Part shown: piece by piece, positions 1-64,000 of the stretch
Position numbering within the stretch: the stretch's first letter is position 1
Layout: every line of letters starts with the position of its first letter
IMG/VR virus record: IMGVR_UViG_3300031758_000036
Location: 21,757 to 85,756 of that record
DNA from: a virus
DNA: 64,000 nucleotides
Direction: 5' to 3' (one strand)
Position numbers and translations under genes: made by a program
Notes under the pieces: model-generated
What the model was told of the DNA's origin: nothing
Seen by the model: only the letters and a program-made list of their open reading frames with translations
Database searches by the model: none

Positions 1-1
1 A

Positions 2-2659
2 AGCGAAACATTAGATGCTGCGCTTAAAAATATCAAGACTTCGCTGCTCGGTACTGAGACTGCTTATAGTAAATCGGCAGTTGCAGTTGACAACTACGCT
101 GAAAAACTAAGTGCAGCTAAAGTAGTCGCAGATGATTTTTTTGCCAGCATTATCGCCGGATCAAAAACTGGACAAATTTTAGACGAAAGTAACGAAGATA
201 CAATTGTAGCCATATCTGAAGCTCTGCGAGTGGTAAATAAAGCATTAGCGGACACTGAACCTGTGGCAAAAAAAGCAGAGCAAGCTATAAAGGCATACAA
301 TTCTGAAACCGCGAGTTCAGAGCAAACTGCGCTTGTAGTTGCACAAGCAAAAGCAACGGTTCAATCATACGATGCGATTATTGCGTCCGCCAAGAAGCTA
401 AGAGATGCTCTGGATAAAAAGGCAAAAACAAGCGGCAACGGTCTAACAGAGGAGGAGCGAAGAGAGCTTCTTCTTTTTAACGCTGTCATAGATAACACAA
501 TTAGGAAGCGCAAAGAACTCATAGAGTTAGCGAAATCAAAAAATATTCCCCTTGGTATTGACATAACTGGCGTAGATCTTGCCATTAATTCAACAGAAGA
601 ATTAAAAGCACAACTGAAATCTTTTAAGGAGATTGAAGCTAACGCCAAAATAGGTACTAAAGGCTATGAACAAGTACAGCAGGACATAAAAGGTATCGAG
701 GGTATACTTAAAGCCCTTGAAACCAACTTTACTGAACTAAAAATCAAGGTTCGCTTCGAAGAAGACAAAGCCAGTCTTGAGGGTGCAATTAATTATGCTA
801 GTGCATTATTAGACAACTATAAGGCACAACAAGGCTACAAGCAGGCTGGTTTTGACTTATCAAGGAGCGAAGCAGAGTATAGGGTAAAAACAGCAGAAAC
901 GGAACTGGCTGCGCTAAAAGACAGAAAGGCCAGCACCGGTGCAATCAAAGCAAAAGAAGATGAAATTGCACTTTTAAAGCAGGGCGTTATCGGGATAGAG
1001 AAGACAGCAATACAGGCTAGGATTACAGGCCTTGCGAGTGCACAAGCCCAAGAAAGGCAAATATTACTAGTCAAGCAACAGCAACAACAATTGGAAGCAC
1101 AGGCTGCCGTAGCGCAAGCGCAGCGTATAGCAGCAGAATCTAGATTAGCTGTATTAAAGGCAGAACAAAATCTGCTTAGCGCAGCATCAAAGGGAGCAAC
1201 GCTACAAGAATTAACAAGTCTTTATGAGATTGTTGAAAAAACGAAAGAACAGGTTGCTATTAGCGATAGACTAGTCGCAGTTGAAAAGAATCGCCAAGCC
1301 AACCTTAGCGCAGTCCAGGCACTTGAACAATCAACATTAGACTATAAACAAAAGACAGAAAAATCCACATTAGATGCGCAAGCCGCTCAATTGGGACTGA
1401 ATACAGCAGTCAAAGATGGCGTAGCACCCGCGCAAAATATAGCAAATAGCTTCGACCAAATGGGAGCCAATGCAACCCAGTCCTCTGCTGAGATCAGAGG
1501 CAGCACTGCCGGAATTTCAGAATCGTATTCATCAGTAATAGGTGCAGTTGATATCTTGAATTCGAGTATAGATGATACTGGTGTTTCCGCCGCAGGAGCC
1601 GCCAGCCAAGTGAGTACTGCAACTAGTGCAATAACGGGAGCCCTAAATGGAGCAGGATCCTCTGCTACTGGGCTAGAAGGTAAGATTGATGATGTCGGTA
1701 ATTCCATCCAAGCAACAGGGAGCAAGACAAGAGATTTAAATGCTAATTTATCCGCTGCACCAAAAGATGCTTATAATGAAATTACAAATCAGCTAGAGGC
1801 TGCTAACACAGCAGTTGGAGGCATTAGCGCCGATTTAGGCGCGGCAGGATCAGCGGCTGGTGGATTTAGCAGTAAAGTCAGTCCAATTGCGAGTAATCTA
1901 TCTGATGCTTCGCAAGCTTCGGCTGGATTAAGTGGAAATATTTCAAAAATTCCAACCAGTACATTGAATAATATCGAGACTTCGTTCGCTGGTGCGGCAA
2001 AATCCGCAAGTTTGATCGCTAGCGCTGACGTTGCTGGCTCCGTATCTGGTGCTCAAGCTCCTGCTAATAGCTTTGCCAATAGCATGGATGAGGCTAACAA
2101 TGCTGTTCAGGGTGTTTCGGATAAACTGAAATCGCTTAATGGTACTACGATTACAGTTAATGTTGATGTGCGCGGAGGATTGCCTGGCTACTGGACTGGT
2201 GGTCCAATTTCTGGCAATACTTTGGCCAGGGTTAACGAACTTGGCAAGGAGGCATTCCTGTCGGCCAGCGGTCGACTTTCGATGATTAATCGACCGGCTA
2301 ACAGTACCTGGAGAGCCCCTAGTTCCGGTACGATTATACCTGCACATCTTACTTCACTGCTAAACATCCCCAGGGGCGGCGTCAGCCTGCCTTCAGGTGC
2401 CTCTTCCAGGTTCCACAAGGCCACCCGAGGTAGCAATGGCGGTCGTAGCCTGGAAAGGGCAATTACCAGCGCTCTGAGGGGCTCCAGCGGAGCTGCTAGC
2501 AACGGCTACGAGGCTCGTTCTCAGGCAGCTCAAGCCGCGCAACTTGGTCGATTAACGTCAGCTATAAACGAACTGACACGCAAAAACTGGAATGTGGATG
2601 TGAAAGTCAGGAATACTGGAAATGCAGCCTATCTGGATGCGCTTAACCAGAGATTGTAA
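2..2659 (+). CDS. Tape measure protein, C-terminal part (5' end outside window)
   Basis: The reading frame is open from the first bases of the window, so this is the 3' part (about 885 codons) of a longer gene. The first half is Gln/Ala/Lys-rich and looks like long coiled coil. The middle is low-complexity Ala/Ser/Gly repeats of the form SADLGAAGSAAGGF. Near nt 2185-2340 there is a YWTGGPISGNTLARVNELGKE segment followed by GTIIPAH, which resembles the 'GGPV...GERGPELF...VIP' tail of many tape measure proteins. Such proteins set tail length and are ejected with DNA. The next gene starts on the last base of the stop codon (TAATG). The GTG at nt 230 is an internal codon and not the start. Confidence 0.85.
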   Translation, partial: SETLDAALKNIKTSLLGTETAYSKSAVAVDNYAEKLSAAKVVADDFFASIIAGSKTGQILDESNEDTIVAISEALRVVNKALADTEPVAKKAEQAIKAYNSETASSEQTALVVAQAKATVQSYDAIIASAKKLRDALDKKAKTSGNGLTEEERRELLLFNAVIDNTIRKRKELIELAKSKNIPLGIDITGVDLAINSTEELKAQLKSFKEIEANAKIGTKGYEQVQQDIKGIEGILKALETNFTELKIKVRFEEDKASLEGAINYASALLDNYKAQQGYKQAGFDLSRSEAEYRVKTAETELAALKDRKASTGAIKAKEDEIALLKQGVIGIEKTAIQARITGLASAQAQERQILLVKQQQQQLEAQAAVAQAQRIAAESRLAVLKAEQNLLSAASKGATLQELTSLYEIVEKTKEQVAISDRLVAVEKNRQANLSAVQALEQSTLDYKQKTEKSTLDAQAAQLGLNTAVKDGVAPAQNIANSFDQMGANATQSSAEIRGSTAGISESYSSVIGAVDILNSSIDDTGVSAAGAASQVSTATSAITGALNGAGSSATGLEGKIDDVGNSIQATGSKTRDLNANLSAAPKDAYNEITNQLEAANTAVGGISADLGAAGSAAGGFSSKVSPIASNLSDASQASAGLSGNISKIPTSTLNNIETSFAGAAKSASLIASADVAGSVSGAQAPANSFANSMDEANNAVQGVSDKLKSLNGTTITVNVDVRGGLPGYWTGGPISGNTLARVNELGKEAFLSASGRLSMINRPANSTWRAPSSGTIIPAHLTSLLNIPRGGVSLPSGASSRFHKATRGSNGGRSLERAITSALRGSSGAASNGYEARSQAAQAAQLGRLTSAINELTRKNWNVDVKVRNTGNAAYLDALNQRL

Positions 2660-3420
2660 TGAGTGTAACAATTGGAAGTGTAACACTGAATACATTAACG
2701 GCGCAACCATTTGGTTACGACGAATCAGATACCAGTCGCGGTCAAACTGCTCGCAGGTTTGCAATTAGTGGTCTGGTCTCCCCTTCCGAATGGCTTGATT
2801 TATTAGACGAATACGATAATTGGCGTAATTCACGAATTGACGATGAAGATCCTGCAATTTCTGCCGTCATTGGCACAACTGTAAATTTTAGCGGAACAGG
2901 CCCTGGGTCTCAGTCTTGGTCATCTGTGCAGTGTTGGTTTACTGCAGCGCCAAGCGCTGAACAACGTGGAGCCTGGTTGGCTGTTAACGTAGAGTTAGTT
3001 TCTGCAGTCGAAGCTTTACAGGTTTTACTTAAGCAACAAGAGGCAGAGACAGGCGGTGGAGGAGGTGGATCCACCTTAACGCCAGATTTTGGTACATTTG
3101 TGATCGGAGGCACGACATTAACATTAACAAAACCCCCAGATTCATATGGGGCTGGTCCAGCCTTGGACTTGACAATAGGTGGAACTCATTACGTTTCAGG
3201 TACATTGACTGTTGTCATAAATAAAGATATAGAAGGTACCACAAATCTTACTGGGTGGAATAACATAAAATCATGGTACGAAGCCACGATAACTACGACT
3301 CCATCCAGTGGTAGTTACTTTCCGGTCAGCGTTCCCAGTGCAACTGCTGAACGTGTATTGATTGACGGAACACCAACTGATATATATACCGTTTCGGTTG
3401 TACTGGTGCAGGTAATTTAA
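2659..3420 (+). CDS. Tail protein of two beta-rich modules joined by a glycine linker
   Basis: I do not recognise a named family. The 253-residue protein has two beta-rich halves separated by six glycines at about residues 132-137. Each half begins with a similar phrase (IGSVTLNTL near residue 5, IGGTTLTLT near residue 148), which suggests an internal duplication. It is translationally coupled to the tape measure gene (TAATG) and followed after one base by the next tail gene. The position right after the tape measure fits a distal-tail or tail-tip role, by analogy with siphovirus gene order. That role is inference. Confidence 0.6.
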   Translation: MSVTIGSVTLNTLTAQPFGYDESDTSRGQTARRFAISGLVSPSEWLDLLDEYDNWRNSRIDDEDPAISAVIGTTVNFSGTGPGSQSWSSVQCWFTAAPSAEQRGAWLAVNVELVSAVEALQVLLKQQEAETGGGGGGSTLTPDFGTFVIGGTTLTLTKPPDSYGAGPALDLTIGGTHYVSGTLTVVINKDIEGTTNLTGWNNIKSWYEATITTTPSSGSYFPVSVPSATAERVLIDGTPTDIYTVSVVLVQVI

Positions 3421-3421
3421 G

Positions 3422-5731
3422 ATGGTACTTGATATTCGCGCACAAATCAATTGCAGCCTTGGTGATTTAATTGATGCCAGCATAAGCGATGACTATATTC
3501 AACAGAATGGATTGATAACAACTCAAGGGAGTTGCACGATAGAAGGCACGATTACACCGTCAATTGGAGAAATTGTAACATTTAGTTATACAAAAAACGG
3601 TCAGACTTATGATATTCCGCGTACATTACGCGTACTCAGCAGTTTCACCGATCCGTATCGCAATACTAGTAAAATTCAACTAGGCTGTAAATTTACATAC
3701 CTTAATGACCTAAAAGAACCAGTTCGATGGGATGCCTTTTCCGACCCGCAAAATAGCAATTACACTAGTTCTGATACGGAGATTGTAGTTATACCTATTT
3801 GGGCAAAATCAATAGCTCAGAGGTGCCTAGATGGGCTTGGTATAACCCTGGCAGCAGGAAGCAATCTTAGTGTTTTGACAAATAGTTTTAGTATTAAGAC
3901 ATTTGACTACAGTTCTGGTTATGTGAATATATTAAACAATCTACTGGTATCCGAGTCATATTGCGGATATTTAAACACTGACGAAAACTTAGTATTGTTT
4001 CCGATTCAGGTAGGTGGCGGAAGCGGTCCTTACATTGACGAAGATAAGATGGTCGATGCTAGACCTGTAAATGTTGGAGATATACCGGCTGACGCTGTTT
4101 TCGTTTCCTATAGTACATTGGTATTAAAAAATGCAGGAGAAGAGCCAGATCCGCCGGATCCAGATGATCCCCCGCCGGACCCAGATGATCCACCGGCTCC
4201 AAACCAAATAACACCACCGCCACCAAATCCTGATATTGACCCGGATACCGGCTTGCCTATTGATCCGCCAGTTCCAGGTGATCCGGATTATCCGGATTAT
4301 GCGGCTGCAAAAGACGAATATCAGAAATGGTTGGAGTATTTTTTACGTTTCAGGGAGGAAGAAGGCGGCCCTTCTTTCGCTGTACTTACTTACAAGGAGG
4401 ATACAGTGAGTCCGACTGGTGAAACTACAACAGCAAAACTTACTGCGACCGTAGTCCATAATCCTGTAACAATTACGCGCTCTACTTACGAAGCAGTTGC
4501 AGTTCTGAATACTGAAGACGAATCGATTTCCCTTGAGGAAGAGAGGCTTGTGGCCGAAAGCACTGTGTCATCAAATATTTGTGGTATTATCGGTGCGGGT
4601 TATTACCAAGGTGTACTTGATGCTGCGTATGAGGCTAACCCCGAATTCACCTCTCTGTACATCAGAGACTTCAATCTACTTGGCCAGTCTAATGTTTACA
4701 TATTTAAGGAAATATTTTACTATGGCTGGGGTACCAGGACTATAGAATCTAAATACATAAGTGCGCTGCAAGTTGCCGCTGAAATGAACATGAAATGGGC
4801 ATTCGTATTTGCGGGACCTGATGGCGAACTATACCTTTCATATGTGGGATTTTCCGGGTATTTGTTGTCAGAGCAGACAATAACTGATGAACAGAAAATT
4901 GAGGATTTCGCGTCAAATGTTACTTATTACTACAGATTATGGCATCAAACTCTAGCCGGCCAGATAGCGACCGCCACCGCATCAGATGATGACAAAATAG
5001 AGAATACCCAGGCTGCTCGCAGTTATTTTGATGCTATCGCCAGACAAGGGCTAGTCTTTGATTATTCGACAAGTAGCCTTTCGTTTAGCAAAGGCAATCC
5101 CACCAGGCCTGCTAAAGAAAAACTAGTTCTAGAGCAATATGTAGATAAATCAGCAAATAAGATAATTACAAAGTCTGTCACGGATACTTCCAGTATTTTT
5201 CCTGAAGGCATTATTCCAGGGACGACACCTACGCCTACACCTACGCCTACACCTACGCCTACGCCTACGCCTACGCCTACGCCTACTGGTGGTGATCAGC
5301 AAAGTGGCTCCGCAGATATAAAGAAAAACGACCAGAGAACTGAAAGCCAATCTAGGCTGGAATTTGTTGATGGCAACATTCAGGCAACCAGAAGGATAGA
5401 GTATCGGTTGCCTTATGCTCCAGACGATAGGTTTTTAAAGACTACCGACGACAAATACTTTGCCATCCGGTCTGACGCGCCTCAAAAAGCGAATAAATAC
5501 GGCAAAATTCAAAATGCATTGGTTTTCGGTAACAGAGCTGGGATGAATGTAACAACAGTGCCGGAACTTTTGCCAAATCAGCCGTTTGCACCTATCGTGA
5601 TTGAAGCAGGCGGCTTTGCTGCTATGTTCAGGACAAATGGTACTAGTTGGGCTCTCGATTCAACTGGCATCTTAGTAAGCACTGATGGATTGTTTTGTGG
5701 GGGAGTTGGGACTGTTTACCCAACTCCTTAA
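3422..5731 (+). CDS. Large tail-tip or baseplate protein with proline-rich linkers
   Basis: This 769-residue protein lies in the tail-tip part of the operon. Residues 1-235 are beta-rich and contain a stretch typical of phage tail-hub proteins (DYSSGYVNILNNLLVSESY). An Asp/Pro linker follows at about 241-290 (DPPDPDDPPPDPDDPP), then a mixed alpha/beta region. A Thr-Pro repeat near 602-622 is encoded by tandem hexamers. The C-terminus ends GTSWALDSTGILVSTDGLFCGG, a beta segment like those closing tail-associated hub proteins. I infer a baseplate hub or tail-spike anchor and cannot name the family. Confidence 0.6.
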   Translation: MVLDIRAQINCSLGDLIDASISDDYIQQNGLITTQGSCTIEGTITPSIGEIVTFSYTKNGQTYDIPRTLRVLSSFTDPYRNTSKIQLGCKFTYLNDLKEPVRWDAFSDPQNSNYTSSDTEIVVIPIWAKSIAQRCLDGLGITLAAGSNLSVLTNSFSIKTFDYSSGYVNILNNLLVSESYCGYLNTDENLVLFPIQVGGGSGPYIDEDKMVDARPVNVGDIPADAVFVSYSTLVLKNAGEEPDPPDPDDPPPDPDDPPAPNQITPPPPNPDIDPDTGLPIDPPVPGDPDYPDYAAAKDEYQKWLEYFLRFREEEGGPSFAVLTYKEDTVSPTGETTTAKLTATVVHNPVTITRSTYEAVAVLNTEDESISLEEERLVAESTVSSNICGIIGAGYYQGVLDAAYEANPEFTSLYIRDFNLLGQSNVYIFKEIFYYGWGTRTIESKYISALQVAAEMNMKWAFVFAGPDGELYLSYVGFSGYLLSEQTITDEQKIEDFASNVTYYYRLWHQTLAGQIATATASDDDKIENTQAARSYFDAIARQGLVFDYSTSSLSFSKGNPTRPAKEKLVLEQYVDKSANKIITKSVTDTSSIFPEGIIPGTTPTPTPTPTPTPTPTPTPTPTGGDQQSGSADIKKNDQRTESQSRLEFVDGNIQATRRIEYRLPYAPDDRFLKTTDDKYFAIRSDAPQKANKYGKIQNALVFGNRAGMNVTTVPELLPNQPFAPIVIEAGGFAAMFRTNGTSWALDSTGILVSTDGLFCGGVGTVYPTP
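5225..5284 (+). repeat. In-frame tandem repeat encoding a Thr-Pro tract
   Basis: Three copies of the 12-mer ACACCTACGCCT are followed by four copies of ACGCCT, all in phase with the reading frame. Each hexamer adds one Thr-Pro pair, so copy-number change would lengthen the linker without a frameshift. Confidence 0.9.
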
Positions 5732-5768
5732 TCCAGCACCTTTATTCTAGTTCTTAAGGGCTCAAGGC

Positions 5769-6932
5769 ATGGCACCACCTAGCGAAACTCCTGTACCCTG
5801 GTTCCCTGTAGTTCAAGGTATAGTGTCACTCGGTGAAATTCCCGAGGTTGTCGACGGGCAAATTACGGTCGAGCATCTTGTCCCAGTTTGGAATCAAGTA
5901 ACAACGACTTCATCTAAAACTAGGACAATAATTGAGGTAAAGGTTTATCGTTATTCGCTTAACCTGTTAACAGAAATAGCCCCCATACCATCTCACACTG
6001 AACTGGTTGTCCAAAGTATTAATACAATTAATCCGGACATTGTTTTAGTGCAGGTCGCTATTGCTGATCCGACGATAGAATCTGGGTCGCTTGCTATAGA
6101 TGTTCCCGTTACAGAGGTAACCATTAATACTTCGACAGTTATTCATGCCGGCGATGTGAGCGTCGTTTATGTAGATTCAATAATGAATATTGATATTCAA
6201 ATACCAACCATAAGCGTAACCGCAAACTTAGCACCTGTTGTCTGGCATCTTGACGGAGTAAATAATTCAACCTCTACTTCTTCTAGCGGCGCCTACGCCG
6301 TCTCCGCTACATTTTACGGAACGGCTGCTTTGTCTACAACAAGATCGAAGTATGGCGCATCTTCTGTGTATTTTTCACAGGAACAAATTGCTTTTTTTGA
6401 AGTTCCGGATCCCAGTATTTCTCGCTTAGTATTTGTTCCTGATATTCAATTAGGCAGTGAGGATTGGTGTATTGAATTCTGGTGGTTTGCAGCAAGCCCC
6501 GACTCTACGGCTTACACCACTATCTATACTATAAAGAATGATGCAATTTATGGAGAACTTGCTAGCTTAGATGTCGATTTTACTGACAACAGAATATCAC
6601 AATGGTGGACCGGAGGTATTGGATTTAATCTTGATGAGTCACTAAATCCATTAATATTCACAAGAAATCAATGGAATCACGTAGCATGGTACAGAATCGG
6701 CAACTCCTACTACCTGGCATTGAATGGTGTAGTTGAAAGTGACAATGTTCGCGGCCCAGTGAATCCATCTGATCCGATACTTAATATTGAAGATATTTTA
6801 CATACAGTTGGTGAATTTGATGGTCTTGGTTATTATACTATGCCTGATGATTATGTTGATGAAATAAGGATTTCCTATGGAACGTCTCCATACACTGCGT
6901 CCAACTTCATCCCACCTTCCTCTCAATTCTAG
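5769..6932 (+). CDS. Tail protein with LamG-like (concanavalin A-like) domain
   Basis: Residues 1-150 are beta-rich with repeated VTEVTINTSTVIHAGD-type strands and look like a structural stalk. From about residue 155 to the end the pattern is that of a laminin-G/concanavalin-like jelly roll: VVWHLDGVNNST, then SKYGASSVYF, WCIEFWW, RNQWNHVAWYRIGNSYYLALNG, and a closing DDYVDEIRISYGTSPYT. Such domains bind carbohydrate. Placed after the tail-tip genes, it is probably an adhesin contacting the host surface. The ATG follows a short gap with no clear Shine-Dalgarno sequence. Confidence 0.7.
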   Translation: MAPPSETPVPWFPVVQGIVSLGEIPEVVDGQITVEHLVPVWNQVTTTSSKTRTIIEVKVYRYSLNLLTEIAPIPSHTELVVQSINTINPDIVLVQVAIADPTIESGSLAIDVPVTEVTINTSTVIHAGDVSVVYVDSIMNIDIQIPTISVTANLAPVVWHLDGVNNSTSTSSSGAYAVSATFYGTAALSTTRSKYGASSVYFSQEQIAFFEVPDPSISRLVFVPDIQLGSEDWCIEFWWFAASPDSTAYTTIYTIKNDAIYGELASLDVDFTDNRISQWWTGGIGFNLDESLNPLIFTRNQWNHVAWYRIGNSYYLALNGVVESDNVRGPVNPSDPILNIEDILHTVGEFDGLGYYTMPDDYVDEIRISYGTSPYTASNFIPPSSQF

Positions 6933-6968
6933 TTAAACTTGGAATTATAGATAAGTCTCCTTTTAACA

Positions 6969-7397
6969 ATGGCTGTTGTTTCTGTTTATAACCATACGGC
7001 CCTTCGCTTTATCAATGGGTCGAATAGCCCCACTGATACTTATAAATTAATGCTGTGCACTAGCAGTACCTTTGATGCTACGAATACGACACTTGCTGGT
7101 ATAACAAAAACCGAAGTGGCAACGGGGAACGGCTATGTCGCGACCGGCAAAGCTTTGACAAATACTGCAGTCGCTACTGTTACTACAAATGATGCAAAAT
7201 TTAGTGCAGATAATGTAGAGTGGCTTGTTAATACGGCATCAATATCAGCCAACAGCGCGATTCTGTACAATGATACGGATGCTGATGATCCCCCTGTTTT
7301 TCATATTGACTTTGGTGGGACCAGAACCGTATTACCGGGAAATACGTTTGGTATTATCTGGAGTGCTGATGGCGTTTATAAGTTTAATATTACCTAA
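6969..7397 (+). CDS. Small phage structural protein (beta-rich, tail region)
   Basis: 142 residues. The pattern 'TYKLMLCTSSTFDAT ... VATGNGYVATGKAL ... WLVNTASISANSAILYNDT ... HIDFGGTRTVLPGNTFGIIW' matches a recurrent phage structural family whose members carry the same order of blocks (a short KV.L.TS strand, GYTAGGK, then an ..AVIY..T..IAYIDFGG core). The function is not known to me. The following gene has a related architecture, so the two may be diverged paralogues. It lies in a continuous plus-strand tail operon. Confidence 0.6.
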   Translation: MAVVSVYNHTALRFINGSNSPTDTYKLMLCTSSTFDATNTTLAGITKTEVATGNGYVATGKALTNTAVATVTTNDAKFSADNVEWLVNTASISANSAILYNDTDADDPPVFHIDFGGTRTVLPGNTFGIIWSADGVYKFNIT

Positions 7398-7450
7398 TTA
7401 TTGGAACCATATCAGGGAGCGAATAGCCTTACCTCAATCACCTTTGTGTC

Positions 7451-7855
7451 ATGGCGCAATCGACTATCATTAGCACAAAGGAACTTCAGCGGCAGGCCGA
7501 GTTATGCTTTGAGGGCGAGACATTAAAGGTAATGCTGGCGAGTGTGGGTGCTACTGGTTACACAGAAGAAAGTACAGTAGCTAACTGGCAGTCTGTTGAA
7601 GTGACTGGGCTGGGATACACTCGCTTTAGTACTGTTATTGGAACTGGTTCGTATAGCAATTCTCTTGCTGCATATACCTTACCTTCTATTGACGCAGTAT
7701 TTACTGCCGGTGGTACAGGGTGGGGATACGATCGGATCATTATTTATATCGATGGTGCGACTTATCCTCATAGTATAATTGCAGAAAATCCTACAGTTTT
7801 CCTGCAGTCTGGTCAAACGCAGACTTATCGGTTGGCCCTTCGCCAGGATGACTGA
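7451..7855 (+). CDS. Small phage structural protein, relative of the preceding gene
   Basis: 134 residues with the block order of the upstream gene: LKVMLASVGATGYT, a GYTRFSTVIG strand, ...DRIIIYIDGATYPHSIIAENP, then QTQTYRLALR. Its stop codon overlaps the next ATG (TGATGG), so translation is probably coupled. I infer a tail-tip or virion surface component from position and beta-rich content. Confidence 0.6.
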   Translation: MAQSTIISTKELQRQAELCFEGETLKVMLASVGATGYTEESTVANWQSVEVTGLGYTRFSTVIGTGSYSNSLAAYTLPSIDAVFTAGGTGWGYDRIIIYIDGATYPHSIIAENPTVFLQSGQTQTYRLALRQDD

Positions 7856-9687
7856 TGGGCTTAAAATTAAACCTAATTATAGATTACGGAAATCTTGTTC
7901 AAACCATAAGAAACATTGTTGAAGCAAACCGCAAGAAATTACTTGAGCAGGATAGGAAACGACAGATCAAAGAGGATATAAAGAGCAAAGAGCAGGAGCA
8001 GGCAAACTTTGGTGGCCCGCAGCCGCGAAATTCAGCATCTCCCGGTTTTCCGGAGAGCGAGAAAACTCCAAGAACAACATATGAGCCTTGGGATACAACA
8101 TCTGAAACTAAGAATTACCGCGAAACTTTAGCAGAAGCGAAAGAAAATGAACGCCGCAAATCAAAAGAAAAGGACGAAAAGTACAGAGCAAATAAACCTG
8201 GAAGCTTTCCTGATAAAAGTAAGCCAAAATTAGGACACTTTTGGGCTTTCAAAGATTATAAATTCCAAGAATCTGGTCCCAAAGTTCTGGGTGAAAGTAG
8301 TGGTGGCCTTGGGGAGAGTGGCTACGCAATACTTCTGCCAGAGATTAGCGGTGGAAATACAACAATACAAAAGACTAATCTTGTCACAGGAACTGGTGGC
8401 AAATGGGATGAATTTGGAGGCGATTCTTTTAGCGCTGAATTCGTAACTACTACCGACTTTGAGTCAGTATTCGACGAAATCACTCTATACATAACTGATT
8501 TTGATACATGCGAAATAGTGTGTCCGAAGGAACGTTGGCAGACCGGCTATGTAACGACATCCTCTCTGTTAAATGTTCAGGAGGCTGTAGAGCATTTAGC
8601 CATTCCCGTTGGAGATGGCAAGTTTATACTAATTACAGCCGAAAAATATGTATATTGGCAATTTAATACTATCTGGACAGGTGGGAAGAAGATGTATGCT
8701 GGAGACGGCAGTTGCGAAAGTTTTGGACAGGGTAGTTGTCCTGGAGGCTGGAACCCAATCTCCTTTCCGGGCAACCCGAACTTATGTCCATCAGAAATCT
8801 TACATATTGTAACGTTCGTTGGCGGCTGGGCTGATACGAACTGCGAGACGATATACAGGTATTGGGGACCGTATGAAGCAACATATGGCTTCGTCTCTAG
8901 AAGTTATGTAACTGACACTCGTAGAATATTCTCCGCTTATATTTGCAGCGATAGTAACAGAAGGGAGATCGATATACCTGAAAAATTGCAAGATTTCCTT
9001 GATATTCAATTTGATGAAGCCGTTGCCGATTATCCGCCTCCTTATGAAATTGGCTTCAACTATACTTACGAGCACAGTGAAAAAATTTACAGGGACATTG
9101 GCAGCCACGACCTAAATAGCGGTTATGTCCCACCTGCAAACGGCAACCCCGGATACCAAATTGACATCTCAAAAGGCTTGTGGACTGATAATTTTCTTGA
9201 AGGGTACACACCAGAGGTATTTAAGTGGATAAACAATAAAATTAACTTTGTAGATGGAGGTAAAATCAAAGAATTTACAAATAAAAAGCAGATCATACTG
9301 GATGCTTCGAGGCCAGATACTGCTTATGGACACATTTTAAAATATATCGATGATGAAACCGGCGATGTTGATTACCCATATGCCAGTTACCTATATAATA
9401 ATTTTACAAATTTTCTGTATGCCACAATTCCTGCAGATAAAACGCCTTCCTGGGACATGTGGAGAGAAGGCTATGCAGGTGAGAAACCCAAAAGCGAACT
9501 CACTGCGACCCTCAGATTGAGGGCCAATCGTGACAAGGCTGAAGGTGATTACAATGACTACGATTCAGAATTAAAATATTACGGCAAAGAAGATATACTT
9601 GGAGTGGTTTGGGACTGGGATGACCCAAAATACTGTAAAGAAATGTGCATTGCGCTAGGCTTTAGTGGTGGCGATTTGACTATATAA
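7855..9687 (+). CDS. Large tail-region protein of unknown family
   Basis: 610 residues. The N-terminal 130 residues are strongly charged and helical (KNIVEANRKKLLEQDRKRQIKEDIKSKEQEQ), then disordered and Lys/Pro-rich. The rest is beta-rich, with many aromatic residues and paired cysteines (EIVCPKERWQ, CESFGQGSCPGGW, YICSDSNRR, KYCKEMC). I do not recognise the fold. It is the last gene of the tail block and overlaps the preceding gene by one base. A virion-associated protein is likely, but the specific role is unknown. Confidence 0.5.
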   Translation: MGLKLNLIIDYGNLVQTIRNIVEANRKKLLEQDRKRQIKEDIKSKEQEQANFGGPQPRNSASPGFPESEKTPRTTYEPWDTTSETKNYRETLAEAKENERRKSKEKDEKYRANKPGSFPDKSKPKLGHFWAFKDYKFQESGPKVLGESSGGLGESGYAILLPEISGGNTTIQKTNLVTGTGGKWDEFGGDSFSAEFVTTTDFESVFDEITLYITDFDTCEIVCPKERWQTGYVTTSSLLNVQEAVEHLAIPVGDGKFILITAEKYVYWQFNTIWTGGKKMYAGDGSCESFGQGSCPGGWNPISFPGNPNLCPSEILHIVTFVGGWADTNCETIYRYWGPYEATYGFVSRSYVTDTRRIFSAYICSDSNRREIDIPEKLQDFLDIQFDEAVADYPPPYEIGFNYTYEHSEKIYRDIGSHDLNSGYVPPANGNPGYQIDISKGLWTDNFLEGYTPEVFKWINNKINFVDGGKIKEFTNKKQIILDASRPDTAYGHILKYIDDETGDVDYPYASYLYNNFTNFLYATIPADKTPSWDMWREGYAGEKPKSELTATLRLRANRDKAEGDYNDYDSELKYYGKEDILGVVWDWDDPKYCKEMCIALGFSGGDLTI

Positions 9688-9731
9688 ATATATGCTTCGG
9701 CACCATAGTATCAGAGCTTTAGAATACAAAA

Positions 9732-9857
9732 GTGCAAGACGAAGAGAAGCCTGATCTATTAACAAAAATGCAGATGGCAGTTAGTGTGAATCGCCATTCA
9801 ATGTTACGTAAAAGCGCTGACAAAAAGCTAGTTAACGATGCGATATACGGCAAGTGA
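9732..9857 (+). CDS. Possible 41-residue small protein before the scaffold gene
   Basis: A GTG-started frame encodes a mixed-charge, helix-prone peptide beginning VQDEEKPDLLTKMQMAVSVN. It fills most of the otherwise empty 200-base gap between the tail block and the scaffold gene. There is no convincing ribosome-binding site, so this may be non-coding leader. Confidence 0.25.
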   Translation: MQDEEKPDLLTKMQMAVSVNRHSMLRKSADKKLVNDAIYGK

Positions 9858-9879
9858 ATTTGGCATACTAACGCGCCCT

Positions 9880-9892
9880 TAGGCGTGATGCC
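9880..9892 (+). promoter_or_regulatory. TAGGCGTGATGCC motif over the scaffold start codon
   Basis: This 13-mer contains the scaffold ATG. Close relatives (TAGGCGTGACGCC and TAGGCGCGATGCC) lie just ahead of the portal gene. Each has short self-complementary GGC/GCC arms, so a translational or transcriptional control site shared by head genes is possible. Confidence 0.35.
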
Positions 9893-10637
9893 TGCAGACA
9901 TGTCCGACGAAAATCAATCCGCACTTGAGATGGGTGCGACCAGCTCTGGAGAACGCAATATTCCAGATCCAGGTGATAACCGCAGTTATTCTGAAGAAGA
10001 AGTCCAAAACTTGCTGAAAGCTCTGAAATCGGAGCGCGAAGCTCGTAAAGTATACGAGAAAGAGGTAAAAGAAAAAGCAGCAATGCTTGAAAAATTTGCC
10101 GATATTCAGCCTGAAGAATATCGTAAATTACAAGAAGAAGTTGCCACTTCCGCAAGGGAGAAGGCCGCAGTAGAGGAACGGACTGCATTGCTGGAGGAGA
10201 AGTATGGCTCCCAGGCTGCAGAAGCAGCTAAGGCGCGAGATTCTGCTAATCGCGAACTGCAAGAATTCCGCAAGCGTTATGCGCTTGAAAAGGTATTCTT
10301 TGCTGCAGGCGGTCGGACTGATTCCGCTGATGGCGTATCTTTCTTTGATATGCTAGCAAATCAAATTGGTGCTCAATTCCGACTTGAAGTTGATGGCAGT
10401 ATTACTGTAGTCGACAATGCTGGTGATCCTGTGTTGGATAAAGAATCTGGCCGCCGATTGAACCCTGAAGATTACTTAGGTCAGTTCAAGACGCACCCGA
10501 TTTATGGTACCTTCTTCAAAGGTAACAAAGGTTCTGGTGCTGGTATTGGCTATGGCGGCACCGATACTGTTGGCATGACTGGTGAAGATTTGCACGCTCT
10601 CAGTCGTGATGAATTGTTCCAGCGTGCATTTGGCTGA
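9888..10637 (+). CDS. Capsid scaffolding protein
   Basis: About 249 residues directly upstream of the capsid gene. Residues 30-140 form a long, highly charged coiled coil (EEEVQNLLKALKSEREARKVYEKE ... LQEFRKRYALEKVF). The C-terminal part is more compact, with HPIYGTFFKG and a Gly-rich IGYGGTD linker, and ends LHALSRDELFQRAFG. Coiled coil plus a short C-terminal tail just before the major capsid gene is the standard arrangement of phage scaffolds, which template prohead assembly and then leave. I chose ATG over the GTG one codon earlier. A terminator follows. Confidence 0.75.
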   Translation: MPADMSDENQSALEMGATSSGERNIPDPGDNRSYSEEEVQNLLKALKSEREARKVYEKEVKEKAAMLEKFADIQPEEYRKLQEEVATSAREKAAVEERTALLEEKYGSQAAEAAKARDSANRELQEFRKRYALEKVFFAAGGRTDSADGVSFFDMLANQIGAQFRLEVDGSITVVDNAGDPVLDKESGRRLNPEDYLGQFKTHPIYGTFFKGNKGSGAGIGYGGTDTVGMTGEDLHALSRDELFQRAFG

Positions 10638-10663
10638 CAATAATTAAGCCATTATATACGAAA

Positions 10664-10687
10664 GCCGGCCCATTGGGTCGGTTTTTA
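10664..10687 (+). terminator. Rho-independent terminator after the scaffold gene
   Basis: CCGGCCC pairs with GGGTCGG (one G-T pair) across a three-base loop, followed by TTTTT. It separates scaffold and capsid transcription, so the capsid gene probably has its own promoter in the 145-base leader that follows. Confidence 0.75.
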
Positions 10688-10833
10688 TTGCATTTTTGGA
10701 ATCATAAGTTTGAGTACCCAGCCCTGAATTGGTTGAGATGACCGATCGGGGAGGGTCTAGCGCCAATGGATGAGACATCCAATCAGGCGATTTACCTTTC
10801 CTGTTCATTGTTCATCTATCCCTTTTAGGAATC

Positions 10834-11733
10834 ATGGCCTTAACTCTTGCTGAAGCTAAGAAGCATTCTAGCAACCCCCAGGAGCTTGCAATCGTTACCG
10901 AGCTTGCTGCTGGTCCCCTGCTGCAAAACCTGCCGTTCCGTGAAGTCCAAGGCAACGGTCTGTTCTGGAAGCGTGAGGAGTCCCTTGGTGATGTGGGCTT
11001 CCGTACGTTCAACGCTGGCTACACCGAAAGCTATGCCACCGTCAAGCAGCACAGCGAAGCGCTGAAACTGTTCGGTGGTGACATCAAGGTTGACCGCGCT
11101 ATCGTCGACCTGGAGGGCCCCGAGGCCCGCGCTTACCAGATCCAGTCCAAGACCCGCGCAATGCGCCTGGCTTTTGAAGGCCTGTTCATCAACGGTGACT
11201 CCAATACCACCGGCGCTGAATTCGATGGTCTGGCTGTGCGCCTGCCTGATGGTTCCAGCCAGTATATCGCGAACGCTGGTGCTCCTGCTGCCCTGGATAC
11301 CGGCGCCCTGGACGAAGCTATTGATGCTGTGGACGCCCAAGGCGGCCAGAAGTATCTGGTTATGTCCAAGTCGGCCCGTCGTCATCTGAGCAAGGTGGCT
11401 CGCGCCAATGGTCAAATCGACATCGAGCGCAACGATTTCGGTTACCAGCAACTGTTCTACGGTGGCATTCCGGTGCTTGAGCTGGACCGCGACCATCAGA
11501 ACGTGGCCATCCTGGATAGCGATCCTACTGATCAATCGATCTATGTGGTTGCTTTCGGCAATGACCTGCTGACCGGTCTGCAGAACGGTGGCCCTCAGGT
11601 GCGTGACCTGGGTGAAGCAACCGATTCGCCGGTCCTGGTGACCCGCGTTGAATGGTACTGCGGGGTGGCTTTGATAAATGGCCGAGCTGCTGCACGTCTC
11701 GCCAACGTCAACGCAACTGCTGCTATCGCCTGA
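10834..11733 (+). CDS. Major capsid protein (HK97-like fold)
   Basis: 299 residues with the hallmarks of a Gp5/encapsulin-like capsid: an N-terminal arm, LPFREVQGNGLFWKREESLGDVGFRT, an EAL-type helix at EALKLFGGDIKVDRAIVDLEG, a LAFEGLFINGDSNTTGAEFDGL segment, and a C-terminal ALINGRAAARLANVNAT. It follows the scaffold gene and is bracketed by terminators. GC content and codon choice are visibly higher than in neighbouring genes, as expected for the most abundant virion protein. RBS AGGAAT sits before the ATG. Confident call. Confidence 0.9.
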   Translation: MALTLAEAKKHSSNPQELAIVTELAAGPLLQNLPFREVQGNGLFWKREESLGDVGFRTFNAGYTESYATVKQHSEALKLFGGDIKVDRAIVDLEGPEARAYQIQSKTRAMRLAFEGLFINGDSNTTGAEFDGLAVRLPDGSSQYIANAGAPAALDTGALDEAIDAVDAQGGQKYLVMSKSARRHLSKVARANGQIDIERNDFGYQQLFYGGIPVLELDRDHQNVAILDSDPTDQSIYVVAFGNDLLTGLQNGGPQVRDLGEATDSPVLVTRVEWYCGVALINGRAAARLANVNATAAIA

Positions 11734-11761
11734 TAAACCCAGTCTGGGACAGCGATCTAAC

Positions 11762-11785
11762 GAGCCCTTCGGGGCTCTTTTTTTT
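11762..11785 (+). terminator. Strong rho-independent terminator after the capsid gene
   Basis: GAGCCC pairs perfectly with GGGCTC around a TTCG tetraloop, followed by eight T residues. It is a textbook intrinsic terminator that ends the capsid transcript. Confidence 0.95.
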
Positions 11786-11846
11786 GACTAGTGGCAATGA
11801 TGAATAAATATTGGTATCATGTGGATGCGTCACTGCCATCAGCCAG

Positions 11847-12395
11847 ATGAGACCCCTTCCCGCATTGCCTCACATTAGTGTATTAAATGAATATCTTGAG
11901 ATTGATCCAGCCATACCCGCTGGATTAAGGTGGAAGACGAGGGCTTCAAAAAATACACGCATCGGATCACCAGCGGGCAGAAAGCATTCCAATGGCTACT
12001 GGGAAGTTAGGCTCCAGGGTGTGCTGTACAAAAGCTCAAGGATAATATATAAAATTTATAACAATGGAGAAGATCCTGGCCTGTTCGAGATAGATCACAT
12101 TGACAGGAACAAGGACAATAATGCTGGATGGAATCTTGTGCTTGCAACAAGAGCAGAACAGGCTCGAAATAAGACGGTTACGTCCAAGGCTGGTTTCAGG
12201 CATGTGGCTTTTGATGCTCGCACTCGCAGGTCTTCTGCTCCATGGATGAGTACAGTCTCATTTAGGGTTGATGGCGTCAGGAAAGCCAAATTCCTAGGCT
12301 ATTTCTTAAATCCATACGAAGCGGCAATTGCAGCTATCGTTTATAAACGTGAAAATGGTATCAGGTATGAATATGCTCCTGGAGGAGCGGTCTAG
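11847..12395 (+). CDS. HNH homing endonuclease with AP2-like DNA-binding domain
   Basis: About 182 residues from the ATG. The N-terminal half has an HNH_3-type core (YWEVRLQGVLYKSSRIIYKIYN, FEIDHIDRNKDNNAGWNLVLATRAEQARN), where DHIDRNKDNN carries the His/Asn metal-binding residues. The C-terminal half (GFRHVAFDARTRR ... FLGYFLNPYEAAIAAIVYKRENG) matches an AP2 DNA-binding fold. This is the usual architecture of free-standing phage HNH-AP2 endonucleases, which spread by cutting alleles that lack them. It sits alone between the capsid terminator and the fibre genes. An upstream in-frame TTG (nt 11811) is possible but less likely. Confidence 0.85.
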   Translation: MRPLPALPHISVLNEYLEIDPAIPAGLRWKTRASKNTRIGSPAGRKHSNGYWEVRLQGVLYKSSRIIYKIYNNGEDPGLFEIDHIDRNKDNNAGWNLVLATRAEQARNKTVTSKAGFRHVAFDARTRRSSAPWMSTVSFRVDGVRKAKFLGYFLNPYEAAIAAIVYKRENGIRYEYAPGGAV

Positions 12396-12410
12396 AACTT
12401 GGCAAACTAG

Positions 12411-12419
12411 GAATCATCA
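12411..12419 (+). promoter_or_regulatory. GGNAANCTA box (copy ahead of a fibre gene)
   Basis: GGCAAACTA lies 24 bases before a second copy (GGAAAACTA) and 52 bases ahead of the next start codon. Between the copies, TTTCCG and CGGAAA can pair across a TCTA loop. Confidence 0.4.
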
Positions 12420-12434
12420 CGTATTTCCGTCTAC

Positions 12435-12443
12435 GGAAAACTA
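12435..12443 (+). promoter_or_regulatory. GGNAANCTA box 28 nt before a fibre gene start
   Basis: GGAAAACTA followed by ATGGGATT. The same box sits 27-29 nt before several other start codons, which suggests a late promoter element or a translation signal specific to this phage. Confidence 0.5.
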
Positions 12444-12462
12444 ATGGGATTGAAGTGCCTCA

Positions 12463-13302
12463 GTGATTTTATCGTCTTCTGATATCTTCAGGATTTTATC
12501 CAGCGATCCGGTAATACGGGTATCTGCGCGTGTAAAGATTGTAGATACCAGGCCACCGATTGAGACTGCCGATAGCACTGTAATCTATATTGCAAAATAT
12601 CCGATCGTTTCTGATTTCCAGGCAGTATGGACTGTTTGGATTGCTGATAATTCTAACGAACCGCTTGATTTAATACTAGCACAACTCAAGCGTTTACTGC
12701 CTGGTTTTCAAATAACAGATAACGGTATTATTGTAAAAGCAACTGTTACAGAATTAAAATCAGCAAATACCGAGACAGCTCCTGTTATACCGGCTAAACA
12801 AGACCAGGGCCTGCTCAGCTCTTTACAAGCAAAATTTGATGAGCTAAAGCAGTCAATAGAAGACCGAATGCTGCTGGTTGGCCCCGGCAGGGCTGGCAAA
12901 GAAGGTATTCCTGGTCGCGATGGTGCAAATGGCAGCGATGGCAAAGACGGGAGAGACGGGAAGGATCTAATAGCCACTGACGCTGAGCTAGATGACCTGA
13001 AAGATGTATTCACGACTGATGCGCAACGCGGTCAATTTTTAATGTTTGATGGCGCCTCATGGGTTGCCAGGTTTGTACCGCAAATCATCAGAGCTAGTGG
13101 TGGCGGTGGTGGCGGTGGAACAGGTGGCGGTATCGAAGAAGCGCCACTTGATGGTAACTATTATGTCAGACAAAATGGTCAATGGGTCAACCTAGTTGAT
13201 GCATTGGCTGATCTTGGCAATATCGATGCTGGCGACTTCACGACTGGTGTTGCTGATACAAATAATTCCAGTCAATTTGATGGTGGGGACTTCAGTCCAT
13301 AA
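12463..13302 (+). CDS. Tail-fibre-associated protein with short collagen-like segment
   Basis: 279 residues from a GTG. Residues 1-105 form a mixed alpha/beta N-terminal domain containing VSARVKIVDTRP and LILAQLKRLLPGFQITDNG. A short collagen-like stretch at about 145-168 (GRAGKEGIPGRDGANGSDGK) is followed by a DLKDVFTTDAQRGQFLMFDGASWVAR phrase often seen in fibre stalk repeats, then a Gly-rich hinge and a C-terminal end. I infer a fibre connector or short fibre. The next gene follows after 29 bases that carry another GGNAANCTA box. Confidence 0.6.
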   Translation: MILSSSDIFRILSSDPVIRVSARVKIVDTRPPIETADSTVIYIAKYPIVSDFQAVWTVWIADNSNEPLDLILAQLKRLLPGFQITDNGIIVKATVTELKSANTETAPVIPAKQDQGLLSSLQAKFDELKQSIEDRMLLVGPGRAGKEGIPGRDGANGSDGKDGRDGKDLIATDAELDDLKDVFTTDAQRGQFLMFDGASWVARFVPQIIRASGGGGGGGTGGGIEEAPLDGNYYVRQNGQWVNLVDALADLGNIDAGDFTTGVADTNNSSQFDGGDFSP

Positions 13303-13304
13303 CA

Positions 13305-13313
13305 GGAAAACTA
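13305..13313 (+). promoter_or_regulatory. GGNAANCTA box 27 nt before the long fibre gene
   Basis: GGAAAACTA followed by ATCTGATT, almost identical to the copy ahead of the preceding gene. Confidence 0.5.
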
Positions 13314-13331
13314 ATCTGATTCACAAAAAAT

Positions 13332-15995
13332 ATGACCACACCTTCGCCCAGGAATCCAATCAGAATTGCCCGTGGTCTGTATGCAGATCTACTGGCTTCT
13401 GTAGCTGATCTGGGTGAAGGCGAGATTTGTTTTGCACAAGATCAGGATACGTTATATGTAAAAGAGAATGGTGTACTGACGCTGGTTTCTGGTGGCGTCA
13501 GCTCTACGCTGGTCAGGGAGATTGCTGGCATTGATCAAACTGGCGAACCGATGGGTCACGCCAATCGTTCGGACAGTGGTATTTCTTTTGATAGCGGTTC
13601 ACGTATATTTACGATTGAACCTGTTACTGCATCGTTTGATGTATGGTGCCGTGGGATCAAGTATACATACGTCAGTGCGCAATCGATAACGATTCCCGAT
13701 ACGACCGGCCTGTATTATGTATATTTTGACGAAGACGGTGATCTGCAGTACCAGACATCGTTCTTTGATCTGGAATATCAGGCACCCACTGCTTATATTT
13801 ACTGGAATGCGGATACAAATCAAGCAGTGTATTTTGGCGATGAGCGTCATGGCATTGTGCTTGATTGGCAGACGCATGAATACCTGCACAGGACACGTGG
13901 TGCTGCGTTTGCAAGAGGTCTGGAGCTAGTCGCCTATACAGTACTTGGCGGCGGTGCCGTAAATACAGATGCGCAAGTCAGCCTAGAAAACGGTGTATTC
14001 TTTGACGAAGATATCCAAGTAGATATTATTCACTCTGCCGACCCCGTCGCCAATACGTGGCAGCAGGACTTGCAGGGACCTGGACTGATTCCTGTTTTAT
14101 GGAGAAATGCTACTTCGTGGACACTTGATGCCGCTTCAGAATATCCCCTGAAAGCCGGCACTCTCAGGCCGCAATATAACCTAGAAGGAATTGGCGGATC
14201 ATGGAGCACGGTCGATGCCGATAGTGGTAAGTATATTTGCGTATTTCTTATTGCAACAAACAATTTAAATCATCCAGTTGTCTCTATTCTTGGCCAGACG
14301 CAACATAATAATATAGCCAGTGCGCAAACCGAGACTTGGTCTACGCTTGATTTAACTGGATTCCCTTCGCTTGAATTCAGACCGCTGTACCAACTGATTT
14401 ATCAGTGTGGTGCATATGGTAACGCAATATCTGCACGGCTCAGGGGTGTATCTGATCTCAGGTATACGCAAGCAGGCATCTCGATTACCGGCCAGGTGGG
14501 CGCCACTGGCCCCGTGGGGGCCACTGGTGCTATTGGCGCTACTGGTGCCACTGGTATTGGCGAAACGGGCCCTACGGGCGTCGAGGGCCCCACTGGCGTT
14601 ACTGGGCCGGTTGGTCCGACTGGCCCTATTGGCATTACGGGTCCAACGGGCGTTGAGGGGCCTACGGGTGCCAGCGGTCCGACTGGTCCGACTGGACCGA
14701 TTGGCATTACGGGCGCGACGGGCGTGGTTGGTCCTAGCGGACCTACGGGACCTACGGGACCAATTGGCATTACAGGTGCCACAGGTGTAGTTGGCCCAAG
14801 TGGACCCACTGGCCCGACCGGCCCAACTGGTCCGATTGGTATAACTGGGGCTACTGGCGTTGTTGGTGTTAGTGGCGCTACTGGTATCGAAGGACCGTCT
14901 GGACCGACTGGTCCGACTGGACCCATTGGGCCTACTGGTCCGATTGGTATAACTGGGGCCACCGGCGTTGACGGTCCAACTGGCCCAAGTGGACCGACTG
15001 GCCCGATTGGTTCAACCGGACCCACTGGTGTTGCTGGTATCAGTGCAAGCGGCCGTATTTGGTACTTTGCGCAGACTGCTTCTGATATTAGTGGCTACGA
15101 AACATTGCAACCCGATTCTCCTGATTCGGCTCCTCAGGATGACATGACAGCAGTCACCACCAGTTCCAGCGGCGAGGTTCTGATAAATGAATTCGTCACC
15201 GCTGTCGGCGACCCTGATCTCGAAGAACTGCCAACTGGTGAATATGAAATTCGTTTCTGGAGTTATGTGTCCAGTAATGATGGCGACACGCGGCTAGTGT
15301 TCCGTGTTTATAAGCGTGCAACGAGCGGTACTGAAACGCAACTATTCTATTTGGATTCGCCGGAAATTAACGCAACTGCAGCAAGTTATTACAATCAACT
15401 CCTGGTTAATACTCAACCAAATGTAATTGATCCGACTGATCGTATTGTAACAAAAGTATACGCAAAGACCACCAGTAGTAACAATATTACCGCGCACTTT
15501 GTGCATTCTGGTACGACGCCCAGCTCCTGGAGAACTGCTATTACGTTGGGCTATGTTGGCCCCCAGGGTGCCACCGGTCCAACTGGTGTTCAGGGTCCAA
15601 CTGGTCCGATTGGTATTACTGGAGCTACCGGCCCGGATGGTTCAACTGGTCCCACCGGTGCAGATGGTCCCACTGGCCCCAGCGGGGTCATTGGGGTTTC
15701 TGGCGCCACTGGCGTTGTCGGAGTAACCGGCGCTACTGGCGTCGTAGGTGTTACTGGTGCGACTGGCGTTGTCGGTGAAACCGGTGCAACTGGCGTCGTT
15801 GGTATTACTGGCGCCACGGGCGTTGGTGGCGTTACAGGTGCAACTGGTCCGATTGGCATTACAGGCCCCAGCGGTGTCATAGCAGATGGCGACAAAGGAG
15901 ATATAACTATTTCTGGTAATGGTACACTGTTAAAAGTTAACCCGGTCGTCTACGGCCGAGTCCTCGCTGCCCAGTACGGCGCAGCAATGCCCTGA
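13332..15995 (+). CDS. Long collagen-like tail fibre protein
   Basis: 887 residues. The N-terminal 385 residues form a beta-rich attachment and stalk domain ([39 protein letters not shown] is a common fibre opening; phrase split here only by description). Residues about 388-570 and 743-850 are Gly-X-Y repeats dominated by [15 protein letters not shown] and GITGATG, which fold as a collagen-like triple helix. A beta-sandwich domain lies between them (570-742). The Y position is mostly Thr, as in glycosylated bacterial collagen-like filaments. The likely role is a trimeric host-recognition fibre. The glycosyltransferase-methyltransferase two genes downstream could modify it. Confidence 0.8.
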
Positions 15996-16013
15996 CGTTC
16001 GCTTTTACCTCTC

Positions 16014-16466
16014 ATGGCCGCCAACACTTCCCCCATCTGGACGCTGACCCCCAACGTCTCGGGCGTTGACATTGCAACAACAGCCGCAAACGTCAATACC
16101 ACTGCTCCTGGCACCATCGGAACCAACTGCTTCCTAGCGTTCACCTCCGGCGCCGACGGCTCCTACCTACAAAAGGTTCGCTTCTCCTTTGTCTCAACCA
16201 CCAGTGTAATCTCCAGCGTTGCCACAACGCTTCAGGTTTACGTATCTACCATCAACACTGGCGCAACATCTGCGGCCAACACCGATCTAATCGTGAACGT
16301 ACAGGCCGCATCGCAAGCAATTCCAAACACATCAACAGCACCTTATGTAATCGAGATTCCCCTTAACTACGCAATCCCAGCCGCCAGGTATATTCTAGTC
16401 ACACAATCTGTTGCTCAAACCACCAATTCTAACTGGCAAGCAATGGTGATCGGAGGTAACTACTAA
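16014..16466 (+). CDS. Small tail-fibre-locus structural protein
   Basis: 150 residues, Thr/Ala-rich and beta-rich (TAPGTIGTNCFLAFTSGADGSYLQKVRFSFVSTT). It resembles small virion proteins that recur in fibre loci of environmental phages, with an N-terminal 'NxxPIWTLTPN' phrase and a jelly-roll-like strand pattern. The function is not established. Its stop overlaps the next ATG (TAATG), which suggests coupled synthesis with the glycine-rich protein downstream. Confidence 0.55.
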   Translation: MAANTSPIWTLTPNVSGVDIATTAANVNTTAPGTIGTNCFLAFTSGADGSYLQKVRFSFVSTTSVISSVATTLQVYVSTINTGATSAANTDLIVNVQAASQAIPNTSTAPYVIEIPLNYAIPAARYILVTQSVAQTTNSNWQAMVIGGNY

Positions 16467-17383
16467 TGCTTAATCTATTCAACATCCCAAAACCGCAAAA
16501 CGGTTTTGTTAGCGTATTTCCTGGTTTTGCAAACCCCAACCTTCAGTTTATTGCCTGGGAAAAGCCCGCTGGCATAGGCACGATCCGCATCATTTGTATT
16601 GGTGGAGGTGGAGGTGGCGGTGGCGGTTTTCCAGCGGCTACAGGAAACCGTGGCGGCGGTGGCGGTGGCGGTTGTGGTGGATTTACAACAGTAGAAATCC
16701 CTGCGGCTTTTTTGCCTGATGTCCTGTACGTTATGGCGGGTATTGGTGGCAACGGCGGCGCTTCTTCTACTACGGTTGGGACAGTAGGAACCAATGGCGT
16801 TGTGTCTACGGTTGCAACCTCACCAATGAATGGGGCAATTGTCTGCAGTGCTAATCCAGGGACTGGTGCTACACCAGCGGCCACAGCAACAACTGTTGGA
16901 GGTGCAGGAAGTTCCGCCTCTGTGACCAGTCTCTTTACCTGTAGGCTTGCTGGATTGGGAACTATCTTTACTTACGGTGGGCAAAATGGCGGCGCAGGCG
17001 GCGCAGTTGCTGGTGGAGCTGGTGGCACAATCGCTTACCCCACAACTGGATTGTGGTTGTCCGCTGGCGCAGGCGGCGGCGGCGGCGCAGGCGGCGCAGG
17101 TGGTAATATCACAAACCCCGGTTTTAACCTTTTTACAACTTTGTCAGGAGGAGCCGGCGGCGCAACTCCGGGCAACGGCTCTCCAGGAGTTGAATTGCAA
17201 ACTCCGCTGATCGCCAGCGGCGGATCAGGCGGCGGTGCCAACAGCGGCAACGGTCGCGGCGGCGATGGTGGCAACGGCGGCTTCGGCTCTGGTGGCGGAG
17301 GTGGCGGTGCAGGTGGCACCACAGGCGGTGGTGGTGCCGGCGGTAACGGCGGCCCCGGCCTGGTGCTGATCTACTCCTGGTAG
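16466..17383 (+). CDS. Glycine-rich tail fibre tip or adhesin protein
   Basis: 305 residues with runs such as GGGGGGGGGFPAATG and SGGGGGGAGGTTGGGG. The pattern resembles polyglycine-II sandwich domains of phage fibre tips and adhesins (for example the glycine-rich S16 adhesin), in which short Gly-rich strands pack as a brush and specificity lies in loops. The opening (NGFVSVFPGFANPNLQFIAWEKPAGIGTIRIICIGGGGGGGG; described, family-typical 'F..PG..TF.VP.GV..I.V...GGGGG') marks the 'glycine-rich domain' family. It is coupled to the preceding gene. Role in receptor binding is inferred. Confidence 0.65.
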   Translation: MLNLFNIPKPQNGFVSVFPGFANPNLQFIAWEKPAGIGTIRIICIGGGGGGGGGFPAATGNRGGGGGGGCGGFTTVEIPAAFLPDVLYVMAGIGGNGGASSTTVGTVGTNGVVSTVATSPMNGAIVCSANPGTGATPAATATTVGGAGSSASVTSLFTCRLAGLGTIFTYGGQNGGAGGAVAGGAGGTIAYPTTGLWLSAGAGGGGGAGGAGGNITNPGFNLFTTLSGGAGGATPGNGSPGVELQTPLIASGGSGGGANSGNGRGGDGGNGGFGSGGGGGGAGGTTGGGGAGGNGGPGLVLIYSW

Positions 17384-17436
17384 CACAGATCTAATGTACT
17401 CATGATCATATTCATGCCCATCAACAGGCATGTCTG

Positions 17437-19074
17437 ATGACCGCTATACTGCAAATAGACTCAAGCCCATACATGCGCCTGCATCTGGTCGGCATATTCC
17501 ATACGCAGCACAAGGCGTCGTTTAGCCACTGCGCATTCACCGGGAAGGCATTACGCTTTCCAAAGATGATGCAGAAGTATGGATATCATATTATTGAATA
17601 CAGCAACGAAGGATCCGAAAGCACGGCAGATGAGAAGGTCGTAATTCTGGATAATGCCCAATTCGAGAATCTGTATGGATCTCGCAAGAAGTCCGATTTC
17701 TTTGGTGATAATGCAACAATCGGCAGCGATGGTCACAGGCTGTTTGAAGAGAAGCTAGTGGTTGAGATGCAGAAACGCATCCAGCCCGGTGACATCGTGT
17801 GCCATCCTTTTGGTCACGCTCACCAAATCCTGATGTCCGTATTCAGTAATAATCGCCATGTCGAGACGGGCATTGGTTATCCGACATTGATGCCTGACAG
17901 TTTCAGGATATTTGAAAGCTATGCCTGGATGCACTACCACCAGGGTAAAGAAGGCCGGAATGGACGTAACTATGAATGGGTAGTACCAAATTATTATGAC
18001 CTGGATGATTGGAAGCCGAAATACAAGCATGGCGAGTATCTGGCGTTCCTGGGACGGATTACTTCACTGAAGGGTATTGACACCATCAGGGCAATTGCCG
18101 ACTACAGTGAATACCCAATCGTCCTGCACGGCCAAGGTGATCCATCGCAATGGCAGCATCCGATGATCGAGTATCGGGGGCCAATCAGCGGACGCAAGCG
18201 AAGCGAGTTCCTGGGTGGTGCCAGGGCGCTACTTGCTCCTACGGTGTTCACTGAACCGTTCTGTGGAATGGCAGTGGAGGCAATGCTGTGTGGTACGCCG
18301 GTGATTTCTGTCAACTACGGGGCCATGACCGAAACCGTGCAACCTGGCATGGGCTTCCGTTGTCATACACTACAGGATTGGCTTGATGCTATTGATGATG
18401 TTGGAACGCTTAATCGAACATTTATTGCAAAAACAGCCCGCGCTAAGTATAGCCTAGAGGCTTGCGGTGCTAAATATGACAAGATATTCAAACAACTGAG
18501 TGACCTGGATAAGCGGGGCTGGTACGAAGTTGATCGAATTAACTTCTATCAGATCGAGGCTGAAGAAGGTCCATTTGCTAAGCGATTGGCGGAATGGATC
18601 GATTCGATGTACGAACCAATGGAAGTCCTGGATGTTGGCTGCGGTCCTGGTATCTATGTTGACGCATTGGTGGAACAAGGTATTGCCGCTGTTGGTATTG
18701 ACATTGATCCCAGGATTAAAAACAAAGATTATATCGTTCAAGAGTCATTATTTGATACCAAACGCAGTTCCGAGCTGGTGCTTTGTCTGGAGGTGGCGGA
18801 ACACATTGATCCGAAGTTATCTGATGATATCGTATCCAGTATTGTCGGTACCATTAGACCTGGTGGAACTTTGATCTGGTCAGCGGCACATCCAGGACAA
18901 GGTGGCATTGGTCATATCAATTGTCAGCCAAAAGAATACTGGGAAGACCTGTTCTTGTCCAGTGGGCTTGTTCGAAATCTGACGGAAGAAGAAGTAATGG
19001 TCAATCACATTAAATCCGGTTACCACATGGGATGGTTTATTCAAAATGGTATGATCTTCACAAAGCCAAAGTAG
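17437..19074 (+). CDS. Fused glycosyltransferase (GT-B, family 4-like) and SAM methyltransferase
   Basis: 545 residues. Residues 1-355 form a GT-B glycosyltransferase: LAFLGRITSLKGIDTIRA is the typical nucleotide-sugar domain entry, and TEPFCGMAVEAMLCGTPV carries the E-x7-E motif (E273, E281), followed by VNYGAMTETV. Residues 360-545 form a class I methyltransferase with motif I VLDVGCGPG at about 397, acidic GIDIDP at about 421, and CLEVAEHIDP. It would transfer a sugar and methylate the sugar or its target. It lies between the two collagen-like fibre genes, so fibre glycosylation is a plausible job. Lipopolysaccharide modification is the alternative. Confidence 0.8.
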   Translation: MTAILQIDSSPYMRLHLVGIFHTQHKASFSHCAFTGKALRFPKMMQKYGYHIIEYSNEGSESTADEKVVILDNAQFENLYGSRKKSDFFGDNATIGSDGHRLFEEKLVVEMQKRIQPGDIVCHPFGHAHQILMSVFSNNRHVETGIGYPTLMPDSFRIFESYAWMHYHQGKEGRNGRNYEWVVPNYYDLDDWKPKYKHGEYLAFLGRITSLKGIDTIRAIADYSEYPIVLHGQGDPSQWQHPMIEYRGPISGRKRSEFLGGARALLAPTVFTEPFCGMAVEAMLCGTPVISVNYGAMTETVQPGMGFRCHTLQDWLDAIDDVGTLNRTFIAKTARAKYSLEACGAKYDKIFKQLSDLDKRGWYEVDRINFYQIEAEEGPFAKRLAEWIDSMYEPMEVLDVGCGPGIYVDALVEQGIAAVGIDIDPRIKNKDYIVQESLFDTKRSSELVLCLEVAEHIDPKLSDDIVSSIVGTIRPGGTLIWSAAHPGQGGIGHINCQPKEYWEDLFLSSGLVRNLTEEEVMVNHIKSGYHMGWFIQNGMIFTKPK

Positions 19075-19080
19075 CCAATT

Positions 19081-19151
19081 GGCAAACTAGGTCTAACTGA
19101 TGGCGCCTTTTGGGTAACGCGCTACCTTGGACTTTGGTATAAGCGATCCAG
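19081..19151 (+). pseudogene. Remnant left by deletion in a duplicated fibre module
   Basis: This stretch begins with a GGCAAACTAG box like that at 19500 and ends with ACTTTGGTATAAGCGATCCA, nearly identical to the 3' end of the 107-residue gene at 19529-19852 (TTTTGGCATAAGCGATCC). The middle of that gene is missing here. It looks like an older copy of the downstream module from which the small gene was deleted. Confidence 0.6.
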
Positions 19152-19424
19152 ATGCCCGATCCAGCTCCGATTGTTAACAGCACAGTGCTAGAAGTAGTAC
19201 TGAATGTTACATCGGCAGGAAATGTTAATGTAAGTACTGTCGTACAACAGGCGGCATCAAGTGTCGTAACCGCTGGCGATATAGATATCATTGAATTACA
19301 ACCCGAATCAGTAACAGAAACTTTGGCAGTTGATGGGGCTAATCCACAGGGTAGTCCTGCGACATTGGTAACAATGTCTGTACAATCCAATGTACTGACG
19401 CTGGTGCCTACACAGTTGGTGTAA
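19152..19424 (+). CDS. Fibre N-terminal module paralogue without a collagen-like shaft
   Basis: 90 residues. The sequence MPDPAPIVNSTV ... GDIDIIELQPESVTETLAV aligns with the start of the long fibre at 19845 ([12 protein letters not shown] ... [19 protein letters not shown]), and the point where the long fibre begins its collagen repeat reads GANPQGSP here. It therefore looks like a truncated paralogue of the fibre anchor. It may still be translated as a short virion or capping protein, or it may be decaying. The ATG overlaps the remnant of the small-gene 3' end exactly as in the intact module. Confidence 0.5.
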   Translation: MPDPAPIVNSTVLEVVLNVTSAGNVNVSTVVQQAASSVVTAGDIDIIELQPESVTETLAVDGANPQGSPATLVTMSVQSNVLTLVPTQLV

Positions 19425-19499
19425 GACTTTTGACAGCACTGTGATAACTGCAGTCATCAGCAATCACGTTCATTTGAGCATATACGATAATAGTCAATT

Positions 19500-19508
19500 G
19501 GCAAACTA
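19500..19508 (+). promoter_or_regulatory. GGNAANCTA box 29 nt before the fibre-accessory gene
   Basis: GGCAAACTA, preceded by CAATT and followed by GATCTAGCTGATT. The flanks match the copy at 19081, supporting a segmental duplication. Confidence 0.5.
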
Positions 19509-19528
19509 GATCTAGCTGATTACATCCG

Positions 19529-19852
19529 TTGGATCCAGCACAATTATCTATTACAATCCACCAACGTGCAACGTTCCGCCAGCAATTTACGCTGCCGTTT
19601 GATTGTACTGGACATACTGTAATTGCTCAAGTCTGGAAAGAAAAGCGTCGCAGTTTGCTTTTTCAATTTACCGTTGAATGGGTAGATCAATCTGAAGGTA
19701 GCTTTTATTTAGTTGCTGACTACGAAGACACCACAAAGATGACGAAAGATGGTGTGTGGGACCTGATGGTTGTGTATCCAAATACTGAAAGATTTTATTG
19801 GGTAGAAGGCGCTGCTGTTATTGATTTTGGCATAAGCGATCCAGATGCCTAA
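19529..19852 (+). CDS. Fibre-accessory protein of 107 residues
   Basis: The frame has only a TTG as plausible start (no in-frame ATG until residue 71). The sequence begins [20 protein letters not shown], is beta-rich, and ends [13 protein letters not shown]. The pattern 'I..GATF...F.....G.....A.VW.....L..F.V.W...G.F.L...Y..T......G.WDL.V.Y....YYWVEG.A.I' is one I associate with small fibre-locus proteins of cyanophages. It overlaps the long fibre gene by eight bases, so the two are probably coupled and act together in fibre assembly or attachment. Confidence 0.6.
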
Positions 19853-22193
19853 TCCTGTTATTAATACAGTAATACAGCAGGTATCTTTCACCGCTACGCC
19901 GATCGGCGATGCGCAGATTATTGAATTACAGGCTTCTCCTGATACGGAAGTTGTAACAGTTGGCGTAGTTGGACCCCAGGGACCTCCGGGAGTCACTGGA
20001 CCGGCTGGTGTGACGGGAGCATCGGGCCCAGTCGGGGCAACAGGCGCTGCGGGCCCTCAAGGGGATCCGGGTGGGGCTACTGGCGCTACTGGAATTACTG
20101 GAGCTACTGGAGCTACTGGGGCCGCTGGGCCTGGTGGAGAACAGGGAGCGACTGGTTCCTCCGGTCAGATGGGGGCCACGGGGCTGACTGGAGCAACTGG
20201 TGCAATTGGCATTACTGGAGCGACTGGAATAATTGGTCAAACCGGTGTCACTGGTGCTACAGGCGCCGGCGGGGCAACTGGCCCAATCGGGGCAACGGGG
20301 GCGGGAACTCCCGGAGCAGATGGGGCAACGGGAGCTATCGGCGTGACTGGCCCTACTGGACCGACTGGTTTAGCGGGTTCTCAGGGTGCAACTGGTTCTT
20401 CTGGTGTTAACGGCGCCACTGGCGCTACTGGCATTGGTACTACTGGCGCAACAGGGGCCAGTGGGATCGCCGGGGGTACCGGTTCGACTGGTGCAACTGG
20501 GATCATTGGCACAACGGGCGCAACAGGCGCAACTGGTGTTGGTGTTACTGGTGCAACCGGTGCCACAGGCGCGGCGGGTACGGCTGGAGCAGCCGGGGAG
20601 ACTGGTGCGACTGGGGTCGGAACAACTGGTGCCACTGGTGCAACAGGGGCGGCCGGTACCGCAGGAGAGACGGGGGCGACGGGTGTCGGAGTAACTGGTG
20701 CTACCGGTGCTACTGGGGGAACTGGTGCCACTGGTACCACAGGGGTCACAGGGGCAACTGGTGCCGATGGTGCTACGGGCGCTGGCTCCACAGGCGCGAC
20801 AGGCGCAATTGGAGCAACTGGCCCTGTTGGGGCAACTGGTGCTGGTGTTACTGGTGCTACTGGTGTACAGGGCTCAACGGGAGATATTGGCGCTACAGGA
20901 CTAACCGGAGCAACGGGTACTGCTGGGGTAACTGGTGCTACTGGTGTTGCAGGGATTGACGGTGCTACTGGTGCGATCGGAGCAACTGGTGTTACTGGCT
21001 CTGTTGGCGTCACAGGGGCGACTGGTGTTGGCGCGGCTGGACCCACCGGTGCTACTGGCGCGGTGGGCGAAGTGGGAGCCACCGGGGCCGGCGTAAGCGG
21101 AGCTACGGGTGCGACAGGTCCCGCTGGTCTGCCTGGTCCCAATGTTGCTGCTTATAAAAATGCAACTCAAGCCATTGGCACCACTGCTTCGCTGGTTGAA
21201 TTTCAAGCAGAAAGATACGATACCGATAGTGTTTTCCTGAATAGCAGATTTACGCCGAACACTTCGGGCTATTATTTGATAACGACAACGCTGCGATATA
21301 GCGCAACAACAGGACACGCGCTGCGTTTAATGTTGTACAAGAATGATGCTTTTCTGTACTACATTGGCGGGAGCGCTTACAGCTCTAGTAGTGCTAACTT
21401 AATTGCAATCGGCTCTGCCAGTATCTATTTAAACGGCGCGGGTGACTATATTGAGATATGGGCTGAAACATCTACGGGCACTGTTACGTTGTTGCATGCA
21501 ACGGCGGACCTTAGCAATCTTCAGATAACAGCAAACGCTGGCCCAGTTGGTTCCACTGGCGCCAGTGGTGCAAACGGATCACTGGGTGCAACTGGAGCAA
21601 CAGGCGCGGGAGTCACCGGTGCTACTGGTGCAAGTGGTGGGCCTGGAGCGACGGGAGTTGATGGTGCAACAGGTGCAACAGGTGCTGGAGTAACTGGAGC
21701 AACGGGTGTCGCTGGACCCACTGGAGTACAGGGCTCAACTGGCGCCACCGGTGCTGGTGCGACTGGTGCAACCGGTCCAATAGGCGCTACTGGCCCTGCT
21801 GGCGGTGGGGGATCTGCTGTTGCTCGCCTGCAAGAAACACAAACAGCGTCTTCACTTGCCAGTGGATCATCTGCTGATTTGTTATTTATTGCTTTAAATA
21901 AAATTGGCACGTTTGTTTCAGTAACAGTGTCAAACCCCGCATGGGTACGATTCTACTGCACTTCTTCCAGCAGGACAAGTGATGCTTCTAGATTAGTTGG
22001 AGTAGATCCCACTCCAGGATCTGGTGTATTACTGGAAGTGCTGACGACCAGTGTCGATCAGGTCGTCAATATTACCCCAGCAACTGAGTATTATAATGGT
22101 GACTCTCCACTTGATAGCAAAGTATATGTTGCAGTGAAAAACCTAGGGGGCGCTACTGCTAGTATTTCTGTTACAGTAACGGCTATCGCTTGA
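19845..22193 (+). CDS. Collagen-like tail fibre protein with C1q-like domain
   Basis: 782 residues. A short anchor (1-40) leads into a long Gly-X-Y shaft (about 45-430) of [14 protein letters not shown] and GAAGPQG repeats. Residues about 435-565 look like a C1q/TNF-type jelly roll ([52 protein letters not shown]). A second short collagen stretch (566-650) precedes a C-terminal beta head ([17 protein letters not shown] ... YVAVKNLGG). The repeat is Thr-rich, with Thr mostly in the Y position. The likely role is a trimeric receptor-binding fibre, possibly glycosylated. Confidence 0.8.
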
Positions 22194-22209
22194 TGGCTTT
22201 TCGTTTCCA

Positions 22210-22218
22210 GGAAAACTA
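22210..22218 (+). promoter_or_regulatory. GGNAANCTA box 29 nt before the next gene
   Basis: GGAAAACTA preceded by TTTCCA, giving a TTTCC-A-GGAAA palindrome. Confidence 0.5.
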
Positions 22219-22238
22219 TTAACGACTTAGTCGACAAG

Positions 22239-23072
22239 ATGGCATACACTTTATATTATTCATACGGACCAGCCGTTGCCAGTATCAATAATCTTTGGGC
22301 TGTACAGGATTATCATTTTGGCACGTTTCTGCCTACGCGTGGCTGGGATGTGTATACGCAAACCGGGGTTCTGTACGGTCAAGTTGACGCAAATTATTAC
22401 TGGTATCACAAAGATTTTGCGACCCTTACGGGTGATACAATATCTGAACATACATTGTGGCAGTTCTCAAAAGGTTCTAACAATGATGGGCTTATGTTTG
22501 ACACTTCAAACAGCATACCCAATTATACCACTGGGCCTGTTCAAGCTAATTGGGATGGCAGGAAACAATTTTATGCTGATACCAACTGGACTGGAGCCAC
22601 CACCAGTGCTCAATGGTGGGTCAATACCGATGGTTCCTGGTTTGTTATAAGCAATGGAAAACTCTGGGCCTTCGAAATGCCACCGGGTGGTTATGTCAAC
22701 AGAGCAACCATGACGTTGGCCTCTACCTTGAGTGGTCCAACTAGGATGGTTTGGTTCCCAGATGGCGGTTATGCATATCTGACAACAACTACCGGTCAGC
22801 AATCTAGTATTGTGAGCGGTCTAGTCAAAACGGGTACGATTCTCACCAGGGCTAGTGATCTTGTCGCACTTGCCGATGCAACCGGTGGTCTTCTTTACTG
22901 GATTGGAAGTCCTGCTGATATATTACAAAAATGGCACAGCGGCACTAATCTTTTAATGAGTACCGCAGTTACTGTAACACAAATTGGCAGTAATTTTTAT
23001 TTTGATACTGGTGGATCAAGCGAATATGGCCTTCTGTTTAATGTAGGAACAACGGAACCTAGCATTCCTTGA
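22239..23072 (+). CDS. Tail-fibre-locus protein, unknown family
   Basis: 277 residues, rich in Trp, Tyr and Gly, with regularly spaced beta-strand phrases (TGGLLYWIGSPAD, SAQWWVNTDGSWFVISNGKLWAFE). This suggests a beta-propeller-like or jelly-roll virion protein. It follows the long fibre gene and precedes a 63-residue gene by one base. I cannot name the family. Position suggests a host-contact or fibre-tip protein. Confidence 0.55.
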   Translation: MAYTLYYSYGPAVASINNLWAVQDYHFGTFLPTRGWDVYTQTGVLYGQVDANYYWYHKDFATLTGDTISEHTLWQFSKGSNNDGLMFDTSNSIPNYTTGPVQANWDGRKQFYADTNWTGATTSAQWWVNTDGSWFVISNGKLWAFEMPPGGYVNRATMTLASTLSGPTRMVWFPDGGYAYLTTTTGQQSSIVSGLVKTGTILTRASDLVALADATGGLLYWIGSPADILQKWHSGTNLLMSTAVTVTQIGSNFYFDTGGSSEYGLLFNVGTTEPSIP

Positions 23073-23073
23073 C

Positions 23074-23265
23074 ATGCCTAGTTTGACTATTCCCACCGGC
23101 AGCGTAGACACCAACCTCGGTGGCGATTTTGATCTCAGTATTAACTATAGACTTGAAATTACATACGCCTATCTTCCTATAATAGATGATATTGTTGGCG
23201 TATCCGGGAAGAAATTATCAACAAGGCCAGCTAGCGGTATGCTATATCCACGAAAAGTGGCTTAA
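23074..23265 (+). CDS. Small beta-rich fibre-locus protein
   Basis: 63 residues (MPSLTIPTGSVDTNLGGDFD ... AYLPIIDDIVGVSGKK). It starts one base after the previous stop, so it is probably co-translated. No family recognised. Confidence 0.45.
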   Translation: MPSLTIPTGSVDTNLGGDFDLSINYRLEITYAYLPIIDDIVGVSGKKLSTRPASGMLYPRKVA

Positions 23266-23286
23266 GTTATAGGAAGCATAGTTACA

Positions 23287-23317
23287 GAATCGCGCCACTA
23301 CTCTACGGGGCGGATTC
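23287..23317 (+). repeat. 31-nt hairpin repeat, copy 1
   Basis: A 31-nt element identical to that at 23715. Arms GAATCGCGCC and GGCGGATTC pair with one bulged G around an ACTACTCTACGG loop. It lies 20 bases before the first of two paralogous genes. There is no T-run, so a leader, processing or stability element is more likely than a terminator. Confidence 0.8.
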
Positions 23318-23336
23318 GTTCACCAGGAGAATTCTA

Positions 23337-23696
23337 ATGGCTCAACGTTCTGAAGGCGTATTCCCTAGGGAAAAGTTTGACCTTGATGATGCAATGGAAG
23401 TGCAGTGGGATAATACGACCACTTCGCCTGTTCCCCTTAATAGCGTGAACACCTGGAGGATCATTGTTCTGGGTGCTACGGGCCTCGGTACGGGTGGTGA
23501 GGGCGGCTACGTCCGCGTCAGCACTGGCGGCGAACTGACTGATTTCTACGCCGAGGATATTGATCCCAATGGTGTTGGCATTGCCCATTTCCGTGGTTCC
23601 AGCATCCAGGAAGGCCAAAACGGCACCTGGTTTGATTACTACAACGGTGCAAGTGCTGATGCTGTTTACCTGGATGCCGTCGACAACGTCGGCTAA
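23337..23696 (+). CDS. Tandem paralogue 1 of an abundant virion-type protein
   Basis: 119 residues starting MAQRSEGVFPREKFDLDDAM, the same opening as the next gene, and ending YLDAVDNVG. Blocks shared with the paralogue include IIVLGATGLG/VVVLGAGGID and DPNGVGIAHFRG. It is beta-rich with many Gly/Asp residues. GC and codon choice are like those of the capsid gene, suggesting high expression; capsid decoration or major tail-associated roles are possible. RBS AGGAGAA precedes the ATG. Function not established. Confidence 0.65.
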   Translation: MAQRSEGVFPREKFDLDDAMEVQWDNTTTSPVPLNSVNTWRIIVLGATGLGTGGEGGYVRVSTGGELTDFYAEDIDPNGVGIAHFRGSSIQEGQNGTWFDYYNGASADAVYLDAVDNVG

Positions 23697-23714
23697 ATAG
23701 GTAATCTATTTCAG

Positions 23715-23745
23715 GAATCGCGCCACTACTCTACGGGGCGGATTC
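23715..23745 (+). repeat. 31-nt hairpin repeat, copy 2
   Basis: All 31 bases are identical to the copy at 23287, while the flanks differ. The copy sits 30 bases before the second paralogous gene and follows a GGTAATCTA box at 23700. Confidence 0.8.
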
Positions 23746-23775
23746 TGTTAACCCTAGCCAATTTGGAGAATTACA

Positions 23776-24126
23776 ATGGCTGCTCGTTCTACTGGTGTAT
23801 TTCCTCGCGAGAAGTTTGACCTTGATGATGCAATGGAGGTCACCGCTACTGCCTCTGCTGCACCCATTAGCCTGAAGACCATCGGCACTATTCGCGTGGT
23901 TGTGCTTGGCGCTGGTGGTATTGACAACGCTGGCACCAACAAGATCACCGTCAATGTTGGCGGCAAATCTGTGGTGTTCAATGCAAACGATCTGGATGTC
24001 AATGGCGTGGGCATTGCCCACCTCCGTGGCACCCTTTGTGACGCCAACAACAACGTTGATTACGACCTGGGCGGCACTGCTACCCTGGACGCTTGCTACA
24101 TCGACGCGGTTGACAACGTCGGCTGA
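23776..24126 (+). CDS. Tandem paralogue 2 of an abundant virion-type protein
   Basis: 116 residues, MAARSTGVFPREKFDLDDAM to IDAVDNVG. It shares both ends and the central VGIAH.RG block with the preceding gene but has diverged in between. A strong terminator ends the transcript. The duplication, matching leader hairpins and capsid-like codon use suggest two related structural proteins made in large amounts. Confidence 0.65.
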   Translation: MAARSTGVFPREKFDLDDAMEVTATASAAPISLKTIGTIRVVVLGAGGIDNAGTNKITVNVGGKSVVFNANDLDVNGVGIAHLRGTLCDANNNVDYDLGGTATLDACYIDAVDNVG

Positions 24127-24147
24127 GTTAATCGCTTGGAATAATAA

Positions 24148-24172
24148 GGGGTGACTTCAGTCGCCCTTTTTT
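24148..24172 (+). terminator. Rho-independent terminator after the tandem paralogues
   Basis: GGGTGAC pairs with GTCGCCC (one T-G pair) around a short loop, followed by TTTTTT. It lies four bases before the next ATG. Confidence 0.9.
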
Positions 24173-24175
24173 ATT

Positions 24176-24529
24176 ATGTATATTCAGGACGCCCCGGTTT
24201 ATTTCACGAAAGGTGATAAGCGTAAACCCGTATACCATAGTGTCCTAGCACGTGAGCTGCTGGCTGCTGGTTGGCAGCAGGAGGGTGTAACTCCCGCACC
24301 GGAGCCCGTGGCTGTCGAACCTGTGGAGGCCGCCCCAGAAGCAGAACAGCCCTCGCAGTCAGAAGAGGAGACTGATCCCGAACCGGAACCCGAGGTGGCT
24401 GTTGTCGATTTGGACAGCATGACGAAGAATCAACTGGTTGCTTTTGCAGAAGCAAGCAACATTGAATTCAAGTCAACTGTGACAAAGTCTGAACTGCTTC
24501 AACTCTGCAAGGACTCTGTAAATGATTGA
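24176..24529 (+). CDS. Small protein with acidic linker and C-terminal SAP/HeH-like fold
   Basis: 117 residues. The N-terminus (YFTKGDKRKPVYHSVLARELLAAGW) precedes a Pro/Glu-rich linker at about 45-78 (EPVEAAPEAEQPSQSEEETD). The C-terminal 35 residues (LDSMTKNQLVAFAEASNIEFKSTVTKSELLQLC; motif MTKNQL...A....I) look like a SAP or HeH/LEM helix-extended-loop-helix domain. This layout is common in phage head-completion or capsid-associated proteins. It overlaps the next gene by eight bases. Confidence 0.55.
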   Translation: MYIQDAPVYFTKGDKRKPVYHSVLARELLAAGWQQEGVTPAPEPVAVEPVEAAPEAEQPSQSEEETDPEPEPEVAVVDLDSMTKNQLVAFAEASNIEFKSTVTKSELLQLCKDSVND

Positions 24530-24707
24530 ATTCACTTACAGTGAAGGCCCACGAATCCTGGAAGACGGCACAAATCTGGACAAAGATATTATTGCTGCTC
24601 ATCCGCGAATCCAACGTCGCAGCATTACTGATCCTGTCAGTGACGGCAGCCTGGGCCCTCCTGGGTACCAACCAGGACAGAAAAACCTTGATGGAACTGA
24701 CCTCTAG
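24522..24707 (+). CDS. Small hypothetical protein, 61 residues
   Basis: MIEFTYSEGPRILEDGTNLD, acidic first half and Pro/Gly-rich end (GSLGPPGYQPGQKNLDGTDL). The ATG overlaps the previous gene's stop (ATGATTGA), supporting coupled translation. No family recognised. Confidence 0.5.
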   Translation: MIEFTYSEGPRILEDGTNLDKDIIAAHPRIQRRSITDPVSDGSLGPPGYQPGQKNLDGTDL

Positions 24708-24749
24708 GTTAAGCAAAGTTCAGGAATCCTAGATAAACGAATTATCATC

Positions 24750-24845
24750 ATGGCGCTGCCGCTTATTATTGCGAAGCAAATGGGTGGCAAGAAACCCGCC
24801 AAGAAGGGTGGTAAGTCGAAACCAAAAGGATCCGGTAAACGCTGA
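24750..24845 (+). CDS. 31-residue lysine-rich protein
   Basis: MALPLIIAKQMGGKKPAKKG and a further basic tail. It ends TGATGG, overlapping the next start codon. A short hydrophobic N-terminus and a highly basic C-terminus suggest a DNA- or membrane-associated virion peptide. It has good spacing to its neighbours. Confidence 0.5.
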   Translation: MALPLIIAKQMGGKKPAKKGGKSKPKGSGKR

Positions 24846-25141
24846 TGGCAGCCAAGAAGCGCAGTACTGCTGAATTCTATGCCAACAATCCAGAGGCATA
24901 TAAAAAGAAATTAGCTTACGACAAGAAGCGTAATGCAAAGCCTGATCGCAAAGATTACCGCGCTGAGTTAGCACGTGAGCGCAGGGCCCGTGGCATCATG
25001 GGCAAAGGTGGCCCCGACGTAAGTCACACAGCAGACGGTAAATTTAAGCTAGAAAATCCTAAAGCTAATCGTGCCAGGAATGGGCATGGCGACAACAAGC
25101 GCCTTGCCCCCGGCAAAGGTACTAAAAAGTCAAAACGCTAA
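24845..25141 (+). CDS. Small basic phage protein (98 residues)
   Basis: Very basic: AEFYANNPEAYKKKLAYDKK, RKDYRAELARERRARGIMGK, then GGPDVSHTADGKFKLENPKANRARNGHGDNK. This block order (repeated Lys/Arg helix, then DVSHT, then NR..N) is one I recall from many cyanophage and other environmental phage genomes, usually as a hypothetical protein. A nucleic-acid-binding virion component is likely but unproven. Confidence 0.6.
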   Translation: MAAKKRSTAEFYANNPEAYKKKLAYDKKRNAKPDRKDYRAELARERRARGIMGKGGPDVSHTADGKFKLENPKANRARNGHGDNKRLAPGKGTKKSKR

Positions 25142-25148
25142 AATCATC

Positions 25149-25313
25149 ATGGCAAAACGTCCAGGATTGTACGAAAACATTCGTCGCAAACGTGAGCGAA
25201 TCGAAGATGGTAGCGAGGAGCGCATGCGTAAGCCTGGCGCCAAAGGTGCCCCAAGTGCTGCTGATTTCCGCAATGCCGCAAAGACAGCAAAAAAGAAGAA
25301 AAAAATAAACTGA
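25149..25313 (+). CDS. Conserved small basic phage protein (GLYENIRRKRERI family)
   Basis: 54 residues: MAKRPGLYENIRRKRERIED, GSEERMRKPGAKGAPSAADF, then a Lys-rich tail. The pattern 'KGLY.NI..KRERI..GS.E.MRKPG.KGAP....F..AAKTAK' is widespread in marine and freshwater phages of several morphologies. Function unknown. I chose the ATG after the TCATC spacer instead of the longer upstream frame, which overlaps the preceding gene. Confidence 0.65.
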   Translation: MAKRPGLYENIRRKRERIEDGSEERMRKPGAKGAPSAADFRNAAKTAKKKKKIN

Positions 25314-25374
25314 CATATTTGCTATTTGGAAACAGCAAATAACAGGCACACTATACCAGAGTTGTGCATGACAG

Positions 25375-25563
25375 ATGACTGCTATTGTCGCATACATTAT
25401 TGCAAATGGTCCCGAAATTCTCGGTGTGTTATTTGCCATTCACGCAGCAGCACTTGCTTTCGTCAACCTGACGCCTACGCCGAAAGATAACGAAGTTGTC
25501 GCAAAGTATTACCGGGTGCTTGAAATCCTGGCTGGTATCGTAACTAAATTCTCAAAGGACTGA
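25375..25563 (+). CDS. Small membrane protein, holin candidate
   Basis: 62 residues with one hydrophobic segment (VAYIIANGPEILGVLFAIHA) and a conserved-looking FVNLTPTPKDNEVVAKYYRV tail. Proteins of this type sit beside lysis genes in many phages and are often labelled holin-like. Two genes downstream is a second membrane protein and then the endolysin, which supports a lysis role. Confidence 0.5.
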   Translation: MTAIVAYIIANGPEILGVLFAIHAAALAFVNLTPTPKDNEVVAKYYRVLEILAGIVTKFSKD

Positions 25564-25586
25564 ATACATCGGATACACGTTTACTA

Positions 25587-25856
25587 TTGCGTTTTTCTAC
25601 GCGTAGCGAACGGGAAGAAGTTGAGCGTTTAATCGCAAGGGCTAAGTTTTATAGAACCCTGAGCCAACGGATGGCCTTGGAGATCGCCAGGGTTAAGGCT
25701 GAAATGGAGAAGGCTGATCCGCCAGCACAGCCAACGATAATTGATCATCCAATAGATGACACCTTACAGACGGGTGACTCCAGGCTTCTTGGTGGAGGCA
25801 TGAGTATACATGCTCCATATAGGAAAACTGAAAACATGGCTGATCCATGGAAATGA
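25587..25856 (+). CDS. Small helical protein in the lysis cluster
   Basis: 89 residues from a TTG. The N-terminal half is a charged helix (EREEVERLIARAKFYRTLSQ, RMALEIARVKAEMEKA), then Pro-rich. There is no membrane segment. It overlaps the next gene by ten bases. It may be a lysis accessory or regulator; the function is unknown. Confidence 0.4.
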   Translation: MRFSTRSEREEVERLIARAKFYRTLSQRMALEIARVKAEMEKADPPAQPTIIDHPIDDTLQTGDSRLLGGGMSIHAPYRKTENMADPWK

Positions 25857-26143
25857 GCGTTCCGGACTCTTCTGTATCTCATGTAGAGATATATCACAAG
25901 CTTGGAACGCTTGAAGGTAAATTAGATGCGCTAATTACACGCACTACTGAATACAGGACTGATCTGCAGACTGCTTTTGACCGTTTAGCAGTAATTGAAA
26001 ATAGATTAGCGTGGGTAATGGGAGCCGCCGTTGTTATCAGTGCCCTTGTACCTATCATGATTAATGTTATCAGCAGTAGCTTCCACATGAAGATTGAACC
26101 GCATCAACAGGAAAGCAATATTGAATCAACTAGAAACATTTAA
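25847..26143 (+). CDS. Holin-like protein (XhlA type)
   Basis: 98 residues: a predicted coiled coil (HKLGTLEGKLDALITRTTEY, LQTAFDRLAVIENRL) followed by one membrane helix (AWVMGAAVVISALVPIMINV) and a polar tail. This arrangement matches haemolysin XhlA/phage holin-like proteins. It lies just before the endolysin gene, as expected for the membrane partner that controls lysis. Confidence 0.6.
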   Translation: MEMSVPDSSVSHVEIYHKLGTLEGKLDALITRTTEYRTDLQTAFDRLAVIENRLAWVMGAAVVISALVPIMINVISSSFHMKIEPHQQESNIESTRNI

Positions 26144-26152
26144 GGTACACTA
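26144..26152 (+). promoter_or_regulatory. Degenerate GGNANNCTA box before the endolysin
   Basis: GGTACACTA lies 28 nt before the ATG of MSYITWG (nt 26172), the same spacing as at the fibre and reductase genes. One position departs from the consensus. Confidence 0.35.
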
Positions 26153-26162
26153 ACACGCACGA

Positions 26163-27299
26163 ATGTTGCGTATGTCTTATATCACATGGGGAGAAATTGC
26201 ACGCCTTGCTGGACAGGCTGGCGCGAAGTATCCCGAATTATGCGCGGCACAATGGGCTCTGGAAAGCGCTTGGGGTACGGCAGTTAGCGGTAAGAATAAT
26301 TTCTTCGGCATCAAAGGTAAGGGCACGCAAGTAAAAACAACTGAGTATGTCAACGGTATCGAAATGACCGTTGTTGACGAGTTTATGGATTTCAATAGTC
26401 CAGAAGATTGCGTTAAATATTTGATTGACAGATGGTATAAGGATTTCAAAGATTACAAAGGTGTGAACCATGCTACCAGCAGGAACGAAGCAGCAAAGAT
26501 GCTAGTAGCAGAGAACTATGCTACCGATCCAAATTATGCAAAAAAGTTAATTGACATCATGGATAAAAATAGTGTACTAAAAGATATTAAGGTGCAGCCA
26601 GATAAGGTAATCAGCCTCAGGGAGGCAGCGCGATGGTATGCAAACCTGGAGCATCAGAATAAAGCTCTAGACAACTTGCAGGCAACACTGACTCCAGAAC
26701 AGTTGCTTACTTTTGCGCAAGAGTTCAGGGCAGGAACTGTTCAAGCTAAACCCAAGTTCCCTTTGTCTGTGCCATACTTCTATCAACGTGACAGCAAAAC
26801 TGGTCACGGTGAAAGATCTTGCCAGTCATCTGCCCTGGCAATGGCTATCAAATATTTGAATCCAAAATTAATCACAGATGATGATGACTACTTAAACCTT
26901 GTGTTCAGGTATGGCGATACCGTTGCTCAGTCAGCTCATCAAAAAGCCCTTGATAATTTAGGGCTAAAACATAAATTTGCGATGAATGGTTCAGAGAAGG
27001 AGCTTATCCGTATTCTTGATTTAGGGTATCCCGTACCGATTGGAATTCTGCACAAGGGTTCAATTCAGAATCCTAGTGGTGGAGGTCACTGGATTACTGT
27101 AACTGGATATGATTCTGAGTTTTTCTATGTACATGATCCGTTCGGTGAGTTGGACTTGGTTAATGGTGGTTACCCGCTGGCTGGCCCGACTAATGGCAAA
27201 CAGCAAAAATACAGCCGTAAAAATTTATTAAAAAGATGGCTTATTAGTAACACTTCAGATGGATGGTACTGGGATCTGAGTGCCAATAGTAAGCAATGA
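26163..27299 (+). CDS. Endolysin: glucosaminidase domain plus C39-like peptidase domain
   Basis: 378 residues. The N-terminal part (about 5-140) is a glucosaminidase-type domain: AAQWALESAWGTAVSGKNNFFGIKG-type motif, with E34 the expected catalytic acid, and a VDEFMDFNSPEDCVKYLIDRWY block. From about 200 there is a C39-like papain-fold peptidase with C220 (CQSSALAMA), H309 (GGGHWITVTGY) and D325 (YVHDPFGE). It would cut both glycan and peptide bonds of peptidoglycan. ATG at 26172 is an alternative start, favoured by the box 28 nt upstream. The last bases overlap the next gene (ATGA). Confidence 0.85.
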   Translation: MLRMSYITWGEIARLAGQAGAKYPELCAAQWALESAWGTAVSGKNNFFGIKGKGTQVKTTEYVNGIEMTVVDEFMDFNSPEDCVKYLIDRWYKDFKDYKGVNHATSRNEAAKMLVAENYATDPNYAKKLIDIMDKNSVLKDIKVQPDKVISLREAARWYANLEHQNKALDNLQATLTPEQLLTFAQEFRAGTVQAKPKFPLSVPYFYQRDSKTGHGERSCQSSALAMAIKYLNPKLITDDDDYLNLVFRYGDTVAQSAHQKALDNLGLKHKFAMNGSEKELIRILDLGYPVPIGILHKGSIQNPSGGGHWITVTGYDSEFFYVHDPFGELDLVNGGYPLAGPTNGKQQKYSRKNLLKRWLISNTSDGWYWDLSANSKQ

Positions 27300-27511
27300 A
27301 ACGTCAATCAATCCTGCCATTTTTACCTGGATACATGTTCGATGGGGATCGTCTAGTATCCACTGGTACAGCCCTGCCTCCGACACAGCACATTCACCCA
27401 GAGACGGGTGAGATACTATATTATGTCCGTCCCATCTTCAGGTATGGCGGATCATATGTTGGTATGTATATCAGGCACAAGGGAATCGTAGACTGGCTTA
27501 ATAATAATTAG
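27296..27511 (+). CDS. Small hypothetical protein after the endolysin
   Basis: 71 residues, MKRQSILPFLPGYMFDGDRL, with aromatic-rich C-terminus. It is coupled to the endolysin by a four-base overlap and meets the minus-strand block tail to tail (four-base overlap). No family recognised. Confidence 0.5.
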   Translation: MKRQSILPFLPGYMFDGDRLVSTGTALPPTQHIHPETGEILYYVRPIFRYGGSYVGMYIRHKGIVDWLNNN

Positions 27512-27972
27512 TCGTCGAGATCAATCGGCTCATCATCTTCCATCTCATCATCTGAATCCGCTGCCATATAGGACAGCCCAGGGATGCTTTCGACGATGGC
27601 CCTCATGTAGTCATGAATGCGGTCTTTGTCCCATTCGCATTCGTGATATAGTTTTGTGCTAAGCTCGTTCAATGCTAGAGAATGATTGGTGGTCCATGAT
27701 TTATTAAATAATGCATCTTCTTTTACCTTGGTGACACTCATCAGTATTTCCAATTCGTTATTAAGTGATTTCTGGTCTATTACCATCTCAGCGTGGCCAA
27801 CCCGGTCTCTATTCACCAGCCATAGCGACAATTTAAAAACGTTAGCTACAAATGTTACTAACGAATCAGCGATGTTTGTTTGAATGTCGATAAAAAATGT
27901 AAAGATTACCTGTAATCCAAATATCAGGTTTTCACCCATGTCAGCGATCAATTCAAACAGTATATTTTTCAT
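27508..27972 (-). CDS. Hypothetical protein at the end of the replication operon
   Basis: 154 residues. The N-terminal 55 residues are hydrophobic or amphipathic (ILFELIADMGENLIFGLQVI, FTFFIDIQTNIADSLV), the middle is helical, and the C-terminus is extremely acidic (AADSDDEMEDDEPIDLDD). The ATG overlaps the helicase stop by four bases, so it is in the same operon. A membrane-associated or DNA-mimic accessory is imaginable; I assign no function. Confidence 0.5.
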   Translation of the reverse strand: MKNILFELIADMGENLIFGLQVIFTFFIDIQTNIADSLVTFVANVFKLSLWLVNRDRVGHAEMVIDQKSLNNELEILMSVTKVKEDALFNKSWTTNHSLALNELSTKLYHECEWDKDRIHDYMRAIVESIPGLSYMAADSDDEMEDDEPIDLDD

Positions 27973-29750
27973 CGCTTGGTCCGGGAGCTTTTGATCACAT
28001 CAATATTCTGCATGGTATCGTCGTTCTTCAGGCTTGCCGTCTGGTAATCCAATTGTATTAGCGACATGTCGACAAACCCTTGAACAGTGGTGATTTGTTC
28101 ATTCGGTGGCGCACCTTCCCAGAAAGCTTGCCTGCCGCGTACCTTAGAATGCCAAACCTCTAGTTTTCGGTCAGACGGTTCTCCTTCCTTTTGTTTTTGC
28201 TTTCGGACGAGCCAGACAACATGGGACACATGCGATAGAGCATCGGTACCACGTATCTGGTCAAGTTCTGGTGGCTTTGGTTGGGCTTTGACATCATCTT
28301 GCTCGCGCTTAATGCCAACCGTATTCATTTGCGCTAACACGAACAGATCGATGTCCAGCTCCTTGGCTGCCGTCATTAACTTGTAAGCCCTCTCCTCAAG
28401 CATTGCTGCGCCATCCCTGGCGGCATTCTTGTGCCTGGACAGGACATGGAAGTGATCCAATACGACAGCCCTCAGCTCTGGGTTCTTCGCTTTCATTGTA
28501 CGCATTGAATTAACAACGGTATCAACGCAAGCACCCCACGGCGCTTCAATGATCAGTTTCCCGCCAGATTCTTGATACTTGAATGCCAATGTTCCAAGTA
28601 AGTTTGTAACTTTTTCTTTGTCTTCAATACTGGGCACAAGTAGCTCGCCAACAGTAACGTAACCTATCCTGTCGGTACTTGAACGCCAGTGATATCCATG
28701 CTTTGCCAATACCTTTCTGCTGAGTGAGGCAAGCAAACGTGCTTCTATTTGAGCGTAATCAAGCTCTGCTGATATGAACCCAACTGATAAACCTTTACTA
28801 CATAACGCTGTTGCTATTTGGCAGCCCAGAGCAGTTTTCCCAACACTGGTCCTGGCAGCCAGGGTGAACAAGCGGCCGCCACAAGCTTGGTTCATCCTAG
28901 GGAAGGAAACGCCGCCCTCAATGTCCAGGTCGATTGCGTCTATGCCCGTAGATGCAGGCCTGTTCACCTCAGAGTAATTCATTACCCTATCGATCCAGTT
29001 CTGGCGTTGCACACCAGGATCACCAATAATGACATCCAGCAGTCCGATCGACTGGCCCTGGTTGCCGATGGTGCCACGCATCATTCCGACGCCTTCCATG
29101 GCACGTTGTTGCAGGTATTCCAATGCCTCTTCAAGCTTTGTATCTGCCTTGATGTTTTGCTTGGCATTATGCAATGTCTCTAAGTACAATGCACGCACCC
29201 TGACCTGTTTCAGTACGTCAAGAGCTGTATCCCATTCGGTTTTCACATCGCCGTATGATTCAAGTACGTCTGGTTCCGAAAGTTCCGTAATGGTCTGATT
29301 GAAGTCAATTATGGATACACTTCGTGACGCATTGTTTAAATTAGTGTAACTTGCAATCAAGGATTCTCTCGATATCAATTGGTTGGATCGCTGTCCGATA
29401 AAAGTTAGATCAATTTCCTTTGCGATAGCACGAAATCTATCGTCGGACCACAGGGACAGTGGGACCAGTTGACCATGACCGATTCCAAAACCAGTCCTGA
29501 GTTCACCCCATAGCTCTCTGGCCAGCCCAGCAGGGGACGCCAGGGTGCGACCAAGGACGATAGCTTCTTGGGTCAGGGTATCCTCCCTGTCCTGAACGCT
29601 TGTTGGCTGCAACTTGTCAACAATCCGAGCAACATCCATTGCTCGTTCGATTGCCGGCTGATTGCAGCCAGTAATCTTTTCTCCATCGGTTTCAAGCAGC
29701 CCGAGATCAACTGCCTTTTGCAAGTAGAAGGGTAATGTCACGGCTATCAA
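27969..29750 (-). CDS. dnaB: Replicative DNA helicase (DnaB-like)
   Basis: 593 residues. The RecA-fold C-terminal half has Walker A ARTSVGKT (299-306) and Walker B VVLDHFHVL near residue 430. The Gln of VLAQMNTVG (H3) and the DQIRGTDALSHVSHVVWLVR block are DnaB family signatures, with an arginine-finger region at KVRGRQAFWEG. The N-terminal half is diverged. It unwinds DNA at the phage fork, partnering the primase encoded at 41-42.5 kb on the other strand. It overlaps the upstream initiator-like gene by four bases. Confidence 0.88.
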   Translation of the reverse strand: MIAVTLPFYLQKAVDLGLLETDGEKITGCNQPAIERAMDVARIVDKLQPTSVQDREDTLTQEAIVLGRTLASPAGLARELWGELRTGFGIGHGQLVPLSLWSDDRFRAIAKEIDLTFIGQRSNQLISRESLIASYTNLNNASRSVSIIDFNQTITELSEPDVLESYGDVKTEWDTALDVLKQVRVRALYLETLHNAKQNIKADTKLEEALEYLQQRAMEGVGMMRGTIGNQGQSIGLLDVIIGDPGVQRQNWIDRVMNYSEVNRPASTGIDAIDLDIEGGVSFPRMNQACGGRLFTLAARTSVGKTALGCQIATALCSKGLSVGFISAELDYAQIEARLLASLSRKVLAKHGYHWRSSTDRIGYVTVGELLVPSIEDKEKVTNLLGTLAFKYQESGGKLIIEAPWGACVDTVVNSMRTMKAKNPELRAVVLDHFHVLSRHKNAARDGAAMLEERAYKLMTAAKELDIDLFVLAQMNTVGIKREQDDVKAQPKPPELDQIRGTDALSHVSHVVWLVRKQKQKEGEPSDRKLEVWHSKVRGRQAFWEGAPPNEQITTVQGFVDMSLIQLDYQTASLKNDDTMQNIDVIKSSRTKR

Positions 29751-30871
29751 CCAATCTCGTCATCATAAATCCAGAAACGCTGTCTGCTTGTTTCTGGTTC
29801 TGGTACATCTGTCGGCCATGAACTTAACTGATACTTCATCCTGAATCGTGCCGGGTCAAATCCAGCGTTCCTGATTTCCATTTCTGTTTGAGTAATTCTG
29901 TCGGTTAATGTGCTTACACTGTCGGGATCATTGCGTGTCATGTTATAATACATGTAATGAAGGTTGTCATATTCATCTATTGATTTCCTGAGAGTTGCCG
30001 GTATAACAGTTTCGTCTTGTCGATCTTCTTCTTTTACTGCTCGCGACTTATCGTAGTTTAGCCCTTCGTTGTACAAGTCGTGAACATTTTGATACTTTTT
30101 GGTTTGTGGTTGACCAAGTCCAGTTATACTCTGCAGTGTTTTACTGGTGTTCTGTTTTGACCAGAATGGTGAATGATCGACCCCTGCTTTTAATACCGCA
30201 AAAAAGTTATCGTAATCATGCGGCGTAACGCCAAGAGCGGATATATGCAAATCAACGGCTTTCAGTAATTGAGCGCTGAGGCGATTGATCTTGGAGTAGT
30301 TAGCTGGCCGATACTTATTCCACGCATCTGTCGCATCATCAAAATAGTTGATAACTTCCTTGGGCTTGCGCTCCTTCTTGACAGGTTCCTCGTAGGGGCC
30401 AAGTAAAGACTCTTCTACTATACGCCTGGATTCATCATCTATCTTCCTCAGTTTACGAAGTATCGGCACAGGATCGTGCACTATGATATGCTCAGTAGTT
30501 CCAGATATCAAGCCAAGTTCTCTAAGTTCAACCATACAACGGACTCTAGTGTTTCTGTGTATGCCTATTCTTCTGTCCAGAACTGATTTATCGATTGGGC
30601 CAAATTTAGATTGATTAGCTAAAACAATCCACAGCAACTTACTATTTGCGGTTAGATCATCGCAAAGCAATAGTTCGTATGGCGCCTTGGCATAGACCTT
30701 GGGCTCCCAGTCAGTGTCTTTAGAGACGGCGATCTTCACGGGACATGGGAGGAACGGTCTCACCTTAGCGAGGGCAGCGGTGGTGGCAACCGATACCCGG
30801 TTAACTTTTGTTGCAGCAATCTGCTGATTTTTGCAGCGCTCGCACTGTTTTGCAGCAAAATCACGCTGCAT
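29747..30871 (-). CDS. Probable replication initiator or helicase loader with winged-helix domain
   Basis: 374 residues. Residues 65-130 have a winged-helix pattern (PYELLLCDDLTANSKLLWIV, DKSVLDRRIGIHRNTRVRCMVELRELGLI) like phage O/DnaD-type replication proteins. The rest is helical with no clear motif. It precedes the helicase gene in an operon, as initiator and loader genes usually do. Repeats of GCTGCA/TGCAGC run through its first 20 codons and the region upstream, resembling an origin bound by its own initiator. A GTG at 30763 is an alternative start that would put the repeats outside the gene. Confidence 0.6.
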   Translation of the reverse strand: MQRDFAAKQCERCKNQQIAATKVNRVSVATTAALAKVRPFLPCPVKIAVSKDTDWEPKVYAKAPYELLLCDDLTANSKLLWIVLANQSKFGPIDKSVLDRRIGIHRNTRVRCMVELRELGLISGTTEHIIVHDPVPILRKLRKIDDESRRIVEESLLGPYEEPVKKERKPKEVINYFDDATDAWNKYRPANYSKINRLSAQLLKAVDLHISALGVTPHDYDNFFAVLKAGVDHSPFWSKQNTSKTLQSITGLGQPQTKKYQNVHDLYNEGLNYDKSRAVKEEDRQDETVIPATLRKSIDEYDNLHYMYYNMTRNDPDSVSTLTDRITQTEMEIRNAGFDPARFRMKYQLSSWPTDVPEPETSRQRFWIYDDEIG

Positions 30872-31047
30872 TTTTGTGCAAGGTCACGCTGCGAAATTCA
30901 GCACGCACGCTGCAAAATGCACATCGGTCGGTCCAGGTTACGCTGCAAAACGCAGCACATAAAAGAGTACTCTTAGCTTTAAGCTAGTTATCTACGGTTT
31001 ATGGTTTTACTCTCTTAAAAAAAAGAATAATAAAAAACTATGAAAAA
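30811..31047. other. Candidate replication origin with iterons, palindromes and AT-rich tract
   Basis: TTGCAGC occurs at 30811, 30831 and 30850 (20 and 19 nt apart). In opposite orientation ACGCTGC(A/G) occurs at 30863, 30886, 30907 and 30940. These are followed by the perfect 12-nt palindrome AAGAGTACTCTT at 30963, the inverted repeat TAGCTT-T-AAGCTA at 30974, and an A-rich run at 31016-31047. The cluster lies between the minus-strand initiator/helicase operon and plus-strand genes. Iterons, palindromes and an unwinding tract beside an initiator gene are the usual parts of a phage origin. Confidence 0.55.
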
Positions 31048-31441
31048 GAAGGCGCGGTGCGCCAGGAGGTGGTTATGGTGGTTAGGGATGGACCAACCCA
31101 TCGGAATGAGACGGAAGAAACCCCTGACACCGACAGAGCAGATCCGGCTCGACGAGGGCTGGGAAGAGATGGGCGAGTCCATTGCCGCGACGATCCTGGT
31201 CGGCGGCCGCACCGCCCAATGGGCCTGGGACTTGCTTGGTCCGCTAGGCTTGTACAAGCGTTGGATGATCGACCTGTGGCTGGAACGGTATCGCCAGGAA
31301 CACCCAGAGGTCGACCGCCCTGTCGGCGAGAGGGCTGATCAGCTCAACCTCAAGCGAAAAGCTTCCAAGAGATCTGTTTTCACCAAGAAAGAGCAGATCC
31401 AGGAAGCTTTAAAAATGCTTAACGAACGAACTAATCACTAA
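31040..31441 (+). CDS. Hypothetical protein, first plus-strand gene after the origin region
   Basis: 133 residues, or 117 from the Met at residue 17. It contains the phrase LTPTEQIRLDEGWEEMGESIAA and a Trp-rich centre (TAQWAWDLLGPLGLYKRWMI), then a basic helical C-terminus. GC content is clearly above that of the flanking genes. No family recognised. Confidence 0.45.
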   Translation: MKKKARCARRWLWWLGMDQPIGMRRKKPLTPTEQIRLDEGWEEMGESIAATILVGGRTAQWAWDLLGPLGLYKRWMIDLWLERYRQEHPEVDRPVGERADQLNLKRKASKRSVFTKKEQIQEALKMLNERTNH

Positions 31442-31465
31442 ACTGCGTTATCAAGTAATCCGACC

Positions 31466-32191
31466 ATGCCCGATTCAATCCCTAATCTCGCCGGCATTGC
31501 AACCAAAGATCTGGTTGAAACTATTGGCGGCGGTAGTTTTAAGGCTAGTTACATCAACTGGGCTCGGACCTTTAACCTGCTGCATGAGCATGCACCCGGT
31601 TGGTGCCTTGAGATCATGACTGCGCCCGATGGAGGCCAGGTCTTTCGTGCTCCTGGTAACGGCGGTTACCTGATGCTGCGCTTCGTTCATTTGGACGGGA
31701 CTGTGCTACCAGAAGTCCCCCAAGCAATCATGGACACCCGTAACCAGCCGATTGCTTTCGATAAGATCAGCGCCCGTGATGTGACAGACACTCATCGTCG
31801 CGGTGGCTGCATGGCGGCTGCTATGACATTTGGCTTGGCACATGAGCTGTGGGCCAAGATGCCACTGGAGAGCGGCTACGCGGGCCAGGAGGCTGCTGGG
31901 GTAGCAGTGGCGCCACCGGCCTCCACAGGCGCCTCCAAGGCCCCTCTGCAGGTTGATCCGCAGCCAACCATGGAAGACTTCCTGGAGGCCTGTCTGGGGA
32001 AAGGATTGACCACTCTGGCTGCTGACAAATTGATTAATGTGATCGGTGACAATTATGCAGGCGCGTTGAAGACACTTGCCAGCAAAACGCCTGAATGGAT
32101 TGCTGAGCAAAACGCTCAAGCCGAACCCGCCCCAAAGCCCGCGAAGACCACAGCGAAGAAGTCGACGAAACCGGACCCGAGCGACTATTAA
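31466..32191 (+). CDS. Single-strand annealing protein, DUF1071/Sak3-like
   Basis: 241 residues. The first 140 follow the DUF1071 layout: ASYINWARTFNLLHEHAPGW, a LRFVHLDGTVLPEVPQAIMD strand, NQPIAFDKISARDVTDTHRRG, then a C-terminal helix AAAMTFGLAHELW. Members are Rad52-like annealing proteins of phage recombination systems. Residues 145-195 are a linker and a second small domain, followed by a Lys/Pro/Ala-rich tail. SSB, RusA and RecE-like nuclease genes follow nearby. A -1 frameshift near the 3' end could replace the tail (separate entry). Confidence 0.65.
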   Translation: MPDSIPNLAGIATKDLVETIGGGSFKASYINWARTFNLLHEHAPGWCLEIMTAPDGGQVFRAPGNGGYLMLRFVHLDGTVLPEVPQAIMDTRNQPIAFDKISARDVTDTHRRGGCMAAAMTFGLAHELWAKMPLESGYAGQEAAGVAVAPPASTGASKAPLQVDPQPTMEDFLEACLGKGLTTLAADKLINVIGDNYAGALKTLASKTPEWIAEQNAQAEPAPKPAKTTAKKSTKPDPSDY

Positions 32192-32322
32192 ACAAAAATG
32201 AATTTCCCAGGCTCCTTGATCCGCAAGATCAACCTGCTGTCCCATTTATCGATTGGGCTACGTCCAGGTTTGCTGAGGCTTTCAGCGGAGCTATCATAAG
32301 AAACTATGAAGGGCCTGTCTAA
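32131..32322 (+). other. Possible -1 frameshift extension of the annealing protein
   Basis: CCCAAAG at 32131-32137 fits the X XXY YYZ slippery pattern in the zero frame (C CCA AAG). Slipping -1 opens 61 further codons past the normal stop, including NEFPRLLDPQDQPAVPFIDW and ATSRFAEAFSGAIIRNYEGP. The frame has no ATG, GTG or TTG start in its protein-like part, so a frameshift or a decayed reading frame is needed to explain it. It ends inside the terminator stem. Confidence 0.3.
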
Positions 32323-32331
32323 GGCCCTTTT
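32309..32331 (+). terminator. Rho-independent terminator after the annealing protein gene
   Basis: AAGGGCC pairs with GGCCCTT around a loop containing TGTCTAA, followed by TTTTAT. It separates the annealing gene from the sigma-factor gene. Confidence 0.75.
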
Positions 32332-32363
32332 ATCGTCTAACCTGAATTGACTTTCAGCAGGCC

Positions 32364-33164
32364 ATGGCTCCCATTATCACAACGGACGAAATCACGTTTT
32401 GGATGAATGCAGCGGGAAGCAAGCCAATTCTGTCCAAGGATGAAGTCTGCTTAATTGCACGTAAGATTCGCTCCTCCGAGCCTGGCAGTTTAGCCTATAA
32501 GCGTTGTGTGAATAAATTGGTTGCACACAACCTGAGATTGGTTATTCGATCTGTTCATTTGCATATGGGCAGTAAAACACGCAAGAATTGGGGCGGCGTC
32601 GAAACACTTGACTTTCTCCAGGCCGGTGCGCTAGGGCTAATCAGAGCGGCAGAAAAATATGATCCTGAGATGGGATATACGTTTGCTACATACGCAACGT
32701 TCTGGATTCGTTCCGCCATTGGTCGATATGGGATTAAGGCATCCAGCATCTTTCACATACCAGAGAACGCGTGCAGAGATGCTTATGCTTTTGAGAAGCA
32801 TGGATTTATCAGGAAGAAGTCAAAAGAAGAAAGTATGCATCTGACGCAAATGGTGCGTTCGGCACAGTCCGCTATTTCGATTGATGCTCCAATAAGAGAA
32901 AACGCCGACATATCCATTGTCGACGCAATTGAAAGCACTTATGCCCCGCCCCATTCAGGCCAGGGCCGCTTCTCCCCAGAAATGGAGGAAGCTATGAAGA
33001 TCGCTAATCTGACAGCAGATCAAGTCCTGATTTTGGAATGGACTTTTATTGATGAAATGAAAGTCAAAGACATTATTAAAATGACGGACATGACCAAGAA
33101 TCAGGTCTGCCACCTCCGCAAAACCGCTCTGCATAAGCTCAAGTTAGCAATGGTTGCGGTATAA
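32364..33164 (+). CDS. Sigma-70 family RNA polymerase sigma factor (phage-encoded)
   Basis: 266 residues. Region 2 is clear: LVAHNLRLVIRSVHLHM (2.1), then FLQAGALGLIRAAEKYDPEM and YTFATYATFWIRSAIGRYGI (2.2-2.4 and the start of region 3). The C-terminal 50 residues are a region 4-like HTH (TADQVLILEWTFIDEMKVKD, IIKMTDMTKNQVCHLRKTAL). It would redirect host RNA polymerase to phage promoters. It is followed by a TATAAT sequence that overlaps its own stop codon and precedes the SSB gene. Confidence 0.85.
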   Translation: MAPIITTDEITFWMNAAGSKPILSKDEVCLIARKIRSSEPGSLAYKRCVNKLVAHNLRLVIRSVHLHMGSKTRKNWGGVETLDFLQAGALGLIRAAEKYDPEMGYTFATYATFWIRSAIGRYGIKASSIFHIPENACRDAYAFEKHGFIRKKSKEESMHLTQMVRSAQSAISIDAPIRENADISIVDAIESTYAPPHSGQGRFSPEMEEAMKIANLTADQVLILEWTFIDEMKVKDIIKMTDMTKNQVCHLRKTALHKLKLAMVAV

Positions 33165-33189
33165 TGTATTGTAAACCCTAACGGGAACA

Positions 33190-33543
33190 ATGGCTACTAT
33201 TAGTATTGCAGGTACTGTGACCGGTCGACCCGGAGAGTCTCCTGTCACCGTAAAAACTTTTGAAAACGGCGATAGCGTTGCTAGCTTCTCTGTGGCAGAT
33301 CGGGCATATGTCTATTCTAAGCCCGGTTCGGAACGCCAGGGACAATTCTATCGTTGTGAAGTGCGTGGTAAGGCCGCTGAAATCGTAATCGAACGCATCA
33401 AACGCGGCGACAAGGTCGGCGTGTCTGGGCAGCTCATTCAGCGAATGTCTAACGAGAAACTGTTTCTTGATGTAAAAAATGCATCGGTTACGTTCCTTGA
33501 AGATAACCCGAATCGACCCCAAGGGGGCGAAGTGCCTTTCTAA
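33190..33543 (+). CDS. ssb: Single-stranded DNA-binding protein
   Basis: 117 residues with an OB-fold SSB pattern: MATISIAGTVTGRPGESPVT, SVASFSVADRAYVY, FYRCEVRGKAAEIV, RGDKVGVSGQLIQR, then an abbreviated C-terminal tail ending GGEVPF. Bacterial SSBs end in an acidic DDDIPF-type tip that docks partner proteins, and EVPF preserves its core. It coats single-stranded DNA in replication and recombination and sits in the recombination block. A strong terminator follows. Confidence 0.88.
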   Translation: MATISIAGTVTGRPGESPVTVKTFENGDSVASFSVADRAYVYSKPGSERQGQFYRCEVRGKAAEIVIERIKRGDKVGVSGQLIQRMSNEKLFLDVKNASVTFLEDNPNRPQGGEVPF

Positions 33544-33565
33544 GGCACCCTAGACTTAAACAAGG

Positions 33566-33593
33566 ACGGCCAGGCGCATGCTTGGCCGTTTCT
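33566..33593 (+). terminator. Rho-independent terminator after ssb
   Basis: ACGGCCAGGC pairs with GCTTGGCCGT (one G-T pair) around GCAT, followed by TTTCTATTCTT. A TAGACT box lies 10 bases before the stem. Confidence 0.8.
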
Positions 33594-33611
33594 ATTCTTG
33601 GGTCACGGGCA

Positions 33612-34073
33612 ATGGTGAATTGTTTAAGAATTGACGAGATTGCTCCAGGTGCGTGCGGTCTTCTGATTGACGAGATGCCGCTCCTAACCGTGTCGCATGT
33701 CAAGCCGTACATTGTTGCGGTATTACTGCATAGGGGCGCTGTGCGGGTTACAGAGGTCACTCCTGGCCTTGTGCCGCACTGCAGCCCGTCAGACCTAAAG
33801 GTAGGCGGCTGGGATCCTTTTGAAGAGGATTACTGCGAAGAAATTACCAGGATGGAAAAAGTCGTAGAAGACGCTCTTGGTGAGTTCGTTTCAGATGGAT
33901 TGCTTCGCTATAATGAAGAGCAAGATCTGTGGGTGCTGACTGCTGATCGTTTGCCGACGATAGTTTCTTGGGTTACCTCCCTTGGCGCAAAGTTGCCCCA
34001 GCATCTTTCGCTTGAACTTAGTCGGCAGCAATCAAATCGGATACCCGACTATATTGAGTATCATTCGGCTTAA
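33612..34073 (+). CDS. Hypothetical protein in the recombination block
   Basis: 153 residues from MVNCLRIDEIAPGACGLLID. The C-terminal half looks like a winged-helix (EKVVEDALGEFVSDGLLRYN, EEQDLWVLTADRLPTIVSWV). No family recognised. A small DNA-binding regulator is possible. Confidence 0.5.
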   Translation: MVNCLRIDEIAPGACGLLIDEMPLLTVSHVKPYIVAVLLHRGAVRVTEVTPGLVPHCSPSDLKVGGWDPFEEDYCEEITRMEKVVEDALGEFVSDGLLRYNEEQDLWVLTADRLPTIVSWVTSLGAKLPQHLSLELSRQQSNRIPDYIEYHSA

Positions 34074-34081
34074 TTGCGCAA

Positions 34082-34315
34082 ATGACTAAAAGCAGTAAAG
34101 GTCAGCTAACGGAAGGTCAAAGATTAGCGCGGCCGCCTTTCCCTCTTCCTTTGTTTGTAAGAGGAGCAAAAGTACAGGTATACCTGGGTGCTGGCTGGAG
34201 CACTGGCAGTGTTGTCAGCAGTCATCAAGACCGGTGTCAAGTAACACTGATAACTGGCAATAGGACTATTACCGTTACTGACGCAAGGTCTATTCGTTCT
34301 CACCATAATGAGTGA
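34082..34315 (+). CDS. Small beta-barrel-like hypothetical protein
   Basis: 77 residues. The core FVRGAKVQVYLGAGWSTGSV, then SSHQDRCQVTLITGNRTITV, is typical of SH3/KOW-like barrels. It overlaps the next gene by eight bases. Function unknown. Confidence 0.5.
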   Translation: MTKSSKGQLTEGQRLARPPFPLPLFVRGAKVQVYLGAGWSTGSVVSSHQDRCQVTLITGNRTITVTDARSIRSHHNE

Positions 34316-34748
34316 TACTCAACTCAGGATCGCGCATACATGCGACTCGATCAAAGACTTACTGTTAGACAAAAATGCTAAATATGGCGATTCGGCACTG
34401 AATCCAACAAGGGTGTTCAGCAAGTTAGGGCCAGTCGAACAATTGTATGTTCGCATTGATGACAAGTTATCGCGAATTTCAAAGGGAGCTGGACTGCTAG
34501 CGACTGATGAAGATGTCATTAATGACCTCATTGGTTACTTAGTGCTGCTAAAAATTGCACTACAGGATGATGCGTTTGCCCGCGTCAAGGGTGAACCATG
34601 GGATATTGAAGATGAACAATGGGATGGAACCGATGTTGAGCCAATCTCATTTGGGAAGACTCCAATTGCAAGTCATGTCAATGACAGCCCAAGGTTAAAT
34701 GACACCGATTGGTTTGACATGTATGCAGCAGGAGACAAGTTCGCCTGA
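34308..34748 (+). CDS. Nucleotide-modification-associated (Nmad1/DUF1599-like) protein
   Basis: 146 residues. KNAKYGDSALNPTRVFSKLG, then EQLYVRIDDKLSRISKG, and DVINDLIGYLVLLKIALQD follow the Nmad1/DUF1599 pattern (KN.KYG.S, a helix with DDK..R, and a D.IGY motif), related to MazG-like all-alpha folds. Such proteins occur with phage nucleotide metabolism and DNA modification genes. With ThyX, Dcd and ribonucleotide reductase nearby, control of a nucleotide pool is a reasonable inference. Confidence 0.6.
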   Translation: MSDTQLRIAHTCDSIKDLLLDKNAKYGDSALNPTRVFSKLGPVEQLYVRIDDKLSRISKGAGLLATDEDVINDLIGYLVLLKIALQDDAFARVKGEPWDIEDEQWDGTDVEPISFGKTPIASHVNDSPRLNDTDWFDMYAAGDKFA

Positions 34749-35103
34749 TTACATACTGGTAATCAAAAGGCCTTTGTTTTCAAAAGCAAGGCCACGGCTT
34801 ACTAGGACTGGGCACGCATTTATGCCACCGGCATACAAGTTAGCTCAGGCTGAAATGCGAAAGCAAATTAAAGAGCAATGGACCAAGGGGCCGCTAGAGG
34901 GCCCCATTTCATTGTCGATAATGATAAAAGGAGAAGGTCGAGGAGATACAGACAACATAGCAGGAGCCTTCATGGATACGGCACAAGGGGTTCTATGGTT
35001 GGACGACAGGGTAACGGTCATCCCTCAGCTATCTATCTCCTGGCAGAAGGCCCCCAAGGCGGAATCTGAGTGGATCATCCACATTAGGCACTTGCACGTA
35101 TAA
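34723..35103 (+). CDS. rusA: RusA-like Holliday junction resolvase
   Basis: About 126 residues. The RusA pattern is visible: RPLFSKARPRLTRTGHAFMP at the start, then PISLSIMIKGEGRGDTDNIA, where GDTDN carries catalytic acidic residues, and a GVLWLDDRVTVIPQL end with the conserved W.DD. It resolves recombination junctions, probably before packaging. It overlaps the upstream gene. A start nine codons earlier is possible. Confidence 0.8.
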   Translation: MQQETSSPDYILVIKRPLFSKARPRLTRTGHAFMPPAYKLAQAEMRKQIKEQWTKGPLEGPISLSIMIKGEGRGDTDNIAGAFMDTAQGVLWLDDRVTVIPQLSISWQKAPKAESEWIIHIRHLHV

Positions 35104-35124
35104 TGTGGATCATGCGTTACACTG

Positions 35125-35976
35125 ATGGCTGCAGTAGCCTACAATCAGCCTGATTATCAGTACAGAAGGGAATCGGGAGAAAACCAGAGTTATTTAAAGA
35201 ATATCCTGGTAAGCCCTGCTCATTACAAAGCTTCAAAGAAAAGGCGCTTTTTCCCTACCATTAACATGGAAATAGGGTCTGCTTTGCATTGCCTTGTACT
35301 GGAGGGTGAGGAAGAATTCAGTAAAAGATATGTAATGAAACCCGAAGATATTGCCTTAAACACAAAAGAAGGAAAAGAATGGAAAGCAGCGCAAACACAT
35401 AAAACAATATTGACTAATACTGAAAAAGAACGAGCATGGGATAGCGTGCATGGAATGGCAAATTCTTTGTCTAAACTTGATTGGTTTAATCAAGATTTGC
35501 CAGATTATCGTAAGTACAACGAGTTATCTATTTACTGGGAAGCGGATGGCATAGAATGCAAAGGCAGGCTTGATCGACTCGTTGATATGGGCGATCATTT
35601 ACTGGTACTCGATCTGAAGACAACTGATTCTGTCGAATATAATACGTTTGTGAAGAAGTTAGTAGGAGGCATGAATTACTTATTCCAATCAGCATGGTAT
35701 TCAGAGGCGGCGAGCCTGGCGTATGATAAGCCCTGCAAATTTGTATTTGCTGCTATCGAAAGAACGGAACCTTGGACGTTGGCTCTGTTTGAGATATCCG
35801 ACGAGATGATGGAGGAGGGGAACCGGCAGATCAAGCGTGCGCGGCAACTATTAAAGAAATCCTTAGACACTAAGGAGTGGCCTAGCCCAGATGTGCGTTA
35901 TAATGTATTGAGCCTGCCAAAGTGGTACCAGTCACCAGTGGCGGATTATCATCCAGAATTTGAGGACTTGTTCTGA
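35125..35976 (+). CDS. RecE-like PD-(D/E)XK exonuclease
   Basis: 283 residues. IECKGRLDRLVDMGDHLLVLDLKTT gives the D-x(n)-DxK catalytic core (GRLDRLVD ... LLVLDLKTT). The N-terminal SYLKNILVSPAHYKASKKRR, then MEIGSALHCLVLEGEEEFSK, is the typical opening of exonuclease VIII-type PDDEXK proteins. It resects double-strand ends so that the annealing protein can pair single strands. It forms a Red/RecET-type set with the annealing protein, SSB and RusA. Confidence 0.8.
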   Translation: MAAVAYNQPDYQYRRESGENQSYLKNILVSPAHYKASKKRRFFPTINMEIGSALHCLVLEGEEEFSKRYVMKPEDIALNTKEGKEWKAAQTHKTILTNTEKERAWDSVHGMANSLSKLDWFNQDLPDYRKYNELSIYWEADGIECKGRLDRLVDMGDHLLVLDLKTTDSVEYNTFVKKLVGGMNYLFQSAWYSEAASLAYDKPCKFVFAAIERTEPWTLALFEISDEMMEEGNRQIKRARQLLKKSLDTKEWPSPDVRYNVLSLPKWYQSPVADYHPEFEDLF

Positions 35977-36179
35977 TGTCACGAAACGATACCAGTACTG
36001 GATCTGGTGGAATCGGATTTTGTGGGCTACTAACAGTTTTATTTGTTGGCCTGAAACTGACCGGATACATTGGCTGGCCTTGGGTTTGGGTCATTTCTCC
36101 TTTATGGATCCCGCTAGCCCTTGTTTTGGCACTGGCAGCGATTGCTGGCATCGTTTATCTGTTTGTTTCTGGTAAATAA
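35976..36179 (+). CDS. Small two-helix membrane protein (Fragile-X-F-like)
   Basis: 67 residues: GGIGFCGLLTVLFVGLKLTG and WVWVISPLWIPLALVLALAA are two membrane helices. The pattern matches small phage proteins commonly annotated 'transmembrane Fragile-X-F protein', of unknown function. The ATG overlaps the upstream stop (TGATG). Confidence 0.6.
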   Translation: MSRNDTSTGSGGIGFCGLLTVLFVGLKLTGYIGWPWVWVISPLWIPLALVLALAAIAGIVYLFVSGK

Positions 36180-36181
36180 TC

Positions 36182-36859
36182 ATGCACGATGCAAAATTAG
36201 TTGCTCTTACTCAAGGAGCGGAAGAGCACGCCTTGAAACATGCTCAAGAAATCATTATGTACGTTGCCCGTGTTAGCAATCCTTCTAATCAGGATAGCAG
36301 TAATACTGGGCTGCTGAAATATTGTATCAGGGAAAAGCATTGGTCAATTTTTGAAATGGCTAATATGGTCCTGGAAATCAACACAACCAGGGCGATTAGT
36401 CCACAAATTTTGCGTCATCGTTCTTTTTCGTTTCAGGAATTTTCGCAACGCTATGCCACTATTGACAGTTTAAGCGCCTCAATTCCATTACCAGATTTGC
36501 GGCGACAGGATACCAAAAATCGCCAAGCAAGTCATGATGACCTTGACGAGGATCTGAAGCGTGATCTTCAAGCTAATATTGATAACCTTTACGAGCACGC
36601 AAATGATGTATATCAACTACTGCTTCAGAAGGATGTAGCAAAAGAGTGCGCGAGGGAAGTCCTGCCGATTGGTTCGCCAACAAGGCTATATATGAATGGC
36701 ACCCTCAGGAGCTGGATTACATATATTGCGCTCCGAGAAAAAAATGGAACACAACTTGAGCATCAAATGATTGCAAAGTCTTGCAAACAAATATTTTGCA
36801 AGCATCATCCGATTATTGGCAATGCCCTCGGTGGTGTCGATACGCCGTGGGAAATCTAA
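36182..36859 (+). CDS. thyX: Flavin-dependent thymidylate synthase
   Basis: 225 residues with the ThyX signature RHR-x7-S in LRHRSFSFQEFSQRYA (near residue 77), the preceding HWSIFEMANMVLEI block, and the C-terminal ARE.LP....T..Y..GTLRSWI pattern (ECAREVLPIGSPTRLYMNGT). It makes dTMP from dUMP using FAD and methylenetetrahydrofolate. It forms a nucleotide-supply set with dCTP deaminase and ribonucleotide reductase. Confidence 0.92.
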   Translation: MHDAKLVALTQGAEEHALKHAQEIIMYVARVSNPSNQDSSNTGLLKYCIREKHWSIFEMANMVLEINTTRAISPQILRHRSFSFQEFSQRYATIDSLSASIPLPDLRRQDTKNRQASHDDLDEDLKRDLQANIDNLYEHANDVYQLLLQKDVAKECAREVLPIGSPTRLYMNGTLRSWITYIALREKNGTQLEHQMIAKSCKQIFCKHHPIIGNALGGVDTPWEI

Positions 36860-36875
36860 GTATCAGGGATTGATC

Positions 36876-37514
36876 ATGTCAGAATCTTTGGATCAATCAG
36901 GCTGGCCTGAGTCTAAACCAATAAAAGGAGAGGCTGGTCCAATTTATGGTTTTAGGCGCGGTTATCGTGTCAGCCAGTCCGGTCGACACGAAAACGCCGA
37001 TCAATACGGTTGCTTCCAGAAGTTCTTATTGCTACAGGGAGGCAGGACTTTTAAGGCTCTTGAATCGATAACGGGACATGCTGTACCTACCCTATCTAGC
37101 TGGTCTGATATATTCAACTGGCAGCGCCGTGCAGCCGCCTATGATAAAGATCAATTGGCGATCGTCTGGAAGGAAGCAGAGAAATTCCAAAAAAACTCCC
37201 ATCGAGACGCAATTGTAGAATTTAGGGAGTCATCTGAGCGTCAAGCCAGGATGATGGCCAGAGTTTCGGAAGACTTGCTGCGTGTTCTGGGTAAGCGCAT
37301 AGCAAAGGCCGAGGACGAGGGAGAAGAGGTGCCAATGGCCCTAGTCTCTGGCCTGCTTAAGGCCGCCGCTAGTATTAGCGAGCAGTCTCGTCAATCCTGG
37401 GCCAACTCGCTGGGCATTAATGAAATGCTAGAAATGGTTGATGAAGAGATGAACAAAGTAAACATTGAAGATGTCACTGATGTCGACGCCTACGAAATTC
37501 CAATCGATGAATAA
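36876..37514 (+). CDS. Terminase small subunit
   Basis: About 212 residues from MSESLDQSGWPESKPIKGEA. The N-terminal HTH-like part (FQKFLLLQGGRTFKALESIT, then LSSWSDIFNWQRRAAAYDKD) has the W....W..R..AYD pattern typical of small terminases that recognise packaging DNA. The rest is a coiled coil and an acidic C-terminus (NIEDVTDVDAYEIPIDE). The large subunit gene follows after one small gene. Confidence 0.7.
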   Translation: MSESLDQSGWPESKPIKGEAGPIYGFRRGYRVSQSGRHENADQYGCFQKFLLLQGGRTFKALESITGHAVPTLSSWSDIFNWQRRAAAYDKDQLAIVWKEAEKFQKNSHRDAIVEFRESSERQARMMARVSEDLLRVLGKRIAKAEDEGEEVPMALVSGLLKAAASISEQSRQSWANSLGINEMLEMVDEEMNKVNIEDVTDVDAYEIPIDE

Positions 37515-37716
37515 ATTTCCTGATCCAAATTTCCCTCTAATCGTAACAGAAGAGGAGGATGGCTCGTTTACACTGGAGTGGGATGACCTTCATCCTATTA
37601 CATCTGTTTTCAATAACTATACGGAGCAAGACTTTATCGACATGCTGACCGCTGGAGCAATCGATACCCTACAGGACAATGAAGAATTAGATGCATCAAA
37701 ACAGGTTGAAGACTGA
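37507..37716 (+). CDS. Small acidic protein between terminase subunits
   Basis: 69 residues: FPLIVTEEEDGSFTLEWDDL, then HPITSVFNNYTEQDFIDMLT. This pattern recurs as a conserved hypothetical protein in phages and cyanobacteria. It overlaps the small terminase by eight bases and the large terminase by one. Function unknown. Confidence 0.55.
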   Translation: MNKFPDPNFPLIVTEEEDGSFTLEWDDLHPITSVFNNYTEQDFIDMLTAGAIDTLQDNEELDASKQVED

Positions 37717-40250
37717 TGGCTACTAGAGCTGGTAAAATCTTTCTTGAAAAAGCAGGATCAGACCGCGAAATGGTTCGCGAGCTGCGAAAAGCTAAGACGC
37801 AAAGGAAAGAAGGTGGCCAGCAAATAGTACTGCATCAGTTTATCAAATCGGTATCTCCTAACTATAAATTTTACAAGGTCCACGCAGAATTAACGAAACA
37901 ACTGCAGCGAATCATTGACGGAAAATGCAAGCGGTTAATTATTCAAATTCCACCAAGGACTGGTAAAAGTTTTCTGTCCTCTAAGTTATTTCCAGCAGCA
38001 TATTTACTGGCCCATCCAGATCGATATGCTGGCATCGTCTCCTATAGCGCAGAGCTGGCTGAAGGCTTCTCGCGGTCTGCCAGAGATTACTACAGGCAGG
38101 CTGGAGGGACATTTGACCCATACAAGCAAGCCGTAAACGATTGGGGTACCCAAGGCGGTGGCGGGTTATGGGCGTCGGGTGTTGGAGGCGCTATCACCGG
38201 CCGCTCAGGCCATTTGCTGATCATTGACGACCCTGTCAAGAACAGGGAAGACGCTGACAGCCCAAGGGTGATGGAAAAACTATGGGACTGGTACACATCG
38301 ACTCTTTACACTCGCCTTGAACCAGAAGTCGGATCAATTGTTGTGATTCAATGCATGACCGGTGATACAAATGTAACCATGAGCGATGGTTCTTGCCGCA
38401 GGCTGGATACAATTAGGCCAGGCGATGAAGTCTTGTCATGGAAGAATGGATCTGCTGTTACTAGAACTGTACTGAATCATAAATGTCAGGGAGAGGACGA
38501 TGTATTTGAGATAAGAACCGCGAGTAGTAGGGTGAAGGCGAATGCGAGGCATCCGTTTTTAGTGCAACGCGAAGATGGGGCCCATGAATGGGTCAGGGTT
38601 GAGGATTTACGGATTGGCGATTCCCTGGTGGCGTCATCCCGCCTTGAATTTGACAATCCCGCGCAAGTAACCGAGCAACAGGCTTGGCTTCTTGGTTATA
38701 TGTTTGGAGATGGCTGGATAACCAGTCGAACCGGTACGCGGCTAGATGCCAATGGTAAAAGGTATCCAAGATCAGGATTCGTAACATGTGTTGCATGTCC
38801 CAAACCAGACGAGGAAAGGGAAAAGATTATGACAGCGTTTCAATCGATATGGGGTTTTAGGCCGAAACTGACTCGTTATGGCTACTACAGGACCGAGAGG
38901 CAGGAGCCAGGGAAATGGTTCACTGCTTTTGGGCTTACTGGAACAGCCAAGACCAAGAGGGTGCCATTGTGGATGTACTCTCAGCCTGCTGAGATTCGCC
39001 AAGCCTTTTTATCTGGATATCACGAAGCGGATGGCGCTACATTTAGTACGGGCAAGGCCGCAGGTAGGTATACGTTTGGCTCATGTAACCCAGATCTGAT
39101 CAACGATATTAGACAAATAGCAAGGGGATTGGGATATTCAGTCACGAATATTAGCGTATATGAAAGCATGATACAAGCTCCCAACAGTCCTGCGCCAGTA
39201 TTATCTAAAAATTGCAATTTACAATTCAACCCATGGTCAAAAAACGAATCAGAATTTCGTACTCATAAAATCAGATCAATTAAAAATATTGGGAGGGAAT
39301 TAGTATATGACATTCAAGTCGAGGACACCGAATGTTTCATAGCAGATGGACTAGTGTCTCACAATACTCGCTGGAGCGAAAATGACCTGATTGGCAGGCT
39401 GATTGAGTCTGAAATGAACGTATCCGAAAAAGGCAGAGAAAATTGGACAATACTTGACCTGCCTGCTATATCCGAGGATGCTGGTTCGCGACCGCCACTG
39501 CCAGAGCATTGCGATGTTGTACCTGATTGGCGAGAAGAGTCTGGGCTAGCACTGTGCCCACAGCGATATGGTATAGAAGAATACGAACGCATACGTGAAG
39601 CGATAGGCACCAGGGATTTTGCTGCTTTGTATCAGCAGCGACCAGCACCTGAGGGCGGCAATATGTTTGACCCTAGTTGGTGGCAATACTATGATCACGG
39701 CACTGAGCTGCCGGAGTTCCAAAGGTTAATGCTTAGCGTTGACTGTACTTTTACTAACTCTAGTTCTAGTGACTATGTTGTTGGTAGCGTAGTAGCCCAA
39801 GCCGGCAATCGATTTTATGTAATCGATATGGTCAGGGAGAAAATGGATATCATTGCAACGATATCAATGATATCAAGAATGTATAACAAACATGCACTTA
39901 GCGGCACGATTATTGAACTTGCAGCGTCTGGTTATGCTGCTTATCAAATGCTAAGCAAAAAAGTGCCAGGTTTAATTGGTTTCAAGCCAGAGAAATCAAA
40001 AACAGCTCGCGCTGCTGGTATCGTCCCAATAATCGAAGCAGGTAATGTGTATTTACCAACAAGCGCACCTTGGCTAGATGCCTTTGTGAATGAATTCAGC
40101 CTATTCCCAGCAGCAAAGAACGATGACATCGTCGACTCTGTTGGCATGGCTATTAATTACATGTCTCAAAGATCGGCTCCCGTGATGACAGAAGTTAGCT
40201 GGGGCCGTGGAACAACTTTACCCTATAATTATAATAACAGTGTAATCTAA
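37716..40250 (+). CDS. terL: Terminase large subunit interrupted by an intein
   Basis: 844 residues as translated, 506 after splicing. The ATPase has Walker A PPRTGKS (79-85) and Walker B HLLIIDDP (166-173). The intein starts at Cys213 after GSIVVIQ and ends at Asn550, and the flanking sequence resumes as TRWSENDLIGRL, rejoining the terminase coupling motif (VIQ-TRW..ND). The C-terminal nuclease has LSVDCTFTNSSSSDYVV and KNDDIVDSVGMAI with the expected acidic residues. It powers DNA packaging and cuts the genome. The next gene starts directly after the stop codon. Confidence 0.93.
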   Translation: MATRAGKIFLEKAGSDREMVRELRKAKTQRKEGGQQIVLHQFIKSVSPNYKFYKVHAELTKQLQRIIDGKCKRLIIQIPPRTGKSFLSSKLFPAAYLLAHPDRYAGIVSYSAELAEGFSRSARDYYRQAGGTFDPYKQAVNDWGTQGGGGLWASGVGGAITGRSGHLLIIDDPVKNREDADSPRVMEKLWDWYTSTLYTRLEPEVGSIVVIQCMTGDTNVTMSDGSCRRLDTIRPGDEVLSWKNGSAVTRTVLNHKCQGEDDVFEIRTASSRVKANARHPFLVQREDGAHEWVRVEDLRIGDSLVASSRLEFDNPAQVTEQQAWLLGYMFGDGWITSRTGTRLDANGKRYPRSGFVTCVACPKPDEEREKIMTAFQSIWGFRPKLTRYGYYRTERQEPGKWFTAFGLTGTAKTKRVPLWMYSQPAEIRQAFLSGYHEADGATFSTGKAAGRYTFGSCNPDLINDIRQIARGLGYSVTNISVYESMIQAPNSPAPVLSKNCNLQFNPWSKNESEFRTHKIRSIKNIGRELVYDIQVEDTECFIADGLVSHNTRWSENDLIGRLIESEMNVSEKGRENWTILDLPAISEDAGSRPPLPEHCDVVPDWREESGLALCPQRYGIEEYERIREAIGTRDFAALYQQRPAPEGGNMFDPSWWQYYDHGTELPEFQRLMLSVDCTFTNSSSSDYVVGSVVAQAGNRFYVIDMVREKMDIIATISMISRMYNKHALSGTIIELAASGYAAYQMLSKKVPGLIGFKPEKSKTARAAGIVPIIEAGNVYLPTSAPWLDAFVNEFSLFPAAKNDDIVDSVGMAINYMSQRSAPVMTEVSWGRGTTLPYNYNNSVI
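38352..39365 (+). other. Intein with LAGLIDADG homing endonuclease (338 residues)
   Basis: The insert begins with Cys (CMTGDTNVTMSDGS, block A) and has block B VKANARHPFLV with the conserved His. It ends YDIQVEDTECFIADGLVSHN with the penultimate His and terminal Asn (blocks F and G). The +1 residue is Thr. Two LAGLIDADG-type motifs, LLGYMFGDGWI and FLSGYHEADGATF, mark an endonuclease domain. It should self-splice and home into intein-free terminase genes at the conserved coupling motif. Confidence 0.92.
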
Positions 40251-40880
40251 ATGTCAAGAAAATCGCTAGATTTCAAGCTAACGCCACAACAGCAGAAAAT
40301 GGCGATAGACAATATCAATTTAGCTCGCCGGGAGGCTTGGCGGGTGCAAAGAACCACTGGAATTGAATATTCTGTTCTAGAAGGAGCCGCTTTTCTGGGG
40401 CTATGTAAGGCGTGCCATCGATTCGACCCCGAATCGGGATATAAATTTTCCAGTCTTGCAACTCCAACAATCAGAGGCGAGATATTGCATTGGGTGCGTG
40501 ATAAAACCTATGCTATGCGTTTATCGCATAAAATGAGAGAGAATTGGATAAAAGGAAGGAAGATGCTATTCAATGGCTCTAATGATCTGCAAATAGCAAA
40601 AGCATTAGAGATGTCGATCGAAGAATGGCAAGAAACCAGGTCGGCATGTTCAGGCCCTCCCCTTGAACTGAAAGATCAGGCAATGCCTTCCGATCCGTTG
40701 GAGCCCGAGGAAGTTGACTTCAAATGTGATTACAGGTCAAAAGCAGAGGAAGCAATAGGAATGATGAGCGAAAAAGAACACGATATGCTAATAGCATATT
40801 ATAAAGGTGACACATCGAAACCACCCATAAGGCAGTTCAAGTATCTGTGTGCAAATCTTAAGAATTATAACATTACATGA
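40251..40880 (+). CDS. Second sigma-70 family sigma factor
   Basis: 209 residues. Residues 25-100 follow sigma region 2: LARREAWRVQRTTGIEYSVL, then GAAFLGLCKACHRFDPESGY and KFSSLATPTIRGEILHWVRD, the same core as SigF/SigB-type factors. The C-terminal part has a weak HTH and a short region-4-like end (EAIGMMSEKEHDMLIAYYKG). It is less similar to housekeeping sigma than the first sigma gene. Its place immediately after the terminase suggests a late transcription role. Confidence 0.75.
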   Translation: MSRKSLDFKLTPQQQKMAIDNINLARREAWRVQRTTGIEYSVLEGAAFLGLCKACHRFDPESGYKFSSLATPTIRGEILHWVRDKTYAMRLSHKMRENWIKGRKMLFNGSNDLQIAKALEMSIEEWQETRSACSGPPLELKDQAMPSDPLEPEEVDFKCDYRSKAEEAIGMMSEKEHDMLIAYYKGDTSKPPIRQFKYLCANLKNYNIT

Positions 40881-40935
40881 AGGCGGTATCCAATCCCTAA
40901 GTTGGTGCTAGCCTGAACCAAGAGCCCCGGCACCA

Positions 40936-42522
40936 ATGGGAAAAGCGACGATAAGTGATTATACCATCAAGACGATCAAAGATATTCCTATTACGTCAAT
41001 CCTAGAGAAAGAGGGCGTTCTGTGCAAGAAAGTCGGAAGAGAGGCGGTAACACTATGTCCATGGCATAACGACAAGAATCCATCTTTAACCATAAACGAT
41101 GAGAAGGGATTTTGTTTTTGCTTTGTTTGTCAAACAGGTAGCGATGGTATCGGTTTTATTCAAGAGAAGTTTGGTCTGTCTTTTGCTGATACGATAATCA
41201 AGATCGCCAGATCGCACGAAGTAGAAGTAATATATGAGGATCTGAATCCAGAGCTGGCGGCAGAAGAAGCCAGGCGAAAGGTTGAACTGATAAACCAATT
41301 AAATGCCGAGCACGAATCATATAGAAAATTTATCAAAGACCCAAGAGCACAACGTATCAGGGATTTACTGGATTCCCGTGGTATACAGCCAAGTACCTGT
41401 AGGCATTTTGAACTTGGCTATGCCCCGAATGGTTTTTTCGCTGATCGCATTACAGTACCTATTCATGACCACAGGGGAACGCTGATCGGCTTCAGTGGCA
41501 GAGCGACAAGAGATGAAGTCAAGCCAAAGTATAAAAACTCAGAGAATGATGATCATTTCGATAAATCAAAAATTGTATTCAATGAGCATCGAGCGTCCCA
41601 ATATGCAAGAGAAGCAGACAGTCTGATTTTTGTTGAAGGTCATTTCGATGTAATTGCATTGTGGCAATATGGCATAAAAAACGTGGTAGCCATTCAAGGT
41701 ACTGCTCCTCCCACGGAATCGACAATCAATAGGCTTGCGCGGCGTACGAAGCGATTTATTTTATGTTTCGATTCTGATCAAGGTGGATTCAAGGCAACCG
41801 AGCAATTCATCAAGGTAGCTGGACCCTTGGCCTGCAGAGGTGATCTGACTATTTCTGTAGCAACACTTCCTGATGGAATGGACCCAGATGATTGTATCAA
41901 TGCGAACATTGATTTGTATTCGGTAATCGAAAATGCAAAGCCATGGCTCGACTGGCAACTTGAAACGTGGCTGTCATCAGTAGATAGGACGGACACCGCG
42001 CTGTTCACTCAAATAGAATCCAGAACCAGGGCGCTTGTCGAATCGATACAGTCGCCTGTCTTGAGGCAGTATTATATCGACAAGGCATCACGGATACTTG
42101 CTCCTGACGACAAGTCAGCGTTAAAAATTGCTAAGCAATGGGCAGATAATACTGAAGCGGTCAAATATAAAAAGAAATGGTCAAGACCGACGCCGGTTGA
42201 GATTCGTATCTTGGCAGAACGCAGGTTACTTAGACTGTATGTGCACTTCCCGGAGCTTCGCGCAGAAACCAAGCCTTTGATGGGCAGACTTCAGTCTCCA
42301 GCTCACAGGTGGCTGTGGCAAAGAGTTCTAGACATTGAGTCATGTTGCCAGGGTCCCGATATCCTGAATGTTTTAATGGGATTATATTGTGTATGTGAAC
42401 CACATTATACCAGGCAGTTGCGCTCCATTGCTCAGCCAACTATTAACGTCCGCAAGGATGAAGGTATAATGAATCATATCAGCAAAATCCTTTCACAAGA
42501 ATTAATCATCGATGGCATCTAA
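40936..42522 (+). CDS. dnaG: DNA primase (DnaG-type)
   Basis: 528 residues. A CHC2 zinc finger lies at C41, H44, C62 and C65 (CPWHNDKNPS ... FCFCFVC). The TOPRIM fold shows FVEGHFDVIALW near residue 232 and CFDSDQGGFKA near 277, preceded by RITVPIHDHRGTLIGFSGRA. It synthesises RNA primers for the fork and would work with the DnaB-like helicase. The C-terminal helicase-binding part is diverged. The ATG lies in a leader with a GTGCTAGCC box. Confidence 0.9.
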   Translation: MGKATISDYTIKTIKDIPITSILEKEGVLCKKVGREAVTLCPWHNDKNPSLTINDEKGFCFCFVCQTGSDGIGFIQEKFGLSFADTIIKIARSHEVEVIYEDLNPELAAEEARRKVELINQLNAEHESYRKFIKDPRAQRIRDLLDSRGIQPSTCRHFELGYAPNGFFADRITVPIHDHRGTLIGFSGRATRDEVKPKYKNSENDDHFDKSKIVFNEHRASQYAREADSLIFVEGHFDVIALWQYGIKNVVAIQGTAPPTESTINRLARRTKRFILCFDSDQGGFKATEQFIKVAGPLACRGDLTISVATLPDGMDPDDCINANIDLYSVIENAKPWLDWQLETWLSSVDRTDTALFTQIESRTRALVESIQSPVLRQYYIDKASRILAPDDKSALKIAKQWADNTEAVKYKKKWSRPTPVEIRILAERRLLRLYVHFPELRAETKPLMGRLQSPAHRWLWQRVLDIESCCQGPDILNVLMGLYCVCEPHYTRQLRSIAQPTINVRKDEGIMNHISKILSQELIIDGI

Positions 42523-42742
42523 CGATTCTCCGGCATACGTCATGCACACCATGAACGGATGCTCTTACTGTAATCAAGCAAAAGCATTATTTGATTATTA
42601 CGGCGTATCTTATCAGGTAAAATATGAAAAGGCACCCGACTGGGATACTTTCCCTGGCATCTACAAAGTAAAACCGGATGGTCTTGAACTGATTGGTGGT
42701 TTCTCCGAACTTGCCAAATATTCCTACGAAAACGGTCTATGA
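42512..42742 (+). CDS. Glutaredoxin-like protein
   Basis: 76 residues with the CxxC redox motif in MHTMNGCSYCNQAKALFDYYG, then a TFPGIYKVKPDGLELIGGFS block in which the cis-Pro is placed as in glutaredoxins. It probably donates electrons to the ribonucleotide reductase encoded 0.7 kb downstream. It overlaps the primase by 11 bases. Confidence 0.8.
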   Translation: MASNDSPAYVMHTMNGCSYCNQAKALFDYYGVSYQVKYEKAPDWDTFPGIYKVKPDGLELIGGFSELAKYSYENGL

Positions 42743-42999
42743 TTTATGCTCAATCTCAATTCTATATCTTTCTAATCTTTTTAGTATTTTTATTCTGCCT
42801 GTTTCCGGAAGACTGTATCATATTTGCAGGACTGCTGCAATCCTGGATCCGCATTGGCATCCTTAACTACTATTTAATGTTTCGTGCCTGGCTGATGTAT
42901 CAGCAAATTAGGTCGGACATGGCTAAGCTAGGAATGCCCGCGCCACCTTTCAAGTTCGTTCCAATATGGCAAAGACAGCCTCCGCAAAGAAAACCTTAA
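42739..42999 (+). CDS. Small membrane protein
   Basis: 86 residues. Hydrophobic YIFLIFLVFLFCLFPEDCII and FAGLLQSWIRIGILNYYLMF form one or two membrane helices, then a basic Pro-rich tail (PPFKFVPIWQRQPPQRKP). It overlaps the glutaredoxin gene by four bases and the next small gene by 34. Function unknown. Confidence 0.5.
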   Translation: MIYAQSQFYIFLIFLVFLFCLFPEDCIIFAGLLQSWIRIGILNYYLMFRAWLMYQQIRSDMAKLGMPAPPFKFVPIWQRQPPQRKP

Positions 43000-43109
43000 A
43001 CGGCAACAACCGCCCCCTGGAACGGATTGGCAAAAAGACCACGCAAGGAAATGGCTTGCGTTCTAAGCCCAAGAAGGGGCAGAAAGCCTACAGGGGTCAA
43101 GGGCGCTAA
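42966..43109 (+). CDS. 47-residue basic protein ending RGQGR
   Basis: MAKTASAKKTLNGNNRPLER, IGKKTTQGNGLRSKPKKGQK, then AYRGQGR. A basic peptide closing with (K/Y)RGQGR is a form I recall from cyanophage genomes. It overlaps the upstream gene and shares a TAATG junction with the next gene. Possibly a DNA-binding virion or host-takeover peptide. Confidence 0.55.
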   Translation: MAKTASAKKTLNGNNRPLERIGKKTTQGNGLRSKPKKGQKAYRGQGR

Positions 43110-43414
43110 TGGAACAGCATCCAGGATTGACGGGACCGATTGCCCTATCTGTCTTAGTGGTCAAGGAGAAGTTGGCCGAAGGTAACCTGGCTCATGTAGT
43201 CAGTTTCTTGTATTGCCTTCATAAGTACCACCTACAGGAATGGGTTCTCGTAAAAAGGCTACTCCTGTCGTCAGCAGTTGATTCTCGTTCACTTCTGACC
43301 ATAGCAACAGTCCTGGATGCATCAAAGAAAACCACACTTTCTGAATCAGCACGCATAATTCCTGGGCTTTCATTCTTCTTGCATGAACCGCCTTGTCAAG
43401 AATTATTAGACTGA
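43109..43414 (+). CDS. Hypothetical helical protein
   Basis: 101 residues, MEQHPGLTGPIALSVLVVKE and mostly helical (VSFLYCLHKYHLQEWVLVKR). Start coupled to the upstream stop. No family recognised. Confidence 0.45.
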   Translation: MEQHPGLTGPIALSVLVVKEKLAEGNLAHVVSFLYCLHKYHLQEWVLVKRLLLSSAVDSRSLLTIATVLDASKKTTLSESARIIPGLSFFLHEPPCQELLD

Positions 43415-43426
43415 TATTAAAATAAA

Positions 43427-43435
43427 GGTAATCTA
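43427..43435 (+). promoter_or_regulatory. GGNAANCTA box 29 nt before the ribonucleotide reductase gene
   Basis: GGTAATCTA followed by TTTTCCC. Spacing to the ATG is the same as for fibre genes. Confidence 0.45.
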
Positions 43436-43455
43436 TTTTCCCACCAGCGAAAAAC

Positions 43456-45810
43456 ATGACTGAATTTAACGACTTTGCCCCTTCCGCTCCTGCTGTTTTT
43501 TATCGTTCCTACTCTCGGCGAAAGGAAAATGGCGTCCGGGAAAATTTCAATGAAGCAATCACCAGGACCATCAATGCAATTGCTCAAGTGGGCGAATTGA
43601 ATCCAGATCAGACTAATCTGATCCTTGAAATGGGCTTGAAGCAACACTGCTTTCCAAGCGGCCGCGCTCTATGGGTTGCCGGTACTGAATGGGCTCAGAA
43701 GCAAGACAATTTTCCTGGATACTACAACTGCTGTTCGATGCACGTTGATGACGTATCGATATTTGGATTATTGATGGAGTTGGCTATGATGGGCACTGGA
43801 ACTGGTGCCGTCTTAGAGGAAGAAGTCGTCAATAAATTGCCGCGAATTAACCGAGCGGTATTCATCGAATCAGTGGATGAAAATATCTTCTCCGTGGGAG
43901 GCGTTCCTGATACGGAAATCGAATACGAATTAACCGAAGATAATAATCCTGTTATCAGGATTCTAGTGGGGGATTCTCGCCAAGGATGGGCTTCTGCTTA
44001 CCAGGGATTAATTGAGCTAGCCACTGGCAAGACAGCGAAAGGCGAGCCTCAATCAAATAATGCAGTTGATGCCAAGATAATCCTTGATCTAACTCAGGTT
44101 CGACCAAGCGGACAGCCGTTGAAGGGATTTGGAGGCACAGCTAATCCTGTCAGGCTTAGGGAGACTTTTGAACGGGCGGCCAATATCTTAAGTAAAGCAG
44201 TTGGGCGTAAACTGACATCAATTGAATGCTGTCTGCTGATCGACGAAGCAGCGAGTGCTGTTGTCGCTGGTAACATCAGGCGCAGCGCCGGGATGCGTCA
44301 GTTTGGTTCTAATGACGCCGAGGCTATCGTTGCAAAAGATGGTCTATACAAGCAAGATGAATCCGGCAACTGGAGTGTAGATCCGGAGAAAGAAGCTCTG
44401 CGTATGGCTAACCATACGCGTTGTTTTCATTCCAAACCCAGTCTTGAAGAAGTAAAAGAGGCTGTAACGAAACAATTTTGGTCTGGTGAGGGCGCAATTA
44501 TGTACGTGCCGGAATCAGTAGCTCGCGCAAATGTCGATCTGCTAGATAATAAACAGAAAAAAGATTTCTTTCTGTCTACTTATGTCAATGGTAGCAGGGA
44601 TGCAGCCAAGAAATACTTAAAAGTACTTGCAAAGGAAACCGGTAAAGCTATCGACAACAAAACCCTTGATCATCGCATGGATCGTTATGGACTTAATCCT
44701 TGCGGGGAGATCATTATGCGAGATAACCTTTGCAATCTTGCAGAAGTCCATCTTAACACAATAGACCCAAAGGACATAGATTTACAAAAAAAAGCATTCT
44801 ATGCAGCGGGTCTTCAGGTTGCTTCTTTATTGCGTCACAAGTTTTCTCCCGAGCGATTGGCCTATAGTCGTGAGATTGATCCTATTGTTGGTGTCAGTTT
44901 CACGGGATTATTTGACTTTCTTGTTCACGCATTTGGGGCTGATTGGCTTACCTGGATGATGGATGGCGCACGCGTCGGCTTCTATCATAAAAAGTACACC
45001 AATAAACTTATTGAATATCTTACGATTTGGAAAACAAGTGCCGAAAAAGCAGTTAAAGATTACTGTGAAGAGCACAGCATTCGTATTCCCAACAGATTTA
45101 CCACCGTACAACCTGCTGGATCAAAGAGCCTGTTGACTGGGGCCTCTCCCGGCTGGCACCCACCCAAAGCCCAGCGATTCATTCGTCGAATTACTTTTGG
45201 TGTGAACGATCCGCTAGTTAGTGCCTTGCGTGATTATGGATACAATGTGATTCCAGCTCAAAGTGCCAGGGATGAGCAAGGGAACCTGCTGGATGACATT
45301 GCTGATCCCAGGGTTCAAGAAGTATTGGTAGAAATTCCTACGGAAGTTTCCTGGGCAAACATTCCTGGCTGTGATGTTCATGATTTAAGTAAATTACCAA
45401 TAAAAGCTCAATGGTATCTTTACATGCATGTGCAGTTGTTCTATACAACTCATAATACATCCGCGACTCTTGAGTTCAGGGAAGATGAGATCGATCTACT
45501 TTCGGAGCTGATTACATCGAACATTCAAAATAACATGGGTTACATATCGGCTGCTCTCCTCGCTAGATTTGATGCTAATGAGACGTTCCCTCGGTTACCG
45601 TTTGAACCAATCAGCAAAGAAATCTTCGATCGGCGAATGGCTGCTGTAAACGCAGTCCGAAGTACTTTGCCGGAAGGGACAAATGTACTCGATCTTCTTG
45701 CGAAATACGATGCATCGGATTACGAACTCAAAGGCGCCGCTGGTTGTGATTCCGCCAAATGCTTAACTGAATCTGAAAAAGACACGGATCAAGTCGGACT
45801 TTTGAAGTGA
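43456..45810 (+). CDS. nrdJ: Adenosylcobalamin-dependent (class II) ribonucleotide triphosphate reductase
   Basis: 784 residues of the monomeric class II type. Recognisable blocks are HCFPSGRALWVAGTEWA, YYNCCSMHVDDVSIFGLLME (substrate-site Cys), MMGTGTGAVLEE, then YGLNPCGEIIMRDNLCNLAE with the active-site NPCGE, and VQPAGSKSLLTGASPGWHPP. The C-terminal GCDSAKCLTE keeps the redox cysteine pair. It reduces NTPs to dNTPs, needs B12 and no oxygen, and would be reduced by the nearby glutaredoxin or host thioredoxin. Phages of cyanobacteria often carry class II enzymes. Confidence 0.92.
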   Translation: MTEFNDFAPSAPAVFYRSYSRRKENGVRENFNEAITRTINAIAQVGELNPDQTNLILEMGLKQHCFPSGRALWVAGTEWAQKQDNFPGYYNCCSMHVDDVSIFGLLMELAMMGTGTGAVLEEEVVNKLPRINRAVFIESVDENIFSVGGVPDTEIEYELTEDNNPVIRILVGDSRQGWASAYQGLIELATGKTAKGEPQSNNAVDAKIILDLTQVRPSGQPLKGFGGTANPVRLRETFERAANILSKAVGRKLTSIECCLLIDEAASAVVAGNIRRSAGMRQFGSNDAEAIVAKDGLYKQDESGNWSVDPEKEALRMANHTRCFHSKPSLEEVKEAVTKQFWSGEGAIMYVPESVARANVDLLDNKQKKDFFLSTYVNGSRDAAKKYLKVLAKETGKAIDNKTLDHRMDRYGLNPCGEIIMRDNLCNLAEVHLNTIDPKDIDLQKKAFYAAGLQVASLLRHKFSPERLAYSREIDPIVGVSFTGLFDFLVHAFGADWLTWMMDGARVGFYHKKYTNKLIEYLTIWKTSAEKAVKDYCEEHSIRIPNRFTTVQPAGSKSLLTGASPGWHPPKAQRFIRRITFGVNDPLVSALRDYGYNVIPAQSARDEQGNLLDDIADPRVQEVLVEIPTEVSWANIPGCDVHDLSKLPIKAQWYLYMHVQLFYTTHNTSATLEFREDEIDLLSELITSNIQNNMGYISAALLARFDANETFPRLPFEPISKEIFDRRMAAVNAVRSTLPEGTNVLDLLAKYDASDYELKGAAGCDSAKCLTESEKDTDQVGLLK

Positions 45811-45857
45811 TCTAAAACCGATAGAGCGTGCTAGACTGAGTCATCCAGACAACGTCT

Positions 45858-46106
45858 ATGCACGCCTACCTTATCCCGTCAAGGTCCCACGACCATTACG
45901 GGCCAGAGGTCCAGGAAAAATTAGAAATTTTCCAGGATCTATGGAAAGGCTATTATAATACGACCTGGCTTGATCTAAAGGAAAATTGGATCAGACTGGA
46001 TGCAATTCAATCAGCCTGGGATGCTCTCGCCAAGGCAAGAAAGGCTGAAACCGGAACTGGTTTTTACGTTACACCCGAGCAATACAAAAATGTCCACAAT
46101 CGTTGA
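45858..46106 (+). CDS. Small hypothetical protein
   Basis: 82 residues, MHAYLIPSRSHDHYGPEVQE, helical with many aromatics (DLWKGYYNTTWLDLKENWIR). Preceded by a TAGACT box and a small AGAC/GTCT hairpin. It overlaps the dCTP deaminase start by 17 bases. Function unknown. Confidence 0.45.
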   Translation: MHAYLIPSRSHDHYGPEVQEKLEIFQDLWKGYYNTTWLDLKENWIRLDAIQSAWDALAKARKAETGTGFYVTPEQYKNVHNR

Positions 46107-46614
46107 TTCTCAGATTGAGGCAATGGCCCTTAGCCAGCCTGCTTTAATAAAGCCTTTTCGCTTTGATCAGGTAAATCCAGCGTCTTACGATGTGCGACTT
46201 GCCGGAAAGATTTTAATTGAATCCGAAGATGGTCAGTGGATTCAGCAATCGCTGCCTTATATTCTTAGTCCCGGAGAGTTCATCCTAGGGGTAACTGAAG
46301 AATATTTCAATGTGCCTAATTACATGGAAGCAGTTTTTCAATTAAAATCTTCTCGCGGTCGGGAAGGATACGAGCATGTTCTTAGCGGCTATATTGACCC
46401 CGGCTACTCTGGCGAAATTACACTTGAATTAGTCAATGTTAATCGCTACAGGGCGCTTCCCTTGGTGAAAGACATGCTCATAGGTCAAGTTAGGTTCATG
46501 AAAACTGATCAGCCGTGCCGTGTCTCTTATGCAACCAAAGGGCACTATCAAGGCGACAGGGGTGTCAAGCCATCAAAGGTAAGTGTCTTCGGCGTTTGCA
46601 ACGAGAATCCATAG
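46090..46614 (+). CDS. dcd: dCTP deaminase (Dcd/dUTPase superfamily)
   Basis: 174 residues. Diagnostic blocks are FDQVNPASYDVRLAGKILIE, VFQLKSSRGREGYEHVLSGY, IDPGYSGEITLELVNVNRYR (the IDPG.SGEI active-site strand) and GQVRFMKTDQPC, then GHYQGDRGVKPSK. It deaminates dCTP to dUTP, which feeds ThyX after hydrolysis to dUMP. I start at MSTIVDS and not the longer upstream frame, which overlaps the preceding gene. Confidence 0.88.
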   Translation: MSTIVDSQIEAMALSQPALIKPFRFDQVNPASYDVRLAGKILIESEDGQWIQQSLPYILSPGEFILGVTEEYFNVPNYMEAVFQLKSSRGREGYEHVLSGYIDPGYSGEITLELVNVNRYRALPLVKDMLIGQVRFMKTDQPCRVSYATKGHYQGDRGVKPSKVSVFGVCNENP

Positions 46615-46639
46615 TATTCCTGGAAACCTAAGGAAGCCA

Positions 46640-46675
46640 TAGGCGTGACGCCGGCACAACACTAGGCGCGATGCC
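46640..46675 (+). promoter_or_regulatory. Two TAGGCGYGAYGCC motifs before the portal gene
   Basis: TAGGCGTGACGCC and TAGGCGCGATGCC lie 23 bases apart, the second ending four bases before the portal ATG. The first can fold as GGCG-TGA-CGCC. A third relative covers the scaffold start codon. Confidence 0.4.
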
Positions 46676-46678
46676 CCC

Positions 46679-48142
46679 ATGCAAGTCGTTCATCCGGTAA
46701 ATAATCCTGCTCTGGTTAGCTATCATCGACCAGAGCTTATTGATTTAATGCCGAGCCTTGAGCTGGCATTAGATTGCTGGAATCTGCTTGATACTAACGG
46801 CAGGGGGACTGCTAAGGCAAAATATTTACTCCAGGAACCAGCAGAGCCCAAGAAAGCCTACGAGGCCCGTCTTCATCGATCTACTTATACACCAATTTAC
46901 AGGGATTCAATTCGCGCCTATGCCGGATTGCTGAATCGGTTTCAACTTATTGATGCGCCTCCTAGCCTGGTAGCATCAGAAAATAACGTTGACTTACAAG
47001 GATCTAGCGTCCACAGTTTTTGGAATCGTTGTGACGAACAAGCCATCAGAGATGGTGGTGTTTTCATCATGGTTGACATGATGCCAGAAACTGGGGATGT
47101 GAGCAATTTCATTGATCAGCAGAAAGATGGCAGGCATCCCTATCTGATCATGATTGAACGCAAGGACGTTATCAATTGGTCGGTTGAATACAAGGGCGGC
47201 AGGGAATATGTTCATCACGCTACAGTTAGGCAAATCAAGTCAGTTCCAGATCCCAGTGGGTATGGCGTAAAATTAGAACCGTATTATTATGTACTAAAGC
47301 CAAATCTGGTTGAAGAATATCGACTTGAGAAGAGGGACGGTAAATGGTTGCAAATCAAAACCGATTCGGTTGTAACAACTCTGCCGATTGTTCCATTGAT
47401 CTGGTATGGCGCATCTACCAGTAAATTTGGTCAGGGTGACTTGCCGATGAATGGCCTGGCTGAATTAAGCGTTCAGCATTATCAAATGCGTTCAGACCTG
47501 AACGAACTGCTGCACAAGTGTGCAATGCCTGTACCTGTCAGGAAAGGCGCCCCGACAGGCGTAGACGGGCGCCCTGCAGCATTAGTGCTTGGTCCAAACA
47601 CAGCAGTTGATCTGCCCGCAGAAGGTGGAGATTTCAGTTTTGCTGAGCCAACTGGACGCAGTATTGAGCGCCACCAAGCGGAAATAACTCACGTAGAAGG
47701 GCTGATGGATAGGTCGGGCCTTAATTTCTTGTATGGCGCAAATATTAAGACAGCGACAGAAGCATCTCTTCGGGCGTCTCAAGTAGCATCACAAGTGGCG
47801 TCGCTGGTCAGGAACAAGGTCAGTTCCTTTAATACAGTAATGAGATTGTGGGCAGTTTATGCTGGAGAGACTACTACTCTGTCTCCCGAATCAGGTATTT
47901 CCCTGAATGACAGCCTGATCAATCGACCGATAGATCCAAGCGGCATTGCTCAGATGGTTAACCTGCATAACGCAGGATTACTAAGTGGTGCCACCGTGCT
48001 GTCTGAGTTGCAACGCGGCGGTGTCTTGGACCCTGACCTGAAAGTAGAAGAAGAACTTTCCAGAATCGACAAGGAGTCAATTGCGCCCCCACCGGTCAAG
48101 AATACCGAACCACCTACCGTCAATCCTTTAGGAAAACAATAA
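46679..48142 (+). CDS. Portal protein (DUF4055-like)
   Basis: 487 residues. The pattern matches DUF4055 portals: ALDCWNLLDTNGRGTAKAKY, YEARLHRSTYTPIYRDSIRA, then VFIMVDMMPETGDV, LPIVPLIWYGASTSKFGQGD, ELSVQHYQMRSDLNELLHKC and a late NFLYGANIKTATEASLRASQ helix. Such proteins form the dodecameric DNA gate at one capsid vertex. The gene is unusually far from both the terminase (7 kb) and the scaffold/capsid genes (37 kb the other way in this window), with nucleotide metabolism genes between. Confidence 0.82.
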   Translation: MQVVHPVNNPALVSYHRPELIDLMPSLELALDCWNLLDTNGRGTAKAKYLLQEPAEPKKAYEARLHRSTYTPIYRDSIRAYAGLLNRFQLIDAPPSLVASENNVDLQGSSVHSFWNRCDEQAIRDGGVFIMVDMMPETGDVSNFIDQQKDGRHPYLIMIERKDVINWSVEYKGGREYVHHATVRQIKSVPDPSGYGVKLEPYYYVLKPNLVEEYRLEKRDGKWLQIKTDSVVTTLPIVPLIWYGASTSKFGQGDLPMNGLAELSVQHYQMRSDLNELLHKCAMPVPVRKGAPTGVDGRPAALVLGPNTAVDLPAEGGDFSFAEPTGRSIERHQAEITHVEGLMDRSGLNFLYGANIKTATEASLRASQVASQVASLVRNKVSSFNTVMRLWAVYAGETTTLSPESGISLNDSLINRPIDPSGIAQMVNLHNAGLLSGATVLSELQRGGVLDPDLKVEEELSRIDKESIAPPPVKNTEPPTVNPLGKQ

Positions 48143-48190
48143 TAGATAGCCGAGGTTTCGGTGTTATACTGGATTAGACAGTGCCAGCCA

Positions 48191-48397
48191 ATGATTTTAG
48201 CACGCATAGAGTTCAAGCAAGAGCATGCTGAGAAGTTTATCGAATCATCTGGTAACAATCAGACCGTTATCGAGCAGACATTTGAGTCGGTCGATGAGCT
48301 GATCGAAGTCCTTCGGGAATTTGAGCCATTCATCAAAGACTGCACGGCAGTGGTCAATGGTAAAATGCTTCAGTTGAGTTCCTTCAAGGCTAAGTGA
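48191..48397 (+). CDS. Small hypothetical protein after the portal
   Basis: 68 residues from MILARIEFKQEHAEKFIESS, alternating acidic and hydrophobic (ESVDELIEVLREFEPFIKDC). It overlaps the next gene (GTGA). Function unknown. Confidence 0.5.
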   Translation: MILARIEFKQEHAEKFIESSGNNQTVIEQTFESVDELIEVLREFEPFIKDCTAVVNGKMLQLSSFKAK

Positions 48398-48759
48398 ATC
48401 ATCCGCTACCGGCAGGCAAGTGGCTACGATCAGCCGGTGGCAGTTTCGCATATCAAATACTAGGTCCCGTCTGTCGCCTGTATGACCGCGAGGAACTGCC
48501 CTGGCCATGCTGCCGGCTAAGTTGGAAGGGCAAGGAGCCAAGTTGGAATCGCATCGGAAGCAGGTTCGTGCCAGATGTTGCAACGTCGCGCTGCCCCAGC
48601 TACGCTGTGTATGGAACTGATCAGTGGGGGAATGAATGGAACCAAGTCCTGACCATCTACAACAGGAAATTGACTCCAACGGAAAAGCAGTGGTGGATAA
48701 CAAAGAAGCCACCACATCTGGCGTATCCGGAACTGCCAAGCGACCTATCCGAGGACTAG
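48394..48759 (+). CDS. Hypothetical protein rich in Trp and Cys
   Basis: 121 residues from a GTG that overlaps the upstream stop. It has several Cys (CRLYDREELPWPCCRLSWKG) and a TDQWGNEWNQVLTIYNRKLT end. No recognised family. Its last 124 bases are overlapped by another frame. Confidence 0.45.
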   Translation: MNHPLPAGKWLRSAGGSFAYQILGPVCRLYDREELPWPCCRLSWKGKEPSWNRIGSRFVPDVATSRCPSYAVYGTDQWGNEWNQVLTIYNRKLTPTEKQWWITKKPPHLAYPELPSDLSED

Positions 48760-48860
48760 ACTGGACTTCCATTTTGTCCAGGTCAAACCTGGAAAGTCCT
48801 GGATACAGGGAAACCATAGAAAAAATGAAGGCAGATGGCAGGCTGAAAAATCAGTTATAA
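48636..48860 (+). CDS. Overlapping small ORF, 74 residues
   Basis: MEPSPDHLQQEIDSNGKAVV and a convincing C-terminus GLDWTSILSRSNLESPGYRE that lies beyond the upstream gene. If real, it overlaps the previous gene in another frame for 40 codons, or starts at an internal GTG. Its stop codon is part of a TATAAT sequence. Confidence 0.4.
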   Translation: MEPSPDHLQQEIDSNGKAVVDNKEATTSGVSGTAKRPIRGLDWTSILSRSNLESPGYRETIEKMKADGRLKNQL

Positions 48861-48891
48861 TGAGCTTAAGCATGGCATCTATTGCTGGATC

Positions 48892-49128
48892 ATGAAAGAC
48901 GCAGTTGAAGATCGTTTTAATCGACTCAAGCGATCTGCGCAAATCATTGCAAGTCTACTGGACAATCCAAATCAAACTTTTATCCGTAAAGCGGAAAATT
49001 CTGGGTGCCTGGATGAGTTCGACTTTCTACTGGAGGAAGTTCGCCTATGGCTGGATGATGACTTCTACTTTGAAGATGTCGCCTGGAACATGGTCAACAA
49101 ACCGGACTCTCTGAAGCAAGCCAGTTAA
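48892..49128 (+). CDS. Small helical hypothetical protein
   Basis: 78 residues, MKDAVEDRFNRLKRSAQIIA, then CLDEFDFLLEEVRLWLDDDF. Mostly helical and acidic. No family recognised. Confidence 0.5.
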   Translation: MKDAVEDRFNRLKRSAQIIASLLDNPNQTFIRKAENSGCLDEFDFLLEEVRLWLDDDFYFEDVAWNMVNKPDSLKQAS

Positions 49129-49198
49129 GTTTTGTTACAAGCTTGACGGAAGGGCTTTGGTCGGTCTATGTTGGGTCTGTTGTTACAGGGACAGACCC

Positions 49199-49723
49199 AT
49201 GCCCGGACTCTCGACTACTGAAGATACAGCGCCCACCCGGCGCTCAAATCGTCCGCTCACTCAGTTTGCTTGTCGGCTTACTGAAGATTTCCTGCTTGGA
49301 AAGCTTGAGCCCAAGAAATACATTATCCACAATACGACAGTTGACTGCACTGAGACAAAGTCAAGTACTACTCTTGCAGTTAAACTGTTCAGCACTCAAA
49401 TTCTGACGGTATCACTTGCTTTGCCGACAGAAGAACCTTTGCATGTGTCAATCAACGTTGGAGATAAGTTCACGAATGCAGGACACCCAACTAAGACTTC
49501 AATCGAAAGACTGAACGGACTACTTGACAGCCTAGGTATTCATGGGATCATCCCTGAAGGAGTCAGAATTTTCAAAGATTTTACTCATGATATGTTTTAC
49601 CTGGGCAAGGGCGATGACAAGATTGCAGTTGGCGAAAAGTACGCACATAACGTCAGCCTGAAACCGGACTCTTTCAATTTTATCGTTGAGGCATCTGACC
49701 TGCCTGCCGAGAAGCTTAAGTGA
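49199..49723 (+). CDS. Hypothetical protein of 174 residues
   Basis: From MPGLSTTEDTAPTRRSNRPL. The middle is beta-rich (TLAVKLFSTQILTVSLALPT, VSINVGDKFTNAGHPTKTSI). An N-terminal disordered segment precedes the domain. It overlaps the next gene by four bases (GTGA). I do not recognise a family. Confidence 0.45.
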   Translation: MPGLSTTEDTAPTRRSNRPLTQFACRLTEDFLLGKLEPKKYIIHNTTVDCTETKSSTTLAVKLFSTQILTVSLALPTEEPLHVSINVGDKFTNAGHPTKTSIERLNGLLDSLGIHGIIPEGVRIFKDFTHDMFYLGKGDDKIAVGEKYAHNVSLKPDSFNFIVEASDLPAEKLK

Positions 49724-49983
49724 AAAGCTATCCAACATGGATCTGTGATCCTTGTGGCACCAAATACGGAACATGGTACGCCAGTGGTCAATACACTGGC
49801 CCCGCTTCTCATTGCGCCACTTATCATCATGGTAAATGTGGGATCTGCAATGATCAAGATGTGCCTGTTACTGAGCCGCGAGATTTTGGACATCTCTTAG
49901 ACTGGGATGTATTAAGCAAAAATCTCAGTGGCGACTACAATCGTAAAAAATATAGGAAAACTCGGAAGGCGCGTACTGATTGA
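49720..49983 (+). CDS. Small zinc-ribbon-like protein
   Basis: 87 residues. Cys/His pairs are visible in WICDPCGTKYGTWYASGQYT, ASHCATYHHGKCGICNDQDV, suggesting a zinc-binding fold (CxxC, then C..HH..CxxC). The C-terminus is basic. The pattern WICD.CG..YG...... (H).GKCGIC recurs in phages as a hypothetical protein. Role unknown. Confidence 0.55.
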   Translation: MKSYPTWICDPCGTKYGTWYASGQYTGPASHCATYHHGKCGICNDQDVPVTEPRDFGHLLDWDVLSKNLSGDYNRKKYRKTRKARTD

Positions 49984-50155
49984 GTTTTTACTAATTAAAT
50001 ATGCAGAAGGGTGCAAAGTTGATTACACAGTCAGCCTTTCGCTTGGACGCAATCATGGAATCGGCATCAGTTTACTCTGCCCCTTGTTTTTAGCAGAGAT
50101 TAACCTGATGCCTTTATTTGCGTCTACACATATTTATTACCTGGAAAACGGCTAA
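49928..50155 (+). CDS. Small ORF overlapping the zinc-ribbon gene
   Basis: 75 residues from a GTG. The part beyond the upstream gene (EFLLIKYAEGCKVDYTVSLS, NHGIGISLLCPLFLAEINLM) is hydrophobic. The stop overlaps the next ATG (TAATG). The true start may be later. Function unknown. Confidence 0.35.
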   Translation: MATTIVKNIGKLGRRVLIEFLLIKYAEGCKVDYTVSLSLGRNHGIGISLLCPLFLAEINLMPLFASTHIYYLENG

Positions 50156-50340
50156 TGCTAGAATCAGCGACGAAAACCTATCCAAAATCACTGCATATGT
50201 ATAAAATCCAATATTCCGACAACGAGTGTCGTGTGCTATGTGCCTGTGGAATGACGCATGCTTACACCATGTCTAAAGAATACTGGCCCGACAAGGATAT
50301 TTCAGTCATCGATCAATTGGATGACTCATGGAAGAACTGA
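50155..50340 (+). CDS. Small hypothetical protein with two cysteines
   Basis: 61 residues, MLESATKTYPKSLHMYKIQY, then ECRVLCACGMTHAYTMSKEY. Coupled at both ends to neighbouring short genes. No family recognised. Confidence 0.45.
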   Translation: MLESATKTYPKSLHMYKIQYSDNECRVLCACGMTHAYTMSKEYWPDKDISVIDQLDDSWKN

Positions 50341-50420
50341 ACCCCGTCATCGTGGCACTGAATCTGTCTCTGATTGCGGGCATTGCCATGGTCCTGATTT
50401 TTAAATTAGACAATTACTGA
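50328..50420 (+). CDS. 30-residue membrane peptide
   Basis: MEELNPVIVALNLSLIAGIA and further hydrophobic residues form a single membrane helix with short polar ends. It overlaps the upstream gene by 13 bases and joins the next peptide through TGATG. Confidence 0.4.
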   Translation: MEELNPVIVALNLSLIAGIAMVLIFKLDNY

Positions 50421-50545
50421 TGACCATCTTTCAGGCATTTTGCTGCACTTTGGGGCCAGCCGTATTTGGCATGGGGCTTTCTTATGTCACAATTACCGTA
50501 ATTGCTAAAATAGCAAAAAAGAACAACAGCCACACCGATACATAA
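50420..50545 (+). CDS. 41-residue membrane peptide
   Basis: MTIFQAFCCTLGPAVFGMGL, then SYVTITVIAKIAKKNNSHTD: one membrane helix with a basic tail, started inside the previous stop codon. Together the two peptides look like a membrane pair, perhaps of holin or accessory type. Confidence 0.4.
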   Translation: MTIFQAFCCTLGPAVFGMGLSYVTITVIAKIAKKNNSHTDT

Positions 50546-50572
50546 CTTTAAATGTCAGCGTTTCATGACATC

Positions 50573-50581
50573 GGTAAACTA
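50573..50581 (+). promoter_or_regulatory. GGNAANCTA-like box before the RlpA-like gene
   Basis: GGTAAACTA followed by ACAGGATG. It lies 73 nt before the start codon, unlike the 27-29 nt spacing elsewhere, so this copy may be coincidental. Confidence 0.25.
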
Positions 50582-50645
50582 ACAGGATGTTTTGCTAGGC
50601 TGACATCGCCCAGCCATCGTTAGATGGTTCCAATCATTTCTGGGC

Positions 50646-51056
50646 TTGGCCGCTGAGTGGCAGCGGTGTCGAATTCTGTTTCTAACATTGCTTAAAACAA
50701 TTAGTCTGCTTGGTGTTGCTGCACTGGTTATCTCGTCATTCAAGCCAGTACACGCAATTACCAAGCAATGCACGGTAGCTTCCTATTACGGCTACGGTGA
50801 TGGTTTTCATGGTAAAACAACGGCAAACGGAGAGCGATTCAATGGTCGAGGCATTACAACTGCACATCCAAGCCTGCCATTCGGATCCAAGTTGCTGGTA
50901 TTCAATCCCGACACAGGAAAGTCTGTGATGGTCCGTGTCAATGACAGGGGACCCTATGTTCATGGTCGAGGTCTTGACCTGAGCTACGGGGCCTTCCTGA
51001 AGGTAGCAAATCCCTCACAAGGCACCGCCAAGGTCTGCTATTCGCAGGTCGTCTGA
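50646..51056 (+). CDS. RlpA-like double-psi beta-barrel protein with signal peptide
   Basis: 136 residues from a TTG. Residues 1-37 are a signal peptide (LLKTISLLGVAALVISSFKP, cut near VHA). The mature part has the RlpA pattern: ASYYGYGDGFHGKTTANGER, ITTAHPSLPFGSKLLVFNPD, then MVRVNDRGPYVHGRGLDLSY with the RVNDRGP motif. RlpA proteins bind or cleave denuded peptidoglycan. It might help envelope passage or lysis. It is far from the lysis cassette, so a separate role is possible. Confidence 0.75.
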   Translation: MAAEWQRCRILFLTLLKTISLLGVAALVISSFKPVHAITKQCTVASYYGYGDGFHGKTTANGERFNGRGITTAHPSLPFGSKLLVFNPDTGKSVMVRVNDRGPYVHGRGLDLSYGAFLKVANPSQGTAKVCYSQVV

Positions 51057-51073
51057 TCCGGTACCGCTAGACT

Positions 51074-51094
51074 GGGGGCAAGGGCCCCCTTTTT
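51074..51094 (+). terminator. Terminator hairpin abutting the next start codon
   Basis: GGGGGC pairs with GCCCCC around AAGG, then TTTTT, one base before ATG. The TAGACT box at 51068 touches the stem. This could terminate the RlpA-like gene, or act as an attenuator in the leader of the following gene. Confidence 0.75.
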
Positions 51095-51095
51095 G

Positions 51096-51590
51096 ATGGT
51101 CGAAATTATCTTCACGGAAGACCAGCGCCAAAGGGCCCTGAATGAAGCTACAAGGCGTCAGCAGTCCAACGAAGCCGCTGGCCGCAAGGGACGTAACAAC
51201 GGGCCAGCAGTGGGCACCAGCGCACTGGAAATGAATATAATCGGTGCTGGTGGCGAGCTAGCGGTTGCTGTCTACCTTGACCTGGAACAGCATGTCTTCG
51301 GTGATCTGGTGCCCGTCAGAGGATCGTCGGATTTGCCTGGTAAAATAGATATTAAAACCAGGAAATGCCATTCGTGGGACTTGCTAGTGCAGTTGGACGA
51401 CGACCTGGATAAAACATATGTTTTGGTTACCATACAAAACAAAAGAATATTTATCCAGGGCTGGATACATGGGTCTAAAATGCAACGGGAGTGGATCAAG
51501 GAGTACGCCAAAGGCAGGCCATGCTACTGCGTACCTCAGTCAGAACTAAACCCAATCGAGGAACTGAAATGGCAAACGGAAGTTGCTTAG
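51096..51590 (+). CDS. Putative PD-(D/E)XK nuclease-like protein
   Basis: 164 residues. GAGGELAVAVYLDLE gives an acidic residue in the first helix, and DLPGKIDIKTRKCHSWDLLV carries an D-I-K-T motif like the DxK of restriction-type nucleases. The next strands (KTYVLVTIQNKRIFIQGWIH) fit the fold, and the tail GRPCYCVPQSELNPIEEL ends as in several phage nuclease-like proteins. A host-DNA or repair nuclease is inferred from motif order only. Confidence 0.5.
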   Translation: MVEIIFTEDQRQRALNEATRRQQSNEAAGRKGRNNGPAVGTSALEMNIIGAGGELAVAVYLDLEQHVFGDLVPVRGSSDLPGKIDIKTRKCHSWDLLVQLDDDLDKTYVLVTIQNKRIFIQGWIHGSKMQREWIKEYAKGRPCYCVPQSELNPIEELKWQTEVA

Positions 51591-51754
51591 GACGCCATGA
51601 CTGTTGGGTGTCATGGGAGGAAGACGATGGCGAAGATGTGGCAATTCTGAATTTCTCGGATGAGCTAATAGAGGAATTGGGATGGTCAGAGGATGATCTA
51701 CTGGAATGGACAGACAATGAAGATGGTACTTTCTCTTTGGTGAAAACGGAATGA
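51569..51754 (+). CDS. Small acidic protein, AbrB-tail-like
   Basis: 61 residues: SWEEDDGEDVAILNFSDELI, then EELGWSEDDLLEWTDNEDGT. The LGW..GD.L.W......L pattern resembles C-terminal AbrB/SpoVT-type strands found in small phage proteins. It overlaps both neighbours. Function unknown. Confidence 0.5.
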   Translation: MANGSCLGRHDCWVSWEEDDGEDVAILNFSDELIEELGWSEDDLLEWTDNEDGTFSLVKTE

Positions 51755-51954
51755 TGGAAAAACCATTACATCCATCTGAATTGAAAATCCGAGTAGCGGA
51801 GCAGATGTGGAAAGAATGTCGATCTAAGGGTGATCCAATAGAGCCTCCACTGGCAATCTATGCTATGGCTGAAATAGCCATCAAGGAAATCTATGTAAAT
51901 GTTGACAAAATGTTGCTCAACATGATACGAGACAGATTAGAAGAGCTACTATGA
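51751..51954 (+). CDS. Small helical hypothetical protein
   Basis: 67 residues, MMEKPLHPSELKIRVAEQMW, helical with KGDPIEPPLAIYAMAEIAIK. Start ATGATGG overlaps the upstream stop. No family recognised. Confidence 0.45.
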   Translation: MMEKPLHPSELKIRVAEQMWKECRSKGDPIEPPLAIYAMAEIAIKEIYVNVDKMLLNMIRDRLEELL

Positions 51955-51957
51955 TCT

Positions 51958-52107
51958 ATGACTGATGAAGAAATTATAAAAGTTATCCAGGATAAGATCC
52001 GTAACCACGAACTCCGGGTGGCCATCGTTTCCGGTATCCTTGGATCTGCGATCCTGGCCGGCATCTTCCATGCTATTCGTCTCAACCACATCTTGTTATC
52101 AAGATGA
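51958..52107 (+). CDS. 49-residue membrane protein
   Basis: MTDEEIIKVIQDKIRNHELR precedes one membrane helix (VAIVSGILGSAILAGIFHAI). The start is three bases after the previous stop, and it overlaps the next gene. Single-helix peptide of unknown function. Confidence 0.5.
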   Translation: MTDEEIIKVIQDKIRNHELRVAIVSGILGSAILAGIFHAIRLNHILLSR

Positions 52108-52255
52108 TCTAACGCAAGACGAGTGGGACGAGCTAATAGTGCTGAAAAATGCCATCAGCTACTCGCCAAGCACGGTCCATCCTGTTAAGATGGAGCGGTT
52201 CACCCAACTCTTCGCCAAAAGCCTGAGGGGCAAGGGCGACCCAAGTATTCGATGA
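52070..52255 (+). CDS. Conserved cyanophage-type small protein
   Basis: 61 residues. DDLTQDEWDELIVLKNAISY, then SPSTVHPVKMERFTQLFAKS and LRGKGD, matches a small protein I recall from many cyanophages (EW.ELV.LK.AI.Y.P.SVHP.KME.FT.LFV.SL.GKGD). Function unknown. It supports a cyanobacterial host. Confidence 0.6.
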   Translation: MLFVSTTSCYQDDLTQDEWDELIVLKNAISYSPSTVHPVKMERFTQLFAKSLRGKGDPSIR

Positions 52256-52479
52256 TACAATCTAATGCTGATAATTGCCCTACCCTGCCCAAGGAAGGAT
52301 TCCATGTTCAGTACAGGAGTGGTGATTTTGAGCATTCCATATCTTTTGGTGACACGACTTGCGTTGACGCTATTGAATACATTGCTAAATTCATGCTTGG
52401 GTGCGGATTCAATTCTAGAGTTATCGCTTACGGACTTAAGAAATCCGCCCAAGAAATAGAAAATAAAATTACCGCTTAG
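52252..52479 (+). CDS. Small hypothetical protein
   Basis: 75 residues, MIQSNADNCPTLPKEGFHVQ, then AKFMLGCGFNSRVIAYGLKK. Overlaps the upstream gene by four bases (ATGATAC). No family recognised. Confidence 0.45.
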   Translation: MIQSNADNCPTLPKEGFHVQYRSGDFEHSISFGDTTCVDAIEYIAKFMLGCGFNSRVIAYGLKKSAQEIENKITA

Positions 52480-52495
52480 TAACCTGGCAGGCCAC

Positions 52496-52515
52496 CAACA
52501 AGACCTCGCTTGTTG
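52496..52515 (+). other. Perfect hairpin in the leader region
   Basis: CAACAAG pairs with CTTGTTG around ACCTCG, 38 bases before the first strong terminator stem. The two hairpins in tandem may form a composite terminator. Confidence 0.5.
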
Positions 52516-52533
52516 ACCGTAAGTCCAGGACTG

Positions 52534-52560
52534 AAGGCCCTCCGCACTGGGGGGCTTTCT
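52534..52560 (+). terminator. Rho-independent terminator
   Basis: AAGGCCCTCC pairs with GGGGGGCTTT (two G-T pairs) around GCACT, followed by CTAG. It ends the string of small genes from 51 kb. Confidence 0.6.
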
Positions 52561-52603
52561 AGTAAACCTGTATCAGTCAAATTATGAACAAATCCCAACG
52601 GTC

Positions 52604-52653
52604 TTGACACGATGACAAAGAGGGGTCTATGGTTGAGACACAGGTAGACCCCT
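52604..52653 (+). promoter_or_regulatory. Promoter-like TTGACA with inverted repeat over the start codon
   Basis: TTGACA at 52604 precedes a 9-bp perfect inverted repeat, AGGGGTCTA (52621) and TAGACCCCT (52645), with a 15-nt spacer that includes the ATG of the next gene. A one-base variant of the arm (AGGTGTCTA) forms a longer repeat before the DNA ligase gene. Autoregulation by an HTH protein is a reasonable guess. Confidence 0.45.
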
Positions 52654-53087
52654 GTTACTACGCCATCTGCCACTTACTACCAATTATGGAACGAGTTCTT
52701 GATTTCTCTGATGTGACCAGCTACGACTTCAGCCTGATGGGTCCAGATATGATCCTGGAACTATTTCAAGGTGATGTCGTTACTAAGATTCGCATTGGAA
52801 CGGACAAAACAAAAGCCAAACCCGAAAAGGTTATTGCAAATATCGCGACGCAACAGCAAACCGTTATCAATGCTGTTAGCCGGCCCCCGCAACCGCTCAA
52901 GCATAGGAAGATTCCTCTGACGCGTCTCAATGAGACACAAGTCAAGGAAATCCGGGGCAACTGGGAGGCCACCGTTCAGGCATGCGGCACCAAGAATGCA
53001 GCGGCTGACCAACTAGCTAAGGTCTACAACTGTAGTGCCAAGAACATCTATGCAATTATTTACAGGTACTCCTGGGCCAACGTCTGA
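52629..53087 (+). CDS. HTH-containing protein, possible regulator
   Basis: 152 residues. The N-terminal half is beta-rich (ILELFQGDVVTKIRIGTDKT). The C-terminal half has a basic HTH of the type found in HNH endonucleases and resolvases (IPLTRLNETQVKEIRGNWEA, NAAADQLAKVYNCSAKNIYA). The inverted repeat over its start codon could be its own operator. If the TTGACA element is its promoter, the true start may be Met20 (MERVLDF). Confidence 0.5.
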   Translation: MVETQVDPCYYAICHLLPIMERVLDFSDVTSYDFSLMGPDMILELFQGDVVTKIRIGTDKTKAKPEKVIANIATQQQTVINAVSRPPQPLKHRKIPLTRLNETQVKEIRGNWEATVQACGTKNAAADQLAKVYNCSAKNIYAIIYRYSWANV

Positions 53088-53150
53088 AAAACTCGTTAAA
53101 CTGAGCACGTGGCAATCCCGTTGCCGCGTGTGAGGAGAGGCGTTAGACTG

Positions 53151-53179
53151 GCGCTGGCCCCCTAAGCCGGCGCTTTTTT
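53151..53179 (+). terminator. Terminator hairpin whose U-tract abuts the next start codon
   Basis: GCGCTGGC pairs with GCCGGCGC (one T-G pair) around CCCCTAA, followed by TTTTTT and then ATG. A second hairpin (CACG.GGCAA/TTGCC.CGTG) at 53107-53130 and a TAGACT box (53144) precede it. Confidence 0.8.
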
Positions 53180-53548
53180 ATGTCTGACGAACTTCCTTGT
53201 ATGGTCATCACTCTTGATGAGTATAAGTTCCGCATTAACGATCCGAACGAGCCAGACGGGTTTGTTGAATACAAGGGTAAAATGGAAGTATCTTATGATG
53301 GAGAATTCCTGGGAATAGATACCTGGGAAGCTCCGATCGATAAGGATTTTGACGATCTGGCTCCCGGTGGATGCCTGACACTTGCAGGGCCAAACCAGGC
53401 CAATTTGCTGGTGGGTGCAATTTTGGCATTATTGGAATCGTATGGTGAGCCTAGTTTTTATCATGACGAGGACATTCAGAAAGAATACGAACAAATGGTA
53501 TCGCAAACCAAGGACGCATATGCTGAGAAAGCAACTGAAGAGTCTTAG
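53180..53548 (+). CDS. Hypothetical acidic protein
   Basis: 122 residues: MVITLDEYKFRINDPNEPDG, GEFLGIDTWEAPIDKDFDDL, then a Gly/Ala-rich helix (QANLLVGAILALLESYGEPS) and acidic end. The start codon directly follows a terminator U-tract, so expression may depend on read-through. Function unknown. Confidence 0.5.
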   Translation: MSDELPCMVITLDEYKFRINDPNEPDGFVEYKGKMEVSYDGEFLGIDTWEAPIDKDFDDLAPGGCLTLAGPNQANLLVGAILALLESYGEPSFYHDEDIQKEYEQMVSQTKDAYAEKATEES

Positions 53549-53678
53549 TTCGGACCCTGATGTATCACAGTATCCAATGTCTGGGCTGAATAGGGTTAAC
53601 TCATTAAATCCCCCTAGTGATTACGACGACATCAAAGTAGCTGCATGCTACGAAACAGACTATCGCCGTAAGAGTTAA
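53520..53678 (+). CDS. Small hypothetical protein, 52 residues
   Basis: MLRKQLKSLSSDPDVSQYPM, then SLNPPSDYDDIKVAACYETD. It overlaps the previous gene by 29 bases. Low-complexity N-terminus and acidic C-terminal half. No family recognised. Confidence 0.4.
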   Translation: MLRKQLKSLSSDPDVSQYPMSGLNRVNSLNPPSDYDDIKVAACYETDYRRKS

Positions 53679-53712
53679 TCCCAGTCCATATACATTTAAG
53701 GCAAACTTGTGT

Positions 53713-53949
53713 ATGGACATCCAGCCATCAAAACGTACCTGGAACACTCCGGTCAGGGAGCGGTGGAACGCTCCCATCCATCATTGTCTAAAAGCTATAG
53801 ACGCTCATGTTGATTTGTATTTAAAAACAGGCGATTCGTGGCATATGGAGCAAGCTAACTTCTTGAGAAGTTATTTGCATCAATTAAAGACCTGGATACA
53901 TCAAGAAGAAAATCGTTTAAAATATCGCAATGCGGAAGATACGGAATGA
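53713..53949 (+). CDS. Small helical protein with aromatic-rich pattern
   Basis: 78 residues: MDIQPSKRTWNTPVRERWNA, then LYLKTGDSWHMEQANFLRSY and LHQLKTWIHQEENRLKYRNA. A four-helix-like acid/base pattern of the kind seen in phage hypothetical proteins. It meets the next minus-strand gene tail to tail with an overlap of 49 bases. Confidence 0.5.
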   Translation: MDIQPSKRTWNTPVRERWNAPIHHCLKAIDAHVDLYLKTGDSWHMEQANFLRSYLHQLKTWIHQEENRLKYRNAEDTE

Positions 53950-54161
53950 CTTTCTGGCCGACGATTTTCAGTTTCGTGCCATTTGATCATTGCATCTTGA
54001 CGTAACGGACCTCGATCAAAACAAACCTTGAAGTTTTGCTGAGCTGCCATATCGATCAGTTCCCGCACAGTGCCACTGTGCTTCAATCTTTCCTGGATGA
54101 TTAACTCAGGCCGTTGGTCATACAATTCGCCATAAGCATTATAGTCTGACACGGTATTCAT
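53901..54161 (-). CDS. Small minus-strand hypothetical protein
   Basis: 86 residues: MNTVSDYNAYGELYDQRPEL, then TVRELIDMAAQQNFKVCFDR. The C-terminal 16 codons overlap the plus-strand gene. Coding potential looks reasonable, but I recognise no family. Confidence 0.4.
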   Translation of the reverse strand: MNTVSDYNAYGELYDQRPELIIQERLKHSGTVRELIDMAAQQNFKVCFDRGPLRQDAMIKWHETENRRPESHSVSSALRYFKRFSS

Positions 54162-54233
54162 TTTCTCAATAATTGACCGTTATCAGGATTCCGACTAATT
54201 AACGGAATACTGATAGGCACATGAAAGCTAGAT

Positions 54234-54551
54234 ATGCTATCAACAGCAATGCGTCTAAAAGTTCAATTTATTTGTGAACGCATCAGTGTTGGCGCATCTG
54301 TAGAGTTGAATGACATAGCGTGGATCCAAAAGCTAGCAGACAGGAATCCAACTGTTGCTACTGCCCTCAGGAAGGCCCGCAGGTCTTCGGTGACTCAAGA
54401 TGCACCCGCTGATGGCTTGGATGCTTTTATGGCGGACCTGGATTTAGGTGATCCAGATCCTAGTAATCATTTAATCGGACCTCAGGACCCTGTTACACTT
54501 GCCGAATGGTTCAGTAACAGGCAGGCATGGTTTAGAGGTGGAATCAATTAA
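54234..54551 (+). CDS. Small cyanophage-type hypothetical protein
   Basis: 105 residues. RLKVQFICERISVGASVELN, then DIAWIQKLADRNPTVATALR and KARR match a recurring cyanophage pattern (...W.QK.A..N..V...LR.ARR). The C-terminus is acidic and Pro-rich. The start may be Met6. Function unknown. Confidence 0.55.
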   Translation: MLSTAMRLKVQFICERISVGASVELNDIAWIQKLADRNPTVATALRKARRSSVTQDAPADGLDAFMADLDLGDPDPSNHLIGPQDPVTLAEWFSNRQAWFRGGIN

Positions 54552-54680
54552 ATTGTCATAATAAGCAATTAAAATCGTCAGGCCAACAATGTAAGAAAAT
54601 ACTCCGCAAATTGAGATTGCGAGAAAGATTTCGACTAAGTCACTTTTTCTTTCGCTTTTTCCCCGCCTTGCTGAGAGCAA
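54471..54680 (-). CDS. Possible single-helix membrane protein (minus strand)
   Basis: About 69 residues from a TTG, with one clear membrane helix ([20 protein letters not shown], then ILIAYYDNL). It overlaps the gene upstream on the same strand and the plus-strand gene at its 3' end. The start codon is uncertain. Confidence 0.35.
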
Positions 54681-54780
54681 TTGCTTGAGCTTGTTTCGGA
54701 TCACGGCCCTCACGGATTAAGGTACTAATGTTCTTGCTGATTGCTTTCTGACTGGATCCTTTCTTCAGGGGCATTTGCAT
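54640..54780 (-). CDS. 46-residue basic protein of the PLKKGxSxKxISxNI family
   Basis: [40 protein letters not shown], then a Lys/Arg tail. The pattern 'PLKKG.S...IS.NI..L...G....QA.AIAL.KAG' is very common in phages and bacteria as a short conserved protein of unknown function. It is too short for a usual ORF search. It overlaps the gene upstream by 56 bases. Confidence 0.7.
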
Positions 54781-54880
54781 CCTCCAGATTGTCTAGTGTT
54801 AGAATCCAGGCGACAAATACGCCGGTCCCTAGTAATACAATTCCAATACCAATTGAAATATCCCATGGAAAATCAGTCAT
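54725..54880 (-). CDS. 51-residue membrane protein (minus strand)
   Basis: [20 protein letters not shown] and [11 protein letters not shown] make one membrane helix with a periplasm-type start, then a Glu/Gln-rich tail. It starts three bases after the upstream stop and overlaps the next gene in another frame. Confidence 0.5.
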
Positions 54881-54882
54881 GA

Positions 54883-55170
54883 CTACCACTTCACGCGATC
54901 GCTCCAGTAAGCCGCACTCATCTTACCTTTGGCGATATTTTTTGCGTGTCGCGCCTTGAATGAAGCACGTTTTGCCTTATCAGCAGCAGATTCGCCCGCT
55001 GTTGGTGGCTTGGTATCTGCGCCTTGTTCGCCAAAACGAATTAATTTTACTTTATCGCCCTCTTTCGCTACAACCACATGGCTTTTGGTTGGATGATTTG
55101 GAGTTCTTTTTGGTTTATTGTATCCATCTACGCCGGCTTTGTCTAGGCGAGGATCTTTTTTGGCAGCCAT
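54883..55170 (-). CDS. Conserved small basic protein (KSHVVVAKEGDKVK family)
   Basis: 95 residues: MAAKKDPRLDKAGVDGYNKP, KRTPNHPTKSHVVVAKEGDK, VKLIRFGEQGADT, then ASFKARHAKNIAKGKMSAAY. The pattern 'KSH.VVAK.GDK.K.IRFG.QG......R.SFKARH..NI..GK.SAAYWA..VKW' is a well-preserved family in phages and some bacteria. Function unknown. First gene of a minus-strand cluster of four. Confidence 0.72.
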   Translation of the reverse strand: MAAKKDPRLDKAGVDGYNKPKRTPNHPTKSHVVVAKEGDKVKLIRFGEQGADTKPPTAGESAADKAKRASFKARHAKNIAKGKMSAAYWSDRVKW

Positions 55171-55239
55171 GGAACTAGCGCTATCAGTTCACTAGGTTGC
55201 CTGAACACATTGTTATACTGCTTTAGATGCACTTAGAAC

Positions 55240-55590
55240 GTGCCGCATAAAGACCCGGAAAAAAGCAGAAAATATAAAACCGAATGGGCAAGGCGGAATC
55301 GCTCTATTAAGAGTTCATTGCCATACTTTAAAGCAAAAAAGCAGATAATATTTGAAGCCAAGAGTAAGCCATGCGCGATCTGTAAACAGACCTTCCCGCC
55401 GCAAGCAATGGATCTGCATCACGTTGATCCGGCAGGTAAAGAATTTACGGTATCTACTGCCCTGCGAAAAGTTGGGTACGAAAAACTGATACAGGAAATC
55501 AACAAATGCGTTGCACTGTGCGCTATTTGCCACAGACTGCTACATGCTGGACTGGTGGAAATGGAATACCCGATGTCAGATTCGAACTGA
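55240..55590 (+). CDS. HNH endonuclease (small, two-cysteine-pair type)
   Basis: 116 residues from a GTG: KPCAICKQTFPPQAMDLHHV, then DPAGKEFTVSTALRKVGYEK and CVALCAICHRLLHAGL. CxxC, LHHVDP and CxxCH..LH make an HNH fold with a structural zinc. Its last eight codons (from about 55567) read through the 3' half of the tRNA-Leu gene on the other strand. A homing-type endonuclease is likely. Confidence 0.8.
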   Translation: MPHKDPEKSRKYKTEWARRNRSIKSSLPYFKAKKQIIFEAKSKPCAICKQTFPPQAMDLHHVDPAGKEFTVSTALRKVGYEKLIQEINKCVALCAICHRLLHAGLVEMEYPMSDSN

Positions 55591-55641
55591 CACTGTGAGG
55601 ATTTTAAGTCCTCTGCCTGCTGCCAATTGGGCTAATCGGGC
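55567..55641 (-). tRNA. tRNA-Leu(TAA), with unusually short variable arm
   Basis: On the minus strand GCCCGAT pairs with ATCGGGT (acceptor, first pair G-T). The anticodon stem GAGGA/TCCTC holds loop CTTAAAA (anticodon TAA), and T-stem GTCAG/CTGAC encloses TTCGAAT. The variable loop is only five bases (ACAGT), whereas bacterial leucine tRNAs are class II with a long arm. CCA is not encoded. Discriminator A73 suits leucine. Confidence 0.8.
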
Positions 55642-55747
55642 GTATACCCAATATACCAGATATTTCTAGGAACGCAAGGCCTGCTTTGTAAAAATTTATT
55701 AAATATCCTAATTGGAATACTTACGATAGCACTGTTCTATTTTAAGT

Positions 55748-56404
55748 ATGAGTTGCAGAAAGAAAGATATAATTGATCGTCATCACATTACTCCGAAGTA
55801 CAAAGGAGGCACGGATGACGCGGAAAATATAGTAAAAATATCCAGAACATGTCATGCGATGTTTCATTATTGCAATTGGCAACTATGGGGTAATACTGAA
55901 GACTATGTTGCGTATAAAGGCCTTTCTTCCCAGTCCAATAAATGTGAAATAATAAAAGCTTTATCCAGTATGAACGGCAAGAGGATGTGCGAAGAGAAAA
56001 AAGGAATATTTTCCCTTACGGATGAAGAGAGGAGGAGATATTCTTCAATTGGCGGCAAAAAGGCTGGAAAATATATGTCAAATTCGATGTGGATTAACAA
56101 TGGCGCTCAAAATAAGCGGATACCAAGATCCGATATGCCTCCAGTCGGATGGGAAAAGGGTAAGATAAAAAAACCTAAAAAGTGCCAGAAAAGAACATGG
56201 CGAGAATACCTTGACGGCTTCGATGATATTTACAAGGAAAGATTAGAGTATTTGAATGACAAAAATTTAAACGAATGGGGAATTAAAACTAAAATAGCTA
56301 AAGACTGGGGCATATCTAGGACACAGGTGAATAGGTTCTTGTTTAAATTCTCTGATAAGGTCGGAATAGGAGCGGCCGGGATCGAACCGGCAACCTTGCG
56401 CTAA
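55748..56404 (+). CDS. HNH homing endonuclease with NUMOD-like and HTH modules
   Basis: 218 residues. IIDRHHITPKYKGGTDDAEN, then IVKISRTCHAMFHYCNWQLW, is an HNH-type His-rich active site. SNSMWINNGAQNKRI resembles NUMOD-type DNA-contact modules, and the C-terminal WGIKTKIAKDWGISRTQVNR is an HTH. The last twelve codons (GIGAAGIEPATLR) are the antisense of tRNA gene DNA. A likely homing endonuclease that sits against the tRNA. Confidence 0.8.
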   Translation: MSCRKKDIIDRHHITPKYKGGTDDAENIVKISRTCHAMFHYCNWQLWGNTEDYVAYKGLSSQSNKCEIIKALSSMNGKRMCEEKKGIFSLTDEERRRYSSIGGKKAGKYMSNSMWINNGAQNKRIPRSDMPPVGWEKGKIKKPKKCQKRTWREYLDGFDDIYKERLEYLNDKNLNEWGIKTKIAKDWGISRTQVNRFLFKFSDKVGIGAAGIEPATLR

Positions 56405-56459
56405 TCTGGCGCTAATACGGAGTATAAAGCCGCTGTTCTACCAATTGAACTACGCTCCC
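56367..56459 (-). tRNA. tRNA-like gene with anticodon TAT and a long variable insert
   Basis: GGGAGCG pairs with CGCTCCT (G-T first), D arm GTTC/GAAC, T stem GCCGG/CCGGC with TTCGATC. The best anticodon arm is GCGGC-TTTATAC-TCCGT (three Watson-Crick pairs plus one G-T, mismatch at 31-39), giving anticodon TAT (Ile). The variable region is about 25 nt and contains ATTAGCGC twice, able to form a GCGC stem. Isoleucine tRNAs are class I, so this may be an interrupted or decaying gene. Confidence 0.55.
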
Positions 56460-56573
56460 GACTCACACAGTATACCGAGCAGCCGTCGTTTTGGCAATGT
56501 CCCGGTCTCATCATCTCCTATCGACAGCCCCCGATGGGTTGGCTAATGTCTGCCTAAGGCCCTATGACCTACA

Positions 56574-56948
56574 ATGCCCCGCCAAACCAAGTCCCGCACC
56601 AGTCGCCGCCGCCTGCAAGGGCAACGCATCTTGGATTTCGTGTCAACCCATCGGATTGCCGGTAATGGTATCCTGGGCGTTACCGCTGCCAGGAAGTTTG
56701 CTTCAAAAAACAAAATTTCCTATCCTGCGGTGATTCATGTCCGCCGGAATGGCTACACCATCGATAGTTTCTTTTTGGCAGAAAAAGGAATGTTTGGACT
56801 GACCTATGCCGAATTCAACTGGATGTTATTTCCTTGCCTGAAGGAACTGGTCGAAAAAATTGGCCCAAGTCAGTTGTTTTCTGACCTGGACCTGTATGAC
56901 TGGGCTTCTGAAGAAGAAAGCTATAGGGTTGACTATGCTTTTGTTTAA
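56574..56948 (+). CDS. Hypothetical protein of 124 residues
   Basis: A basic N-terminus (MPRQTKSRTSRRRLQGQRIL) precedes a compact domain (KISYPAVIHVRRNGYTIDSF, FLAEKGMFGLTYAEFNWMLF). It overlaps the minus-strand regulator by four bases at its 3' end. No family recognised. Confidence 0.45.
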   Translation: MPRQTKSRTSRRRLQGQRILDFVSTHRIAGNGILGVTAARKFASKNKISYPAVIHVRRNGYTIDSFFLAEKGMFGLTYAEFNWMLFPCLKELVEKIGPSQLFSDLDLYDWASEEESYRVDYAFV

Positions 56949-57343
56949 GCAACCCTAGTTAGACGGTTACCAAAGTTGAACTTATAGCCCTCGACGGTTT
57001 CATCCTGACAGGGCTCCAAATAAGTTCTAAAGCAACAGATCTTATTGATTGATGTGACATCAACGCCAAATTCCTTGGCAATGTCATTCTGTCTTTCACC
57101 CAAGCGAGCCCTGAGGCGAATGTCATAGATTTGACGATCGCTGAAGAAACCCTGCTTGCGTCCACGTTTGATTGGATCCTTATGCAGGGGAGGCCGGCGC
57201 ATAACACGCCTGACGACGCGACTTGGAGTACTGACGGAAACATTGGCGATCCTGGCTATGGTGTCATAGTCATAGCCCTGGCACCTTAGGTCCCAGATAC
57301 GGTCTTCCTTGGGGATGGAGATCCTTCCTCTTGTTCTGGCCAT
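56945..57343 (-). CDS. Double helix-turn-helix DNA-binding protein
   Basis: 132 residues with two HTH units: KEDRIWDLRCQGYDYDTIAR plus IANVSVSTPSRVVRRV at about 12-47, and RQIYDIRLRARLGERQNDIA plus KEFGVDVTSINKI at about 72-105. The two repeats resemble recombinase-type or small-terminase-type HTHs. It is the only minus-strand gene besides the phosphoesterase here and is a good candidate regulator of the surrounding accessory genes. Confidence 0.6.
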   Translation of the reverse strand: MARTRGRISIPKEDRIWDLRCQGYDYDTIARIANVSVSTPSRVVRRVMRRPPLHKDPIKRGRKQGFFSDRQIYDIRLRARLGERQNDIAKEFGVDVTSINKICCFRTYLEPCQDETVEGYKFNFGNRLTRVA

Positions 57344-57409
57344 GGTTGGGGGGGGTTGACAGATGTCCCACTACCCCTTTATCTTAGACGAACAACTGCG
57401 GATGTCAAC

Positions 57410-57559
57410 ATGAAACTGGAAAAAACCACGGCCTTCGGCCTGCTCCTAGCTCTGGCTGGACTTTTTATTTATTCTGAGGTCGTCAGGAAAGATCATGAGA
57501 TGCACATGAAGGAACACAAATACCAGGAAATGGTTAAATCAACAAAGGGAATTATCTGA
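57410..57559 (+). CDS. 49-residue membrane protein
   Basis: MKLEKTTAFGLLLALAGLFI, then YSEVVRKDHEMHMKEHKYQE: one N-terminal membrane helix and a charged cytoplasmic-type tail. A type seen among small phage inner-membrane proteins. It precedes the structured RNA candidate by 13 bases. Confidence 0.45.
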   Translation: MKLEKTTAFGLLLALAGLFIYSEVVRKDHEMHMKEHKYQEMVKSTKGII

Positions 57560-57572
57560 TAGCCTATTGAAG

Positions 57573-57732
57573 GCATCTTGCCGTATCGAACGGCTTCTCT
57601 TGGCTATGTGCCAAGCGTGTTCCTTACACCAAGATGCAGTGACCCTCCTGTTTGGGCATCATCCCTGGGAACCATTTTGTTAGCGCCAACAAAATGGTCA
57701 CCGTTTGGGGGCTAGGCCTGGAGGGTGTTTTT
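57573..57732 (+). ncRNA. Candidate structured non-coding RNA ending in a terminator
   Basis: Several helices are exact. P1 pairs GCATCTTG (57573) with CAAGATGC (57630) and encloses P2 (CCGT/ACGG at 57581 and 57590) and P3 (CTTGGC/GCCAAG at 57599 and 57610). P4 pairs ACCCTCC (57642) with GGAGGGT (57720) and encloses P5, an 11-bp stem ACCATTTTGTT (57671) with AACAAAATGGT (57688) around AGCGCC. A T-run (TTTTT, 57728-57732) follows. I see no open reading frame of note. The T-run fits transcription on the plus strand, probably as a short RNA. Confidence 0.6.
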
Positions 57733-57765
57733 ATGTGTTGCCAATAGCCCCTCTTACTTCCCTGA

Positions 57766-57855
57766 CGGAAAGTGCAGGTATCGAACCTGCAATGGCCGGT
57801 CCCAAGGAACCGCCGGGAATTCCACCCGGAACATCTCCATTATACCGAACTTTTC
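57766..57855 (-). tRNA. tRNA-Ser(GGA)-like gene, class II
   Basis: Minus-strand elements: acceptor GAAAAGT with ACTTTCC (one A-C mismatch), T stem GCAGG/CCTGC with TTCGATA, and a long variable arm CGGTTCC/GGGACCG (one G-T pair, loop TTG-type). Discriminator G73 is the serine base. The anticodon region reads CCGGG-TGGAATT-CCCGG. With the T as base 33 the anticodon is GGA (Ser); strict stem counting would give GAA with G33. Class II arm and G73 favour serine. The 3' end of the phosphoesterase gene overlaps its 5' end. Confidence 0.55.
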
Positions 57856-58364
57856 AGTTTGGCACGCACCTCTTCCCATTCGATTGGCCTGTAGTCCGTG
57901 TGTTCTACGCATACGCAGAAATACCTAGGGTCAATATCACCTTGTTCATCCTGCACACGACGGAAATGCAAATGCCCATGAATATTTCCCGTGTAACGCG
58001 TCAAATTACAGGGATGTACCGGTATGTGCGTTAGGATATAGCTATCCAGGTAATGGCAACCCCTGATGTCTCTGAAATATTTTGTATAATCACTGAGCTT
58101 AAATATATCATGATTTCCTCTGATCAGAACTTTATTTCCATTCAATTTTTCTAGGCACTTCAGCCCGCGCCTAGGGATAGCTACATCGCCAAGATGATAA
58201 ACCTTATCGTCGGGGCCAACAACGCTATTCCAGTTGTCAATCAATGCTTCATCCATTTCGGATGCATTGTCCCAAGGTCTAAGCTTGGACCCGTCATCAC
58301 GCAGGAATCGACATACACCAGCGTGGCCGAAATGCGTGTCAGCGGTAAGAAAAGTTTTTGTCAC
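57840..58364 (-). CDS. Calcineurin-like metallophosphoesterase
   Basis: 174 residues from a GTG. The family motifs are all present: FLTADTHFGH (D9, H11), VYHLGDV, LIRGNHD, then THIPVH and GNIHGHLH. Such proteins hydrolyse phosphomonoesters or phosphodiesters, often nucleotides, with two metal ions. In phages they are found near nucleic-acid-processing genes such as tRNA and ligase clusters. The stop overlaps the adjacent tRNA-Ser by 16 bases on the same strand. Confidence 0.85.
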   Translation of the reverse strand: MTKTFLTADTHFGHAGVCRFLRDDGSKLRPWDNASEMDEALIDNWNSVVGPDDKVYHLGDVAIPRRGLKCLEKLNGNKVLIRGNHDIFKLSDYTKYFRDIRGCHYLDSYILTHIPVHPCNLTRYTGNIHGHLHFRRVQDEQGDIDPRYFCVCVEHTDYRPIEWEEVRAKLKSSV

Positions 58365-58395
58365 AATGGTTATTGTGGCGCTAATACAGTATAGC

Positions 58396-58423
58396 TTGAC
58401 AAGGACGGATAACCGTCTAGCAT
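58396..58423 (+). promoter_or_regulatory. Sigma-70-like promoter candidate
   Basis: TTGACA, 16 bases, then TAGCAT. GACGG and CCGTC in the spacer can pair. It lies upstream of the plus-strand gene at 58447, divergent from the phosphoesterase. Confidence 0.4.
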
Positions 58424-58446
58424 GTCAGGGCCTTCTGGTACGGCCT

Positions 58447-58638
58447 ATGACTGCCCTGGTTACCCCCGTCGAAGTGCTGCCCGCTGAACCCGGTCATGAC
58501 TACCGGGCAACCTATTGCCTTGACGGCCAATATGATCATTTGCAGATAAACGCCGCTAGCCACTATGAAGTGTGGCTAATTGTTAAGCGGTCGTATCCAA
58601 TGGCTTGTGTCGTCGCCATTCTGTTGGTGACCATCTAA
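58447..58638 (+). CDS. Small hypothetical protein with hydrophobic C-terminus
   Basis: 63 residues: VLPAEPGHDYRATYCLDGQY, then SHYEVWLIVKRSYPMACVVA and ILLVTI. One C-terminal membrane-like helix. Its start codon lies inside a possible CAGGGC/GCCCTG stem. Function unknown. Confidence 0.4.
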   Translation: MTALVTPVEVLPAEPGHDYRATYCLDGQYDHLQINAASHYEVWLIVKRSYPMACVVAILLVTI

Positions 58639-58667
58639 GACCGTCTAATGCCTATGCCAATCCGACC

Positions 58668-58868
58668 ATGAACGACCTACTGGAAACGACCACAGCTCTG
58701 ATTGAAACGGGCCACCGTAGCCCACGGGCTACAGCTATCTCCGTCCTTAGAGCATTGTCAGCGACCCTCAGGATTTCTTTAGATTCTGAGGAGTATAATT
58801 TGTCAAATTGCGCTGACTGGATTGATCTTCAACTTGAACAATCGAAACCACCCGATGACCAGCCCTAA
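58668..58868 (+). CDS. Small helical hypothetical protein
   Basis: 66 residues: MNDLLETTTALIETGHRSPR, then ATAISVLRALSATLRISLDS, ending QSKPPDDQP. It overlaps the next gene by 14 bases. No family recognised. Confidence 0.45.
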   Translation: MNDLLETTTALIETGHRSPRATAISVLRALSATLRISLDSEEYNLSNCADWIDLQLEQSKPPDDQP

Positions 58869-59220
58869 GACCATTGCCGCCGCTGAATTCGCCAACGAAT
58901 TGGCTGAAGTACTTGAACTGAAGCTACTCGGTTCCGAAAAGGTTGGAGAACAGCCTTGGAACGAATACGCTTATCAGATTCTTGCTAATTATCACAAAGC
59001 CGTAGATAAGTCGGTCACACCCTATCGGCCTCTTTGGCGTTCGCTGTACGAAGCTTACAGTTCGCTAGATAAGTCGAATCCACCTTACTTTATTTTTTCA
59101 CGCATCATAACAGCATTTTGTGAACGGATTGAATCCGACTTTCCGGTACATGAAATCGATCGCGATATTCTGTTGGGATATTTGCGTGATGAATCAGAAA
59201 AAGCATTGATTTGCGAATGA
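58855..59220 (+). CDS. Hypothetical helical protein
   Basis: 121 residues from MTSPKTIAAAEFANELAEVL. A mainly alpha-helical protein with PYRPLWRSLYEAYSSLDKSN in the middle. Overlaps the next peptide by four bases. Function unknown. Confidence 0.45.
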   Translation: MTSPKTIAAAEFANELAEVLELKLLGSEKVGEQPWNEYAYQILANYHKAVDKSVTPYRPLWRSLYEAYSSLDKSNPPYFIFSRIITAFCERIESDFPVHEIDRDILLGYLRDESEKALICE

Positions 59221-59297
59221 CTTTGCCACAATTCCTGATACTTGCGGCGGCTTATGCTGCCGTTATTATCCTTATTGCAAAATCACACCTACCTTGA
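59217..59297 (+). CDS. 26-residue membrane peptide
   Basis: MTLPQFLILAAAYAAVIILI, then AKSHLP: a single membrane helix. It starts within the upstream stop and ends exactly one base before the AP2 gene. Confidence 0.4.
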   Translation: MTLPQFLILAAAYAAVIILIAKSHLP

Positions 59298-59591
59298 ATG
59301 GGCAGCTACTGGGCTACGTCAAAATCTGAGGTTGAATTTTACTTGGTGCATGCCAGGAGGCCATTAGCTAGGAACAAGTTTTCTAGATTTCGTGGTGTGC
59401 ATAAAAATAGCAACCCGGACAAGCCTTTCAGGGTTGCGATCTGCTTTAACGGTAGGCGCATCCTTGGTGGCACTTACTCTGATGAGATTGAAGCAGCTAA
59501 GGCTTATAACGAGCTTGCTCTGCGTGTGGTTGGACCAAAGGCATTCTTCAATGAAATACCCGAGGAATCCGGTGAATCAAAAATCGCTTGA
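59298..59591 (+). CDS. AP2-domain DNA-binding protein
   Basis: 97 residues. SRFRGVHKNSNPDKPFRVAI, then CFNGRRILGGTYSDEIEAAK and AYNELALRVVGPKAFFNE, is an AP2 fold (three strands and a helix, with RG V and G.Y EAA..Y motifs). Free-standing AP2 proteins in phages are usually parts of homing endonucleases. No HNH core is present here, so it is either a DNA-binding relic or a regulator. Confidence 0.7.
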   Translation: MGSYWATSKSEVEFYLVHARRPLARNKFSRFRGVHKNSNPDKPFRVAICFNGRRILGGTYSDEIEAAKAYNELALRVVGPKAFFNEIPEESGESKIA

Positions 59592-59592
59592 C

Positions 59593-59721
59593 ATGAAAAG
59601 GTCTGCCAGTTTCATGGTTACGCTAGCCAAAGCATTGAAGACTGTCAATAAAGAGTCAGTTACACCCGAGGAACTGATTGCAATGGCCAAAATGATCAAT
59701 CAAAAGGCCCAATTATCCTGA
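59593..59721 (+). CDS. 42-residue hypothetical protein
   Basis: MKRSASFMVTLAKALKTVNK, then ESVTPEELIAMAKMINQKAQ. Helical with a charged end. It starts just past the AP2 stop. Plausible but unrecognised. Confidence 0.4.
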   Translation: MKRSASFMVTLAKALKTVNKESVTPEELIAMAKMINQKAQLS

Positions 59722-59735
59722 AATCCTGACATCTT

Positions 59736-59933
59736 ATGATGGAACACCAAAGTCCGCCGCTGGAAACACCAGCATGTTGTATGATATGGAAGGAGATTAG
59801 AAGTACCTTTAACTGGCACTCCTTCCAAGACTTTCCTGATTACAAAACAATGCCCTGCATTAGTAGCTGGAGAGTCAACTATTGCCCATCATGTGGCTCT
59901 GAAGTACGTTTAACTGTCTGGAGGCAACCTTGA
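59736..59933 (+). CDS. Small protein with C-terminal zinc-ribbon-like CxxC
   Basis: 65 residues. MEHQSPPLETPACCMIWKEI and a later YCPSCGSEVRLTVW (CxxC) suggest half of a zinc ribbon. Overlaps the next gene by four bases. Function unknown. Confidence 0.45.
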   Translation: MMEHQSPPLETPACCMIWKEIRSTFNWHSFQDFPDYKTMPCISSWRVNYCPSCGSEVRLTVWRQP

Positions 59934-60217
59934 CTAACGAAAGGGAATTTGTTCCACCACCACCAGAATTGATGGAGCGCTGGGCCGAAGAGTCCAAGAG
60001 CAAGCCAACGATACAGTCAGCATTCAATTATGTTGCGTACAAGGCCGCGCAGTGGGGCTTTGATGCCGCTAGGGAGCCAGACCCATCCAGCCTGAAGCAA
60101 CGCGCCCTGAGGGGCCTGGAGCGCATTCAGAGCATCGATGTCGTATCCGTGTGGGTTGGCAGGGATGCGTTTGATGTGATCCGAACGGCCCTGGGCAAGG
60201 TGCCGGATAACGCATAA
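59930..60217 (+). CDS. Cyanophage-type PPPELxxxW protein
   Basis: 95 residues. REFVPPPPELMERWAEESKS and YVAYKAAQWGFDAAREP match the block order of the protein at 61905 (ITPPPELVEQW ... YIATQAANWGYQQA). This 'TPPPEL..QW ... AA.WG.' pattern is common in cyanophages and marine Synechococcus. The C-terminus is helical (RALRGLERIQSIDVVSVWVG). Function unknown. Confidence 0.55.
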   Translation: MTNEREFVPPPPELMERWAEESKSKPTIQSAFNYVAYKAAQWGFDAAREPDPSSLKQRALRGLERIQSIDVVSVWVGRDAFDVIRTALGKVPDNA

Positions 60218-60248
60218 GCAACACTGATGAGTCAAGGCTTGACGCCCT

Positions 60249-60287
60249 AGGTGTCTAAGGCTAAGTTAGGCATGTCCTTAGACACCT
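60249..60287. promoter_or_regulatory. 12-bp perfect inverted repeat before the DNA ligase gene
   Basis: AGGTGTCTAAGG pairs with CCTTAGACACCT across 15 bases. The arm differs by one base from the 9-bp repeat over the start codon at 52629. It could be an operator or a hairpin in the leader, 17 nt before the ATG of the ligase gene. Confidence 0.55.
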
Positions 60288-60303
60288 CCACAGGCTTTTA
60301 GCC

Positions 60304-61203
60304 ATGCCCCGGATCGCTAAGCCCATGCTCGCTGGAACCTATGACGCCTCCAAGGCGCGGTTCCCTTATGCAGCAACACCCAAGATCGATGGTATTCGCT
60401 TCGTGATGGTTGATGGCGTTGCCCTGAGCCGCTCGTTCAAGCCCATCCGTAACGCCCATGTGCAAGCCACCTTGCGGCAGTGGCTGCCAGACGGCACCGA
60501 TGGCGAATTAACCTGCGGTGACACGTTCCAGTCGTCATCTTCGGCGATTATGTCCGCCGATGGTGCTCCCGATTTCCACTGCTGGGTGTTTGATTTTGTC
60601 CACCCCAGATCTGAGTATATCCACCCCTATTGTGAGCGGATCAACGATCCGGTGCTGACAAGCCTGGAGGCTGAACATGCCCAGTATCCTGCTTCTTTTG
60701 GTCTGACCATCCTTAGGCCTGAAATGGTCGACGATGAATCAGAACTGCGAGCCATCGAGGAGCAGTATCTGGATGCTGGTTTCGAGGGTGTCATGGTGCG
60801 CGATCCAAACGGAACATACAAGTTTGGCCGGTCGACCGCCAAGGAAAACACCCTGCTGAAAGTTAAGCGATTCTTGGATGATGAAGCTATCCTGATTGAT
60901 GTGCTGGAAAAACAGCACAACATGAATGAGGCCACTCAAGACGCTTTTGGCCGTACCAAGCGCTCTACTTGTCAAGACGGCAAGGTTGGTGCAGATACCG
61001 CTGGTACACTGGTTGTGCGTAACGCAGAGGGGCTAGAGTTTGGAGTTGGAACCGGCCTTGATGATGTACTACGCGCCCAGATTTGGGCTGATGTAGATGC
61101 ATACAAAGGAAGACTGGTACGGTTCAAATATTTTCCAGTTGGCGTCAAAGAAAAGCCCCGCCATCCGGTGTTCCTGGGCTTCCGCCACTCGGAGGATCTG
61201 TGA
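60304..61203 (+). CDS. ATP-dependent DNA ligase
   Basis: 299 residues with the ligase core: PKIDGIRFVMV (K27 is the adenylation Lys), GELTCG, HCWVFDFV, FEGVMVRDPNGTYKFGRSTA, then TLLKVKRFLDDEA with the last conserved Lys. The C-terminal OB domain contains GTLVVRNAEGLEFGVGTGLD and FKYFPVGVKEKPRHPVFLGF. Short, T7-like ligases join nicks in phage DNA. Higher GC than its neighbours and a separate repeat-bearing leader suggest its own control. Confidence 0.92.
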   Translation: MPRIAKPMLAGTYDASKARFPYAATPKIDGIRFVMVDGVALSRSFKPIRNAHVQATLRQWLPDGTDGELTCGDTFQSSSSAIMSADGAPDFHCWVFDFVHPRSEYIHPYCERINDPVLTSLEAEHAQYPASFGLTILRPEMVDDESELRAIEEQYLDAGFEGVMVRDPNGTYKFGRSTAKENTLLKVKRFLDDEAILIDVLEKQHNMNEATQDAFGRTKRSTCQDGKVGADTAGTLVVRNAEGLEFGVGTGLDDVLRAQIWADVDAYKGRLVRFKYFPVGVKEKPRHPVFLGFRHSEDL

Positions 61204-61205
61204 TC

Positions 61206-61505
61206 ATGGCTACCAAACAGCAAGAACAGATGATTGAACAAATCATCGATGAATTTGATTTCGACAGGATGCATACGGTTATGGTCGCCCTGGACTGGCA
61301 GTGGCAAACAACTGCCGGCAACGGTCTAGCTATTCCATCCAAGGAAAGACTGATTGCTGCTGCACAGTGTCATCTGCGTAACTGCATCAGGACTGGCTAT
61401 TGTGCATCCGGCGGACTTGTAGCACGTTATCATCCCGGTGATGACAAAGGTGCAGAATGGTTTGAATTGGAATTTGTCGTTTGCGGGGCTGATAACTGTG
61501 ACTGA
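61206..61505 (+). CDS. Conserved phage protein, FDFxRMHxVMxAL type
   Basis: 99 residues. IDEFDFDRMHTVMVALDWQW, then AIPSKERLIAAAQCHLRNCI and a C-terminal EWFELEFVV, matches a common phage family ('FDF..V...M..L.W.W......P....L...A..LL.......TGG......G...L.FV'). Function unknown. The start overlaps the ligase stop region (GTGATCATGG). Confidence 0.6.
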   Translation: MATKQQEQMIEQIIDEFDFDRMHTVMVALDWQWQTTAGNGLAIPSKERLIAAAQCHLRNCIRTGYCASGGLVARYHPGDDKGAEWFELEFVVCGADNCD

Positions 61506-61752
61506 TGTTGAACTGATTAAACAGAAACGCCTTAAGGTTGGTGATGTCTTGCAAGATCGCAAGGATTCTAGGAATGGTTCATCATGGGAGTACAGGATGA
61601 AATTATTGTGGGTTGGCAAAGAGATTGCTGTCTGGAGCCACCAAAATCGCCAAGTAGGCAAAGATTGGTCACAACCCGAAGAAAAGGCACACAAATATCT
61701 GTTAAAATATCACGACTGGCAAAAAGCAACCAAGGAGCAACTCGATGACTGA
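61498..61752 (+). CDS. Small hypothetical protein
   Basis: 84 residues from a GTG overlapping the upstream stop: VTDVELIKQKRLKVGDVLQD, then YRMKLLWVGKEIAVWSHQNR and a C-terminal helix. A beta-type core with Lys/Asp-rich sequence. No family recognised. Confidence 0.5.
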   Translation: MTDVELIKQKRLKVGDVLQDRKDSRNGSSWEYRMKLLWVGKEIAVWSHQNRQVGKDWSQPEEKAHKYLLKYHDWQKATKEQLDD

Positions 61753-61912
61753 CCCCATTGCTGACCTTGAGCTGCGCGTGCAGCGGCTTGAGGCCATGCG
61801 CGAAACAGAGAAGACTGCGCTGCTTGATGCCTTTCGGCAGATCGAAGAGCTGAAGTGCCGCCTCGACTTCCACTACATAAAGATCAACCGACTAGAGGAG
61901 ACTAATGACTGA
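61745..61912 (+). CDS. 55-residue coiled-coil protein
   Basis: MTDPIADLELRVQRLEAMRE, TEKTALLDAFRQIEELKCRL, then DFHYIKINRLEETND. Heptad-like Leu/Ile spacing suggests a short coiled coil. It overlaps both neighbours by eight bases. Confidence 0.5.
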   Translation: MTDPIADLELRVQRLEAMRETEKTALLDAFRQIEELKCRLDFHYIKINRLEETND

Positions 61913-62105
61913 CAACCACCCGATCACCCCACCGCCTGAGCTGGTGGAGCAGTGGCGAGCCGCCGCCGGCAACGTTCCGGCTTCGCTATCTACGGATCCC
62001 GGTGGGCGGCGAGATTACATCGACTACATCGCCACCCAGGCCGCAAATTGGGGGTACCAGCAAGCGGTCCAAGAACTAGAAACCTTCCTAAAAAAACATA
62101 AATAA
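61905..62105 (+). CDS. Cyanophage-type TPPPELVEQW protein
   Basis: 66 residues. NHPITPPPELVEQWRAAAGN and YIATQAANWGYQQAVQELET match a family of short proteins that recurs in cyanophages and marine Synechococcus genomes. A related protein lies at 59930. Function unknown. Confidence 0.6.
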   Translation: MTDNHPITPPPELVEQWRAAAGNVPASLSTDPGGRRDYIDYIATQAANWGYQQAVQELETFLKKHK

Positions 62106-62107
62106 CT

Positions 62108-62608
62108 ATGGCACGCTTAACCTTTGGTCAAAAAATAAAGTTATGGCAAAAGGAGTTTATTCCTGACCCTTCGTCGCCATCTGGTATTAAGTGGAAAACC
62201 TTGGACGCCAGTCGCAAGAAGCCGCGTGTGGCTGGCTATTTAAACGAACGCGGATACTATGTGGTCAAAACGCATGGAAAGGAATACAGGTGCCATCAGA
62301 TTGTTTTAGCCTTAAATGGAGTCATGCCTAATCAAAGGCAGTCTGAAGCAGATCACATTGACCGAAACCCTTCCAATAACTCACTTTCAAACCTTCGCTG
62401 GGTGAGCGGTAGCCAAAACTGCAAAAATAGGAAAACAACGGGCAAGGTGCCATTCAAATACGTAATCTCTCGTGGTGTCAAGTTTATAGCCAGGTACAGG
62501 CATCCTGTTACCCGAGAAAAGATTCAAGTAGGGACCTATGACGATGCGTACGAAGCTCACTGCCAAGCTCTTGCTCACCGCCTTGAAAATCACTGGATCA
62601 AACAATGA
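62108..62608 (+). CDS. HNH homing endonuclease with AP2-like C-terminus
   Basis: 166 residues. RCHQIVLALNGVMPNQRQSE, then ADHIDRNPSNNSLSNLRWVS and SQNCKNRK is a HNH_3 core (DHIDRNPSNN). KYVISRGVKFIARYRHPVTR and QVGTYDDAYEAHCQALAHRL resemble an AP2 tail. Same architecture as the gene at 11.85 kb, so the two are probably related mobile elements. It is inserted between small accessory genes with a two-base gap and a four-base overlap. Confidence 0.82.
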   Translation: MARLTFGQKIKLWQKEFIPDPSSPSGIKWKTLDASRKKPRVAGYLNERGYYVVKTHGKEYRCHQIVLALNGVMPNQRQSEADHIDRNPSNNSLSNLRWVSGSQNCKNRKTTGKVPFKYVISRGVKFIARYRHPVTREKIQVGTYDDAYEAHCQALAHRLENHWIKQ

Positions 62609-62862
62609 AAACCGTAACTGAACTTGCTCAACAAATTGCCGACCAGGAGCTGCTGGCTTGTGGCAATTACCTTGAAAAGGTCGCCGCATGGTTCCCAGAA
62701 GATGTGACTGAGTTGTATAACTATCGCCGCCCGAGGCCACTAGGGCTGAAAGAGTTGGCGCTTGCCAGCGTAAAACGACTTGAGGAGAGCGGTGATTTTT
62801 TCTCGGACGAGATGCGTGAGCTTAAGTTTATTCGTAAAGCACTGGAGCAACTCGATGACTGA
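62605..62862 (+). CDS. Small helical hypothetical protein
   Basis: 85 residues: MKTVTELAQQIADQELLACG, then LGLKELALASVKRLEESGDF, ending KALEQLDD. Overlaps its neighbours at both ends. Function unknown. Confidence 0.45.
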   Translation: MKTVTELAQQIADQELLACGNYLEKVAAWFPEDVTELYNYRRPRPLGLKELALASVKRLEESGDFFSDEMRELKFIRKALEQLDD

Positions 62863-63406
62863 CTTCCGAGCACTGTGCGCTGAGCTTCACGCTGCCTTTA
62901 ACACCTACGCAGTGGATATGAAGCACCATGACTTACTGGAACGTGCCCGCGCACTGCTGGCCGAGCCGGAGGCCGAGGGGCCGACGATCCCCTCCCGCTA
63001 TAGGGGACATGAAATAGCTGTTTACCGTGACGGTTTTCATGCGGGCTACAAGGAAGCATTAGCCATCGCCGCCGAGCCGGAGGCCGTGGGGCCAAGTGCT
63101 GATGAGTTGATTGGCCTTGCCCTTGGGCGTGAGCCGTGGGCAACCTGGCTACGGTCAGGCGGCTGCCTTGAGTCGGCCCATTGTGAGCTGGTTGATCTGA
63201 TGCTGGCCGGCATCGCCTGCGCCGGCCTGGCTGAGCAGCCGGTGGGTCCGTTTGTGGTTCGCCACTACACAAATGACGAGCGGCCTTCAATCAAAGGCAA
63301 CGGCTTTGACGGCCTTGAGATCGGTGAAGACCGCCAAGAAGCCGAAGAGTTCATCGCTTGGATCAACAAACGCATTTGCCAAACCCCCGAGGTAACCAAT
63401 GACTGA
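62855..63406 (+). CDS. Cyanophage-type protein with PEAEGPT linkers
   Basis: 183 residues. MTDFRALCAELHAAFNTYAV, then HDLLERARALLAEPEAEGPT and a second LAIAAEPEAVGPSADELIGL are a recurring cyanophage pattern ('EL..A......ARALLA.PEPEGPTDEEL'). GC-rich compared with the genes around it. The C-terminus (HYTNDERPSIKGNGFDGLEI) is a separate small domain. Function unknown. Confidence 0.6.
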   Translation: MTDFRALCAELHAAFNTYAVDMKHHDLLERARALLAEPEAEGPTIPSRYRGHEIAVYRDGFHAGYKEALAIAAEPEAVGPSADELIGLALGREPWATWLRSGGCLESAHCELVDLMLAGIACAGLAEQPVGPFVVRHYTNDERPSIKGNGFDGLEIGEDRQEAEEFIAWINKRICQTPEVTND

Positions 63407-63623
63407 CCTTTCCCCCGCCGCGCAGGCTGTGAAGGATGCCTTTGATTCCAAGTGGGCAGGCACTAGGCATCAAGCTCTCATCGCCGCCCTGCGGGCTGCT
63501 GCGGATCGGCTTGGCTACTGCCTTGACGGGAGTGCTTATTACGTCATATCCAAGGACGAACTTCTCGACATTGCCGCCGAGCTGGAAAACACTAGTTCTT
63601 ACTGCCAACCAGACGACCAATGA
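63399..63623 (+). CDS. Cyanophage-type SPAAQAVKDAF protein
   Basis: 74 residues: MTDLSPAAQAVKDAFDSKWA, then RHQALIAALRAAADRLGYCL and DELLDIAAELENTSS. A common small cyanophage and Synechococcus pattern ('LSPAAQAV.DA..... IAA.LRA.ADQ... LL.IAAELE'). A diverged relative follows at 63775. Function unknown. Confidence 0.6.
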   Translation: MTDLSPAAQAVKDAFDSKWAGTRHQALIAALRAAADRLGYCLDGSAYYVISKDELLDIAAELENTSSYCQPDDQ

Positions 63624-63778
63624 AAATAGAAATTAACCATGCTAACCATTGTTACGAATGGAAACTTTGGGATGGACCTGATGGTATTGATTATTTCGAA
63701 GGTGCCGAGCTAGACTTAGGTCAATGCTTTGAACAGATCATCCTCAATCGCACACTAAACGCCTTAAATTACAAATGA
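63620..63778 (+). CDS. 52-residue cyanophage-type CFEQI protein
   Basis: MKIEINHANHCYEWKLWDGP, DGIDYFEGAELDLGQCFEQI, then ILNRTLNALNYK. The pattern '..H....EW....G.......G...LG.CFE.II..R..N.L.Y' is typical of small cyanophage proteins. It links the two SPAAQAV-type genes by overlaps of four bases. Confidence 0.6.
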   Translation: MKIEINHANHCYEWKLWDGPDGIDYFEGAELDLGQCFEQIILNRTLNALNYK

Positions 63779-63996
63779 CTGACATAAAAACCAAAGCAGA
63801 AGCAGTAAAAGATGCTGTGGGAACTGTTTATAAGGATGATTGGTGTAAGAAAGCAGGTTGGGAGATAGATAAACCTACTGTTATTACTGCTCTTCGTGAA
63901 GTCATCAACCAACTCCAACAATGTTCTGCTACTCATCCTGCCTTTATTTCTTGTCCTGATTTATTAGAATTATGTGAGGAGATTGAAAAGTTGTGA
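63775..63996 (+). CDS. Relative of the SPAAQAVKDAF protein
   Basis: 73 residues: MTDIKTKAEAVKDAVGTVYK, then TVITALREVINQLQQCSATH and DLLELCEEIEKL. It aligns with the gene two before it (AEAVKDA, ITALRE.I, LLEL..E.E). The stop (TGA) comes a few bases before the window edge, so the gene is complete. Confidence 0.55.
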   Translation: MTDIKTKAEAVKDAVGTVYKDDWCKKAGWEIDKPTVITALREVINQLQQCSATHPAFISCPDLLELCEEIEKL

Positions 63997-64000
63997 ATAA

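Follow-up and report, generated by a model that had tools for sequence, protein, structure and literature searches.

The stretch of DNA analysed here, a window of 64 kb (64,000 nt), is part of an 85,756-bp IMG/VR virus record. Its source was very likely a cyanophage, as judged from the portal protein, which was 66-67% identical to those of the Synechococcus siphoviruses S-CBS2 and S-CRES1-3. A folded stretch at positions 57573-57732 has a phosphoesterase gene, an HTH protein gene, a DUF3155 gene and HNH genes as neighbours. As the initial annotation had stated, no reading frame accounted for the structure: there were no ORFs longer than 45 aa inside it, and a 109-aa plus-strand frame overlapped it at its end only.

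Two other features of the window were recorded. ARAGORN placed a 93-nt tRNA-Phe (GAA) with a long class-II-like variable arm at 57764-57856 on the minus strand; its sole tRNA-type match in Rfam was a weak tRNA-Sec, and 92-94% identity was kept in relatives. From visual inspection of its translation, a terminase-like ORF at 37716-40250 (plus strand) seems to contain an intein (CMTGDTNVTMSDGS ... FIADGLVSHN).

The folded stretch and its strand

All the helices listed previously were found in 57573-57732. The outer stem (GCATCTTG/CAAGATGC) encloses two hairpins (GCCG/CGGC and CTTGGC/GCCAAG), and in the second domain the stem ACCCTCC/GGAGGGT encloses ACCATTTTGTT/AACAAAATGGT. A GTGT/ACAC stem, absent from the earlier list, was also present, and a T-run occupies 57728-57732 on the plus strand. 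The folding energy was compared with that of shuffled sequences, a check that had been set in advance. Both the plus strand (57560-57740, z = -3.3, 0/200) and the minus strand (57571-57727, z = -5.1, 0/200) stood out from the shuffles.

The structure had been read on the plus strand, and this proved to be wrong. In the alignment of 33 long copies, 38 pair cells were G-U solely on the minus strand and 10 solely on the plus strand, and the consensus energy was lower for minus (-30.5 kcal/mol) than for plus (-21.3 kcal/mol). Model R1, built from the minus-strand alignment of the long (expanded) copies, gave the window copy, itself in the training set, 97.7 bits on minus versus 22.2 bits on plus. 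The ARAGORN match in the window and the Rfam match in the viral contig L008 were both on minus. We conclude from these comparisons that the functional strand is the minus strand. The 'U-tract' that had been taken as part of the RNA was not conserved in relatives, and on this strand it is an A-run upstream of the RNA. A plus-strand terminator or riboswitch was rejected on the G-U counts, consensus energies and model scores.

The features on the minus strand were as follows.

57642-57726, minus: abiF-like RNA, hairpin-expanded, 85 nt (model R1, covariation, Rfam abiF matches in relatives)
57726-57720/57648-57642, minus: abiF-like P1
57718-57716/57657-57655, minus: abiF-like P2, 3 bp
57710-57707/57665-57662, minus: abiF-like P3
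57700-57687/57682-57669, minus: abiF-like P4
57654-57650, minus: conserved unpaired CAAAC
57638-57641, minus: 4-nt linker CACU between P1 and G1 of the tRNA-like structure (common to S-CREM1, S-SZBM1 and L008)
57572-57637, minus: tRNA-like cloverleaf with anticodon-like CAU (ARAGORN, covariation in relatives)

Relation to abiF RNA

No known Rfam family was found within the element of the window, and its copy gave no match to the Rfam abiF model (RF03085, threshold 37 bits) up to E = 10. The relatives supplied the connection. L008 carried a minimal form at the same place, four bases before a tRNA, which scored 55.7 bits, and the Synechococcus phages S-CREM1 (52.2 bits) and S-SRM01 (49.3 bits) were also above the threshold. 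The expanded relatives in the 50 records scanned scored 16-33 bits, below the threshold. The Rfam model matched such forms end to end and on the same strand, with E-values of 4e-6 (L168 and L127), 2e-5 (L130), 1e-4 (L177) and 2e-4 to 1e-3 (L085, L270 and L087). In the reverse direction, the long-form model recovered the abiF RNAs of S-CREM1, S-SZBM1, S-SRM01 and two Omegavirus mycobacteriophages. It also found an abiF RNA in the isolate S-CBS4, just after a phosphoesterase gene, the same order as in the window.

Alignments and pair counts showed that the window copy shares P1, the unpaired A, the 3-bp P2, the CU...GAU ends and the CAAA strand with abiF RNA (for example RCd22). The abiF loop CUCUCAACGAU, closed by P2, was absent; a hairpin stands there instead, between the retained CU and GAU. 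Similar insertions occur in bacteria. Nine abiF RNAs were found in 299 Pseudomonadota genomes, six of them 25-54 nt upstream of an Abi_2 gene and a seventh (Legionella gratiana) near a broken one. Four of the nine were 48-49 nt long, and their P2 loop contains an apical hairpin, as in the short forms of phages; two of these (L305 and L309) precede intact Abi_2 genes. Given that some bacterial abiF RNAs upstream of Abi_2 have an apical hairpin too, a relative of abiF RNA is the best reading of the expanded phage RNA. Its abiF-family identity is well supported by the intermediates, the reciprocal model matches, the similar bacterial insertion and the shared linker.

Other differences from RF03085 were the expansion to 85 nt, the lack of an Abi_2 gene, the lack of a U-tract on its own strand, in which bacterial copies often end, and the tRNA-like structure 4 nt downstream. 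We termed the window copy abiF-like, and not a member, because it falls under the Rfam threshold and lacks CUCUCAACGAU; with the apical loop replaced by a hairpin, binding to AbiF is not to be assumed. An attC-like folded site, a REP element and a GOLLD/HEARO-type RNA had been considered, and were dropped once the abiF homology emerged. The suggestion that the structure was more than a terminator, perhaps a tRNA mimic or a host-factor decoy, was near the mark: the first domain is tRNA-like and the second resembles an abiF-family antitoxin, the family having been missed.

The abiF-like domain was found in about 60 viral places; pattern scans gave many chance loci, and these were filtered by structure. 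In the 33 long copies, 94.9% of the cells in the named structure were paired. Covariation, the other check set in advance, was present, with 86 double-change cells versus 29 when shuffled and at most 12 with slid partners, and it was seen in every helix of the abiF domain. BLAST of the window element against isolate phages gave nothing convincing because this form is diverged, and BLAST with the minimal form did recover isolate phages. No match to the element was found in S-CBS2, S-CRES1 or PSS2. The exact expanded core occurred five times in 84,980 bacterial and archaeal genomes, none of the matches forming the structure and one being verified as coding sequence.

Tandem arrangement with tRNAs

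ARAGORN reported the first domain of the initial annotation as a 66-nt tRNA-Met (CAT) on the minus strand (57572-57637). The abiF-like RNA thus stands four bases before a tRNA-like structure, and the same arrangement was seen in cultured phages. At the end of P1, S-CREM1 reads GGGGGU CACU GCGGAAU and the window GGAGGGU CACU GCAUCUU, the tRNA beginning after CACU in both. The CACU linker also precedes tRNA-Ala in S-SZBM1, and in S-SRM01 a tRNA-Arg lies about five bases further on. S-CBS4 reads GAGGGGU CGCUC GCAUCG, followed by an GAAGGUUCAAUUCCUUC arm and CGAUGC, a tRNA-like structure that ARAGORN missed. The tandem occurs in Kyanoviridae as well as in siphoviruses.

Of 65 copies scored by position, 50 had a tRNA-like acceptor no more than one base away from where it was expected. 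An independent scan with the minimal abiF core matched at least 120 IMG/VR stretches, of which 80 were kept. An ARAGORN tRNA, mostly tRNA-Arg(UCU), started 3-9 nt after P1 in 42 of these, versus 0.7 expected from the local tRNA density; the tandem counts overstate the number of independent events, since related contigs were counted separately. Some of the remaining minimal loci had interrupted or degenerate tRNAs by eye.

Several neighbouring observations were made in these scans. In L328, L329, L332, L352 and L388, an intron-like stretch (...AAATTCGGGGAA...) seems to interrupt the anticodon region of the tRNA after the abiF RNA, and ARAGORN misses this tRNA. In the Omegavirus mycobacteriophages Baka and Redno2 (L293 and L294, 1501-1537), abiF RNAs scored 39.7 and 47.5 bits; the nearest tRNA is about 270 bases away and no Abi_2 accompanies them. 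About 60 related mycobacteriophage records match by BLAST. On a plasmid of Piscirickettsia salmonis that has no Abi_2, an abiF RNA of 54.6 bits (L297:2502-2538) lies close to IS6 transposases and to the gene for a phage terminase small subunit. In three contigs with the abiF-like element, glutamine-II riboswitch aptamers above the Rfam threshold adjoin tRNA genes (L101:7960-8015, L131:9823-9875 and L052:5239-5291).

The tRNA-like structure of the window forms a cloverleaf with a 7-bp acceptor, and its T-loop, UUCGAUA, fits UUCRA. On the other hand, position 33 is A rather than U, the D-loop, of 5 nt, is not a normal one, and there was no Rfam tRNA match. The tRNA-like structures of the siphovirus family were degenerate in the same manner, with mostly A at position 33 and D-loops of 3-5 nt. 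Their acceptor and anticodon stems covary and the T-arm mostly does so too (paired in 95% of cells, with 87 double changes versus 25 after shuffling).

Without U33, a tRNA is expected to be poor at decoding, while an acceptor plus T-arm can be enough for RNase P; a role of the tRNA-like structure as a processing tag would therefore fit. A rival possibility is that its altered anticodon loop would resist tRNA-cutting defences, as proposed for other phage tRNAs (PMC10264068).

Proposed function and alternatives

In bacteria, abiF RNA is the RNA antitoxin that keeps AbiF/Abi_2 HEPN toxins in check; these act against phages and have been proposed to be related to the ancestor of Cas13. In Clostridioides difficile, RCd22 has abiF motifs, binds AbiF and neutralises it in trans, and its stems are required (PMC12373285). 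By the logic of this neutralisation, an orphan phage copy would hold the AbiF of the host inactive. Abi_2 (PF07751) was found in none of 106 viral and plasmid records, namely the record of the window, 50 others that mostly carry the element, five from phages or plasmids and 50 with minimal abiF RNAs; this absence is provisional, because many of the records are fragments. A home-made Abi_2 profile, which recovered its positive controls, also found none on the fetched loci. No Abi_2 gene adjoins the RNA in the window, as one would in a type III-like AbiF toxin-antitoxin locus. For a cyanophage in which no Abi_2 toxin gene was found, the RNA is a possible decoy against host defence. A tblastn search with AbiF against plasmids gave no cyanobacterium among the matches listed.

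On balance, we favour the reading that the stretch is one minus-strand unit, in which an antitoxin-like RNA of the abiF family, bearing an additional apical hairpin, is followed by a linker and a tRNA-like structure, and that it acts as an orphan antitoxin mimic against AbiF/Abi_2. The phage would transcribe the unit together with its tRNA genes. RNase P would probably cut where the tRNA-like structure begins and so release an abiF-like RNA whose 3' end is defined by the cut, in place of the U-tract common in bacterial copies. The freed RNA would bind a HEPN RNase toxin of the AbiF/Abi_2 type, belonging to the host or to a competing element, and the bound toxin would stay inactive during infection, so that AbiF-type abortive infection would be blunted. 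The analysis itself established the structure, the strand, the homology to abiF RNA through intermediates, the tRNA tandem and the absence of Abi_2 from the records searched; from these we infer the transcription, the release by RNase P, the binding to AbiF and the counter-defence function.

The processing logic resembles that of MALAT1-mascRNA, in which a tRNA-like structure lies 3' of a non-coding RNA and RNase P makes the 3' end of that RNA; this system is eukaryotic and unrelated to the phage unit, and the likeness is limited to the putative processing. For the mimicry, PhiTE offers a parallel: as outlined in PMC3475682, its pseudo-ToxI RNA mimics a bacterial RNA antitoxin and acts against ToxIN, similar to the working proposed here. 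That RNA is described there as a selected escape mutant directed at another toxin family and belongs to another kind of RNA, whereas the present element is ancient and widespread.

Other explanations were weighed. The abiF-like domain might have been recruited as a leader that protects or tunes the processing of phage tRNAs, with no AbiF partner. The constant 4-nt spacing to the tRNA, the lack of Abi_2 in the same records and the loss of the consensus loop in the expanded form would agree with this. On the other hand, the unpaired residues conserved in abiF (A after P1, CU, GAU and CAAA) were kept, which a plain leader would not need, and some viral abiF RNAs, as in Omegavirus, lie away from tRNAs. 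We consider such a leader rather unlikely.

Less probable still is a complete toxin-antitoxin pair, in which the RNA controls a phage-encoded HEPN/Abi-like protein that Pfam Abi_2 misses because of its divergence. A toxin partner is the rule for abiF RNAs, and Abi_2 proteins are diverse. However, the neighbours, from the phosphoesterase to the HNH genes, gave no Abi match in Pfam or PADLOC, and no common partner gene was found beside the tandem in Kyanoviridae.

The orphan state, with the toxin gene not found in the records searched, might also suggest a decaying remnant or a hitch-hiking piece without function. This is very improbable, as the compensatory changes in all abiF-domain helices and the fixed linkers across unrelated phages indicate continuing selection. 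It is hardly credible that the element works on the plus strand, as a regulatory RNA or as a terminator for the small plus-strand gene at 57413-57559: the plus strand also folds and TTTTT follows P1 on it, but the wobble counts, consensus energies, model scores and Rfam and ARAGORN matches point to minus, and the T-run is not conserved in relatives.

The favoured reading, that of an orphan antitoxin mimic, may extend beyond this locus. More tentatively, orphan abiF-type RNAs in tandem with tRNAs, freed by RNase P and disarming AbiF/Abi_2 HEPN toxins, the proposed source of Cas13, could form a widespread class of phage counter-defence RNA; in the lineage studied, the tRNA would have decayed to a dedicated processing tag and the apical hairpin expanded.

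A 2023 paper annotated an abiF RNA in the cyanophage S-CREM1 but gave no mechanism for it (PMC9964418), and a 2025 review repeats this (PMC12197685). That RNA likewise lies in a phage tRNA cluster, with the CACU linker followed by a tRNA; unlike the window copy, it is the minimal 37-nt form and adjoins an intact tRNA-Gly. The tandem and a counter-defence role were not discussed (PMC9964418). In the literature outside subscription papers, nothing was found on the tandem with tRNAs, on the hairpin-expanded form in viruses or on its spread among them, and our priority is not certain.

The tandem is present in four cultured phages (S-CREM1, S-SZBM1, S-CBS4 and S-SRM01), and Synechococcus CB0101 is host to three of these, so that the proposal can be tested directly. 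If it is true, orphan abiF-like RNAs in phage tRNA clusters would be a ready counter-measure against AbiF, and some of these clusters would gain a role in defence beyond codon supply.
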